Assembly: GCF_023243045.1 (NCBI RefSeq)
Contig: NZ_JALKFX010000012.1
Coordinates: 45,303 to 93,275, forward strand
Direction: 5' to 3'
Source: Frankia sp. AgB32
GTDB taxonomy: Bacteria; Actinomycetota; Actinomycetes; Frankiales; Frankiaceae
DNA: 47,973 bases
Shown here piece by piece: positions 1 to 47,973 of this stretch; the stretch's first letter is position 1; every line of letters begins with the position of its first letter. Both the position numbers and the translations under genes were made by a program. The notes beneath the pieces are model-generated. The model was given only the letters and a program-made list of their open reading frames with translations, was not told the DNA's origin and did no database searches.

Positions 1-635
1 CCCGCCCGCCGCCGCGCCCCCCCCCCCCCCGCGTCCAGCTCCGCGCCCACCAGCTCCGCGGCGACCTGGTCGGCCGTATCCTGGTGGCCCGCGTCCTGGT
101 CGAAAGCTCCCTGGCTGGCGGCTCCCCGGTCGGCGGCTCCCTGGTCGGCCGCTCCCTGGTCGGCCGCTCCCTGGTCGACACTGTCCGGCCCGCCGGCTGG
201 GGACCAGCCGGCGGCGGCCGGTTCCCCCTGGGTGGTGTGCTCCTCGGCGCCGAGGTCGGCCTCCGTGGCGTCGCCGTCGGGGGCGGCTGAGGTGGTGGCC
301 AGCAGGTCCGCGCGGATCGTGGCCCAGAGCCCCTGGCGCCGCGGCGCGGCGAGCACCGACAGCTCCACCGCGGACACGCTGTCCGTGACGACCAGCGCCG
401 GCACCGGGCCGGCGGGGGACAGCCGCAGCCAGGTGCCCGCCACCCGGGGGACCAGCAGCGCCCCGAAGTCGGCGCGCTCCCGGCCGTCGGCTGGCAGGTC
501 GGCGAGGTCGAAGGGGCCGATGGTCGGGGGTGCTCCCGGCTCCTGCTCGGTCCCCTGCGCCGGGTTGGGTCCGCCAGCCGCGACCACCGGCGCGGCGCTG
601 CGTCGCTGTCTGCTGCCGAGTCGTCCGCCGAACAT
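1..635 (-). CDS. DUF3710 domain protein, 3' end off the contig
   Basis: The gene reads leftwards from an ATG at 635 with a strong AGGAGG ribosome-binding site at about 646-652, and stays open for at least 211 codons to the window edge. After a short charged N-terminus it shows the DUF3710 pattern: a GPFDLADLP segment, a DFGALLVP strand, and a later ELSVLAAPRRQGLW segment. The family is common in actinobacteria and has no established function. The C-terminal part becomes a pentapeptide repeat (ADQGA-like, from a 15-bp minisatellite) followed by an Ala/Glu-rich stretch. The stop codon is not in the window, and the last ten or so codons run through a poly-C tract that may be artefactual. Confidence 0.8.
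   Translation of the reverse strand, partial: MFGGRLGSRQRRSAAPVVAAGGPNPAQGTEQEPGAPPTIGPFDLADLPADGRERADFGALLVPRVAGTWLRLSPAGPVPALVVTDSVSAVELSVLAAPRRQGLWATIRADLLATTSAAPDGDATEADLGAEEHTTQGEPAAAGWSPAGGPDSVDQGAADQGAADQGAADRGAASQGAFDQDAGHQDTADQVAAELVGAELDAGGGGARRRA
106..180. repeat. 15-bp coding minisatellite, five units
   Basis: Five consecutive 15-base units (106-120, 121-135, 136-150, 151-165, 166-180) on the pattern gctccctggtcggcc. On the minus strand they encode a pentapeptide repeat (ADQGA-like) in the DUF3710 protein. The period is a multiple of three, so copy-number change would keep the frame. Confidence 0.8.
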
Positions 636-863
636 CGCCGACCACCTCCTGTCCGCAGCTTGCAGTGACAGAACGAACGCCCTGGGTAGGCGCGCCGGGG
701 CGGGGATGACCGCCTGGCGGGAGGCGGGTGCTGGGCGGCGCCGGCTCGGCCTGGTGGGGGTGCCCGCCCGGGCGGGCACCCCCATACCGAGGTCGGTGGG
801 ACGTGGTGGAGAAATCCCGTAACGGGATGGTGGAATCCTGACGCGTCCGGGACCATCGGGAGC

Positions 864-2198
864 GTGTCTGTTCCAAACGAGAAAGCGTCGCTGCCCAAGT
901 CCTGGATGGTCTCCGAATCGCTGAACGGAGGGATGAAGCTCCCGTTCGTCGTCGGCCTCGACGACTCGGACACCCCGTACGACGTTGTCGACGCGCTCGC
1001 GCTGGCTCCCTTCACGACCGGTGAACAGCCATGGGCGCGCAGCGCGCGGGTGGACCGGCTCCGGCCTGGCGCGACCCTGTTGCCCACCGGAGCCCGACTG
1101 ATGCGCTCCGTTGTCGAAGAAGCCCGTGACTCCCGCCTGGCCGTGGGCGAGGGCTGGACGGTGCGGGCGGTGCGCTGGCGTGGGGGCGGCGGGGAGGTGA
1201 CTGTCACGGCCGTCACCGAGCAGCTGGCCCGGGGCGTCCTCGACGACGTGCTGCGCGCGTCGACGGCCGACACCGGTCCCGAGAGCGCCGTCACCATGGG
1301 CTTCTGGTACCTGTCCAGCCAGCGCGGGCCGATCCGGACCAGCCGTCGGACGGCGACGACGAACTGGTCGGCGATCCGCGCCAACTACGCCGCGACGGCG
1401 GTGGAGGACCTGGACAAGCTGATGGCGGTCCGCCGCGAGTCCATCGTCGGCCGGCTGATCCTGCTGCACGGGCCGGCCGGCACCGGAAAGACCACGGTGT
1501 TGCGCGCGCTGGCGAACGAGTGGCGGTCGTGGTGCCAGGTCGACTGCGTGCTGGACCCGGAGTCCCTGTTCGCCGACCCGGCCTACCTGATGGAGGTCGC
1601 GATCGGGTTCGACGACGACGGCGACGCGGACGCGGATGCCGACATCGCACTCGCTGACATCGCACTCGCCGACACCGCACCTGCCGACACCGCACCTGCC
1701 GACACCGCACCTGCCGACACCGCACTCGCCGACACCGCACTCGCCGGCCCGACGACCGCCGAGAACGGCGCGGGTCCGGGTGGGGTGATCGACGCCGCCG
1801 CCGACCGGATGGGGCAGTCGTCGGGGCGCCGCTGGCGCCTGCTGGTGATCGAGGACTGCGACGAGCTGATCCGCGGCGACGGCCGGGGTTCGGCCGGCCA
1901 GCAGCTGTCCCGGCTGCTCAACCTGACCGACGGGCTGGTCGGCCAGGGCCGCGAGGTGCTCGTCGCGCTGACCACCAACGAGGACCTGCTGCGGCTGCAT
2001 CCGGCGGTGGTGCGACCTGGCCGTTGCCTCGCGCAGATCGAGGTCGGCGCCCTGCCGCACGGGGAGGCGGTGTCCTGGCTCGGGTCGGCCGAGGGCGTGG
2101 GGTCGACGATGACGCTCGCCGAGCTGTTCGCGCTGCGCGACGGGCGCGGCCTGCCCCGCCCGACCCGCAGCGATCCCAGCCACGGCCTGTACCTCTAG
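864..2198 (+). CDS. AAA+ ATPase with N-terminal actinobacterial domain and pentapeptide-repeat insert
   Basis: 444 residues from a GTG start; a second candidate start is the ATG at 933, which sits right behind GGAGG. The N-terminal ~170 residues resemble the DUF5925 region that precedes AAA domains in actinobacteria (recollection, not searched). The ATPase core is clear: Walker A GPAGTGKT at residues 203-210, Walker B LLVIEDCDE at about 325-333, a sensor-1 type TTNEDLL, and a HPAVVRPGRC segment placing the arginine finger. Between Walker A and B lies an acidic then Ala/Asp/Thr repeat insert made of seven 15-bp units, an unusual place for a repeat because it splits the nucleotide-binding core. 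Cellular role unknown. It converges on the SRPBCC gene across a strong hairpin. Confidence 0.8.
   Translation: MSVPNEKASLPKSWMVSESLNGGMKLPFVVGLDDSDTPYDVVDALALAPFTTGEQPWARSARVDRLRPGATLLPTGARLMRSVVEEARDSRLAVGEGWTVRAVRWRGGGGEVTVTAVTEQLARGVLDDVLRASTADTGPESAVTMGFWYLSSQRGPIRTSRRTATTNWSAIRANYAATAVEDLDKLMAVRRESIVGRLILLHGPAGTGKTTVLRALANEWRSWCQVDCVLDPESLFADPAYLMEVAIGFDDDGDADADADIALADIALADTAPADTAPADTAPADTALADTALAGPTTAENGAGPGGVIDAAADRMGQSSGRRWRLLVIEDCDELIRGDGRGSAGQQLSRLLNLTDGLVGQGREVLVALTTNEDLLRLHPAVVRPGRCLAQIEVGALPHGEAVSWLGSAEGVGSTMTLAELFALRDGRGLPRPTRSDPSHGLYL
1638..1742. repeat. 15-bp coding minisatellite, seven units
   Basis: Seven tandem 15-base units on the pattern gccgacaccgcacct, encoding ADIAL/ADTAP/ADTAL pentapeptides inside the AAA+ ATPase, between its Walker A and Walker B motifs. 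Units 3-5 are identical, pointing to recent expansion. Confidence 0.9.
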
Positions 2199-2213
2199 AT
2201 CGTCACCTCTGGA

Positions 2214-2263
2214 TCGTCGGGGGCACCCGCCGCGCGGCCGCTCGTGGCGGGTGCCCCCGACGA
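2214..2263. terminator. 18-bp perfect hairpin between convergent genes
   Basis: The arms tcgtcgggggcacccgcc (2214-2231) and its exact complement (2246-2263) enclose a 14-base loop. It lies 15 bases after the AAA+ ATPase stop and about 60 bases from the 3' end of the convergent SRPBCC gene, as expected of a bidirectional terminator. No U-tract follows, which is usual in high-GC actinobacteria. Confidence 0.75.
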
Positions 2264-2321
2264 GTGGTCGCGGCGGGTCGTGGACCGTGCCGTGGACCGG
2301 ACCGGCAGCCGTCCGGCCAGG

Positions 2322-2753
2322 TCAGAACGCGGTCTTCGCGGGCACGTCGGCGCTGACGAGGCGGCGCAGGGCGAGCCGGGCGAGTGGCGCGTAGGCGAGG
2401 ACGACCGGCAGCGGGCCGTGCAGGTGCAGCCACGTGGCGGTGCCCGCGTCGAGGCAGGGCTCGACGCCGTGGTCGAGAGTCAGGCGCAGCGGGCCGAGCG
2501 CGACCCGCCAGGACCAGGTGTGGGCGAGCTCGTCGACGGCGGTGATGACGAACCGGGCGGCGGGCGGCACGAACGACCAGACCTCGCCGGTCATGCCCGG
2601 ATGGATGCGGCCGTCGTCCGCGTCGCCGTAGCCGTCGATGCGCACGCGACGGATCTGCGGCGCCCAGTCCGGCCAGCGGGCTGGCTGGGCGTAGCGTTCC
2701 CAGCTTTCCGCGACACGGGCCGGCCCGGCGGCATCGAGGAACAGTGCGGCCAC
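2322..2753 (-). CDS. SRPBCC (START-like) family protein
   Basis: 143 residues from a GTG at 2753. The sequence follows the small-ligand-binding polyketide cyclase/dehydrase (SRPBCC) pattern: an early segment with VAESWERYAQPARWPDWAP before the first strands, then RIHPGMTGEVWSF, a FVITAVDELAHTWSWRV strand pair, and a C-terminal helix. Such proteins bind hydrophobic ligands or act as cyclases; the ligand cannot be inferred. It is monocistronic, convergent with the AAA+ gene and divergent from the carboxylase operon. Confidence 0.75.
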   Translation of the reverse strand: MAALFLDAAGPARVAESWERYAQPARWPDWAPQIRRVRIDGYGDADDGRIHPGMTGEVWSFVPPAARFVITAVDELAHTWSWRVALGPLRLTLDHGVEPCLDAGTATWLHLHGPLPVVLAYAPLARLALRRLVSADVPAKTAF

Positions 2754-3146
2754 GACCGCACGTTAGCCTGCGTGCCGAGGTGGCACACCTCGACGAGGTC
2801 GGCGGCTGACAGCCAGCGCGGGCGGATAGGGGCTGACCAGGCCGGATGTCGGGGATGACCGATGTCTGCGCGAAGTGCGGCTATGGTGAACCGCAGTGGG
2901 TGAACCGGTGCAATTCGATCGGCGGCGGCGTGGATAGTTCCGCGGGCCGGGATGTCCGGAGTGACGGTTGGTCCGGCCTACGTGCGTGGCGGCCGGCACA
3001 ACGCCGGACGTGCGGGATTGGCAGCGGTTGACCTGGGAATACGTCCTATTTACTGCTTGGTCGTTGTTGTGGGGGTGACCGTGACCGCGGTGGACGCCGC
3101 AATCGTCGGGGACCGGCCCACCGCCGAGGTGCGCCGCGCCTCGGCG
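2754..3146. other. 393-bp intergenic region upstream of the carboxylase operon
   Basis: It separates the SRPBCC gene (minus) from the carboxyltransferase gene (plus). It holds the only AT-richer stretch nearby (3028-3062), with TTGACC at 3028-3033 followed by TTTACT at 3049-3054, a weak promoter candidate with a short 15-base spacer. A small open frame at 2846-3031 has a CxxC but no ribosome-binding site or coding bias that convinces. No other feature seen. Confidence 0.45.
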
Positions 3147-4754
3147 ATGCCGGTCCTGACCAGTCGGGTCGACGCGGCGGGGGAGCAGGCACGGCGAAAC
3201 GCCGAGGGCCACTGGCATGCCGTGACCGATCTGCAGGAGCGGTTGGCCGTCGCTGCCGTCGGCGGTTCCGAGCAGGCCCGGGCTCGCCATGTCGACCGCG
3301 GCAAGCTGCTGCCCCGCGACCGGGTGGACGCGTTGCTCGACCGGGGCAGCCCGTTCCTGGAACTCTCCCCGCTCGCCGCGAACGGTCTGTATGACGATCC
3401 GGTGCCGGGCGCGGGCATCATCACCGGAATCGGCCGGGTGGCTGGCCGGGAATGTGTCATCGTCGCCAACGACGCCACCGTGAAGGGTGGAACATACTAC
3501 CCGTTGACGGTGAAGAAACATCTGCGCGCGCAGGAAGTCGCGATGAACAACCGGCTTCCCTGTATCTACCTGGTGGATTCTGGCGGAGCGTTTCTGCCCC
3601 TTCAGGACCAGGTTTTTCCGGACCGGGACCATTTCGGCCGCATCTTTTACCACCAGGCCCGGATGTCGGCGCTCGGTATTGCCCAGATCGCCGCGGTCCT
3701 CGGCTCCTGCACGGCCGGCGGCGCCTACGTTCCCGCGATGGCCGACGAGACGGTCATCGTCCGCGACCAGGGGACGATCTTCCTGGGTGGGCCGCCGCTG
3801 GTGAAGGCCGCGACCGGTGAGGTCGTGACGGCCGAGGAGCTCGGCGGCGGCCTGCTGCACGCGCGCACCTCCGGGGTGACCGATCACCTGGCCGACGACG
3901 ACCGGCACGCACTGCGCATCGTCCGCTCGATCGTGGCGAACCTGGCGCCACGGGCGCCGCGGCCGTGGCAGGTCGAGCCGGTCGAGGAGCCCGCCGTCGA
4001 CCCGGCCGGCCTGTACGCGGCGGTCCCGCCGGACGGGCGGACGCCGTTCGACGTGCGTGAGGTCATCGCCCGCATCGCCGACGGCAGCCGGTTCGCCGAG
4101 TTCAAGCAGGAGTACGGCACGACGCTGGTGACCGGCACCGCGCGGCTGCACGGTCATCCCGTCGGCATCATCGCGAACAACGGCGTGCTGTTCGGCGAGT
4201 CGGCCCTCAAGGGCGCGCACTTCATCGAACTGTGCGACCAGCGCGGCATCCCGCTGGTGTTCCTGCAGAACATCACCGGCTTCATGGTCGGCCGCGAGTA
4301 CGAGGCCGCCGGCATCGCCAAGCACGGCGCGAAGATGGTCAACGCGGTGGCGTGCGCGCGGGTGCCGAAGTTCACCGTGGTGATCGGCGGCTCGTACGGT
4401 GCGGGCAACTACTCCATGTGCGGACGGGCGTATTCGCCGCGGTTCCTGTGGATGTGGCCGACCGCGCGGATCTCCGTGATGGGCGGTGACCAGGCGGCGG
4501 CCGTGCTCGCGACCGTCCGCCGCGACCAGCTCACCGCGGCCGGCGTCGAGTGGAGCGACGCCGACGAGGCCGCCTTCCGCACGCCGATCCTCGACCGCTA
4601 CGCCGAGCAGGGCAGCGCCTACCACTCCACGTCGCGGCTGTGGGACGACGGGGTGATCGATCCGGCTGACACCCGTATGGTGCTCGGTCTGGGACTGTCG
4701 GTCGCGGCGAACGCGCAGCTCGACCCGATTGGGTACGGAGTGTTTCGGATGTGA
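3147..4754 (+). CDS. acyl-CoA carboxylase carboxyltransferase (beta) subunit, methylcrotonyl-CoA type
   Basis: 535 residues, the usual size for this family. The start at 3147 (MPVLTSRVD) matches the normal N-terminus of methylcrotonyl-CoA carboxylase beta chains; the frame is open further upstream, but that sequence has no family resemblance. Two crotonase-fold halves are visible: the acyl-CoA half with [22 protein letters not shown] and [14 protein letters not shown], and the carboxybiotin half with [24 protein letters not shown] and [11 protein letters not shown]. It transfers CO2 from biotin to an acyl-CoA, probably 3-methylcrotonyl-CoA in leucine breakdown, though propionyl- or geranyl-CoA cannot be excluded. 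It is followed after 88 bases by its alpha partner, so the two form one operon. Confidence 0.9.
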
Positions 4755-4842
4755 AACTGCTGGCGGGCGGCGGCGTGGTCGCGCGTCCCGTTCGCCGGGA
4801 GTCAGTGGACAGCACGGATGGCGGAGAGTGTGGGGGAACAGG

Positions 4843-7470
4843 TTGTCAGCCACTGACCTGACCACGGGTAACAACGGCACGACGGGTGGCCAGGGTGCCG
4901 GTCGGGCGGCCCCCGGCGGGCCCGGCGACGGACCGGGCCAGAACGGCGTGACGCCGCGCACCACCGGCGCCCCACCGGCGCAGGCCGGCCCGGGCGCTGT
5001 CGCGCCGGCGGACACCGGCCCGGGTGGTGACGTCGCCGCTGGTGCGGGGGCCACCGACGCCGGTGCGCCCGGTGCGCCGACCGCTGGTGCGCTGACGTCC
5101 GCAGCGACGTCGGCCGGTGTGCTGTCGGGCGGTGCGGCGTCAGGCGGTGCGGCGTCGGCCGCCGGGGCGGCGGCTGGAGGTGCGCCGCGCGCCGACGGGC
5201 AGGGGTTCACCTGCGTGCTCGTGGCGAACCGCGGTGAGATCGCCGTGCGGATCATCCGCACCCTGCGGGACCTCGGGATCCGGGCCGCCGCCGTCTACTC
5301 CGATGCGGACGCCGGGGCCCGTCACGTCCGCGAGGCCGACGTGGCGGTGCGGCTCGGGCCCACGCCGCCCCGCGAAAGCTACCTCGACATCGGCGCGGTC
5401 CTCGAGGCCGCCCGGCTGTCCGGGGCACAGGCGATCCACCCCGGCTACGGCTTCCTCGCCGAGAACGCGGAGTTCTTCCGGGCCTGCGAGGCCGCCGGGG
5501 TGACCGTCATCGGCCCGCCGGCCAAGGCCGTCGAGGTGATGGGCGAGAAGATCCTGGCCCGGCGGACCGTCGCGGAGGTCGGCGTCCCGGTCGTGCCCGG
5601 TCGGTCGGCACCGGGCATGAGCGACGCCGCGATCACCGAGGCCGCCGGCCAGCTCGGCTACCCGGTGCTGGTCAAGCCGTCGGCGGGCGGCGGCGGCAAG
5701 GGCATGCGGATCGTGCGCGAACCCGCGGGGATGGCCGCGGCGCTCGCCTCGGCCCGCCGGGAGTCCGCCGCCGCGTTCGGCGACGACACCCTGTTCGTGG
5801 AACGGCTCATCGCCCGGCCGCGCCATGTCGAGGTGCAGATCCTCGCGGACGGCCACGGCACCGTGCTGCACCTCGGCGAGCGCGAGTGCAGCCTGCAACG
5901 GCGCCACCAGAAGATCATCGAGGAGGCGCCCTCGCCGCTGCTCGACCCGCGCACCCGGGAGCGGATCGGTGCCGCCGCGGTCGCCGTCGCCGTCGCCGTC
6001 GGCTACGTCGGAGCGGGCACGGTCGAGTTCATCATGTCCGCCGACGCGCCCGACGAGTTCTACTTCATGGAGATGAACACCCGCCTGCAGGTGGAGCACG
6101 CGGTCACCGAACTGGTCACCGGAGTGGACATCGTCGCCGAGCAGATCCGGATCGCCGCCGGCGAGCCCCTGCGGTTCGGTCAGGCCGACGTCCGCATCAC
6201 CGGGCACGCCGTCGAGGCCCGCGTCTACGCCGAGGATCCCGCCCGCGGTTTCCTGCCGACCGGCGGCGAGGTCCTCGCGTTCCGCGAGCCGTCCGGCCTC
6301 GCGCTGCGGGTCGACGCCGGCCTCGCCACCGGCGACACCGTCGGCACCGCCTACGACCCGATGCTCGCGAAGATCATCGCATGGGGCGCGGACCGGCAGA
6401 GCGCGATCGCCCGTCTCGACGCGGCCCTCGCCAGCACCGTGCTGCTCGGCGTCATCACCAACATCGGTTTCCTGCGCGCGCTGCTCGCTCATCCCGACGT
6501 CCGCTCCGGCCGGCTCGACACCGGGCTGGTCGAACGTGATCTCGCGGCGCTCGCCGACGACGAGCCACCCACCGAGGCGATCTTCGGCTACGCTCTGGCC
6601 CGGCTGCTCGCCCTGCAGCCCACCGGCCCGCTGGTCGACCCGTGGGACGTTCCCTCCGGCTGGCGTCCCGGCGAACCCGCCTGGCTGACCTGGGATGTTC
6701 GGCTCCCGTCGGCCAGGCGGAGCGTTCCCGGCGAGGCCGGCGGCCCCGCGGCCGGCGGCAACCACAACGACGCGGCCACGGCCACCGCCACCGCCGCGGA
6801 CGACCCGGCGGCACCCGACGCGGCCGGGGACCCGGCGGCGGGTGGTCCGGACCGTCGCGCCGGGCTGGTCGCCGCCGAGCCGGCCGAGGCCGCGCCGCCG
6901 TCGACCGTGCGGGTGTCGGTCCGCGGGACACCGGCCGCCGCCCGGCTGCGGGTCGCCGACGGGCCGCCGGTTGCCGCGTCGGTGCGCGTGCTCGGCGACG
7001 AGCTGCTGATCGCGGCTGGCCCGGTCACGACCCGCTGGTCGTTCGCCTGGGCGCCCGGCCCGGCGGGCGATGGCGCCCAGGAACTGCTCTGGCTCGGCCG
7101 GGACGGCCGCGCGTGGGGACTGGCCGAGGCGGTGTCGGCGCCCGTGCGGGGCGCCGGGGCGGCGGGGGACGGCGAGGCGCGCAGCCCGATGCCGGGGACC
7201 GTCATCGCCGTGCTCGTCGAGGCAGGCACGGCCGTCGCCGCGGGGCAGCCCCTGCTGGTCGTCGAGGCGATGAAGATGGAGCATCCCGTCAGCGCTCCCG
7301 TCGCGGGCGTCGTCACCGACCTGCTCGCCCGCGACGGCGACCAGGTCGCGCTGGATCAGCCGCTCGCGATCGTCTCGCCGCTGGCCGCCGTCTCCCCGCC
7401 GACCCTCGCCCCCCCGCCGGGCGCGGCCCCCCCGCCGGCCGGCGCCGCGCTGCCGCCGTCCGCAGCCTGA
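4843..7470 (+). CDS. acetyl/propionyl/methylcrotonyl-CoA carboxylase alpha subunit (biotin carboxylase + BCCP)
   Basis: About 875 residues from a TTG at 4843 behind GGGGGA; a GTG at 4828 is an alternative. The first ~120 residues are Ala/Gly/Thr/Pro low-complexity and not part of the family; the biotin carboxylase domain begins at about 5205 with [16 protein letters not shown]. The ATP-grasp loop [10 protein letters not shown], the [15 protein letters not shown] segment and the [14 protein letters not shown] motif are intact. A Pro/Ala-rich linker leads to the C-terminal biotinyl domain with EAMKM, whose biotinylated lysine is the codon at 7273-7275. The last ~30 residues are Pro/Ala-rich. 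It charges biotin with CO2 from bicarbonate and ATP and works with the upstream beta subunit. Confidence 0.9.
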
Positions 7471-7497
7471 CAGGTCAGGGCAGCCTGACAGGTCAGG
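7462..7497. repeat. tandem 18-bp repeat, each unit a palindrome
   Basis: Two exact copies of gcagcctgacaggtcagg (7462-7479 and 7480-7497). Each contains CCTGAC-AG-GTCAGG, and the two copies together can fold into a 14-base stem with two central mismatches and a gcag loop. The stop of the carboxylase alpha gene (7468-7470) and the stop of the opposing remnant (7493-7495) both lie inside it, so a bidirectional terminator is likely; an operator is possible. Confidence 0.7.
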
Positions 7498-7861
7498 GCA
7501 ATGGGTGGAACACGGCCGGCACTGCCGCCGCGCACAGCTTCTCGGAGTCGTCCACGAGCCTGCGGGCGGCGGCCGGATCGGCGTGGGTCTCCGCGATGAG
7601 GTGGTCGACCTGGCGCAGGTCCGCGCGGGTGAGCAGGGTCCTGTCGTTGGTGACCCATTCGCCGCGCGCCACGAGCACGGCGTGTGCGGCCTGCGAGGTT
7701 GCCTGGGCGACCAGTCCGGCGCACTGGGCCAGCCTGCCATGGCGGGCGTGGTTGACCCGGGCGTAGTCGAAGGTCAGCCGCGCGTTGTCCCACCAGACCC
7801 TGGGCGGCTGTTCCCGTAGCGCCGCCGGATAGTGCACCGTGGGCAGCCGGCCGCGTAGCAC
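7493..7861 (-). pseudogene. C-terminal remnant of a nucleotidyltransferase-like protein
   Basis: About 122 codons, open back to 7894 where a stop appears. The sequence resembles the helical C-terminal half of actinobacterial nucleotidyltransferase-domain proteins: an LPTVHYPAALRE entry, a long helix ending QAAHAVLVARGEWVTND, then LLTRADLRQVDHLI. The catalytic N-terminal half (the GS...DxD part) is absent because the sequence upstream belongs to another gene fragment on the other strand. GTG at 7861 is available but has no ribosome-binding site. Family assignment is from memory of the pattern and is moderate; the truncation is more certain. Confidence 0.5.
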
Positions 7862-8273
7862 TTTGCTGACCAGGCGTATTACCCTTGCCTGCGGCTACAC
7901 CGGGCCGGACGCGGCGCAGGTTCCAGAGCTGATCGTCCAGCGGTGGCTCGACCTTGCGGCCAAGTCCTGGCGAATCCTGACCGATCAGGTCGCTGCGGCC
8001 AGGTTGGGGGAGCGGTCGGTCGCAGCCCTTTACGCCGCAACTCGCCGGGAAGGCGCACGCCGGGTGACCTATGCCCGTGGCGAGGGATTGACCCGTGATC
8101 AGGCGATACGAGACCTGCAGGGCCTAAAGGCCGCAGGACTGATCGAGGAGATCGGACATGGTCGGACCCAGCGGTACATCGCGGCGGGCGTCGCTGCCGA
8201 GGCCGAACGGACGATCCGCGCCGCCCACGCCTCGCAGCCGCTTCGTGACCCCTACAGTTCCAACCCACGCTGA
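7839..8273 (+). pseudogene. C-terminal remnant of a Fic-like protein (winged-helix part)
   Basis: A 144-codon frame from a GTG inside the opposing remnant. From about residue 28 the sequence looks like the linker helix and C-terminal winged helix of Fic-family proteins (ERSVAALYAATRREGARR, then DQAIRDLQGLKAAGLIEE and RTQRYIAAG). No HPFxxGNG Fic core is present, so this would be a 5'-truncated fragment. The beginning overlaps the opposing nucleotidyltransferase remnant, so the real junction lies at about 7860-7895. It might still be translated as a small DNA-binding protein; no ribosome-binding site is seen at 7839. Confidence 0.45.
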
Positions 8274-8405
8274 CGGCCGTCTGAACCGGCATCCCGGCCG
8301 TCGTTCGCGCCTCGAGGTTCCGATAAGCTACGACAGCACATCACCACACTGAACGCTCCGAGTCGGACCAGTCGTCGCCGAATGTGACTTCTTCGTGACC
8401 AGGGT

Positions 8406-8528
8406 TCAGCACATTTCTGCGACCGCGAGTTCCGCGAGTATGAGGTAGGACGGGATGCCGACGAGGTGGAACATCGGCGGCTCGATGCGGAACCGGCCCT
8501 CGGCCGCGGCGGCGAGCTCGTCACGCAT
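8406..8528 (-). CDS. small ORF (40 aa) directly downstream of the kinase-like/TIR gene
   Basis: It starts at ATG 8528, 11 bases after the stop of the kinase-like/TIR gene on the same strand, with AAGG just ahead. The 40 codons are nearly all GC-ending until the last few, which is coding-like for this genome. The product has an acidic amphipathic start (MRDELAAAAEGRFRIEP) and a hydrophobic second half (FHLVGIPSYLILAEL) ending in Cys. No family is recognised. The position suggests co-transcription with the TIR fusion. It could instead be the left-over tail of a longer gene. Confidence 0.5.
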   Translation of the reverse strand: MRDELAAAAEGRFRIEPPMFHLVGIPSYLILAELAVAEMC

Positions 8529-8539
8529 GCCCTTGAGAT

Positions 8540-10468
8540 TCACCTGGCGCGCGACGGCGGGGCCAGCCGATTGACGAGGGCCGCGCGGGCCTCGTTCTCG
8601 CCGAGGCCGACGAGGTCGACCGTGTCGACGCCCGTGAGCCAGTCCGGGGGTTCGCACGGCTCGACCCGGACGGCGAACGAGGGCCGCCCGCCGGTGCCGG
8701 CCGTGGCCGGGCCGGGGTCCAGGTAGGTCGGGGACAGCACGACGAGCAGGTACGGCGAGCCGCCGGCCGGCGCCGGCCGTGGCCTGGGCCCGGCCGGCGG
8801 CGCGGCGGGTTCGAGCGTTCCGACGCGCCAGCCCGCCGATGCCAGATGCCAGCTGATCCAGGCCGCCCAGGGCCGGTCGGCCGCGGCGTACGAGACGACC
8901 AGCTCGGCGTCGCCCGCAGCGGGCGTCCGCGCACTGCCCCGGCCGGTCGCGACGGTGGGCGGGGCGCCGGCGTGCGCCGGGGCATCCGCCCTGCCCCGCA
9001 CCTCCCGGCTGTCCCGGTGACCGGCCGGGGCCGCGCCGTCGTCGGTGTGCTGCCGGGACGGCTGGGCACCGTTGGCGTTCCCGTGCTCGGCGTTCCCGTG
9101 CTCGGCGTTCCCGTGCTCGGCGTTCCCGTCGTCGGCGATCCGGTCGGCAGACCAGCCGGACCGCGCGCTGGCCGCTGCCCCGCCGGGCTGGCCCGCGTCC
9201 TGGTCGCCGCCGGTGCGGCGGGTGCCGGCGGCCGCGGGCGGGGGAGCGTGCTGGTCGAGGATGGCCGCGGCGGCGTTCGCGGCGAGGCGCAGGAACCAGG
9301 CACGGTCCTGCGGGCGGGTCGACGCCCGGACGTGACAGGCCAGCGCGCCGGCCAGCAGCGACAGCGGCACCTGGTCCCGCCACTGGTCGACCAGATCCGC
9401 CTGGCGCGCCCAGTCCTCGCCGGCCGTGCGGACCGCGCCGACGAACGACGACAGCCACAGTGGGACGAGGTCGCCGTCGAGGTCCGGGTCGAGCAGCAGA
9501 TCGATGGTGGCGTCGCGCTGGGCCGGGGAGAGGTCGACCAGCGTGCGGGCCAGCACGTGCAGCACGAGGTGGGTCGGGTCCCAGGTGAGCACGGCGTCGG
9601 GGCGGTAGCGGGACAGGTCGATGAGCTGGAACGACGCGGCGACGTCGTGCAGGGAGGCGGGGACGAGGACGTTCTCGACGTGCAGGTCGCCGTGGGCCCG
9701 CCCGACGAACGTGGGCAGCGCGAGCCCGCCGTGGCGGTCGGTGTCGAGGATCAGCGCGAACGGGTTGGGCAGCGGCCCGTCCTCGTCCTCGACGGTGATG
9801 GTGCAGCCACGGTGGGCGTCGGCGGCGCGCGCCCGGGCGCCGCCGGGGGCGAGGCGCTGCCCGAGCTGGCTGCGCAGGATGTCCGGCACGCCCATCGAGG
9901 GCACCTGCGCGCGGCCCGCCCACCCGTCCAGCACCGACCGGGTGATCGCGGCGCTGGCCTCGGCGAAGGCCGCGGCACCGGGGCGGGGACTGGGGAACAG
10001 CGGCCGCGGGCCGGCGGACCGGGCGGGGGAGCCGCGGGAGGGCCGTGGCGGGTGCAGCACGGCGTCGAGCAGGGTGTGCAGCGTGATCGGATCGCGCAGG
10101 CCGCCGCCGGCGACCCGCTGGAAGGCGAACCACCGGCCGTCCCCGACCGACACCGGCTGGTGGACCGGCTGGGTCAGGTGCTGGCCGGCGAAGGCGGGGG
10201 CGTCGGCCAGGGCCCGCGCGTGCTGGGCGTACTCGCCCGGCTCGGGATCGTCCGTGCTGCCGGGGGCCCGGTCCAGCTTCATGACGAGCTGGCGGCCGCC
10301 CTGCGGACCGTCCTCGAGGACGGCGGCCACCAGCGCCGCGGAGCGCCCGCCGGTGAGCCGCCGGACCAGCCGCAGGCTGATCGCGGTCTGGCTGCACCAG
10401 GCCGAGAGGGCGTGGGCGGCGGCCGGGTCAAGCTCGCCCCGCAGCGGTTCGTCCAGCCAGAGGGACAT
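8540..10468 (-). CDS. kinase/phosphotransferase-like (TCAD9-like) protein fused to a degenerate TIR domain
   Basis: 642 residues; the ATG at 10468 has CAGGAG six to ten bases ahead. Residues ~20-330 carry an APH/kinase-like fold signature: a β3 lysine in QLVMKLD, a Glu in the following helix, the catalytic loop HGDLHVENVL near residue 255, and LIDLSR in place of DFG. This resembles the ternary-complex-associated domain 9 family (recollection). A Pro/Asn/Ala-rich linker includes four NAEHG-type repeats. Residues ~519-642 are a TIR domain (LVVSYAAADRPWAAWISW, then VVLSPTYLD). The WDF...PG loop and the Glu-bearing helix after SPxYL, both present in the stand-alone TIR at 20893-21498, are missing, so NADase activity is doubtful. 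Probable conflict or signalling effector; role not known. Confidence 0.75.
   Translation of the reverse strand: MSLWLDEPLRGELDPAAAHALSAWCSQTAISLRLVRRLTGGRSAALVAAVLEDGPQGGRQLVMKLDRAPGSTDDPEPGEYAQHARALADAPAFAGQHLTQPVHQPVSVGDGRWFAFQRVAGGGLRDPITLHTLLDAVLHPPRPSRGSPARSAGPRPLFPSPRPGAAAFAEASAAITRSVLDGWAGRAQVPSMGVPDILRSQLGQRLAPGGARARAADAHRGCTITVEDEDGPLPNPFALILDTDRHGGLALPTFVGRAHGDLHVENVLVPASLHDVAASFQLIDLSRYRPDAVLTWDPTHLVLHVLARTLVDLSPAQRDATIDLLLDPDLDGDLVPLWLSSFVGAVRTAGEDWARQADLVDQWRDQVPLSLLAGALACHVRASTRPQDRAWFLRLAANAAAAILDQHAPPPAAAGTRRTGGDQDAGQPGGAAASARSGWSADRIADDGNAEHGNAEHGNAEHGNANGAQPSRQHTDDGAAPAGHRDSREVRGRADAPAHAGAPPTVATGRGSARTPAAGDAELVVSYAAADRPWAAWISWHLASAGWRVGTLEPAAPPAGPRPRPAPAGGSPYLLVVLSPTYLDPGPATAGTGGRPSFAVRVEPCEPPDWLTGVDTVDLVGLGENEARAALVNRLAPPSRAR
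9075..9134. repeat. 15-bp coding minisatellite, four units
   Basis: Four units of gcgttcccgtgctcg (9075-9089, 9090-9104, 9105-9119, 9120-9134, the last with two changes). On the minus strand they encode NAEHG-like pentapeptides in the linker between the kinase-like and TIR domains. Confidence 0.85.
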
Positions 10469-10551
10469 CGCCAAAACTCCTGAGAACAGGTACTCGCGGA
10501 TTGTGGAAAACGGATTCGGGCGGGGCCGCCCGCGCCTGATACCGAAGCTGT

Positions 10552-10572
10552 CCGACAACCGGTGGTTGTCGG
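10552..10572. promoter_or_regulatory. operator-like inverted repeat upstream of the kinase-like/TIR gene
   Basis: The arms ccgacaacc and ggttgtcgg are perfect 9-base complements around a 3-base centre (ggt). It sits 84-104 bases upstream of the minus-strand ATG at 10468, a plausible distance for a promoter-overlapping regulator site. Confidence 0.5.
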
Positions 10573-10614
10573 TGCCAAGAGTTTTGTCGGGCGGCCGGGT
10601 GGCGGGCTGAGATC

Positions 10615-10632
10615 CCGCCCTCGACAGGGCGG
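10615..10632. terminator. 7-bp hairpin
   Basis: Arms ccgccct / agggcgg with loop cgac. Terminator-like, but no nearby gene end explains it; it may be part of the leader region of the kinase-like/TIR gene. Confidence 0.3.
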
Positions 10633-10847
10633 AGAATACCGCCGGTGAAGGCGGGCCCTGCGAGAACCCGCCATTACCGCGGCGCGGTCGGCACCGGTAC
10701 TCCAGACGAGCGCCGCACCGGTCGACGCGGCTGGGGGTGTCCCGCGTACGACCTTGTACGGAGGTGGCGCCGCGCTCTTTGCGGGGCGCGCGGAACGCGG
10801 TTGTCTGGACGCGGCCAGCCGAAAGACCGCCGCCGGTCGTGATCTGC

Positions 10848-10866
10848 CCCCGGGGTTCGCCCGGGG
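10848..10866. other. short GC hairpin with a gttcg loop
   Basis: Arms ccccggg / cccgggg with a 5-base loop, in the middle of the long intergenic stretch. Purpose unknown; such hairpins arise easily at this base composition. Confidence 0.25.
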
Positions 10867-11333
10867 TGACCGTCGGCGGTGCGCTTCCTGGCCGTCGCCG
10901 GAGCGGACCTGCCTGTCGGGGGGAGGCCCGCTCCGGCGGGCGGACCGCGCGACGTGACCGCCCGGCCTCCCGATCCGGTGCCCGGTCCGCCCCACCCGCC
11001 TTGCGGCGACCTCGATTAAGAATTGCTCGTTTTTGGCGCCGGTGTGCGCACGCCAGCACCTTCTCCGGGCCTGCGGGCGGCACCAGTTTGCTTTTCAGCA
11101 TACGTTCGGGGTTGCCGGCGTTCGGCGTTCGTCGTCGGACGGCCGAACCCACGCGATCGTGGTGCCGCAGTCACCCGTCCGGTGGCGAGCTGAATACCGG
11201 CCGCTGTCCGTACGAGGTTGTCCGGCGATGCGGAGACGGCTTTTCCGGCCGGCCGGAATGAGTTTTCCTCAACAGGCTGCGATTGATCGTGAGCGCAGCG
11301 CTTCGGGGACGCCGGAAATGATCGTGAGGTCGG

Positions 11334-12599
11334 ATGACCAGCCGTGCCGCGCACCAGCCGGATGGCCAAGGGCCGCGTGCGCCGGGACGGCGGTCGGTCG
11401 CGCGCGGCCTCGCCGCGGGGATCACGCTGGCCCGGCCCGGCACGGCGCTGGCCGACGCCGTTCCCTTCGCCGTCGGTGGACTGGCCGTCGCCCATCCCCG
11501 GCTCGGGCCCGTGCTGCTCCTCGCCCTCGCGGGCACGCTGCTGTCGGCGGCGGGCCGGCTGCTCGACGCCGTCGCCTGTCTCGGCGCTGACCAGATCAAC
11601 CCCGACCGCCAGGGCAGTGCACTGGTGCGGGGCGCGGTCGGGCGCGGCCCGCTGGCGGGCCTGGCGGCGCTGGGGGGCGCCGCCGTGGCCGCGGGCGGCC
11701 TGCTCGCGGCGCCGACCGTCGGCACCCGGCTCGGCTTCGTGGGCATCGTGGCCCTGCGGGGCGGGCTGGCCTGGCTGCGGGGGGCGGGCGGGCCGCTGCG
11801 GTGGCTGCGGTGGCCGCTCGTGTCGGTCACGCTCGCCGGCGGACTGCCCCTGGGCGTGCTCGCCACCGGTGGCCGGATGGGCGCGGCCACGCTCGCGCTC
11901 AGCGCCGCGTTCGGCCTCGGCGCGACCGTCGCCGGCGCCACCGTCGCCGACCTGCGCGACCTGCCCACGGACCGGCTCACCCACCGGCGCACCGCGGCGC
12001 TGGCCAGCGGGGTGCGCCTGCGCCGGCCGAGCGGCTTCGTCCTGCCGGCGCCGTACGTCGCGCTCGTGTACGGGGCCCCGGCGGGGGCCCGCCCGGCCGG
12101 CCCCCCGGGGGCGGGGACCGGGCCCCCCGCGGGCCCGGGGGGGGGCGGCCCGGCGGCTCCGGACCTGCTCGCCGCGTCGCCGGGCGGGCCGGCGGCGCCC
12201 GGCGGCGGACTCGGGCTGGACCGCGCGGTGGCCGCGGTCGGCGCGCTCGCCGCGGGCCTCGCCGGCACGGTCCGGCTGGTCCGGCTGATCCGGTCGGGCG
12301 CTCCCGGGCTCGACCCGATCCGCTCGGCGCGGGCGCGCGGCGGCGGATTCGTCCGGCTGAACCTGCTCGCCGTCCACCTGGCGTGCGTCGGCTGGCTGCT
12401 CGCCGACCCCGGCGGCCGACTGTCGGGGGGGCTGGCCCTGGCCCTGGGCGTGGCGCTGCTGGCCGGCGCCGCCGGGTGGTCGTTCGTCCTCGCCCGATGG
12501 TCGGCGGCGGCGCTGGTGGGCCGGGATGACGGCGGCCCGCGGCCCGGGCCGGATCACGACGACCGGCACCCCGGTCCGGGCGGCGGGGCCGCGGGATAG
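11334..12599 (+). CDS. UbiA-like integral membrane prenyltransferase homologue
   Basis: 421 residues; the ATG at 11334 follows GAGGT with 5-6 base spacing. The protein is almost entirely hydrophobic helices. Two segments recall the UbiA motifs: GRLLDAVACLGADQINPDR...ALVRG for the first Asp-rich motif (usual form NDxxDxxxD), and DLRDLPTDRLTHRRT for the second (DxxxD). The first is altered, so the substrate and even activity are uncertain. Residues ~242-290 are a Gly/Pro/Ala linker coded by an extreme G/C homopolymer tract (about 12073-12154) that could hide assembly errors. UbiA enzymes attach polyprenyl groups to aromatic acceptors in membranes. The 3' end is 12 bases from the convergent STAND gene. 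Confidence 0.6.
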   Translation: MTSRAAHQPDGQGPRAPGRRSVARGLAAGITLARPGTALADAVPFAVGGLAVAHPRLGPVLLLALAGTLLSAAGRLLDAVACLGADQINPDRQGSALVRGAVGRGPLAGLAALGGAAVAAGGLLAAPTVGTRLGFVGIVALRGGLAWLRGAGGPLRWLRWPLVSVTLAGGLPLGVLATGGRMGAATLALSAAFGLGATVAGATVADLRDLPTDRLTHRRTAALASGVRLRRPSGFVLPAPYVALVYGAPAGARPAGPPGAGTGPPAGPGGGGPAAPDLLAASPGGPAAPGGGLGLDRAVAAVGALAAGLAGTVRLVRLIRSGAPGLDPIRSARARGGGFVRLNLLAVHLACVGWLLADPGGRLSGGLALALGVALLAGAAGWSFVLARWSAAALVGRDDGGPRPGPDHDDRHPGPGGGAAG

Positions 12600-12611
12600 G
12601 CCGCGGGTGGC

Positions 12612-15380
12612 TCAGGCCGCGCCGTCCAGGTCGGCGAGCTGCGCCAGGACACGGGTCGTGTCGTGGCCCGGGCCGAGTACCCGCAGGCTGCGCTGGTGCG
12701 CGTCGGCGAGTTCGGCGTGGGCCTCGGCGAGGCGGCCGAGCGCGTGGGCGACCCGCCCGCGCAGGCCGATCGCCGCCAGGGTGCGGGGATGGTCCGGCCC
12801 GAGCACCCGCAGACAGTCCACCACCAGCTCGTCGGTGCGCGCCGCGGCGCTGTCCGGCGCACCGCGCTGATAGGCCAGTCGGGCCAGGTGGTGGCGGGTC
12901 ACCAGGGTCGCGGGATGCTCCGGCCCGAGCGTGGCCACCCGGTCCGAACAGACCAGGGCCAGCGTCTCCTCGGCGTCGGCCCACCGGCGCAGGTCGACGA
13001 GGACGTCCGCGACGTTGTTGCGGGTCGTCAGCGTGTCCCGGTGGCGCGCGACGAGGACCTTCTCCCGGCTGGCCAGGGTGCGGCGGAACAGCGCCAGCGC
13101 CTCGCCGGGCCGACCGGACTCGCGCAGGGCGCGAGCCAGGTAGTGCTGGGTCATCAGCGTGTCCGGATCCTCCGGGCCGAGCACCCGGGCCCGCTCCTCC
13201 AGGACCCGGCGCAGGCCCCGCGCTGCCTCGCCGGGGAAACCCTGGGCGGCACGCACCCGGAGCAGGTCGTGCTCGACGTGGAGCACGTCGGGGTGGTCGT
13301 CGCCGAGCAGCGCCTGACCGGCGGCGAGCACCGTGCCGTACATCGCGGCCGCCTCGGTGAGATGGCCGGTGGCCCGCAGGAAACGGGCGGCGAGCGTGGC
13401 GGGGACCAGCAGGTCCGGCGCCAGCCGCGGCTCGGTCAGCCCGTCGAGCCGCCACGCCTGCCGGGCGCGCAGCATTGCCAGACCCGCATCGGCATGGCCG
13501 CGCAGCCGGGCCCACCGCGGCCAGCTGTCCGGGTCGCGGGGATCCCCTCGGCGGGCGGCGCGGGCCAGCAGCGCCGTGACCGTCTCCAGGTAGTCCTCGA
13601 CGTGGCCCGAACGGTGCGCCGCCCGGCTGAAGCTGTCGCGCACCAGCGGGTGCAACCAGACCTGGTCGGCACGCGCGGCGAGCTGCCCGCGTCGCCCCGG
13701 GCCGGCCGAGGCCCCGGCGGATTCGGGCACGCCGGCGGCTGTCAGGTCGACGAGGCCGTGCCCCGCGAGCGCCCGCAGCAGCGTCCACAACCCGGTGGTC
13801 GTCAGGCCCGGGAACAGCGGCGAGGAGGCGAGCACGGTCGCGTCGAGCGCCTCGATCGGGATGGGGGCGCCACCGAGGCAGGCGAGCAGGGTGAGCAGCG
13901 GCCGGGCCAGGTCGCGGCCCTGCGCGGCGAGCAGCCGCAGGGACAGCTCCCAGGTCGGGCCGACGAGCGCGCGCTCCCGGTCCCGCGCGGGTCCCCCGGC
14001 CGGCGCGCCGCCGCCGCGCCGGCCCGGCTCGCCGGCGGGTAGCCGGCCGCCGAGGTCGGGCAGCACCGACTCCGGCCGACCGGTCCGCACCGCCTGCTCG
14101 TACGCGGCATAGCCGCGCAGGACCTCGGCGCCGTCGAGATGGGACGGCATCCGCGCCGTCTCGACGAGATACCGGCCGGCCACGCGCAGCGCCAGCGGCA
14201 GGCCGCCGAGGCGGCCGGCGAGGCTCTCGGCGGCGGCCAGGCTGCCCGCGCCGTCCCCGGCGAGATCGTGCAGCGCCCGGCCGGCGTCGGCGCGGGTGAG
14301 CGGGCGCAGCCGGTGCGGCGCGAGCCACCCGGGTGGTTGGTCGCTGACGTCGGTGGACCAGGCCGCACCGTCCCGCGTGGTGACGATCACCATGCCGCGC
14401 GGGCTGGTGACGGGCCGCAGCAGACCGGTGCCGTCGAGGACACCGCCGCCGGGTGGCCCGAGGTCGGTGTCCGGGTCGTCGGCGTTGTCGATGACGAGCA
14501 GCCACGGCCGGTCGAGGCCGTCGAGCAGCCGCCACAGCAGGTCGGCGAGGCTACCCTGGGCGAGCTGGTGCTCGGAGGCACCGAGCTCGACGGCGAGCGC
14601 GGCCATGGCCGCCGCCACCGCGCCGGGGCCGGCGGCGTTGATCCACCAGCTGGTCACGCCCCGGTCGAGGGCCCTCGCGGCCACGGCGAGCGCGACGGTG
14701 CTCTTGCCGACCCCGCCGAGGCCGTGCAGGACCTGCACCCTGCACGCCTCGCGCCCGTCCCCGTCCCCGTCCCCGTCCGTGCCGGTGCCGGTGCCGGTGC
14801 CCGTGCCCGTGCCGTTCGCGCCGGCCGCGCCTGGCCAGCTCGGCCCACCTCCGTCGACAGCGGGGTGCGGGAGCGCTGCGGTCAGTCGGTCGAGGGTGTC
14901 GGCGCGCCCGTGCAGGGCCACCAGACCGTGCAGGCGGCCGACCGGCGGCCTGAGCGTGAGGTGCACCACCGCGACGCCGTCCGCCGCGACATCGTCACTG
15001 TTCGTGGCCGGTGCGCCGGGGTGGGTGTTCGTCCGAGAAGGCGCTTCGTCGCTGCGGCCCGGCTGGCCGGACGTGCGCCGGGCATCACCATCGGTGACCG
15101 TGCGAGGGCTGCGGCGGGCTCGCCGCCACGCCGCCGTCCACGCCTCGACGTCCGCCGGGCTGGTGACGCCGCAGGCGCGCAGCAGCGCCGGGACGAGGCC
15201 GGCTGGTTTGAGGGCGGGCAGGTGGGAGCCGCTGAAATAGCCGCCGGCGGTGCTGGTCGGGACGCCGATGGCCCGGGCGACGTCGCGCACGCTGAGCCCG
15301 GCGCGCAGCCGGAGCGCCGTCAGCTCCCGCCCGAACTCCTTGCAGGTGGTAACCGCAGTCGGGTCGATCTGTTCGGACAC
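12612..15380 (-). CDS. XRE-HTH / NB-ARC / TPR STAND ATPase
   Basis: 922 residues from a GTG at 15380. Residues ~12-70 form an XRE-type helix-turn-helix (FGRELTALRLRAGLSVRDVA then IGVPTSTAGGYFSG). An Asp/Gly/Thr-repeat linker (6-bp minisatellite) follows. The NB-ARC NTPase has Walker A GLGGVGKST near residue 220, Walker B LLVIDNADDP near 295, and the GLPLAL motif typical of NB-ARC proteins. The C-terminal ~320 residues are TPR repeats recognisable by recurrent LGPEHPATL / LGPDHPRTL segments. Such STAND proteins switch on ATP binding, and many act as immune or developmental regulators. The HTH suggests DNA binding. It is divergent from the potassium channel over 249 bases. Confidence 0.9.
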   Translation of the reverse strand: MSEQIDPTAVTTCKEFGRELTALRLRAGLSVRDVARAIGVPTSTAGGYFSGSHLPALKPAGLVPALLRACGVTSPADVEAWTAAWRRARRSPRTVTDGDARRTSGQPGRSDEAPSRTNTHPGAPATNSDDVAADGVAVVHLTLRPPVGRLHGLVALHGRADTLDRLTAALPHPAVDGGGPSWPGAAGANGTGTGTGTGTGTDGDGDGDGREACRVQVLHGLGGVGKSTVALAVAARALDRGVTSWWINAAGPGAVAAAMAALAVELGASEHQLAQGSLADLLWRLLDGLDRPWLLVIDNADDPDTDLGPPGGGVLDGTGLLRPVTSPRGMVIVTTRDGAAWSTDVSDQPPGWLAPHRLRPLTRADAGRALHDLAGDGAGSLAAAESLAGRLGGLPLALRVAGRYLVETARMPSHLDGAEVLRGYAAYEQAVRTGRPESVLPDLGGRLPAGEPGRRGGGAPAGGPARDRERALVGPTWELSLRLLAAQGRDLARPLLTLLACLGGAPIPIEALDATVLASSPLFPGLTTTGLWTLLRALAGHGLVDLTAAGVPESAGASAGPGRRGQLAARADQVWLHPLVRDSFSRAAHRSGHVEDYLETVTALLARAARRGDPRDPDSWPRWARLRGHADAGLAMLRARQAWRLDGLTEPRLAPDLLVPATLAARFLRATGHLTEAAAMYGTVLAAGQALLGDDHPDVLHVEHDLLRVRAAQGFPGEAARGLRRVLEERARVLGPEDPDTLMTQHYLARALRESGRPGEALALFRRTLASREKVLVARHRDTLTTRNNVADVLVDLRRWADAEETLALVCSDRVATLGPEHPATLVTRHHLARLAYQRGAPDSAAARTDELVVDCLRVLGPDHPRTLAAIGLRGRVAHALGRLAEAHAELADAHQRSLRVLGPGHDTTRVLAQLADLDGAA
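14754..14815. repeat. 6-bp coding microsatellite in the STAND linker
   Basis: A run of hexamers (cccgtc units followed by gtgccg/gtgccc units) encoding alternating Asp-Gly and Thr-Gly dipeptides on the minus strand, between the HTH and NB-ARC domains. Confidence 0.85.
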
Positions 15381-15629
15381 GCTGGTACCCCGTGCTGGCA
15401 GAGGAAGCAGGTCGGACGTGGATCAGGCGACCAATCTTGCCCTGACCTGACGACTGTGGGTAGACACGTCCGATAACGGACAGGCCAGTTCCGTCACGGA
15501 AACGGCACGTCGGCGCCGCCGGTCGGCCCCGGCCGGCGGGGCGGCGGCCCTGGCCCGTCGACCTGCGGCGGGCATGCGAAACTGGCAGCGGGCCCGTGCC
15601 GGGCCGTCGTCGCCGGGGGAGGACACGCG
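15381..15629. promoter_or_regulatory. shared divergent promoter region of the STAND and K+ channel genes
   Basis: This 249-base interval must carry both promoters. Small inverted repeats are seen: gtccg-ataa-cggac at about 15469-15482 and ttccg-tca-cggaa at about 15489-15501. No clear -10/-35 pair was identified. An XRE-type STAND protein binding here to control both genes is possible but inferred. Confidence 0.35.
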
Positions 15630-17684
15630 ATGCCGACGGCTCCTGACCGGCCACCGCCGTCGGATCCGCCAGCCGCTGACGCCGCGGCGGGCGCCGAGAG
15701 TGTCGGGCACGTCATCGTGGCGGGCCTCGGAGGGCTGGGCGTGCGGCTGGCGGAGCAGCTCCGGGACTCCGGTGTCACCGTCGTCGGCGTCGACGACCGG
15801 CTCACCCCGGCCGCCCGGCGGCGCCTCGAACGGTCGGGCGTGCGGGTACTGGTGGAAAGCCCGCACGCCGCCGAGGTGCTGCGTGACGCCGGCATTGCCA
15901 CGGCCCACGCCGTCGTCCTGTGCTACGAGGCGGACCTGCCCAACCTGGAGACCGCGCTGGTCGCCGCCGACGTCGCCCCCGGCGTCCGGCTCGTCGTCAA
16001 CGTCAACAACGCGCAGCTCGGCGACCAGCTCGCCGACGCGTTCGACCAGGTGTGGGTGCTCAACCTCGCCGAGCTCGCCGGGCCGAGTTTCGTCGAGGCG
16101 TGCGTGCGCTCCGACGTCACCCACGCCTTCACGATGGGGACCCGGGCGGACGCCGAGGTGTTCGCGGTGATCGAGGAGGAGATCACCGGCCGGGAGGCCT
16201 TCCGCACCCGCTACGGCGACCTCACCCCGATCCTGCTGTGCCGCGCCGGCTCGCGCGACGCCGAGGTGTGCCCGCCGCGCGACACGCCCCTGCGTCCCGG
16301 GGACCGGCTGACTGTGATCGGCCGGCTCACCGAGTTCCACGACCGGGGGATGACCGTGTCGGGCCTGCACGACGCGCGGCTGTTCGCCGAGCTCGGCGCC
16401 GGCGACGCCGGGCCGGCGGGCGGGGCGCGGGTCCGGCGGGGCACGGCGGCCCGGATCCGCGAGATCGCCGCGGCCATCCGCGGCGAGCTCGACCGGCCGT
16501 TCCGGTTGGCGCTCAGCGCCGTGTTCACCCTCATGATCGTCAGCACGGTGGTCCTGTCGCTGACCTATGCCGACCACAACGCGGCCGCGCCGCCCGGGTT
16601 CGGCACGCTCGACGCGCTCTACCTGACCGTCGAGACGATGGTCACGGTCGGGTACGGCGACTTCAACTTCGGCGCGGCCGACGAGTGGCTGCAGATCTTC
16701 GGGATCGCGCTGATGCTGCTCGGCGCGCTGTCGATCGCCGTCGTCTACGCCTTCATCACCAACGTGATCATCAGCCGGCGCCTGGAGCGGGCGATGGGCC
16801 GCGGCCGGGCCGGCGCGGTGCGCGGGCACGTCATCCTCTGCGGCCTCGGGTCGGTCGGCGTGGCCACCATGGACGGCCTGCTGCGCGCCGGCCGGCAGGT
16901 CGTCGTCATCGAACGGGACGAGAACAACCGGTACCTGCCGGTCGCCCGGGAACGCGGCGTGCCCGTGATCCTCGGCGACGGGACCGTCCGGTCCACCCTG
17001 CTGGAGGCCGGTCTCGCCCACGCGACCACGATCGCCGCGCTGACCAGCGACGGCGTGGCGAACCTGGAGACGGTGCTCTCCGCCCGGGAGGCGCACGACG
17101 AGCTGCGCGGCACCCGGGCCGCGCGGGAGCTCGCGCGGCGCTCCGGCGGGCGTTCCTACGGGCGGGCCGGCGGCCGCCGCGGCGACGGGCATCACCCGGC
17201 GGACCTGCGGGTGGTGCTGCGGATCGTCGAGTCGTCGATGGCCGACGAGGTCGAACGACGTTTCGGCATCCACACCGCGCGCGACGCCGCCGCCCTCGCC
17301 ACCCCCTACCTCGTCGGGGCGGCGCTGGGCTACGACGTGATCAGTGCCTTCTACGTGCAGCGCACGCCGTTCCTCGTCGCCCGGATGATCGTGCGCGCCG
17401 GCGGCGGCCTCGCCGGCCCGACGCTGCGCGAACTGTCCACCGGCACCCGGGTGCTCGCCGTGACGACCGCGGCGACGGACGAACCCGACTACCGGCCCGG
17501 CCGGCACACCCGGCTGCGCCCCGGCGACAAGCTGATCGTCGTCGGCCCGGTCGGCGGGATCGTCGACATGGTGCGGCGCAACCAGCGGCCCGGCCACCCG
17601 CCGCCGCGCGAACCGAAGCCGGAGCAGGCCGAGGCCGCGCCGCCCGCGTCGGAGCCGTCTCAGGGGTGGCCGTCGGGCGGATAG
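15630..17684 (+). CDS. potassium channel with two RCK (TrkA-N/TrkA-C) domains
   Basis: 684 residues; GGGGGAGG lies 7 bases ahead of the ATG. Order of domains: a first Rossmann RCK domain from ~residue 27 (HVIVAGLGGLGVRLAEQL), its TrkA-C-like part with CPPRDTPLRPGDRLTVIG, a transmembrane helix at ~292-315, the selectivity filter TVGYGD at 339-344, a second helix at ~356-382, and a second RCK domain (HVILCGLGSVGVATMDGL) with a final TrkA-C (LRPGDKLIVVG). Most bacterial channels have RCK only after the pore; here it flanks both sides. RCK domains bind NAD(H) or nucleotides, so gating by redox or ligand is expected. The 3' end overlaps the convergent regulator gene by 25 bases. Confidence 0.92.
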   Translation: MPTAPDRPPPSDPPAADAAAGAESVGHVIVAGLGGLGVRLAEQLRDSGVTVVGVDDRLTPAARRRLERSGVRVLVESPHAAEVLRDAGIATAHAVVLCYEADLPNLETALVAADVAPGVRLVVNVNNAQLGDQLADAFDQVWVLNLAELAGPSFVEACVRSDVTHAFTMGTRADAEVFAVIEEEITGREAFRTRYGDLTPILLCRAGSRDAEVCPPRDTPLRPGDRLTVIGRLTEFHDRGMTVSGLHDARLFAELGAGDAGPAGGARVRRGTAARIREIAAAIRGELDRPFRLALSAVFTLMIVSTVVLSLTYADHNAAAPPGFGTLDALYLTVETMVTVGYGDFNFGAADEWLQIFGIALMLLGALSIAVVYAFITNVIISRRLERAMGRGRAGAVRGHVILCGLGSVGVATMDGLLRAGRQVVVIERDENNRYLPVARERGVPVILGDGTVRSTLLEAGLAHATTIAALTSDGVANLETVLSAREAHDELRGTRAARELARRSGGRSYGRAGGRRGDGHHPADLRVVLRIVESSMADEVERRFGIHTARDAAALATPYLVGAALGYDVISAFYVQRTPFLVARMIVRAGGGLAGPTLRELSTGTRVLAVTTAATDEPDYRPGRHTRLRPGDKLIVVGPVGGIVDMVRRNQRPGHPPPREPKPEQAEAAPPASEPSQGWPSGG

Positions 17685-19162
17685 GGGGCGAACGTGCCGC
17701 GGTTGGCGTCCAGCGCCAGGGCGCGGCCGATCTGCGGGAACGCCCGCTGCGCGCAGCCGACCCGTTCGCAGACCTTGCAGCCGATGCCGATCGGCACGGC
17801 GGCCGCCGGATCGTCCAGGTTCAGCCCGGTCGAATACACCAGGCGATGAGCATGACGCAGTTCGCAGCCCAGCCCGATCGCGAACGTCTTACCCGGCCGG
17901 CCATACCGGCCATAGGCACTGCTCACCGTGCGGGCAATCCAGAAGTAACTTCGCCCGTCCGGCATCGTCGCGATCTGGGTGTGAATCCGGCCGGGCGCGG
18001 CGAGTGCCTCGTAGACATTCCACAGCGGGCAGGTCCCGCCGGCCCGGGAGAAATGGAATCCGGTGGCGGACTGCCGTTTCGACATGTTCCCGGCCCGGTC
18101 CACCCGGATGAACGAGAACGGCACGCCCCGGGCGCGTGGCCGCTGTAGCGTGCTCAACCGGTGGCAGATCGTCTCGAAACCCATGCCGAAATGTCCGGAA
18201 AGCCGTTCGACGTCGTAGCGGAAACGCTCCGCCGCGGCGTGGAAAACCTGGTACGGCAGGATGAGCGCGGCGGCGAAGTAGTTCCCCAGGCCGATCCGGG
18301 TCAGCGTGCGGGCCGCCGGGCCGCTCGGCATGCCCTCGTCGGTCAGTCGGGTGATCAGCCCGTCGAACTCGGTGAACCCGAGCTGCAGGGCCATCCGGAA
18401 CGCCCGCTGGCCGGGGTTCAGCTGCCGCGCGAGGGTCAGCACCCGCGTCTGCTGGTCGAACCGGTGCAGCTCGTCCGCGTCGAGGGTGCGGTCGGGCGCG
18501 AGCTCCCGGTCGGGGGCCCGGCCGTCGCCGTCCTCGGCGGAGCCGATCCGGTCCGGGTCGGATCGGTCCGGTTCGCGGATGTGCACGCGGACGCCGTGGT
18601 GGGCGAGGCGGTCGGCGAGGTTGGTGAGCAGCCGGCCGGGCGACAGGCCGATCTCGGCGGCGAGCCGCTCGGCTGCCTCGTCGAGTGCACCGACGTAGTT
18701 CTGCCGCTGGTAGAAGAAGTCGCGGACCTCCTCGTCCGGCATCGGCGCCGGCGCCGGGCCGGCCGGCTCCGGGCCGCGGGCGCCGGTGAGCGCGGCGAGG
18801 CGCTCGCCCGCCTGCCGGTAGCGCCGGTGCAGCGTGATCAGCGCGTGGGCGCTGCGCGGCAGCTGCTCGGCGAGGGCGGCGGCGTCCGACTCCGGCACGG
18901 CCAGGCCGAGCGTGGCGTCGGAAAGCACCTCGCGGACCTCGGCGATGAGCCGGGTCACGTCGTGGGCGGCGAAGAAACCGGCGTCGACGCCGAATGCCTC
19001 GGTGATACGCAGCAGGACGGGGACGGTGAGTGGCCGGGAGTTGTGCTCGATCTGGTTCAGATAGCTCGGCGAGATGTCGAGCAGCCGGGCCAGCTCCACC
19101 TGGCTCATCGCCCGTTCCTCGCGCAGTTCCCGCAGCCTGGTCCCGACAAATGTCTTCTGCAT
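17660..19162 (-). CDS. ramB: RamB-type short-chain fatty acyl-CoA transcriptional regulator
   Basis: 500 residues. The chosen ATG at 19162 has a perfect AGGAGG; an in-frame start further upstream lacks one. Residues ~6-62 form an XRE helix-turn-helix (LRELREERAMSQVELARLL, DISPSYLNQIEHNSRPLT). The middle carries an IrrE/ImmA-like segment (RLLTNLADRLAHHGVRV). The C-terminal ScfR-type domain includes GRIHTQIATMPDGRSYFWIAR and a Cys cluster (IGCKVCERVGC). In Corynebacterium and Mycobacterium, RamB controls acetate and glyoxylate-cycle genes. The divergent isocitrate lyase next door supports the same job. Its stop codon lies inside the end of the K+ channel gene. Confidence 0.88.
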   Translation of the reverse strand: MQKTFVGTRLRELREERAMSQVELARLLDISPSYLNQIEHNSRPLTVPVLLRITEAFGVDAGFFAAHDVTRLIAEVREVLSDATLGLAVPESDAAALAEQLPRSAHALITLHRRYRQAGERLAALTGARGPEPAGPAPAPMPDEEVRDFFYQRQNYVGALDEAAERLAAEIGLSPGRLLTNLADRLAHHGVRVHIREPDRSDPDRIGSAEDGDGRAPDRELAPDRTLDADELHRFDQQTRVLTLARQLNPGQRAFRMALQLGFTEFDGLITRLTDEGMPSGPAARTLTRIGLGNYFAAALILPYQVFHAAAERFRYDVERLSGHFGMGFETICHRLSTLQRPRARGVPFSFIRVDRAGNMSKRQSATGFHFSRAGGTCPLWNVYEALAAPGRIHTQIATMPDGRSYFWIARTVSSAYGRYGRPGKTFAIGLGCELRHAHRLVYSTGLNLDDPAAAVPIGIGCKVCERVGCAQRAFPQIGRALALDANRGTFAPYPPDGHP

Positions 19163-19373
19163 CGGTTCCTCCTGAACCGGAGGATAGTCCGCCCGCTGCC
19201 AACACGCCATTTACAGGATTCGCTCATCCGCCGCCGAAGATTAGCAGGACTTGGCTGATTGGGCCGCTCGACCCGGTGGAATGGCTGTGTCAGCTTCTCA
19301 GGTGAGGGTCGTCCGCCGGGCGCGGCGGGTCATCCCTCGCCATTGGCGGACCCACGGGGTAGGGGAGATGGAC
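19163..19373. promoter_or_regulatory. ramB / isocitrate lyase intergenic regulatory region
   Basis: This 211-base region contains both promoters of the divergent pair. The AT-richer segment at 19195-19250 is the likely promoter zone. I looked for the TTTGCAAA-like core reported for RamB sites and found no clear copy, so the binding site is not assigned. Confidence 0.4.
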
Positions 19374-20810
<1,437 letters not shown>

Positions 20811-20892
20811 CGCCACCGACGGTGGGAGGGTCTCCGTACCGGCCGAGCCTGGTGATCGACCAGATCGGCGCGATCCGTGACAGGGTGGAGTC

Positions 20893-21498
20893 ATGGGAGA
20901 GCGCCAGGGTCGGGAGCAGGCTCACCATCGGCAGGCTGAGACCGTCCCGCCCGGGCGCCCGGGACCGTCCTGGGACTTCTTCATCTCCTACACCACCGTC
21001 GACCGGCGCTGGGCGGAGTGGATCGCCTGGCAGCTCGAAGCTGCCGGGATGAAGGTTCTGGTGCAGGCGTGGGACTTCGTCCCGGGGGCGAACTGGGTCG
21101 CGGGAATGCAGCAGGGTGTCGCCCGGTCCGATCGCACGATCGCGGTGCTCTCGCCGGACTACCTGCGCTCGGTGTACGGGCAGGCGGAGTGGCAGGCCGC
21201 GGTCGTGGCCGACCCGCTGGGCTTCCGACGAAAGCTCGTCCCGATCCGGATCGCTGATTGTGAGCGGCCCGGCCTGCTCGCCCAGATCGTGTCGTTCGAC
21301 CTGTTCGGGCTCTCGGAGCAGGCTGCGGCCGAACGCCTGCTGGAGCAGATGGCCATGCTCCGGGCGGGCCGGGCGAAGCCGCCCGTTCCGCCTGCGTTCC
21401 CCGGCGGCGCGCCGTCATCCCCGGCGCCGAGGACAACCCCGCCCGGCACCCCGCCCGGCACCCCGCCCGGCACCCCGCGAGGCGCCGGGCGACCCTGA
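20893..21498 (+). CDS. stand-alone TIR domain protein
   Basis: 201 residues from ATG 20893, preceded by GGTGGAG. After ~28 residues comes a full TIR domain: WDFFISYTTVDRRWAEWIAW, the VLVQAWDFVPGANW loop, TIAVLSPDYLRSVYGQAEWQ with the Glu expected of NAD-cleaving TIRs, and a C-terminal VSFDLFGLSEQAAAERLL helix. The last ~45 residues are Pro/Gly/Thr-rich from three 12-bp repeats. Bacterial TIR proteins of this sort hydrolyse NAD+ or make cyclic ADP-ribose signals in anti-phage defence; activity here is inferred. A nucleotidyltransferase gene follows 127 bases later on the same strand. Confidence 0.88.
   Translation: MGERQGREQAHHRQAETVPPGRPGPSWDFFISYTTVDRRWAEWIAWQLEAAGMKVLVQAWDFVPGANWVAGMQQGVARSDRTIAVLSPDYLRSVYGQAEWQAAVVADPLGFRRKLVPIRIADCERPGLLAQIVSFDLFGLSEQAAAERLLEQMAMLRAGRAKPPVPPAFPGGAPSSPAPRTTPPGTPPGTPPGTPRGAGRP
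21441..21476. repeat. 12-bp coding repeat, three units
   Basis: Three exact copies of gcccggcacccc in the C-terminal tail of the TIR gene, encoding a Pro-Pro-Gly-Thr repeat. Confidence 0.9.
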
Positions 21499-21625
21499 CC
21501 GCCGCTGCCCTCCGGTGCTCCGCGCCGCACTCGGCCGCGGTTCAGCGCGGCGGAGTACGCGACGCCCGCGTGGCGGCGGCCCGGACAATCGCATTCGACC
21601 TGGCGGGCGGGAAAGAGCGGATCTG

Positions 21626-22426
21626 GTGTTGCCACTGATTGTGGAGACGGTGACTCACGAATATCTCGGTCTCGCCGATGAAGCTGCTCCCGGCCTCGTG
21701 GAGGGCCTGTACCTGATCGGTTCGGTACCGCTGAACGACTTCCATTCCAGCGTCAGTGATATCGACTTCGTCGCCGTGACGAGGGCCCCGCTGGACGCGG
21801 ACGCCCTGAAAATCCTGACCCGGGTCCACCGGGGCCTGGCGGCACGCCATCGGCGACCCGGACTCGACGGCATCTATGCGACCTGGGAAGATCTTTCCCG
21901 TGACCCGCGAACCCTGCCTCCGGGCCCCCGGGTTCATGGGGCCCGGCTGGTGGAACGTTCGACCGCAGGCCGCCATCCGGTCGCCTGGCAGGAGGTGGCC
22001 ACCCACGGCCTGCCGTTACGCGGCCCGGCCAGACAAGCCGTCGACACGTGGACGGACGACGCCGCGCTGCGCGACTACACGCTGCTGAATCTGGACGGAT
22101 ACTGGCGTCACTGGTGTCGACAACGCGAGAACGTGCTGTCGGTTCAGGGGCTGGCCGCTCTGGGGTCATGGGCGCCGGCATGGGTGGTGCTGGGCGTGAG
22201 TCGACTGCGCTATGCCCTCGAAACCGGGCGGATTACCTCCAAACGGGAAGCCGGCCAGTATGCCAGGACCAACCTCGACCCCCGTTGGCGCGACATTGTT
22301 GATGAATGCCTGCGGATCCGGCTTGATCAGCAACACGCTGGGCGCGCCATGACCCCCTGGCGCCGACGACGGGAGGCGCTTGCCTTCGTCGGGGCAATGA
22401 TCCAGGAGGCACTGGGAGACACCTGA
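21626..22426 (+). CDS. nucleotidyltransferase with AadA-like C-terminal domain
   Basis: 266 residues from GTG 21626 (alternatives TTG 21629, GTG 21641). The nucleotidyltransferase motif is intact: YLIGSVPLNDFHSSVSDIDF, i.e. GS followed by DxD, near residue 30-50. The C-terminal half resembles aminoglycoside adenylyltransferases (DUF4111/AadA-like): VLGVSRLRYALETGRITSK then EAGQYARTNLDPRWRDIVDE. Possible roles are antibiotic or small-molecule adenylylation, or a toxin/antitoxin-like nucleotidyltransferase acting with the TIR gene before it. The codon usage matches the genome but is a little less GC-extreme at the 5' end. Resistance function is not shown by sequence alone. Confidence 0.75.
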   Translation: MLPLIVETVTHEYLGLADEAAPGLVEGLYLIGSVPLNDFHSSVSDIDFVAVTRAPLDADALKILTRVHRGLAARHRRPGLDGIYATWEDLSRDPRTLPPGPRVHGARLVERSTAGRHPVAWQEVATHGLPLRGPARQAVDTWTDDAALRDYTLLNLDGYWRHWCRQRENVLSVQGLAALGSWAPAWVVLGVSRLRYALETGRITSKREAGQYARTNLDPRWRDIVDECLRIRLDQQHAGRAMTPWRRRREALAFVGAMIQEALGDT

Positions 22427-22469
22427 CCCAGATCTTTCGTGCGTCGCCCGCGTGTGATCAACGTAGGGT

Positions 22470-22587
22470 GTGCGCGCCGCCCCAGTGACACCCCGCGGCT
22501 CACCACGAACAGCACGCTCGGCCCCGGGACCACCATCAGAGTCGTCACCACGAGCAGGAAGGCCGCGAAGCGACCGGTATCGGTCAT
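22470..22587 (-). pseudogene. N-terminal stub of a LysE/RhtB-type exporter
   Basis: From ATG 22587 the first ~39 codons give a perfect LysE-family beginning (FAAFLLVVTTLMVVPGPSVL then FVVSRGVSLGRRA). After that the family sequence stops and an unrelated basic tail runs on to a stop inside the opposite nucleotidyltransferase gene. A full transporter has about 205 residues, so more than 80% is missing. The break near 22440-22470 marks a recombination or deletion end next to the nucleotidyltransferase gene. Confidence 0.7.
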
Positions 22588-22845
22588 GGCGGCAGGGTAC
22601 GTGAGATCCGCGCGGCCGCCGGGGCCTTCCGCGAGACCGGGATCAGCGGTGGCGATCCGCCCGGTGGTCAGGCGGACGCGCGGCATTCGCATCTGCCTCA
22701 CATCGTCCGGGCAGGTGGCTCCAATCCCGGGTTGGTGTGCTCGGTCTGCCGGCGAGTATCCGCCGGTGTTACCGACCGTCACGCCGCTTCGGAGGCAGGT
22801 GCCCTGCTCACATGAACCCGTCCGCTCGATGAATCCGCGCTCCTC
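22588..22845. other. 258-bp region upstream of the DUF2993 gene
   Basis: It lies between the LysE stub and the DUF2993 gene; if that gene starts at 22921, the gap is 333 bases. It must hold the promoter of the DUF2993/membrane-protein operon and the former LysE promoter. No clear motif or RNA was found. Confidence 0.3.
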
Positions 22846-23649
22846 ATGAGCCCGCTGACACCGATCGACCGAGGATTCGCGGCGGTCGCGGTCGACGTGG
22901 TGCCGATCGGTCTCGCCGCCATGACAACCCAGGTCCGCGGCGCGGAAGGTGGTCGGCCGGTCGCCGGGCCGCATGCCGCGGCCCGTGGAAGACGGAGAAG
23001 GCCGGGTGGTTGGTGGTTGCTGGTGCTGCCCGTCGTCGCTCTCCTCATGCTGCTGCTGGCCGATCGGCTGCTGGTGGGCGTCGCTGAGCAGCGCATGACC
23101 AGTCGGCTGGCCTGCCTTGGCAGGCTGACCGGCGCCCGTGCGGTGCACATCGACGGCTTCCCGTTCCTCAACCAGGTCGCCAGCGGCCATTTCGACGCGG
23201 TGACGATGACGGCGGACGGAGTCCGTGGCGCCAGTCGGTTGACCGATCTCGCGGTGACCTTCCGCGATCTGCGGCTGCCGCCGCTGTCCGGCCTGGTCGG
23301 CCGGCCGTCGCCGGAGGCGGTCACGGTCGGGTCGATCGACATCGCGGCCACGGTCCGGCTCGCCGGCTCGGGATCGGCGGCCACCGGATCACCCGGGGCC
23401 GGGTCGCCCGCCGCTGGTCCGCTCGGCTCCGGACTGCTCGCTTTCGGGTCGGCCGCGGGCGGTTCGCCCTTCCCGTTCCATCTCGACACGATCCGGCCCG
23501 TCCCCGGCGGGTTGCGGGTGACGCTGACCGTGGCTGGCGCCGCCGTCGAGGCCGCCGCCGGCAGGTTCGAGTCGGACTGCGCCGCCGACGCCGCCGCACC
23601 CGTCCCGTCGGGCCACGGTTCCGTGGGTGCTCAGGCGGCCCTCTCATGA
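22846..23649 (+). CDS. DUF2993 (LmeA-like) membrane-anchored lipid-binding protein
   Basis: Up to 267 residues. The ATG at 22921 (residue 26) is at least as likely a start; neither has a good ribosome-binding site. A basic patch and one transmembrane helix (WWLLVLPVVALLMLLLADRL) anchor the protein. The outer part shows the DUF2993 pattern: AEQRMTSRLA, the VHIDGFPFLNQVASGHFDAV segment, and LTDLAVTFRDLRLP. In mycobacteria the LmeA protein of this family binds phospholipid and supports lipomannan elongation. Between residues ~165 and 215 there is a Gly/Ser/Pro-rich insert. It overlaps the next gene by four bases (ATGA). Confidence 0.75.
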   Translation: MSPLTPIDRGFAAVAVDVVPIGLAAMTTQVRGAEGGRPVAGPHAAARGRRRRPGGWWLLVLPVVALLMLLLADRLLVGVAEQRMTSRLACLGRLTGARAVHIDGFPFLNQVASGHFDAVTMTADGVRGASRLTDLAVTFRDLRLPPLSGLVGRPSPEAVTVGSIDIAATVRLAGSGSAATGSPGAGSPAAGPLGSGLLAFGSAAGGSPFPFHLDTIRPVPGGLRVTLTVAGAAVEAAAGRFESDCAADAAAPVPSGHGSVGAQAALS

Positions 23650-24185
23650 GGGCCCCGCGGGCGAGGCCGGCCCGGTCACGGCGGCGGCGCTGGCTCGTCG
23701 TGGTCGCGGCCGCCGCGATTCTGCGCGGGGCACAGGCCGCGGTCGCGGTCGTCACGGTGCTCCTGGCGGCGGTGCTGCGGCCTGACCAGCCGTTGCCGCA
23801 TCTTCGGGTGGCTCGCCTGGCCGAGGTCGGGCTTGCGCCGCTGACCCCGCTGACGGCGCTGCTCATGGTCGCCGTGTGCGGGGTCGGCGCCGCCGTCCTG
23901 CTTCGCCGGCGGCAGGTGGTCCTGGCGTTCGCGGGGGTGAAGGTGTTCGCGCTCCTGGTGGCGTCGACCATCGGCGGTGTGGTCGCCGCCGGATCCGGTG
24001 GCCTCCGGCTGCTCGTGGCGGGATGCGGCGCGGGCCTGGCCGTCCTGCTGTGGCCGGCGCTGCGTCGCGCCGCCGTGTTCGTGCTGGTCACGGTCGGCCT
24101 GCCGCATCCCACCGGTCGGCTCGCCGACGTCATCCTGACCGCGAAGATCAGCCTGCTGGTCGCTCTCGTCGTGTTCGGCCCGTAG
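23646..24185 (+). CDS. small integral membrane protein, unknown function
   Basis: 179 residues, translationally coupled to the DUF2993 gene through an ATGA overlap. A short Arg-rich N-terminus is followed by about four hydrophobic helices (WLVVVAAAAILRGAQAAVAV, LLMVAVCGVGAAVLL, VFALLVASTIGGVVAA, LLVAGCGAGLAVLLW). No family is recognised. The coupling suggests it works with the lipid-binding protein, but nothing in the sequence gives a function. Confidence 0.65.
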   Translation: MRAPRARPARSRRRRWLVVVAAAAILRGAQAAVAVVTVLLAAVLRPDQPLPHLRVARLAEVGLAPLTPLTALLMVAVCGVGAAVLLRRRQVVLAFAGVKVFALLVASTIGGVVAAGSGGLRLLVAGCGAGLAVLLWPALRRAAVFVLVTVGLPHPTGRLADVILTAKISLLVALVVFGP

Positions 24186-24292
24186 GCGCAGCGACGCTCG
24201 GTGGCCGGCAGCGTCGGCGTTCAGGAGAACGAAGGCTGCGAGCTGTCGGTTGGTGACATGACGGTCACGGTAGCGAGCGATGGCCGGAGTAT

Positions 24293-24329
24293 CCGCGCCC
24301 GCCCGGCACGGGAATGCCGACGGGCGCGG
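24293..24329. terminator. 9-bp hairpin after the membrane-protein operon
   Basis: Arms ccgcgcccg (24293-24301) and cgggcgcgg (24321-24329) enclose a 19-base loop. It lies 107 bases after the membrane-protein stop and 47 bases before the CoA-transferase start, so it may terminate the first operon or form a leader structure for the second. Confidence 0.4.
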
Positions 24330-24376
24330 ACAGGCGCCTGATACGGCGCGGCCGCCGGATTGGGACGATGGGCGGC

Positions 24377-25657
24377 ATGCGCATCGTCAGTGATTCCCGG
24401 CTGGGCCAGATGGTCGCGGCGCACCTCGCCGGTCGAGCGATCGACGCCGACGGGGCGTGGCCGGTGGTCGTGGCGTCGGGGAACTTCGCGAGCCCGGCGG
24501 TGGCGCTGCGGGCGGTCGACGAGGTCGTGGCGTCCTACCGGCTGTTCGTGCTCAATCCGCAGCCGGGCCTGCCGGCGCGCCCCGGGGTGTCGCACGTGAC
24601 GCCGTTCGTCGGCCCGGGCATGCGGGGGCTGGCGACGCTGGAGTACGTGCCGTGCCGGCTGAGCCTGGTGCCCCTCCTGTTCGCCGGCCCCTACCGGCCC
24701 GAGGTCGTCGTGTTGCACACCAGCCTGCCGGCCGGCGGGCGGGTGTCCCTCGGCACCGAGGTCAACATCCTGCCGGCGGCCGTGGAGGCGGCCCGGGCCG
24801 GCGGCGGGCTGGTCGTCGCCCAGCTCAACCCGGACATGCCCTACACCTTCGGTGACGGCGAACTGCCCGTCGACCTCGTCGACCTGGCTGTCGAGGCAGA
24901 GCAGCCGCTGCCGAGCCCCGCGGCCAGGGTCGTCGGCGAGGCAGCGCGGGCGATCGGGGAACGGGTCGCCGCACTGGTGACCGACGGCGCGACGCTGCAG
25001 ATGGGGATCGGCGGCGTGCCCGATGCCACGCTTGCCGCGCTGACCGGCCGGCGGGGGCTGCGGGTGTGGACCGAGACGTTCTCCGACGGGGTGCTGGACC
25101 TCGACCGCGCGGGTGCCTTCGACACCGGCGCCGATCTGGTCACCAGCTTCCTGTTCGGCTCCGACGAGCTGTACCGGTGGGTCGACCGCAATCCGCGGGT
25201 GCGGCTGCTGCGCACGGAAACGGTCAACGACCCGGGCCGGATCGCCCGCCAGCCGGCCATGACCTCGATCAACACCGCGCTGCAGGTCGACCTGCACGCG
25301 CAGGCCAACGCCTCCTACGTCCGGGGCCGGATCTGGTCCGGCTTCGGCGGCCAGTCCGACTTCGTCGCCGGCGCCCTGCACGCCCCCGGCGGCCACGCGA
25401 TCATCGCGCTGCCGAGCTGGCATGCCAGGACCGACACCTCCACGGTCGTCCCCGCCCTGACCGAGCCGACCACCAGCTTCCAGCACAGCTACATCGTCAG
25501 CGAGCACGGCACCGCCGCGCTGTGGGGGCGCAGCCTGCGGGATCAGGCCCGGGCCATCGTCGCCCACGTCGCCGATCCGCGCGCCCGCGACGAACTCACC
25601 CGGCACGTCGAGCAGGCCACGGCGGCCCCGGCCCCCGGACCGCGCAGCGTGCGCTGA
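24377..25657 (+). CDS. acetyl-CoA hydrolase / CoA-transferase family protein
   Basis: 426 residues from ATG 24377 (ATG 24368 also possible). The family I CoA-transferase pattern is clear: HTSLPAGGRVSLGTEVNILP, QLNPDMPYTFGDG, LQMGIGGVPDATLAAL, the TETFSDGVLDL segment where the family's Glu lies, FGGQSDFVAGALHAPGG, and the C-terminal YIVSEHGTAALWGRSLRDQA. It moves CoA between acetyl-CoA (or propionyl/butyryl-CoA) and small acids, or hydrolyses it. It fits the acyl-CoA/glyoxylate theme of the region. It converges on the universal stress protein gene across a 15-bp hairpin. Confidence 0.85.
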   Translation: MRIVSDSRLGQMVAAHLAGRAIDADGAWPVVVASGNFASPAVALRAVDEVVASYRLFVLNPQPGLPARPGVSHVTPFVGPGMRGLATLEYVPCRLSLVPLLFAGPYRPEVVVLHTSLPAGGRVSLGTEVNILPAAVEAARAGGGLVVAQLNPDMPYTFGDGELPVDLVDLAVEAEQPLPSPAARVVGEAARAIGERVAALVTDGATLQMGIGGVPDATLAALTGRRGLRVWTETFSDGVLDLDRAGAFDTGADLVTSFLFGSDELYRWVDRNPRVRLLRTETVNDPGRIARQPAMTSINTALQVDLHAQANASYVRGRIWSGFGGQSDFVAGALHAPGGHAIIALPSWHARTDTSTVVPALTEPTTSFQHSYIVSEHGTAALWGRSLRDQARAIVAHVADPRARDELTRHVEQATAAPAPGPRSVR

Positions 25658-25680
25658 GGGCGTGTCGACCGGCGACACCC

Positions 25681-25722
25681 GCGGTCGTTCCCGCCCTGCT
25701 ACCGCACGGCGGGAACGACCGC
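25681..25722. terminator. 15-bp perfect hairpin, bidirectional terminator
   Basis: Arms gcggtcgttcccgcc (25681-25695) and ggcgggaacgaccgc (25708-25722) enclose a 12-base loop that contains the stop codon of the universal stress protein gene (25699-25701). It lies 24 bases after the CoA-transferase stop. Confidence 0.75.
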
Positions 25723-26562
25723 GACCGGGCACGGGGCGTGGTGCAGACACTGGTGGCTCACCGAACCGAGCAGCAGTTCGGCGAACCCGCCGTGGCCCCG
25801 GGAGCCGACGACGAGCAGCTGGGCGTCCCCGGCGGCGGACAGCAGTGCGGGCGTGGCGCCGCCCGTGACGAGCAGGTCCTCGACGGCGAGGTCACCACGG
25901 TCGCCGACCCCCGCGGCCACACATGCGTCCAGCACCCCCCGGGCGGCCTTCTCCGCGGCCTCGAAGTCCACGCCGATGTAGACGGCCGGATAGCCGACAG
26001 GGACCGGCGTCCAGGCGTGAACGACCCGCAGGACCGCGCCACGCAGCCGGGCCTCGCGGGCGGCGAACCGCAACGCCTCGATCGACAGGTGCGAACCGTC
26101 GACGCCGACGACAACCGCGCCGTGCGCGGGCACCTGGCTGGCGTGCGTCACGACGACGGGTGTCATTGCCTTGTGCACGCACTCGGCGGAGACCGAGCCC
26201 ATCAGGATCCGGCGGACCGGATTCATCCCGTGCCGGCCCACCACCAGCAGGTCCGCGCTGCCCGCCGCGGCGAGCAGGGCCTCGGCCGCGTCGCGGTATT
26301 CCACCCGTTCCACCACCGGCACGGGGCAGCGCGGGTCGGCGGCGCCGCGGATGGCGGTCCCCAGCACATGCCGGGCGGTCGTCTCGACGTCGTGTGCACC
26401 CGGGCCGGGAGTCATCCCGGCCACGGACGCGGGCGACTCGTCGGCCGAACAGGCCAGCAGCACGGTGACTGTCGCGTCGCGCAGCCGCGCTTCCCGCAGG
26501 GCCCACCGCAGCGCGCCCTGTGCTTCCGGGGAACCGTCCACTCCCACCACGATGCCGCTCAT
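25699..26562 (-). CDS. tandem-domain universal stress protein
   Basis: 287 residues; ATG 26562 has a full AGGAGG. Two UspA domains of ~140 residues each: the first begins IVVGVDGSPEAQGALRWA and ends VVGRHGMNPVRRILMGSVS, the second begins VVVGVDGSHLSIEALRFA and ends VVGSRGHGGFAELLLGSVS. Both keep the G-x2-G-x9-G-S/T pattern of ATP-binding Usp domains, although the first has GMNP after its first glycine. Such proteins respond to hypoxia, stationary phase or other stress. It is divergent from the acyl-CoA dehydrogenase gene. Confidence 0.92.
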   Translation of the reverse strand: MSGIVVGVDGSPEAQGALRWALREARLRDATVTVLLACSADESPASVAGMTPGPGAHDVETTARHVLGTAIRGAADPRCPVPVVERVEYRDAAEALLAAAGSADLLVVGRHGMNPVRRILMGSVSAECVHKAMTPVVVTHASQVPAHGAVVVGVDGSHLSIEALRFAAREARLRGAVLRVVHAWTPVPVGYPAVYIGVDFEAAEKAARGVLDACVAAGVGDRGDLAVEDLLVTGGATPALLSAAGDAQLLVVGSRGHGGFAELLLGSVSHQCLHHAPCPVAVVPAVR

Positions 26563-26899
26563 GTCGTGCCTCCTGTCGGTGCCCGCAGGTGCCGGGGCGA
26601 GGTCGTTGCGATGGATCCAGCGTCCGCTGACCAGGGAGATCGATCGAGTGCGGATCGATGGGCGGTCCGCGGGCCGGCTGGCCCTGCCGAGGGGTCCGAA
26701 CGGCCCGCACCACCGGCAGCCGCAGGGGGGCGGCGGGCATTGTCCGCGAGCGGCGGAGGGGACCGTGCTAGCGTCCGAACAGTCGCCGATGGTGCCTGAT
26801 CGCTTACCTTCGTCGGCGCCCCTGACGGTCCGGGCCGGGTCCGCCGACACGACGAGGTCACGACGAGGCGAGGTCCGGTCCGAGGAGGGGAGGCAGGCG
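26563..26899. promoter_or_regulatory. divergent promoter region of the Usp and acyl-CoA dehydrogenase genes
   Basis: 337 bases without a gene. It contains the inverted repeat atcgatc-gagtgcg-gatcgat at 26639-26659, a likely regulator site, and GGAGG-rich sequence just before the dehydrogenase start. No certain -10/-35 pair was found. Confidence 0.4.
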
Positions 26900-28060
26900 A
26901 TGCCCGACACCGGGCTGACCGACGAGCAGGAGGCGCTGCGGCGCGCCGTCGCCGAGTTCGCCCGCGACGTGGTCGCGCCGGTGGCGGCGCGGCATGACGA
27001 GGAGCGGAGCTTCCCCTACGAGGTCGTCGCCGGGATGGCGGCGATGGGGCTGTTCGGGCTGCCGTTCCCGCAGGAGTACGGCGGGATGGGCGGGGACCTG
27101 TTCTCGCTGTGCCTGGCGATCGAGGAGCTCGCCCGGGTCGACTCGTCGGTGGCCATCACCCTGGAGGCCGGCTGCTCGCTCGGGGCGATGCCGATCTACC
27201 GGTTCGGGTCCGAGGAGCAGCGGGCGCGGTGGCTGCCGATGCTGTGCGCGGGCGAGGCGCTGGGCGCGTTCGGCCTGACCGAGCCCGAGGCCGGCAGTGA
27301 CGCGGGCGGCACCAGGACGACCGCCGCGTTCGTCGACGGCGAATGGGTCGTCAACGGGGCTAAGGCGTTCATCACGAACTCCGGCACCGACATCACCCGG
27401 CTCGTCACCGTCACCGCGCGCACCGGCGGGGCCGTCGGCGACGGCGGCGGCGACCGGGAGATCAGCACGATCGTGATTCCCGTGCCCACCCCGGGGCTGA
27501 CGGTGGAACCGGCCTACTCCAAGGTCGGCTGGCATGCCTCCGACACCCATCCGCTGAGCCTGTCCGACGTGCGGGTTCCCGCCGAGAACCTGCTCGGCGA
27601 GCGCGGCCGGGGCTATGCGAACTTCCTGGCGATCCTCGCGGAGGGCCGCATCGCGATCTCGGCGCTGGCGGTGGGCCTGGCGCAGGGGTGCGTCGACGAG
27701 TCCGTCACCTATGCGAAGGCGCGCTCGGCCTTCGGCCGCCCGATCGCCGCGAACCAGGCCATCTCCTTCAAGATCGCCGAGATGGAGGCGCGGACGCACG
27801 TGGCCCGCACCGCCTACTACGACGCCGCCGCCCGCGCCCTCGCCGGCCGCCCCTTCGCCAAGGAGGCCGCGATCGCGAAGCTCGTCAGCAGCACGGCCGC
27901 CGTCGACAACGCCCGCGACGCCACCCAGATCCACGGTGGCTACGGCTTCATGAACGAGTACTCCGTCGCCCGCCACTGGCGCGACAGCAAGATTCTCGAA
28001 ATCGGCGAGGGCACCAGCGAGATCCAGAAGATGCTCATCGCCCGCCACCTCGGCCTCTGA
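26900..28060 (+). CDS. acyl-CoA dehydrogenase
   Basis: 386 residues, standard length; GAGGAGGGGAGG precedes the ATG. FAD-dependent acyl-CoA dehydrogenase signatures: AFGLTEPEAGSDAGG (flavin/substrate contact), the WVVNGAKAFITN strand, RSAFGRPIAANQAI, and the C-terminal IHGGYGFMNEYSVARHWRD and IGEGTSEIQ, the latter with the Glu usually acting as catalytic base in short/medium-chain members. It oxidises an acyl-CoA to the 2-enoyl-CoA and passes electrons to ETF. A branched-chain (isovaleryl-type) or short-chain substrate fits the methylcrotonyl-type carboxylase on the same contig, but this is inference. Confidence 0.92.
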   Translation: MPDTGLTDEQEALRRAVAEFARDVVAPVAARHDEERSFPYEVVAGMAAMGLFGLPFPQEYGGMGGDLFSLCLAIEELARVDSSVAITLEAGCSLGAMPIYRFGSEEQRARWLPMLCAGEALGAFGLTEPEAGSDAGGTRTTAAFVDGEWVVNGAKAFITNSGTDITRLVTVTARTGGAVGDGGGDREISTIVIPVPTPGLTVEPAYSKVGWHASDTHPLSLSDVRVPAENLLGERGRGYANFLAILAEGRIAISALAVGLAQGCVDESVTYAKARSAFGRPIAANQAISFKIAEMEARTHVARTAYYDAAARALAGRPFAKEAAIAKLVSSTAAVDNARDATQIHGGYGFMNEYSVARHWRDSKILEIGEGTSEIQKMLIARHLGL

Positions 28061-28067
28061 CCCGCGG

Positions 28068-28082
28068 CCGGCGCGGCGCCGG
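28068..28082. terminator. 6-bp GC hairpin between convergent genes
   Basis: Arms ccggcg / cgccgg with loop cgg, in the 23-base gap between the acyl-CoA dehydrogenase stop and the Ser/Thr kinase stop. Confidence 0.4.
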
Positions 28083-28083
28083 G

Positions 28084-30642
28084 CTACGCGGGCGGGGTCA
28101 CGGTCCACACGCCGGCCTGCGGGGAAGCGCCGTCGGCGCCCGCCACGGCGCCGGCGACCTGCACCGTCCCACCCAGGACACCCACGCCGAACAGTTCGGT
28201 GCGCACCGCCGATGCCACCTGGTAGGTCGTCCAGTGATCGCCTTGGCGGTCGCCGAGCAGGAGGACCGGCCGGGTGCCGAAAGCGCCGCCGCCCGTCGAG
28301 CCGACCGCCAGGATGCGACCGTCGGGCAGGCGGGCCATTCCCGCGAGCACGACGCCGGCGGGCAGCGCCGTCGTCGCCAGGTTCCAGCGAGCGCCGTCGG
28401 TGGAATGCCGCAGTCGGGTGACCGTCGCACTGCCCGACACCTCGGTGCCCGCCGCGAGCAGCGAACCATCGGCGAGTTCGACGAGGTGGTCGACGTGCTG
28501 CTCGGCCGGACCACCCAGCGTCGGAGTGGTGACTCGCGTCCACGCCGATCCGTCCGCCGAGCGCCAGACGGCACCGCCCCCGAGGGGGCCGCCGGGTCGA
28601 CCGACGGCGAGCAGCTCCCCGCCCCGGGCGAGCAACCCGGTGACGTCGCCGGTCAGGCCAGCAGAGCCCGCGATCGCGTCCCAGCGCTGTCCGTCCGCGG
28701 AGCGCCAGACCGCCGGCCGGTTCGCTTGCTGGCTGTCGCCGGTGCCCTCGCTTGCGCCCCCCGACCGGGTCGTACCAGTGGGAGTGCGATCGCTGCCGAT
28801 CGCGGTCGAGCCGACCGCGACGAAGCCACGACCGTCCAGGAAGGTCACCGCGGAGATCGCTCCGGAGGCCGTGCCCGGAGGTAGCGGAACAGCGACGGCC
28901 TGCCATCGGTGCCCGTCGGCCGACCTCCAGGCAACCGGCGTTGACCGCTCCGGATCGTTCCCGCCCAGGCTCGGCGCGCGACGCCCGACGGCGACCTCGA
29001 CCCCGTCCGCCCCGACGGCCACGCTGGCCACGATCGCGCCGGACGCGCCCGCCGGATCGGCGGCACCCGGCGGACCGCCGTCGCCGGCCCCGGTCGCCGG
29101 CGGGCCAAGGACGCGGACACCGAGGTGCGCCACCGCGGTGCCGCTGGTCGAGGCGGACGGTTGGCCCGATCCCGCGGTGGTCGGATCCGCCCGGCCGCCG
29201 CCACCACCGGATCCGAACGGGTCCAGTAGCACCAGCGCTGCCACGACCATCACGACAAGACCGACCGCCATCGCCAGCACAACGCCGCGACGCGTGCCCA
29301 CCCGCTCGCTGCCCCGAGTGCCGGTGGCGGTCTCGACGACGAGCGCGTCCCCATCCCTGTCCACGCTGCGCGGACTCGCGCCGACCGCCCCGCCGTACGG
29401 CGGGGGCGCCGGCTCGGCCGAGTTCGGCGCCGGTGGCCATGGGGTCGGCTGGCTCGGAACGGGAGGTTTCCGGGACGACGGCGGGTCCTGCGCCCGATCG
29501 GGTGCCGGCTGGTTCTCCACCAGCGCGCTCGGCGTTTCCGGAGTTCGGGCCGGCGGACTCGCTGCCCTCCCGGCGCGGGGCGGCGGACTCGGTGCGTCCA
29601 GCCCCGACGCAGGTGGAACCGACGGACGATCGCCCGCTGGGATGAAGGCCGTGGGCGAAGCTGGCGCCGAGGCCGAGGCCGAGGCCGTGGCGGAGGCGGA
29701 GCCCGCCGAGCGTGGCGCGGGTGGCACCGGATCCGCCGGCGCGTGATCAGGGTGGCGACCGGGATGGCCCTGCGCGGGGTCGAGGATGTCGCGCTCGGCG
29801 CGCACGGTGATGCCGCTGGCGGCCAGCCAGCCGGGACCGAGCACGGCGGTGGCGGCCTGCGCGAGCTGGCGGGCGAACTCCTGGGCCGAGCGCTGTCGGT
29901 CGTCGCGCCGGCGCCGCAGCGCCTGGCTGATCACCGCGGCGAGCGGTCCGGCGACGCCCGGCGGCGCGGGCGCGGGATCATCGAGCTGGCGTTTCCACAC
30001 CTGCGCGGGCGGCAGTCGCGGGTCGATCGGCATCCGGCCGGACAGCAGCCGGAACAGCACCACACCCAGCGCGTACAGGTCGGTGCCGGCGCCGACGCGG
30101 CCGCCGCCGATCTGCTCCGGCGCCATGTAACCGGGCGTGCCGGCGATGGAGTGGACCGACGTGCCGCTGCCGCCGAAGAACCGGCTGATGCCGAAGTCGA
30201 CAAGCTTCGGCGCGCCGTCCCGGGCGAACAGGATGTTGGCTGGCTTGATGTCGCGGTGCAGCACCCCCGCCGCGGGCGCGGCGCCGCGCGCGGCGGCGGC
30301 CGCCAGCCCGACCGCGCACGCCGCCGCGGTCGTCGTGGCCGGCCGGGCCCGCAACGTCCCGCCCGCCAGATGCTCCATGATCAGCAGCGACAGGTCGCCG
30401 CGCTCGACGTAGTCGTAGATCCGCACGATGTGCGGATGGTCGAGGCCGGCGAGCACCTCGGCCTCCTGCCGGAACCCGGCGCGCGCCTCCTGCCCCGCGC
30501 GGGTCAGGACCTTGACCGCCACCTGCCGCGAGATCTGCCGATGCCGAGCCTCCAGAACGACCCCGCTCGCCCCCTGCCCCAACGTCCCGCCGAGCTCGTA
30601 TCCGGGCAACGCAGCCTCGACCTGCCCACGTTCGACGAACAC
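28084..30642 (-). CDS. transmembrane Ser/Thr protein kinase with extracytoplasmic WRSADG-repeat domain
   Basis: 852 residues from GTG 30642, six bases after the stop of the PKD gene, so translation is coupled. The Hanks-type kinase is complete: GQGASG loop at 22-27, Lys44 in VAVKVL, HRDIKPAN, DFG, and GTPGYMAPEQ. A Ser/Ala/Pro-rich juxtamembrane linker (partly SASASA repeats) leads to one transmembrane helix (VVLAMAVGLVVMVVAALVLL) near residue 440. The outer ~400 residues repeat WRSADGxxW about four times, a sialidase/BNR-like pattern that suggests a β-propeller sensor. It closes the MoxR-DUF58-transglutaminase-PKD operon and probably senses an envelope ligand and phosphorylates a cytoplasmic partner. 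Confidence 0.9.
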   Translation of the reverse strand: MFVERGQVEAALPGYELGGTLGQGASGVVLEARHRQISRQVAVKVLTRAGQEARAGFRQEAEVLAGLDHPHIVRIYDYVERGDLSLLIMEHLAGGTLRARPATTTAAACAVGLAAAAARGAAPAAGVLHRDIKPANILFARDGAPKLVDFGISRFFGGSGTSVHSIAGTPGYMAPEQIGGGRVGAGTDLYALGVVLFRLLSGRMPIDPRLPPAQVWKRQLDDPAPAPPGVAGPLAAVISQALRRRRDDRQRSAQEFARQLAQAATAVLGPGWLAASGITVRAERDILDPAQGHPGRHPDHAPADPVPPAPRSAGSASATASASASAPASPTAFIPAGDRPSVPPASGLDAPSPPPRAGRAASPPARTPETPSALVENQPAPDRAQDPPSSRKPPVPSQPTPWPPAPNSAEPAPPPYGGAVGASPRSVDRDGDALVVETATGTRGSERVGTRRGVVLAMAVGLVVMVVAALVLLDPFGSGGGGGRADPTTAGSGQPSASTSGTAVAHLGVRVLGPPATGAGDGGPPGAADPAGASGAIVASVAVGADGVEVAVGRRAPSLGGNDPERSTPVAWRSADGHRWQAVAVPLPPGTASGAISAVTFLDGRGFVAVGSTAIGSDRTPTGTTRSGGASEGTGDSQQANRPAVWRSADGQRWDAIAGSAGLTGDVTGLLARGGELLAVGRPGGPLGGGAVWRSADGSAWTRVTTPTLGGPAEQHVDHLVELADGSLLAAGTEVSGSATVTRLRHSTDGARWNLATTALPAGVVLAGMARLPDGRILAVGSTGGGAFGTRPVLLLGDRQGDHWTTYQVASAVRTELFGVGVLGGTVQVAGAVAGADGASPQAGVWTVTPPA

Positions 30643-30648
30643 GCCGGA

Positions 30649-33621
30649 CTACTGCACCAGGTCGATACTGGTCGGGCTGTTCTGCGCGTTGCTGCGCACC
30701 GTGATCACCGCGGACGGCGTACCGCTGGGTACGTCGACGTCGAGGTTGCAGGCCGAGGGGGTCGTCAGGGTCACCCCGGTGCACTGGTCGTCGTGGATGC
30801 CCGCGCCACTGATCGAGTCGATGTGGACACTGGGGCCGGGGTTGTCGACTGTGACCCGCCAGGTCGTTCCGCCAGGTGAGCTCGCCAGCACCTTCTTGAA
30901 CAGGCTGATCTGGCTTTCGTCGACGACGGTGACGGTCGCCGTGTCCTGTTCACCGTTCTGGTCGGTCACCGTGACGGATGCCTGGTAGGTGCCGGCGAGG
31001 TAGTTGTGGGACGTCGTCGCGGCGGCGCCCGGACCCTCGCTCTCCCCGTCGCCGAAGGCGAAGCGGTAGGAGACGATCGGGGCGGATCCCGCGACCGAAC
31101 CGGACGCGTCGAAGTCCCGGACCCCGGCGGCCGCGCCGCCGCCCCTGGAGCGTGCGACGGTCAGCGCGGCGCGCGGGGGAGTGACGGCCGCGGTCACCTG
31201 GACACCGGCGTTCGCGGGCGACGTGCGGCCCGCCTGGTCGCGGACGGTGACGTTGACGGTGTAGGTGCCGGCGGTCGTGACGCGATGCGTGGCGGTGGGG
31301 GAGGCCTGTGGGCCGACGGTGGTGCCGTCGCTGAACGCGAAGGTGTAGGTCGCGATCGGCGTGGAGCCGGCGGTGGAGGCGGAGGCGTCGGCGGTGATGT
31401 CGGTCGGGGCCTGGGGCCCGCTGGTACGGGCGCTGAGCTGCGCGGTCGGGCCGACCTGCGCGGCGGCGGTGACGTGCGCGATGGCACTGGTGGTCGAGCG
31501 GCGGCCGGCGGTGTCCGTCACCGTGAGGCCAACTGTGTAGTCGCCGGTCTGGGCGAAGGCGTGGGTCGCCCGGGCCCCGGTTGCCGTCGTGCCGTCGCCC
31601 CAGGTCAGCGAGTAGGTGTTGATGGGATTGGTGCCCGCCGTCGAGGCGGCGGCATCGGCCGTCACCGTGAGTGGAGCGGTGCCGGTGGCAGGAGTCAGTG
31701 TCACGCGGGCGGTGGGCCCGGTCGCGGCAGGCGGCTCGGCCTGCTTGGCGGTGATAACGATCTCGGCGTTCACGGAGGGGGTCCGTCCGTCGGCGAGGGT
31801 GGCGTCGGCCGTGACCGTGAAGCGGCCAGGCGCGGTCCAGGCGTGGCTGGCGTTTGTGCCGGTGGCCTGGGTGCCGCCGTCGCCGAAGGTCCAGATGGCG
31901 GTGAGTACGCCGGTGCCGGTCGCGCGGAACTGGACGACCTGGCCGACCGTGGCGTCCGCGGCGCTCGCCTCGATCCTCACGGGAGCGGTGCCGACCGGGG
32001 GTTCTCCGCCGCCGGTCTCGGTCGTCGGTGGGTTCGAGCCGGATCCGGCCGGTGGGTCGGTAGCCGGGTTCCCGCCGGTGCCGGTCGGGGGGGTCTGCGG
32101 GACCGTCGTTGGATTCGTGCCGCGGGAACCCGCGGTGTCCTGGCTCCCGCCCGCACCCCCGCCGGCTCCCGCTCCGGTACCGGAGCCCCCGGCCGGGCCC
32201 GGGGACGGTGGCGTGGTGGTGGGGCTTCGCGAGGACGGACCTGCTCCCGCCGGCCCGCCAGCCGGAGTCCTGCGAGCTGTCGGTCCGCCGGCCGCAGGTG
32301 CGGAGGTCGGGGTGGGCGTCGGAGTCGGCTGTGTACCGGTGCCGGTGGCACCTTCGGCCGCCGTGGTGCCCGTGCCGCCGGCGCCGAGGGAACCTCGGCC
32401 GCTGCCGGCGCCGTCGGCGGCCGTGCCCGTGCCCGTGCCCGTGCCACCGGTGCCGTTGCCGGTGGTGTCGGCGCCGTACTTGCGCACGGGGGACGTTGAG
32501 CCGTCGAGGCGGATGACACCGGCGTCGGTGCCGGCCGGGTCGTTGTAGAACACGAAGCCGCCCTGGGCGGCGAGGGTGAAGTGGCGGCCGGCGGGCAGGA
32601 CCCGGCGGCTGGACAGCAGGCGGCCGGCGGCCAGGTCCACGACGTGCACCGCGCCGGCGGTGTAGTCGGGAACGAAGACGCGGTCCCCGAGGTCGATGGG
32701 GATGCCCAGGCGATGCCCGGCGGCGGCGAGGTCGATGACGGATCCGCAGCGGCGCGTGGCGAGGTCGGCGACCATCAGCACGCCCCGGGCGCCGACCGCG
32801 GCATACACACGGGACGCGTCCGTGGCGCCGGCGAGCTGGACGTCGGCGGCACCGGACCCGGCGCCAGCGGACCCGACGTCCAGGCAGGTGGCGGCGCCCG
32901 GCCGGCCGTCCGCCGACAGTGGGGTGATCTGCCGCCGGGCCAGGTTCACCAGGGCGGGCCGGCCGTCGGCGAGCACGAGCCGGCTGCTGGCCGGATCGGC
33001 CGCGTGCGGACGGTCGTGCCGGGTCGTGCCGTCGAACCAGACGAGATCACCGGTGCGGGTGTCCACGAGCCACAGGCGACCCTGCTCGTCGACGACGCCA
33101 CCGCCGGTGGCGACCCGGGCGGTGAGCGACTGCCGCCCGCGCACCGTGAGGCTCGCGGCCTCGGTGGTCGTGACCACGCCGGCGCGGCCGTCGAGGAGGT
33201 AGAGCGCGTCGGATCCGGCGAACAGTTCGGCGGAGCGGCCCGCGGGGAGCAGCCCGGTGCGGTGGTTCCACGCGTAGGTCGCCCCGCTGATCCGGCCGAC
33301 CGTGCCGGTGGAGGTGTCGACGACGAAGGCGTCGAGATCCGACTGGGTGGCGCTCAGCGAGCCCGCGGGCAGGTCCGGCCGGCCGACCGGCACCTGGGTG
33401 ACGACCTTCGCCGACGCGCCGTCGACGAGGGCGACCTGCCCGACGGCATCGGACACCAGCCAGGCCGCGCCGCCGTGGAACTCGACCCGGCGTTGACCAG
33501 GTCCGTCCCCGGTGCCGACGACGACGAGCGCGGCGAGCAGCAACACCGCCGCCACCACTGCCTGCAGCCAGCGCCCGCCGGCGGGCCAGCGTCCGCCACT
33601 GCCAGCGGCACTGTCAGCCAT
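30649..33621 (-). CDS. membrane-anchored surface protein with β-propeller-like head and PKD repeats
   Basis: 990 residues from ATG 33621, overlapping the transglutaminase-like gene by eight bases. One N-terminal helix (~18-37) anchors it outside the membrane. Residues ~50-385 repeat short WLVDTRTGDLVWF-like blades, consistent with a β-propeller. A long Gly/Thr/Pro linker (~385-550, with GTGTGT runs) follows, then about four PKD domains marked by FGDGGTQATGTNASHAW, WGDGTTATGARATHAF, FSDGTTVGP...THRV and FGDGESEGP...SHNY. The C-terminal ~90 residues form a small unassigned domain with two Cys. It is likely an adhesive or structural envelope protein working with the downstream receptor kinase. 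Confidence 0.8.
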   Translation of the reverse strand: MADSAAGSGGRWPAGGRWLQAVVAAVLLLAALVVVGTGDGPGQRRVEFHGGAAWLVSDAVGQVALVDGASAKVVTQVPVGRPDLPAGSLSATQSDLDAFVVDTSTGTVGRISGATYAWNHRTGLLPAGRSAELFAGSDALYLLDGRAGVVTTTEAASLTVRGRQSLTARVATGGGVVDEQGRLWLVDTRTGDLVWFDGTTRHDRPHAADPASSRLVLADGRPALVNLARRQITPLSADGRPGAATCLDVGSAGAGSGAADVQLAGATDASRVYAAVGARGVLMVADLATRRCGSVIDLAAAGHRLGIPIDLGDRVFVPDYTAGAVHVVDLAAGRLLSSRRVLPAGRHFTLAAQGGFVFYNDPAGTDAGVIRLDGSTSPVRKYGADTTGNGTGGTGTGTGTAADGAGSGRGSLGAGGTGTTAAEGATGTGTQPTPTPTPTSAPAAGGPTARRTPAGGPAGAGPSSRSPTTTPPSPGPAGGSGTGAGAGGGAGGSQDTAGSRGTNPTTVPQTPPTGTGGNPATDPPAGSGSNPPTTETGGGEPPVGTAPVRIEASAADATVGQVVQFRATGTGVLTAIWTFGDGGTQATGTNASHAWTAPGRFTVTADATLADGRTPSVNAEIVITAKQAEPPAATGPTARVTLTPATGTAPLTVTADAAASTAGTNPINTYSLTWGDGTTATGARATHAFAQTGDYTVGLTVTDTAGRRSTTSAIAHVTAAAQVGPTAQLSARTSGPQAPTDITADASASTAGSTPIATYTFAFSDGTTVGPQASPTATHRVTTAGTYTVNVTVRDQAGRTSPANAGVQVTAAVTPPRAALTVARSRGGGAAAGVRDFDASGSVAGSAPIVSYRFAFGDGESEGPGAAATTSHNYLAGTYQASVTVTDQNGEQDTATVTVVDESQISLFKKVLASSPGGTTWRVTVDNPGPSVHIDSISGAGIHDDQCTGVTLTTPSACNLDVDVPSGTPSAVITVRSNAQNSPTSIDLVQ

Positions 33622-36037
33622 CCGGGCTCCCCACCATCGTTGTCACGCGCGTCCGAGCCGGCCGCGGCGTCCTTCGACGCCCGTCGCCGAGGCGTCGGGC
33701 GGCGGCGCCCCGGGGCGGCAGGAGGGGCCGCGGGTCCAACGCGGCGGCGAGCCGGCGGGGCCGCGACGCCCGCGCGGCGAGCTGGCGGCGCAACGCGTCG
33801 ACCAGTTCCCACGCCCGCGTCGCGTCCGCCTCCGTCGACGCGGCCCGGTCGTACAGGGCCCGGCTGACCAGGGGTTCGAGGAGGCCTATCGGCTCGGCGA
33901 CCGCGGCGCCGAGCCCGGCGGCGTCGCCGACGACCTCCCCGGCCGAGCGGGTCGGCGTGGCCGACACGCCCCATTCGGCCAGCCGGTCCCGAACCTCCCG
34001 CCAGGCGCCGGCGACGCGGCGCCCCGGCGGCACCGCGCGGCGCCGCGCCCGGCGTCGGCGGGCCTTCTCCGCGACGACGGCCAGCGGGAACAGCACCAGG
34101 AGCGCGAGCAGCGAGACGATCGGCACCAGCGCGATCCGGTGCCAGCGCCCTCCGGCGGCGGGGCTGTGCTCGTCGAACCGGGGAATGGCGGACAGCTTCG
34201 GTGGAGCGGGTGGTGCTGGCGCCGCTTCGGCGGACGCGCCGCTGCCGCCGCCGGCGGCCCCGCCGGTGGTGTCCGGCGGTTCCTCGTGGGCGAGGTGGCT
34301 GGTGTCCGTCGGTTCGAACGGGATCCAGCCGAGACCGGCGAGGTACACCTCCGGCCAGGCGTGCGCGCGCGCCTGACTGATCGTGAACACGCCGCGTCCG
34401 CTGGCGGTGTCGGGACCTAGCAGGTAACCCACCGCGATGCGGGTCGGGAAGCCCCGCAACCGGGCGAGCAGCGCGAAGGCGGCTGCGTGCTGTTCGGCGT
34501 AGCTGTGCTGTTCTCGCGGGTCGGCGCTGGTCAGCAGCCTCGTCAGCGCACCGTAGGAGTGCCCGGGACGGCCGGCGAGATCGTAGGGGAACCGGGCGGG
34601 ATCCCGCAGATATCGCTGCAGGGCGATCAGCTGGGCATAGGCGGTGCGCGCGCCGCCGGTCGCGCGGATCGCGGTGGCGACCAGCACCGGCGGCAGGCCG
34701 GGTGGCACGGTGAGGTACTGCGCGAGCCGTGTGCCGGACCCGGGCACGGCAGCGGCGAGGCGAGCGGAGGACGGGTTGGCGACGGCGGCTGTGAGGTGGT
34801 AGTGCGGGCCGGCGCCCGCGGCTGCGGCCGTGCTCACGAGCGTGCCGGTGTGCGGGTCGAAGGCCGCCTGCACGCCGGTGAGGCGGGTCGGTTGGCCGAG
34901 GATCGGCAGCATCGGCGTGTCCTGCCGGTCGAGTGCCACGTCCGCGTGGACGGTGACGACCTCGCCCGCTCCGGTGCTGTTCTCGCCCGGTTCGCCGGGC
35001 AGCGTGGCGCCCACGGGAAGGTACGGGTCGGGGTTGCGCCAGCTCGCACCGTCGAACTCGCCGAGGACGGCGACGGTCATCCGGTCGACGGGCAGCCGCC
35101 CGCTCGACGACTCCAGCCGCACGGTTCCCAGCCGCCGCGGCGGCGCGGCGGTGAGCTGGGCCCGGACCTGCGCCAGCGGGTCCAGTTCCGACACGGCGCG
35201 CACGGGCCGTGGACGGACGGTGCGCGGGTCGAACCGGTCACCGCCGGGAGCCCCGGCGCCGAGCACGGTTCCGGCGACGACGGCGATGGCCACGACCGGC
35301 ACGCCGAGCAGCATCGAACCAGCCCCGGGCCCCTGTCCGCCGGGCGCCCCCCGAGCCGCGCGCACCAGGCCGAAACCGAGCCCCGCCGTGGCCAGGGCCA
35401 TGCCGGCGGCCAGCGGGGGACGGCGGTCGTCGGCCAGCAGAGCGACCGCGGTGGCGAAGGCCAGCCCGAGCGGCACGAGCGGGGCGAAGACGGTCCCCGG
35501 GCGTGCGGCCAGGGCGACGGCCAGTGCTGTGGCCAGCCACAGCACGAGGACCGGAACGACCAGCAGCGCGGGATCGGGATCGGCCGGCAGGCCGGCGGCC
35601 AGCAGGTTCGACCAGCCGCCGCGCAGCCCCGCGGCGAAGCCGTGCCCGCCGCCGATCGCCCGCCCGTCGACCCAGCCGAACACGACCACGAACAGGTACG
35701 CCGCCGCACCCGCGAGTCCGAGGACGGCGAGCGCGTCCAGTCGGCCGGTGAGTCGCCGGGCCGCAGCCGTCACCGCCGCCGAGGCCAGCACGGCACCGGT
35801 CAGCGCAGCCCAGGCACCGTGACCCGCGTACAGCGCGCGGAACTCGCCGGCGGCCGCCAGCGCGGCGAGCAGCAGCAACCCCCACTCGACGACCAGCGCC
35901 CAGTCCAGGCGGGCGATCGTCGCCAGCCGGCGGCCAGCCACGGCCGCCGCAGCGCCACCCGCCGCCCGACCGTCCCCGGCTGCCACGCCGATCGCCGGCA
36001 CCGCACGGACCCTCGTGCTCTGGTCCTCCGCCGTCAT
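33614..36037 (-). CDS. transglutaminase-like membrane protein (DUF3488/TgpA type), catalytic Cys replaced
   Basis: 807 residues. The ATG at 36037 overlaps the DUF58 stop (ATGA). The N-terminal ~240 residues hold several transmembrane helices, then an extracytoplasmic region with the transglutaminase core: EQHSYAEQHAAAFALLARL, GFPTRIAVGYL, AHAWPEVYL with the conserved His, and FEPTD with the Asp. Where the family often has Cys (G-x-C-E-Q) this protein has Ala514 (codon 34498-34496), so it may bind rather than cut or cross-link peptides. A last helix (LVPIVSLLALLVLFPLAVV) is followed by a cytoplasmic DUF4129-like tail. Part of the MoxR/DUF58 operon. Confidence 0.85.
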   Translation of the reverse strand: MTAEDQSTRVRAVPAIGVAAGDGRAAGGAAAAVAGRRLATIARLDWALVVEWGLLLLAALAAAGEFRALYAGHGAWAALTGAVLASAAVTAAARRLTGRLDALAVLGLAGAAAYLFVVVFGWVDGRAIGGGHGFAAGLRGGWSNLLAAGLPADPDPALLVVPVLVLWLATALAVALAARPGTVFAPLVPLGLAFATAVALLADDRRPPLAAGMALATAGLGFGLVRAARGAPGGQGPGAGSMLLGVPVVAIAVVAGTVLGAGAPGGDRFDPRTVRPRPVRAVSELDPLAQVRAQLTAAPPRRLGTVRLESSSGRLPVDRMTVAVLGEFDGASWRNPDPYLPVGATLPGEPGENSTGAGEVVTVHADVALDRQDTPMLPILGQPTRLTGVQAAFDPHTGTLVSTAAAAGAGPHYHLTAAVANPSSARLAAAVPGSGTRLAQYLTVPPGLPPVLVATAIRATGGARTAYAQLIALQRYLRDPARFPYDLAGRPGHSYGALTRLLTSADPREQHSYAEQHAAAFALLARLRGFPTRIAVGYLLGPDTASGRGVFTISQARAHAWPEVYLAGLGWIPFEPTDTSHLAHEEPPDTTGGAAGGGSGASAEAAPAPPAPPKLSAIPRFDEHSPAAGGRWHRIALVPIVSLLALLVLFPLAVVAEKARRRRARRRAVPPGRRVAGAWREVRDRLAEWGVSATPTRSAGEVVGDAAGLGAAVAEPIGLLEPLVSRALYDRAASTEADATRAWELVDALRRQLAARASRPRRLAAALDPRPLLPPRGAAARRLGDGRRRTPRPARTRVTTMVGSPDG

Positions 36038-37176
36038 CGGACCGTCCGGTTCCATCGGGCCGCGAACTGCTCGCTGGTCGGCGCGGCCACCGTGAACGCG
36101 CCGGGGACGGTCGGCGCCGACCTGGCGCCGCGCTCGCCGACCAGGGCGACGCTGGCCACGGCGAACCGGCGCAGCGCCGGCCCGACGGCATCGAGCGCGG
36201 CCTGTCGCGGGGTGCCGGTGACGACGCCGAGCGCGGCGCCCTCGGCGGCCGGACCCAGCCCGGCGAGCATGCCGAGCCCGGGGTCCGCCTCGCGCCGCGC
36301 GGCCTCGGCGAACAGCGCGAGCACCTCGCCCTGGCCGGACACACCGCGTTCCGCCGACGCCCGGGCACCGCCGGTCGTGCGCACCTCCACCGGATGGCCG
36401 CCGTCGAACGCCGCGACGGCGAGCGAGGCGGCGACCCGGACGGCCGCCTCGAACGACTCGTCGGTGTAGGCGGCGGCGCTGGTGTCCAGCAGGACGAGCA
36501 TCCGCGGTTCGTGCGGAACGACGTTGTGCCGGATCATGAGCGTGCCGGTGCGGGCCGTCGACGGCCAGTGGATCAGTCGCAGGTCGTCGCCGCGGGCGTA
36601 CTCCCGCAGGCTGTGGAACGCCACGCCGCCGCCGGGGGCCGCCGCCGACGTCCTGCCGTCCAGTTCCGGGGAGCGGCCCGTCGGCAGCGGCACCATCGCG
36701 TGCAGCCGCGGACAGACCCACATCCTGCTGTGGGACGGGTAGGACCGCCCGGTCCGGAACAGGCCGAGGGGGTCGCTGTGCCCGACGGTCAGCGGCCCCA
36801 CCGCGTGCACGCCGCGCCGCCGCGTGGGCAGCGGGTAGTCGATCTCGCGGGAGGCGCCCGCGGCCAGACTCGGCAACGTCACCCGTACCCGCTCGCCGGC
36901 GACCGCCTCCACGGCGACGAACGGCGGGCAGCGCCGCCGGCCGACGTTCGTCACCGTCATGACGCCCCGCGCCTCGCCGCCCTCGACGACGCGTGCCGGC
37001 TCGACGCGACGCGTCACGCGGATCCGCGGCCGGGCGAGCATCCACAGCGCACCGCCAGCGAGCATCACCAGGCCGGTGACACCGAGGCCGAGTAACTCCG
37101 GGTAGTGCAGCACCGGCCAGCTCGCGAGCAGGAGCGCCGTGGCGGCGACCGCGCCCCAGCCCGACCTCGTGATCAT
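36034..37176 (-). CDS. DUF58 (vWA-like) membrane protein
   Basis: 380 residues; the ATG at 37176 overlaps the MoxR stop by four bases. Two N-terminal helices are followed by a β-sandwich region (TRRVEPARVVEGGEARGVMT). The DUF58 hallmark FHSLREYARGDDLRLIHW is present, and then a vWA-like fold starting MLVLLDTSAAAYTDE. DUF58 proteins pair with MoxR ATPases as chaperone-type modules for assembling or inserting metal/cofactor- or envelope-associated complexes. Here the module sits with transglutaminase, PKD protein and kinase, so an envelope role is likely. Confidence 0.88.
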   Translation of the reverse strand: MITRSGWGAVAATALLLASWPVLHYPELLGLGVTGLVMLAGGALWMLARPRIRVTRRVEPARVVEGGEARGVMTVTNVGRRRCPPFVAVEAVAGERVRVTLPSLAAGASREIDYPLPTRRRGVHAVGPLTVGHSDPLGLFRTGRSYPSHSRMWVCPRLHAMVPLPTGRSPELDGRTSAAAPGGGVAFHSLREYARGDDLRLIHWPSTARTGTLMIRHNVVPHEPRMLVLLDTSAAAYTDESFEAAVRVAASLAVAAFDGGHPVEVRTTGGARASAERGVSGQGEVLALFAEAARREADPGLGMLAGLGPAAEGAALGVVTGTPRQAALDAVGPALRRFAVASVALVGERGARSAPTVPGAFTVAAPTSEQFAARWNRTVR

Positions 37177-38150
37177 CTGCGGGCGGAATAAGGGTCCGGG
37201 ATCCGCACCGACGCGGTGATGCGGGACAGCACGTCCGCGCCGGTCAGCCCGTCGAGCAGGGCCTCCGGACGGATGATGATCCGGTGGCCGAGCACTGCCG
37301 GTGCCAGCGACTTCACGTCGTCCGGGGTGACGAACGGCCGGCCGGCGGCGGCGGCCCGGGCCTGGGCGGCGCGGGCCAGGGAGAGTCCGCCGCGGGGGCT
37401 GACTCCGAGCCGGATCTGGTCCGGGTGCCGCCGCGTGTCCGCGACGATCATGACGATGTAGTCGTACACCTCCGCGGACAGGTGCACCCCGCGGGCGAGT
37501 TCGGTCATCCGCAGCAGGTCGGCGTTCGTGAGAACCGGTTCGAGGTCCTCCGGCTCCACGCCGCGGGTGCCGGCGGTGAGGATCTCGATCTCCGCAGCGT
37601 GGTCGGGATAGCCCACGGTCGAGCGGATCATGAAGCGGTCGATCTGGGCCTCGGGCAGTTCGTACGTGCCGCCGTGTTCCACCGGGTTCTGGGTGGCGAT
37701 CGCCATGAACGGCCGGGGCACCCGGTAGGTCGTCGAGTCGACCGTGACGCGCCGTTCCTCCATGACCTCCAACAGCGCCGACTGGGTCTTCGGCGACGCC
37801 CGGTTGATCTCGTCGATGAGCACGACGTTGGCGAACACCGGACCCTCGTGGAACTCGAAGGTCCTGCTGGCGGCATCCCAGATCCGCACGCCGGTGACGT
37901 CGGAGGGCAGCAGATCGGCGGTGAACTGCACCCGCCGGACCACCCCGCTGACCGACTGCCCGATGGCCTTGGCCAGCGATGTCTTACCGACGCCCGGAAC
38001 GTCGTCGAGAAGCAGATGCCCCTCGGCGTACATGCACAACAGCGCCCGCTCAACGACTGCGGGATTCCCTCGGAAGAATCCGGAGATGTTGGCGGCAAGC
38101 CGTTGATGCTGCCGTGAGAACCAGTCGGCGTCTGCCGCGGACGTTTCCAC
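37173..38150 (-). CDS. MoxR-family AAA+ ATPase
   Basis: 325 residues from GTG 38150, which has AGGGAG four bases ahead; the frame is open to a GTG at 38255, but that has no ribosome-binding site and its extra residues do not look like the family. Walker A DVPGVGKTS, Walker B VVLIDEINRA, sensor-1 AIATQNPVEHGG, and LGVSPRGGLSLARAAQARA near the C-terminus define a MoxR ATPase. It is the first gene of a five-gene operon ending at 28084, each joined by overlap or a gap of a few bases. It likely remodels the DUF58-associated complex. Confidence 0.92.
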   Translation of the reverse strand: METSAADADWFSRQHQRLAANISGFFRGNPAVVERALLCMYAEGHLLLDDVPGVGKTSLAKAIGQSVSGVVRRVQFTADLLPSDVTGVRIWDAASRTFEFHEGPVFANVVLIDEINRASPKTQSALLEVMEERRVTVDSTTYRVPRPFMAIATQNPVEHGGTYELPEAQIDRFMIRSTVGYPDHAAEIEILTAGTRGVEPEDLEPVLTNADLLRMTELARGVHLSAEVYDYIVMIVADTRRHPDQIRLGVSPRGGLSLARAAQARAAAAGRPFVTPDDVKSLAPAVLGHRIIIRPEALLDGLTGADVLSRITASVRIPDPYSARR

Positions 38151-38193
38151 AGAACTCCCTGCCGGCCGGATAGAACTACCTTGCTCCGGGGGC

Positions 38194-38210
38194 GCCGAGC
38201 CTGTCTCGGC
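38194..38210. other. hairpin in the leader of the MoxR operon
   Basis: Arms gccgag / ctcggc around cctgt, 44-60 bases upstream of the preferred MoxR start. It could be a leader structure or operator half; small and not decisive. Confidence 0.3.
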
Positions 38211-38373
38211 CGATGTTCGATGGAAACGGCTGTCGATGCAGTGGGCGTCGAGCACAACGGACGCTACTCACCACGTTCCCCCGTTCGCGGACAGCTCGCA
38301 TGAGAATACACGGGAAAGCCGGCGGGATGAGCCCGGCCTTCGCACCGCCGTCGGCGGACGTACTATGCGCAGG

Positions 38374-38919
38374 TCACGGTGCGCCCGCACCACCACGGGC
38401 AACGGCGGCGCACCAGGCTTCGGCCTCGCGCGGGGAAACCAGCCGCACGCAGACCCGGTCCGGTGACTCGGCGGCGAAGCGTTCGGCGTAGCGCACGCGG
38501 TACACGGGATGCTTGCGCCACGACCATCTGATCGGATGGTCGGCCCGCGGCACGTCGCGCCAGCGCTCCCGGTTGCCGTTCCACAGCTCGCGGCGCAGGA
38601 CCAGGCGGCCCGCGGTCCGCCGGACCAGCCGCCACTCGACCAGCCAGCGGGGCAGATCGAGCCAGACGACTGTGTCGGCTCGGGACCAGACGAGGTCCAG
38701 GACGGCCGAGTAGTTGCCGTCGACGACCCACGCCGGCGCCGAGGTGGCCGCGTCCACGTCCGGGGCGAACTCCGGCCGGGGCACCCAGTCAGGGCCGTGG
38801 TTCAGCGCGTCGAGTTCGACATGCGGCACGGCCAGCGCGGCGGCGAGCCGCCGGGACAACGTCGACTTGCCGGACCCGGACGTACCGATGACCAGAACCC
38901 TGCGCACCAGGCCGACCAT
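38374..38919 (-). CDS. P-loop NTPase, adenylate-kinase-like (FlaR/topology-modulation type)
   Basis: 181 residues from ATG 38919 (frame open upstream to 38949). P-loop VIGTSGSGKSTLSRRLA near the N-terminus, then VPHVELDALNHGPDW, WVVDGNYSAVLDLVW with the DGNY motif typical of this group, TVVWLDLPRWLVEWRLVRRT, and a C-terminal strand reading VRLVSPREAEAW. It is probably a small-molecule or nucleotide kinase; the substrate is unknown. It lies upstream of the MoxR operon on the same strand but is separated by about 220 bases. Confidence 0.8.
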   Translation of the reverse strand: MVGLVRRVLVIGTSGSGKSTLSRRLAAALAVPHVELDALNHGPDWVPRPEFAPDVDAATSAPAWVVDGNYSAVLDLVWSRADTVVWLDLPRWLVEWRLVRRTAGRLVLRRELWNGNRERWRDVPRADHPIRWSWRKHPVYRVRYAERFAAESPDRVCVRLVSPREAEAWCAAVARGGAGAP

Positions 38920-38984
38920 AACCGGCGGCCTGGGGCAGGCCGGGCCCACCCCGGACCGGGAAACCCCGGCCGGCGCGGCGCAGC

Positions 38985-39461
38985 CTACTCGCCGGCGGCG
39001 GCCCGGCGGATCTCCTCGATGTCGATCTTCGACATCTTCAGCATCGCCTCGGTCGCGCGCCTGGACCGCTCCGGGTCCGGGTCACCGAGCAGCTCGCCCA
39101 GCGCCGTCGGCACGATCTGCCACGACAGGCCCCAGCGGTCCTTGAGCCACCCGCACTGGCTCTCGGAGCCACCGTCGGCGGTGAGGCTGTTCCAGTAGTG
39201 GTCGATCTCGTCCTGCGAGGCGCAGAAGACCTGCAGCGAGAAGGCCTCGGTGGGCGGGAACATCGGGCCGCCGTTGAGCGCGACGTACTCCCGGCCGTCC
39301 AGCTCGAACTGGACGGTCATCGCGGTGCCCTCCGGCCGCATGCCGCCGGGGCCGTAGCGGGCGACGTTGGTGATGCGGGAGTTCGGGAACAGCGACGTGT
39401 AGAACTCGGCGGCCTGTTCGCCCTGGTCGTCGAACCACAGGCACGGCGTGATGCTGGGCAT
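38985..39461 (-). CDS. VOC-family protein (PhnB-like)
   Basis: 158 residues; GGAGGG precedes the ATG. PhnB-type glyoxalase/VOC features: PCLWFDDQGEQAAEFYTSLF, MTVQFELDGREYVALNGG, and the C-terminal CGWLKDRWGLSWQIVPTAL followed by the ATEAMLKMSKIDIEEI helix that is very common in this subgroup. It is a metal-binding fold of unknown substrate. Confidence 0.9.
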   Translation of the reverse strand: MPSITPCLWFDDQGEQAAEFYTSLFPNSRITNVARYGPGGMRPEGTAMTVQFELDGREYVALNGGPMFPPTEAFSLQVFCASQDEIDHYWNSLTADGGSESQCGWLKDRWGLSWQIVPTALGELLGDPDPERSRRATEAMLKMSKIDIEEIRRAAAGE

Positions 39462-39593
39462 GGCGTGGATCCCTCCGTCGGCGGCGCACCTCGGACGCGG
39501 CCTCCCGGGTCCGATGGCGGCAACCCTAGCGCCGCCCGCCGACAGTTTTCGTCGCCGTGGAGTCCCTCGCCTCCCGCGGATCGATCGGGTTGG

Positions 39594-41117
39594 TCAGCCG
39601 GATCCGGCGGGTGCCGGCCCGGGCCGGGCGAGCTCACCGCCGGAGAGGTCGGCCAGCGGCGGTGCGTCCAGGCAGCAGTGGGATGTTCCAGGTCCCGGCG
39701 CGAAGGCCGGCTCCGCCGGGGCCGGCCGGGGCGGGTTGCGAATGGTCAGCGCGGCGATCAGACCGCCAAGTCCGCACAGCACCGCAGCGATGAGGACCGC
39801 CGTGTGGAAGCCGGCGGAGAAGTCCGCCGGCACCAGGTAGGCGGCGGCGGTGATCCCGCCGGCGGCCGGCAGCACGGCGACGGCGATCAGGTTCGCCACC
39901 CGGGCCACGTCGTTGTTGACCGCCGAGGCGAGCCCCGCGTGCCGGGGCGGGACCGCCGCGAGCGCGGTGGCGGTCAGTGGCGCCACCGTGATCGCCAGAC
40001 CCAGCCCGAACACGATCACGGCTGGCAGCACCTCGGTCAGGTAGTCGCCGCTGCCGCCGACGCGGGAGAGCAGCGCCAGGCCGGCGCCGACGACGAGCGG
40101 ACCCACGGTCATCTGCAGCCGCGGCCCGATGCGGGCGGCGAGGCGGCCGGAGCGGGCCGACAGCGCCAGCATGATCAGTGTCACTGGCAGCAGTGCCATC
40201 CCGGAATGCAGCGGACTGTAGCCGCAGGCGAGCTGAAGCTGGACGGGCAACAGGAACAGCGTGCCGCCGAGTGCCGCGTACACGGCGAACGTCACCAGGT
40301 TCGTCGCGGTGAACTGGCGGGCGGTGAACAGGTCCAGCGGCAGCATCGGCGCCGTCGCCCGCCGCTCGACGACGACGAACGCGCCCAGCACCAGCACGCC
40401 GCCGACCAGCGCCGCCAGCACCACCGGCGCCGTCCAGCCGCGGCTCGGCCCCTCGATGAGCCCGTAGGTCAGCCCCACCAGGCCGACGGTGACCAGCGGG
40501 CCGCCGACCAGGTCGATCCGGCCGTCCGGGCGCGGATCACGCGACTCCGGCACATGCCGCCAGGCCACGGCGAGCACCGCCGCCGCCACCGGCAGGTTGA
40601 TCAGGAAGATCAGCCGCCAGGACCACACCTCGACGAGCCAGCCGCCGAGGAACGGTCCGATCGCGGTGGCCACCCCGCCCAGTCCCGACCAGGCGCCGAT
40701 CGCCCGACCCCGGTCGTCCGGAACGAAACTCGCCTCCAGGATGGCCAGGCTGCCAGGGGTCAACAGGGCCGCGCCGACCCCCTGCAGGGCCCGTGCGGCG
40801 ATGAGGGTCCCGCTGTTCGGCGCTGCCGCGCAGCCCATCGAGGCGACCACGAACCAGACCACGCCGAGCATGAACATCCGCCGACGCCCGTAGCGGTCCC
40901 CGAGATCACCGGCAACCAGCAGCAGGCCGGCGAGGGTGAGCGTGTACGCGGTCACGACCCACTGCAACGAGGTCAGGCCGGTGTGCAGGTCCCGGCCCAT
41001 CGCGGGCAGGGCGATGCCGACCACCGTCGCGTCGATCGCGGCGAGCGCCGACCCGAGCACGGTCGCCGCCAGCACCCACCTGCCGGCGGGTGTGCCCAGG
41101 CGCAGGCCGTCCTCCAA
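39594..41117 (-). CDS. DHA2-type MFS drug exporter (EmrB/QacA-like)
   Basis: 507 residues. The best start is TTG 41117, six bases behind GGAGGG; no ATG or GTG fits. Fourteen hydrophobic helices are expected; the MFS motif A-like GDLGDRYGRRRMFMLG and motif C-like GAALLTPGSLAIL followed by GPFLGGWLVE (antiporter signature) are present. Drug:H+ antiporters of this group export lipophilic compounds. The first acidic residue in helix 1 is visible (AAIDATVVGIALP). It may be co-transcribed with the FMN-glutamate-synthase-like gene 68 bases upstream. Confidence 0.92.
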   Translation of the reverse strand: MEDGLRLGTPAGRWVLAATVLGSALAAIDATVVGIALPAMGRDLHTGLTSLQWVVTAYTLTLAGLLLVAGDLGDRYGRRRMFMLGVVWFVVASMGCAAAPNSGTLIAARALQGVGAALLTPGSLAILEASFVPDDRGRAIGAWSGLGGVATAIGPFLGGWLVEVWSWRLIFLINLPVAAAVLAVAWRHVPESRDPRPDGRIDLVGGPLVTVGLVGLTYGLIEGPSRGWTAPVVLAALVGGVLVLGAFVVVERRATAPMLPLDLFTARQFTATNLVTFAVYAALGGTLFLLPVQLQLACGYSPLHSGMALLPVTLIMLALSARSGRLAARIGPRLQMTVGPLVVGAGLALLSRVGGSGDYLTEVLPAVIVFGLGLAITVAPLTATALAAVPPRHAGLASAVNNDVARVANLIAVAVLPAAGGITAAAYLVPADFSAGFHTAVLIAAVLCGLGGLIAALTIRNPPRPAPAEPAFAPGPGTSHCCLDAPPLADLSGGELARPGPAPAGSG

Positions 41118-41185
41118 TGGCGTCCCTCCGTCGGCGTCATCGTCGACGGCAGACCCGCCGCCTGTCCAGTAACAACCGGCTGCGC

Positions 41186-42775
41186 TCAGGGGCGGAAGCG
41201 GTCGGGGTCGGCGGCGTTCCAGTCGATTGCCCAGTCCGCCGGCGGCTCGGCGAGCAGCTCGCCGGGTTCGAGCCACGGGAACAGCTCGGCGTAGCTGCGG
41301 GTCTCGGTGTGGGTGACCCGGCGCATCAGCATCCCGGGGTGCAGCTCGCCCGGCGCGGCGCAGCCGAGGGAGGCCATGACCTGCACCGCGGTGGCGACGG
41401 TGGCCTGCTGGTAGCGGAACACCCGCTCGCCCTTGTCTGCGACGTCGAGAGCACGGGCCCTTCGCGGGTCCTGCGTGGCCACGCCGGTCGGGCAGGTGTT
41501 GGTGTGGCAGCGCTGCGCCTGGATGCAGCCGACCGCCATCATCATCGCCCGCGCCGAGTTGGTGTAGTCGGCGCCCTGCGCGAGCCGCTTGACGATGTCC
41601 ACGCCGGTCGCGACCTTGCCGCTGACCCCGATCCGGATCCGGTCCCGCAGACCGACACCGACCAGCGCGTTGTGCACGGTGATCAGACCTTCGGTCAGCG
41701 GCGTGCCGACGTGGTCCTCGTACTCCAGCGGCGCGGCGCCGGTGCCGCCTTCGGCGCCGTCGACGACGATGAAGTCCGGGGTGACCCCTTCCTCCAGCAT
41801 CGCCCGGCAGATCGCGAGCAGCTCGCGCCGGGAACCGACGCACAGCTTGAACCCGGCTGGCTTGCCCCCGGCCAGCTCGCGCATCCGCGCGACGAACAGC
41901 ACCAGTTCGCGCGGCGTCGCGAACACGCTGTGCCCTGGCGGGCTCACGCAGGTCACGCCGGGTTGCACACCGCGGGCCGCGGCGATCTCGGCGCTGACCT
42001 TCGCCGCGGGCAGGATGCCGCCGAGGCCCGGCTTCGCCCCCTGACTCAGTTTGAGCTCGACCATCTTCACCGAGGGCAGCGCGGCCTTGTCCTTGAACCT
42101 GGCCGGATCGAACTCGCCGTTCTCCGTGCGTGCGCCGAAGTAGCCGCTGCCGATCTCCCAGATCAGGTCGGCACCGTAGCGCAGGTGATGGTCGGTGAGC
42201 CCGCCCTCGCCGGTGTCGTGGGCGAAGCCGCCCTTGGCGGCGCCCTGGTTCATGGCCAGCACCGCGTTGGCGGACAGCGAGCCGAAGCTCATCGCGGACA
42301 CGTTGAGCAGCGCGATGTCGTACGGCTGGGTGCAGTCCGGCCCGCCGACCCGCACCCGCGGCGCCGCCGCGTCCGGCGGGACGTTCACCGGGGCGGTGGA
42401 GTGCGGCAGGTATTCGTAGCCGACCTCGTTGACGTCCCGTTCGGTGCCGAATGCCTGATCACTGTGGACGCCCTTGGCCCGCTCGTAGACGCTGCTGCGC
42501 ACCTCGCGGTCGAACGGGCGGCCGTCGTAGTTGCGCTCGATGAAGTACTGCTGGATCTCCGGGCGGATCCGCTCCAGCCCGAAGCGCAGGTACCCGGCGA
42601 GCGGGTAGCTGCGCAGGATCGCGTGCCGACGCTGCGTGACGTCGTGCACCGCCAGCGCGAGCAGCGCGAGCAGCACACCTACCGCCGCCCACCAGCCCCC
42701 CGACCAGCACACCGCAGCGGCCAGCGCCGCGCCGACGCCGATGACCAGGCCCGACAGCACACCCACCGGAAACAT
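41186..42775 (-). CDS. FMN-binding glutamate synthase-like protein
   Basis: 529 residues from ATG 42775. Two N-terminal hydrophobic helices (about 40 residues) precede the glutamate-synthase-like TIM barrel: NVSAMSFGSLSANAVLA, GEIGGL-type GEGGLTDHHLRYGADLIWEIGSG (in parts), ELKLSQGAKPG, DGAEGGTGAAPLEYEDHVG, and the Cys pattern CIQAQRCHTNTCPTG for an iron-sulfur cluster. It lacks the glutaminase domain, so it is not a full GOGAT. Such membrane-tethered proteins are common in actinobacteria, with no defined substrate. Confidence 0.9.
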   Translation of the reverse strand: MFPVGVLSGLVIGVGAALAAAVCWSGGWWAAVGVLLALLALAVHDVTQRRHAILRSYPLAGYLRFGLERIRPEIQQYFIERNYDGRPFDREVRSSVYERAKGVHSDQAFGTERDVNEVGYEYLPHSTAPVNVPPDAAAPRVRVGGPDCTQPYDIALLNVSAMSFGSLSANAVLAMNQGAAKGGFAHDTGEGGLTDHHLRYGADLIWEIGSGYFGARTENGEFDPARFKDKAALPSVKMVELKLSQGAKPGLGGILPAAKVSAEIAAARGVQPGVTCVSPPGHSVFATPRELVLFVARMRELAGGKPAGFKLCVGSRRELLAICRAMLEEGVTPDFIVVDGAEGGTGAAPLEYEDHVGTPLTEGLITVHNALVGVGLRDRIRIGVSGKVATGVDIVKRLAQGADYTNSARAMMMAVGCIQAQRCHTNTCPTGVATQDPRRARALDVADKGERVFRYQQATVATAVQVMASLGCAAPGELHPGMLMRRVTHTETRSYAELFPWLEPGELLAEPPADWAIDWNAADPDRFRP

Positions 42776-42926
42776 CGCGATCGTGGTCCTCTCCCGAGCC
42801 GCCGAGGCCCCCGCCGCCGCGACGAATACGACGCTATACGCCGCGACACTCGGACCTGGGGTGTTTGCTCCCTGTGCCGGACCGGGGACGGGGAGGCTCC
42901 CAACTCGGGCGGTCGGTCCGCGATTG

Positions 42927-43505
42927 TTACTCTGTGCCGCTGTCCTGGCCGCGGACGCGCGAGAGCGCGGTGCGGACGGCGTCGACCACCTCCTCCGGGC
43001 TGGCAACCGGGATGATGGCGGGCAGACCGGTGTCCAGGGTGTCGCCGGCCGGCCCGGTGGGACTGGTCCGAGGGCTGACGGTCCAGGTGTCGAGGCCGAC
43101 GACCGGGCGGCCGGTGCGCAGCGCGAAGGCGATCTCGCTGAGGGTGCCCCAGCTGCCGCCGACGGCCACCAGGGCGTCGGTGGCGCGTACGAGCAGGCCG
43201 TTGCGCAGTTCGCCGAGGCCGGTGGGGATGCTGACGGTGAGATGTTCGTTGCCCGCGGCTCGGGACAGTCCGGGCAGCAGCCCGATCGTCATCCCACCGG
43301 CCACCGCCGCGCCGCGGCAGGCGGCGGCCATCACCCCACCGAGCCCGCCGCAGACGACGGCCCACCCCTGCTCGGCCAGCCGCCGCCCCACGATCTCGGC
43401 GGCGCTGCGCTGAGCAGCGTTTGCCGTGCTCGGCCCCACCACGCCGATGTACGTCGTCACAGCCGCCGGGCCGGGTCTCGCCGCCCTGTCCGTATCCCTG
43501 GTCAT
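42927..43505 (-). CDS. TIGR00725/LOG-like Rossmann protein
   Basis: 192 residues from ATG 43505; CAGGGA lies six bases upstream, within a duplicated 17-bp unit. An alternative start is GTG 43460 (MTTYIGVVGPS), which is where related proteins usually begin. The Rossmann fold shows YIGVVGPSTANAAQ, VVCGGLGGVMAAACRGA, and the AVGGSWGTLSEIAFAL motif with the Glu also used by LOG/lysine decarboxylase-like proteins. It binds nucleotides or a molybdenum cofactor in relatives; its role here is open. Confidence 0.85.
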   Translation of the reverse strand: MTRDTDRAARPGPAAVTTYIGVVGPSTANAAQRSAAEIVGRRLAEQGWAVVCGGLGGVMAAACRGAAVAGGMTIGLLPGLSRAAGNEHLTVSIPTGLGELRNGLLVRATDALVAVGGSWGTLSEIAFALRTGRPVVGLDTWTVSPRTSPTGPAGDTLDTGLPAIIPVASPEEVVDAVRTALSRVRGQDSGTE

Positions 43506-43523
43506 GCCGTATCCCTGGTCATG
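43490..43523. repeat. 17-bp tandem duplication at a gene start
   Basis: Two exact copies of ccgtatccctggtcatg (43490-43506 and 43507-43523). On the minus strand each copy carries an ATG. The upstream ATG opens a 6-codon ORF whose TGA overlaps the ATG of the TIGR00725-like gene. Confidence 0.85.
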
Positions 43524-43637
43524 GAGGGATGGTGACCCGCAGTCCCGGCTGGCGGGTGGGGTGCCGGGAAACCCTGTGTGGTCCGGCGGGCGCGGGAGTC
43601 CGGATCGTGGCGCGGCGGCCTGCCGGAACCTGGCCGG

Positions 43638-44003
43638 TCAGGCGTCCGGAACGCGGTCCAGGAATCCGCTGACGGAGCTCACCCGTCCGTCCTCGGCGAG
43701 TGTGATCACGTCGAATCCGGCGACGGGCGCCGAACCGTCCTCCCGGGAGACGAGTTCCCAGCTGAAGCGGGCGATGTGATGGTGGGCGTCCGGAGTGCCC
43801 ACCGCCCGGAACTCGAATCCGGGAAACTGTTCGCGCACACCCCGGATCGTGTCGGTGATTGCGTCCTGGCCACGAATGTCTGCCAGCGGGTCGGTGTAGG
43901 TGGCAGCATCGGTGAACGTCATGGCCACCGCCTTCTCCACGTCGTCGGGCGCGGCGTTCCACGCGGCGAGACAACGCTGGACGGCGTCGGTGTGCATGCT
44001 CAT
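43638..44003 (-). CDS. SnoaL/NTF2-like protein
   Basis: 121 residues; AAGGGGA lies seven bases before the ATG at 44003. The NTF2-like cone fold is suggested by the initial helix (VQRCLAAWNAAP), ATYTDPLADIRGQDAITDTI, FRAVGTPDAHHHIARFSWEL and a final FDVITLAEDGRVSSVSGF. Enzymatic (isomerase/cyclase) or ligand-binding role unknown. Single gene. Confidence 0.85.
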   Translation of the reverse strand: MSMHTDAVQRCLAAWNAAPDDVEKAVAMTFTDAATYTDPLADIRGQDAITDTIRGVREQFPGFEFRAVGTPDAHHHIARFSWELVSREDGSAPVAGFDVITLAEDGRVSSVSGFLDRVPDA

Positions 44004-44143
44004 CTCGATTCCCCTTCATCGCGTTCGCGTTCGCGTTGCTGTGCCAAGACTGCGGCACCGCCCCGAGGGCGTCGATTACCCGGCAGGTAGCCGAGCGCGC
44101 CCCGGGACGGGACGGCGAACGGAGGCGGGTTCGGGGCGAGCGG

Positions 44144-45391
44144 CTACGGCGCCGGTACCTGCTGGGGCGGCGGCGGCCCCGCGTAGCGCGCCGACGGGCG
44201 GATGATCTTGCTGTCGGCGGCCTGTTCGAGGATGTTCGCCGTCCAGCCGAGGGTGCGGGCGACCGCGAACGTGGGCGTGAACATCTCCCTGGCCAGGCCG
44301 CACAGTTCCATCACCACGCCCGCGTAGAACTCGACGTTGGTGTGCAGCTTGCGGCCGGGCTTCAGCTCGGCGAGCAGTTCCACCACCCGCCGTTCGACCT
44401 GGGTGGCGAAGGTGACCAGCTCGCCGCCGAACTCCTCCGCGACGCCGCGCAGCAGCCGGGACCGCGGGTCCTCGGTGCGGTAGACGGGGTGCCCGAATCC
44501 CATGATCCGGTCGCCGGCCAGGACGTGCTCGCGGATCCAGGGGTCGATCCGCTCGGGGCTGCCGATCGCGTCGAGGGTGTCCAGCGCCCGGCTGGGCGCC
44601 CCGCCGTGCAACGGTCCGGACAGCGCGCCGATGGCGCCGACGACACAGGCGACCAGGTCCGCGCCCGTCGAGGCGATCACCCGGGCGGTGAAGGTCGAGG
44701 CGTTGAACCCGTGGTCGACGGTGCACACCAGATAGCGCTCGATCGCCCGGACCTGGACGGGCGTCGGCTCGACGCCCGTGACCATGTGGAGGTAGTTGGC
44801 TGCGAACGGCAGGTCGTCGCGGGGCGCGATCGGCACCAACCCCTGGCCGAGCCGGTACAACGCCGCCACCAGCGTCGGGGTCACGGCCGCGGCGAACAGC
44901 GCGTCGTCGATCCGGGTCGCCTCGTCGGCGTCGTAGAGCGGGCCGACGCCGCGGGCCGATCCGGCCAGTGACAGCGCGGTGCGCAGCCCGTCGAGCGTGC
45001 CCGCGCCCGCGCGGCGACCCTCGCGGGCGAGCCCTGGAAGCAGCTCGGCGACGCCGTCGGGGATGCGGCGCAGCGGCGCGACCCGGGCCGCGAACCGTGC
45101 CCGGGCCGCCGCGTCGGGCAGCTCGCCGAACAGCAGCAGGTGCCAGACGTCCTCCAGGCTGCGCCGCTCGGCGAGCTCGACCGCGGAGTACTGGCGGTAG
45201 TGGTAGAAACCCTCCCGGCCGCGCACGTCGCCCAGGACGGTCTCCGTGACGACGACGCCCTTGAGCCCACGCGGAACATCCGACGCCGGGGTGGCGCCGC
45301 CCGCGGCCGAGACCGCGGGGCTGGCGGCGAAGGCGATGCGGGCCTGCGCCCTGTCCAGATCCTGCTGCGTCGCGCCATTCGTGATCACCAT
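44144..45391 (-). CDS. citrate synthase / 2-methylcitrate synthase
   Basis: 415 residues; ATG 45391 has GAGGAGG. The catalytic segments are present: VDHGFNASTFTARV, GPLHGGA and GFGHPVYRTEDPR with the active-site His residues, and NVEFYAGVVMEL, where Glu sits at the position of the usual Asp of NVDFY. I believe Glu is typical of this actinobacterial subgroup but did not check. It joins acetyl-CoA (or propionyl-CoA) to oxaloacetate. It is divergent from the HTH-fused homologue, sharing a palindromic operator. Confidence 0.9.
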   Translation of the reverse strand: MVITNGATQQDLDRAQARIAFAASPAVSAAGGATPASDVPRGLKGVVVTETVLGDVRGREGFYHYRQYSAVELAERRSLEDVWHLLLFGELPDAAARARFAARVAPLRRIPDGVAELLPGLAREGRRAGAGTLDGLRTALSLAGSARGVGPLYDADEATRIDDALFAAAVTPTLVAALYRLGQGLVPIAPRDDLPFAANYLHMVTGVEPTPVQVRAIERYLVCTVDHGFNASTFTARVIASTGADLVACVVGAIGALSGPLHGGAPSRALDTLDAIGSPERIDPWIREHVLAGDRIMGFGHPVYRTEDPRSRLLRGVAEEFGGELVTFATQVERRVVELLAELKPGRKLHTNVEFYAGVVMELCGLAREMFTPTFAVARTLGWTANILEQAADSKIIRPSARYAGPPPPQQVPAP

Positions 45392-45439
45392 GGTGTGCCT
45401 CCTCGGGATCCATGGTTGATCCATCATCCCGGAAGGTCA

Positions 45440-45459
45440 ACGTTGATTACAATCAACGT
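45440..45459. promoter_or_regulatory. palindromic operator between the two citrate synthase genes
   Basis: Perfect 8-base arms acgttgat (45440-45447) and atcaacgt (45452-45459) around taca. It is strikingly AT-rich for this contig and sits midway between the divergent starts (49 bases from the minus ATG, 43 from the plus ATG). Confidence 0.7.
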
Positions 45460-45472
45460 GAATCAGTACACT
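45443..45472 (+). promoter_or_regulatory. candidate promoter of the HTH-citrate synthase gene
   Basis: TTGATT (45443-45448) and TACACT (45467-45472) with an 18-base spacer. The -35 element lies inside the palindrome, so binding there would control initiation. The leader would be about 22 bases. Similarity to the consensus is moderate. Confidence 0.45.
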
Positions 45473-45501
45473 TGACGGCACGCGGTGGTGGGAGGGTGTG
45501 A

Positions 45502-46797
45502 ATGGTCGACGGCACGTGGCTGACCTCGCGGGAGGTCGCCGAACGGCTCGGGGTCAAGGTCGAGACGGTGTACGCCTACGCCAGCCGTGGCCTGCTGCAC
45601 AGCCGCCGCGGCCCCGGTGGTCGGGGGAGCACGTTCGACCCCGCCGAGGTCGCGCGGCTGCGCCAGGTCGGCCGCGCGCGGCCGGACCGCGCCGACCCTC
45701 CCGAGGGCCCTGCCGGGACGGAGGTTCGATCGGCCGGCGTTCGCGGCGCGGGCCTGCCCGTCATCCGCACGAGGCTGACCGCCATCGCGGACGGCCGGCT
45801 CCACTACCGCGGGCGCGACGCCGTCGAGCTCGTCGCCGGTCACTCGTTCGAGCAGGTCGCCGGGTGGCTGTGGCTGGGCCGGCTGGATGCGCCGGCGCCG
45901 TTCGCCGTGCCGGAGCAGCTCGCCACCACCCTGCGGCACACCGGTCTGGCGCTGCCCGCCCGCGCCCGGCTCACCGACCGGCTCCGGGTCGCCGTCTCGG
46001 TGGCCGCCGCCGATGATCCGCTGCGCTTCGACCTGCAGCCCGACAGCGTCATTCTCACCGCTCGCACCCTCGTCGCCGCCCTCGTCGAGGCGATTCCCGC
46101 CAGCCCGGTCGGCGGGTCCGGCGGGTCCGGCGGACCGGCGGCGGGCATTGCCGGGCGGCTGTGGGAACGGCTCACCGCGACGCCGGCGGAACCGGCCGCG
46201 CTCGCCTGTCTGGATCACGCCCTCGGCCTGTTGGCCGATCATGACCTGGCGGTGTCCACCTTCGCGGCGCGGGTTGCGGCCTCCGCCCGCGCGGACCCGT
46301 ATGCGGTTGTCTCCGCGGGGCTGGCCGCGCTCGACGGTCCGCTGCACGGCGGCGCCAGCCGACTCGCGGCTCGCCTCGTCTCCGAGGTGAGCGGCGGCGG
46401 TGACGCCATCGGGGTGGTCTCCGAGCGGCTGCGATCCGGGCAGCCGTTGCCCGGCTTCGGCCATGCGGCCTATCCGGACGGCGACCCTCGTGCCCAGGCG
46501 CTGCTGCGCGAACTCGCCGAGATCCCGACCGCGGCCCCGTTTCTCGCGACGGCCGAGGAGATCACTCGGGCGTCCGGGCGGGATCGGCCGCAGCGACCGA
46601 ACGTCGATCTGGCGCTTGCCGTCCTCACTCTGGCCGCTGGTATGCCCGCCGAGGCCGGGGAAGTGATCTTCGCGGTCGCCCGGACGGTCGGCTGGCTCGC
46701 CCACGCGCTGGAGGAGTACGGCGAGCGCCCGCTGCGGCTGCGCCCCCGGGGTGTCTACGTCGGCCCCCCGCCAGCCAGGGAGATCGCGGGCGGCTGA
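45502..46797 (+). CDS. citrate synthase with N-terminal helix-turn-helix
   Basis: 431 residues; GGGAGGG lies before ATG 45502. Residues 1-55 form an excisionase/MerR-type HTH (WLTSREVAERLGVKVETVYA, then ASRGLLHSRRGPGG). The rest is a citrate synthase: LDHALGLLADHDLAVSTFAARV, GPLHGGASRLAARLV, GFGHAAYPDGDPRA, PNVDLALAV and AVARTVGWLAHALEEY keep the His/His/Asp active-site positions. It could be an enzyme, a DNA-binding regulator, or both; the operator next to it makes autoregulation plausible. Related two-gene divergent arrangements occur in other actinomycetes (recollection). Confidence 0.9.
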   Translation: MVDGTWLTSREVAERLGVKVETVYAYASRGLLHSRRGPGGRGSTFDPAEVARLRQVGRARPDRADPPEGPAGTEVRSAGVRGAGLPVIRTRLTAIADGRLHYRGRDAVELVAGHSFEQVAGWLWLGRLDAPAPFAVPEQLATTLRHTGLALPARARLTDRLRVAVSVAAADDPLRFDLQPDSVILTARTLVAALVEAIPASPVGGSGGSGGPAAGIAGRLWERLTATPAEPAALACLDHALGLLADHDLAVSTFAARVAASARADPYAVVSAGLAALDGPLHGGASRLAARLVSEVSGGGDAIGVVSERLRSGQPLPGFGHAAYPDGDPRAQALLRELAEIPTAAPFLATAEEITRASGRDRPQRPNVDLALAVLTLAAGMPAEAGEVIFAVARTVGWLAHALEEYGERPLRLRPRGVYVGPPPAREIAGG

Positions 46798-46800
46798 GCC

Positions 46801-46833
46801 GACGCGGCACCCCGACGCGGCACCCCGACGCGG
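46801..46833. repeat. 13-bp tandem repeat, 2.5 units
   Basis: Two exact copies of gacgcggcacccc plus gacgcgg, starting four bases after the HTH-citrate synthase stop. The period is not a multiple of three and the repeat is intergenic. Confidence 0.8.
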
Positions 46834-46980
46834 ACTGTGCGGCTGCCGGCGGGACGGGTGGACAGGGTCGGCCGGTGGGGGCTTTGCCCAGGTCGGCAAT
46901 ACTATGTGCCGCTGCCCTCGCAGGCTTCGTCCCGTACCCAGCGCCGCGTCCGGCGGTGGGTCACCACCGGAGGTCTCCCG

Positions 46981-47817
46981 ATGCCACATCCCCGGCGGCT
47001 CGCCTGGCTCGCACTGCTGACCACAGCGATGTTCGCGCTGGCCTCCTGCGCGGGCTCGTCGGGAGGCGGGGGCTCCACCGGCGGCCTGCGGCTGGTCAAG
47101 GCCGGCGAGCTCACGATCGCGACCGACTCGCCTGCCTATCCGCCGTGGTTCGCCGACGGAAAGCCGGCGAACGGCAAGGGCTTCGAGGGTGCGCTCGCCT
47201 ACGCGATCGCGGCCAGACTCGGGTTCGGCGCGGACAAGCTCCACTGGGTCACCGAGCCGTTCGCCAGCTCCTTCGCGCCGGGTGCGAAGAACTTCGACTT
47301 CGACATCAACCAGATCTCGATCACGCCGGAACGGGCGCAGGCTGTCGATTTCAGCACCGGCTACTACGACGTCACGCAGGCCGTCGTCGCGTTGAAGACC
47401 TCCCGGATCGCCGACGTGACGACGCTGCGCGGACTGAAGGACGCCAAACTCGGCGCCCCCGTGGGCACCACCAGCCTGGACGCGATCACCAGGAACGTCG
47501 CGCCCGTGCAGGAGCCCGCGGTGTTCAACGACGTGAACGACGCGAAGACGGCGCTGGAGAACGGCCCGATCGACGGCATCGTCGTCGACCTGCCGACCGC
47601 GTTCCAACTCACCTCCAGTGACATCGACAACTCGTTCATCGTCGGGCAGTTCCCCTCCACCGGCACACCCGAGCAGTTCGGGATGCTGTTCGAGAAGGGC
47701 AACCCGCTGGTCGCGAAGGTCAACGACGCACTGGCCCAGCTGAAGGCCTCCGGCGAGCTGAAGCAGATCACCGACCAGTGGCTCGGATCCCAGGCGGGAG
47801 CACCCGTCCTGCGGTGA
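46981..47817 (+). CDS. amino-acid ABC transporter substrate-binding lipoprotein
   Basis: 278 residues from ATG 46981, with GGAGG seven bases ahead; the frame is open upstream but that part is not a signal peptide. The N-terminus is a lipoprotein signal (RRLAWLALLTTAMFALASC, lipobox LASC). The mature part is a polar amino acid-type binding protein (SBP family 3): AGELTIATDSPAYPPWF, GFEGALAYAIAARLG, FDFDINQISITPERAQAVDFS and a C-terminal LKASGELKQITDQWLG. It captures an amino acid outside the membrane and delivers it to the permease encoded next. Confidence 0.92.
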   Translation: MPHPRRLAWLALLTTAMFALASCAGSSGGGGSTGGLRLVKAGELTIATDSPAYPPWFADGKPANGKGFEGALAYAIAARLGFGADKLHWVTEPFASSFAPGAKNFDFDINQISITPERAQAVDFSTGYYDVTQAVVALKTSRIADVTTLRGLKDAKLGAPVGTTSLDAITRNVAPVQEPAVFNDVNDAKTALENGPIDGIVVDLPTAFQLTSSDIDNSFIVGQFPSTGTPEQFGMLFEKGNPLVAKVNDALAQLKASGELKQITDQWLGSQAGAPVLR

Positions 47818-47973
47818 CGGAAGATCCTCCCGCGACGCGGCCGCCCGACGAGGTGACGCCGCACGACCTGGCGCAGGCGTGGCACCCGAGTGACCACGAG
47901 CTGGCCCGGCGCCCGCGGGGGGGGGGGGGCCCGCGGGGGGGGGGGGGGGTGGGGGGGGGCCCCCCCCCCGGGG
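47814..47973 (+). CDS. N-terminus of an ABC transporter permease, cut by the contig end
   Basis: It starts at GTG 47814, overlapping the binding-protein stop in a GTGA arrangement, and stays open to the edge. The first ~33 residues (VTEDPPATRPPDEVTPHDLA and on) look like the cytoplasmic lead of an amino-acid ABC permease. From 47911 the sequence becomes G/C homopolymer and is unreliable. Confidence 0.5.
   Translation, partial: MTEDPPATRPPDEVTPHDLAQAWHPSDHELARRPRGGGGPRGGGGVGGGPPPG
47911..47973. other. poly-G/poly-C contig end, probable artefact
   Basis: The last 63 bases are almost only runs of G and C. A similar poly-C run lies at 17-30 at the other end. Mirror-like homopolymers at both ends are best explained by low-quality end reads rather than biology. 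Confidence 0.75.

Follow-up and report, generated by a model that had tools for sequence, protein, structure and literature searches.

Frankia sp. AgB32 carries, between two divergent citrate synthase genes, an AT-rich palindrome that probably forms the core of an operator conserved across Actinomycetes upstream of one of the two, a gene coding for a helix-turn-helix (HTH)-citrate synthase fusion. The site, its conservation, its near-uniqueness, and its link to the fusion and to partner genes that have been moved or replaced are computed results. Based on these sequences, we consider it likely that the operator is read by the HTH of the adjacent fusion, which would act as a trigger enzyme, most likely repressing its partner first and itself second, at a level set by a ligand.

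The divergent citrate synthases and the palindrome between them

The first-pass annotation of this DNA had reported divergent citrate synthases, one of them HTH-fused, in what we term the window, i.e., the whole analyzed stretch of 47,973 nucleotides. Domain searches bear this out, with a Citrate_synt protein encoded on the minus strand (44144..45391) and a protein combining MerR_1 and Citrate_synt on the plus strand (45502..46797, stop included; 431 aa). Both match PF00285 above its cut-off of 27 bits (fusion 219.5 bits, partner 359.8 bits), and the AgB32 genome has four citrate synthase matches. The N-terminal domain of the fusion (residues 8-58; 45523..45675, plus strand) is an HTH of the MerR type (MerR_1, 32.9 bits, cut-off 21.6) that falls far below the cut-off of the BldC family model (NCBIfam HTH_BldC, 28.2 bits versus 77), and its closest solved chains are SoxR (E 0.009) and MerR (E 0.07). 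It is followed by a linker, whose length differs among fusions, and the citrate synthase domain (residues 84-416; 45751..46749, plus strand). The best NCBIfam model for the partner is PRK12350, just below its cut-off; its ORF is open to the first ATG at 45427, and the likely start is instead 45391, with GAGGAGG six bases upstream.

The active-site residues of the fusion's enzymatic domain are His247, His282, His321, Arg330, Asp369, Arg394, and Arg414. We take His282, His321, and Asp369 to be the catalytic His, His, and Asp, and Arg330 to be the oxaloacetate-binding Arg, all of which are present in the fusion; with these active-site residues and a DNA-binding domain in one chain, it has the makeup of a trigger enzyme. 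Counted over distinct aligned sequences, which are not independent genes, His247, His282, Arg330, and Asp369 are each found in 131 of 131 fusions and His321 in 125 of 131, the HTH residues Thr22, Tyr24, Tyr26, Ser28, Arg29, and Gly30 are invariant in 128 of 128, and in the partner a Glu substitutes for the catalytic Asp in 115 of 115. A Glu also aligns at this position in the solved citrate synthase 2c6x.

The palindrome, ACGTTGATT-AC-AATCAACGT (45440..45459, no strand), is a perfect inverted repeat of 9+2+9 bases, of which the 8+8 form described earlier is the same repeat with shorter arms counted. Its AT-richness was likewise correctly recognized: G or C makes up 7 of its 20 bases, against 74% for the window, and by inspection it is the sole entry below 40% G+C among the 51 inverted repeats of the window (arms of at least 8 bases, spacers of at most 6, nested ones counted). 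It also lies, as had been claimed, near the middle of the intergenic region, which is 110 bases long because the partner start is taken as 45391 rather than 45427. Arms of nine bases by themselves are not beyond chance in 48 kb, and the palindrome taken alone is therefore little proof; what is beyond chance is its uniqueness in the 6.68-Mb genome, where it has one place within three mismatches, and its conservation. A role as terminator was ruled out, with no terminator-like site in 45340-45560. As a separate observation, the end of the window (47915-47973) contains long G and C runs suggestive of an assembly artefact.

As conserved in the class, the operator spans 45437..45456 (no strand) and comprises half-sites A (TCAA, 45437-45440), B (TTGA, 45443-45446), and C (TCAA, 45453-45456). 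A consensus scan found no sigma-70-type promoter at the divergon, and both promoters are hence predicted from conservation. That of the fusion (45443..45472, plus strand) would consist of TTGATT (45443-45448), 18 bases, and TACACT (45467-45472), a pair that recurs with an identical spacer in 8 distinct contexts among the loci (24 before deduplication). That of the partner (45412..45440, minus strand) would consist of TTGACC (45440-45435), 17 bases, and AACCAT (45417-45412), and its counterpart at other loci is TTGACA, 17-19 bases, and GACAGT, with spacings of 18, 17, and 19 in 66, 5, and 1 of 72 distinct contexts (spacings of 14-22 searched). Half-site A forms part of the partner's predicted -35 and half-site B, in Frankia, the fusion's own, so that the claimed overlap of the palindrome with the -35 of the fusion promoter holds as a reading of the sequence. 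The further claim, that the fusion regulates itself and its paralog, stands in part: the site covers both predicted -35s in Frankia, but its main target looks like the partner promoter, because in Streptomyces its distance to the partner's promoter-like boxes is nearly fixed, whereas that to the fusion varies (35 to 133 bases to the matched HTH). On account of this same variation, the site is not simply the -35 of the fusion.

Conservation and specificity of the proposed operator

In 35 genomes sampled from the order, searches for the fusion gave a strong match (E <1e-60) in 15 and a weaker one in G032. Allowing up to two mismatches, the site is found at the divergon of 14 of these 15; in the fifteenth (G006), a contig end truncates the locus. 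Nowhere else in the 35 genomes does a sequence reach this level. The fusion-like gene of G032 has a site with three mismatches; three-mismatch matches elsewhere in the order were treated as chance. Seven copies are perfect, and among these all 18 arm bases are invariant whereas the central two differ, which is the pattern expected of a protein site. The footprinting check that the first-pass annotation had set was thus run, and the site clearly survived it.

Across the class Actinomycetes, the fusion is found in 53 of 296 sampled genomes (identity at least 43%, partial ones counted), and a further set comprised 80 named fusion loci, mostly from Streptomyces. The general form of the site is A (TCAA), two bases, B (TTGA), and then C (TCAA). 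In 130 distinct upstream stretches, for which identical ones were merged but which are not independent because related species remain, the full A-B-C form (TCAAnnTTGAy, 4-10 bases, TCAA) is present in 108 and the B-C form in 122, with mean matches of 0.0 and 0.38, respectively, in 50 shuffles. The 22 stretches without the full form include 12 from genus g42, which keeps B and C and has half-site A replaced by a TAGATA-type sequence, the variants L123, L125, and L168, and two stretches cut by the start estimate (L171 and L169, the latter also with TAAA as its A half); L170 and L172 gave no N-terminus. No recognizable site was found upstream of five fusion loci (L065, L069, L099, L129, and L134). 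None of these has a partner citrate synthase in the locus DNA examined, which again points to the partner as the main target, and the HTH residues are retained in four of the five (those compared). L082 and L090 have no partner in the locus DNA examined, yet the site is present, indicating that partner loss is not always site loss. We also observed that at L142, L209, and L210 the citrate synthase beside the fusion is a remnant or in pieces and the site is still intact.

The span from B through C measures 13, 14, 15, and 16 bases in 87, 30, 3, and 3 of 123 distinct cores (one of the three 16-base cores is L099, counted elsewhere as site-less), with L123 and L149 as outliers in B-C spacing. A fixed 14-base spacing was ruled out by the Streptomyces core of 13 bases. 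Such variability is unusual for a rigid dimer site and counts against the fusion as reader of this operator; the variable length of the linker in the fusion may permit it. At L123 (3904-3947), TGTCAATATTGATT is followed a few bases on by another copy in inverted orientation, which ends in ATTGACA; the operator appears to be doubled here.

In a survey of 61 Streptomyces genomes, the fusion was found in 36, and 33 of these have the site within 250 bases upstream of it (Fisher p 4e-14 for the association, with relatedness ignored). None of the 25 fusion-less genomes contains the strict form (TCAAyrTTGAy, 3-6 bases, TCAA), and five of them have a looser match; in the fusion-bearing ones, the strict form is found at 2 further places. 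The exceptions are G051, with no site at the fusion, G333, with A and B kept and C decayed, and G334, with A decayed at the fusion and an intact site at a moved citrate synthase. The relaxed class-wide pattern by itself is not specific: it matched 66 of the 296 genomes, 34 among the 53 with the fusion and 32 without, and 18 of these 32 belong to a single family of small genomes (f25), several of which were matched by a reversed control pattern as well. The relaxed pattern gave 23 matches away from fusion genes in the 61 Streptomyces genomes, two of them strict, and the reversed control matched 6 of the 61.

The site occurs about once per genome, and a wide regulon was ruled out for this reason. 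A B-C core, TTGATTGAATCAA, also stands just before a gene in three Streptomyces genomes, G051 (L222:1797-1809), G139 (L223:1804-1816), and G306 (L226:1465-1477). The gene in L222 codes for a CoA-transferase III, and the following gene has a similar start in the three genomes; in G051 and G139, the fusion is present without its local site and without an adjacent partner. The place before the CoA-transferase III gene is possibly a second target.

It could be argued that no protein specifically reads the palindrome, an AT-rich element that would be related to a promoter or present by chance, given that half-sites A and B coincide with -35 hexamers (TTGACA and TTGATT) and that arms of this length are not rare in 48 kb. 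We consider this highly improbable: the conservation takes in half-site C and the dyad symmetry, i.e., more than two -35 boxes, and that of the operator exceeds that of the inferred -10 block.

The candidate reader and its proposed action

The partner was found in 46 genomes, 45 of which encode the fusion as well, the remaining one (G049) being a fragment at a contig start; hence, co-occurrence alone cannot tell the fusion from a third-party regulator. It was dropped as proof of the reader, being confounded by the partner, and the argument is carried by moved partners and a partner swap. With respect to the former, G225 has a citrate synthase gene 20 kb from the fusion, with its own site of identical core and diverged spacer, and its fusion retains its own site beside a 30-residue citrate synthase remnant. 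A citrate synthase gene off the divergent position in S. aurantiacus (L125, G334) has its own site, as does a citrate synthase fragment in S. curacoi (L102). In these three rearranged cases the site follows the citrate synthase gene, which fits a diffusible reader.

With respect to the latter, at four loci from four families (L156, L157, L158, and L217) the divergent partner is an HMGL/homocitrate-synthase-like enzyme, for which the best NCBIfam model in L157 and L158, the two on which the library was run, is the NifV homocitrate synthase, below cut-off. The fusion and an operator of the same type remain at all four, the contig of L217 ending inside the fusion. The four fusions form one clade (support 95/92 in a tree that G157 entered with its C-terminal piece L170), and the swap hence looks like one event. 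The fusion is a more constant companion of the site than the partner, and that the two stay together despite partner move or swap favors the fusion as reader, with the swap being the best evidence on reader identity. Thus, the claim that the HTH of the fusion reads the site gains from the conservation and from the moved and swapped partners, and the identity of the reader is the part that we infer.

Alternatively, a separate regulator, such as MtrA, GlnR, CRP, or another factor, might read the site, the HTH of the fusion having another target or none. The five fusion loci that keep the fusion without the site are compatible with this. Further, in the part of the source available, MtrA of S. 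coelicolor reportedly binds a probe derived from the DNA between sco5831 and sco5832, with TTGACTTAACTGTCCA as the predicted site (PMC12323332), and a review, in its accessible portion, has GlnR, DasR, and CRP regulating the citrate synthase genes of Saccharopolyspora erythraea (PMC10704036). However, TTGACTTAACTGTCCA, whose exact string is in none of the loci compared, fits a block beside the operator, TTGAyTnnACTGTCCA, located at the partner's inferred -10. This MtrA-type block differs in sequence from the operator, and in each of the 41 distinct stretches with both it is separated from half-site A by 17 or 18 bases (18 in 38 stretches and 17 in 3, with distances of 6-45 searched). Global regulators typically act on numerous targets, unlike a site found about once per genome, and the fusion is the sole DNA-binding protein of the two-gene divergon and stays with the site after the partner swap. 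A separate regulator is accordingly, in our estimate, rather unlikely.

In the mechanism we favor, the fusion, in which a linker of variable length connects a MerR/BldC-type DNA-binding domain to a citrate synthase domain, would bind TGTCAAyrTTGAT-Nx-rTCAA and so cover the partner's -35 and, in Frankia, that of its own promoter. Repression is our guess as to the sign of regulation, being the likelier one because a protein on the site would hide the partner's -35. Oxaloacetate, acetyl-CoA, or citrate in the enzymatic domain would set the expression level. Metabolite sensing is equally a guess: the sole pointer to the sensing of substrates is the conservation of the active-site residues, and since almost all of these are kept, the fusion probably binds its substrates.

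The fusion might also bind the site as an activator, or as a constitutive regulator with no response to metabolites. MerR-type HTH proteins are often activators, and the present evidence is compatible with either sign of regulation. However, at MerR-activated promoters the operator lies between the -35 and the -10, with a spacer of 19-20 bases, whereas here the site covers the -35 boxes and the spacers are 17-19, mostly 18; constitutive action, in turn, sits poorly with the conserved active-site residues, which suggest that substrate binding is kept. We therefore regard this possibility as unlikely, albeit one to be taken seriously. Returning to the fusion as a ligand-responsive regulator, a more specific version, which we put forward only tentatively, is that a catalytically active citrate synthase might sense its substrates via its own active site and, through the flexibly linked HTH, set the transcription of a second citrate-forming or homocitrate-synthase-like enzyme. 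If this version were true, several families of Actinomycetes would have a one-protein flux sensor at the entry to the citric acid cycle, with an exchangeable partner and a kept operator.

Implications and comparison with known systems

Citrate synthase controls entry into the citric acid cycle, and these bacteria have several copies of it. Should the fusion be the reader of the operator, members of this class would employ a central metabolic enzyme itself as a transcription factor. Comparing loci in which a homocitrate-synthase-like enzyme has taken the partner's place, with the operator retained, offers a way to test how the circuit works.

No description of an HTH-citrate synthase regulator or of this operator was found in the open-licence PubMed Central literature. 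Trigger enzymes with a DNA-binding domain include PutA, BirA, NadR, and MocR/GabR, which, like the fusion, combine an enzyme and a DNA-binding domain in a protein whose gene lies near its likely target; to our knowledge, no member of this group has a citrate synthase as its enzyme part. The sco5831 (citA3) and sco5832 (citA4) genes of S. coelicolor are likewise neighboring putative citrate synthase genes with a common intergenic region, and we infer both their orthology to the divergon and which of the two is the fusion; the paper describing them concerns MtrA, and its available part does not mention a palindrome, an HTH fusion, or autoregulation (PMC12323332). In S. lividans, the SCO5831 protein is more abundant under phosphate proficiency, according to the accessible part of the report (PMC9739823). 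CitA of Caulobacter crescentus is also a citrate synthase with a regulatory role, one that is independent of catalysis; it acts on the cell cycle via CtrA and (p)ppGpp, and the portion of the source at hand describes no DNA-binding domain in it, the term helix-turn-helix being absent from the text (PMC7083601). The organization of the fusion is further reminiscent of BzdR, which, as far as the available text of its description goes, likewise has an N-terminal DNA-binding domain, a linker, and an enzyme-derived sensor domain; however, the shikimate kinase-like domain of BzdR has lost its activity, whereas the active-site residues of the fusion are almost all kept (PMC3602430).
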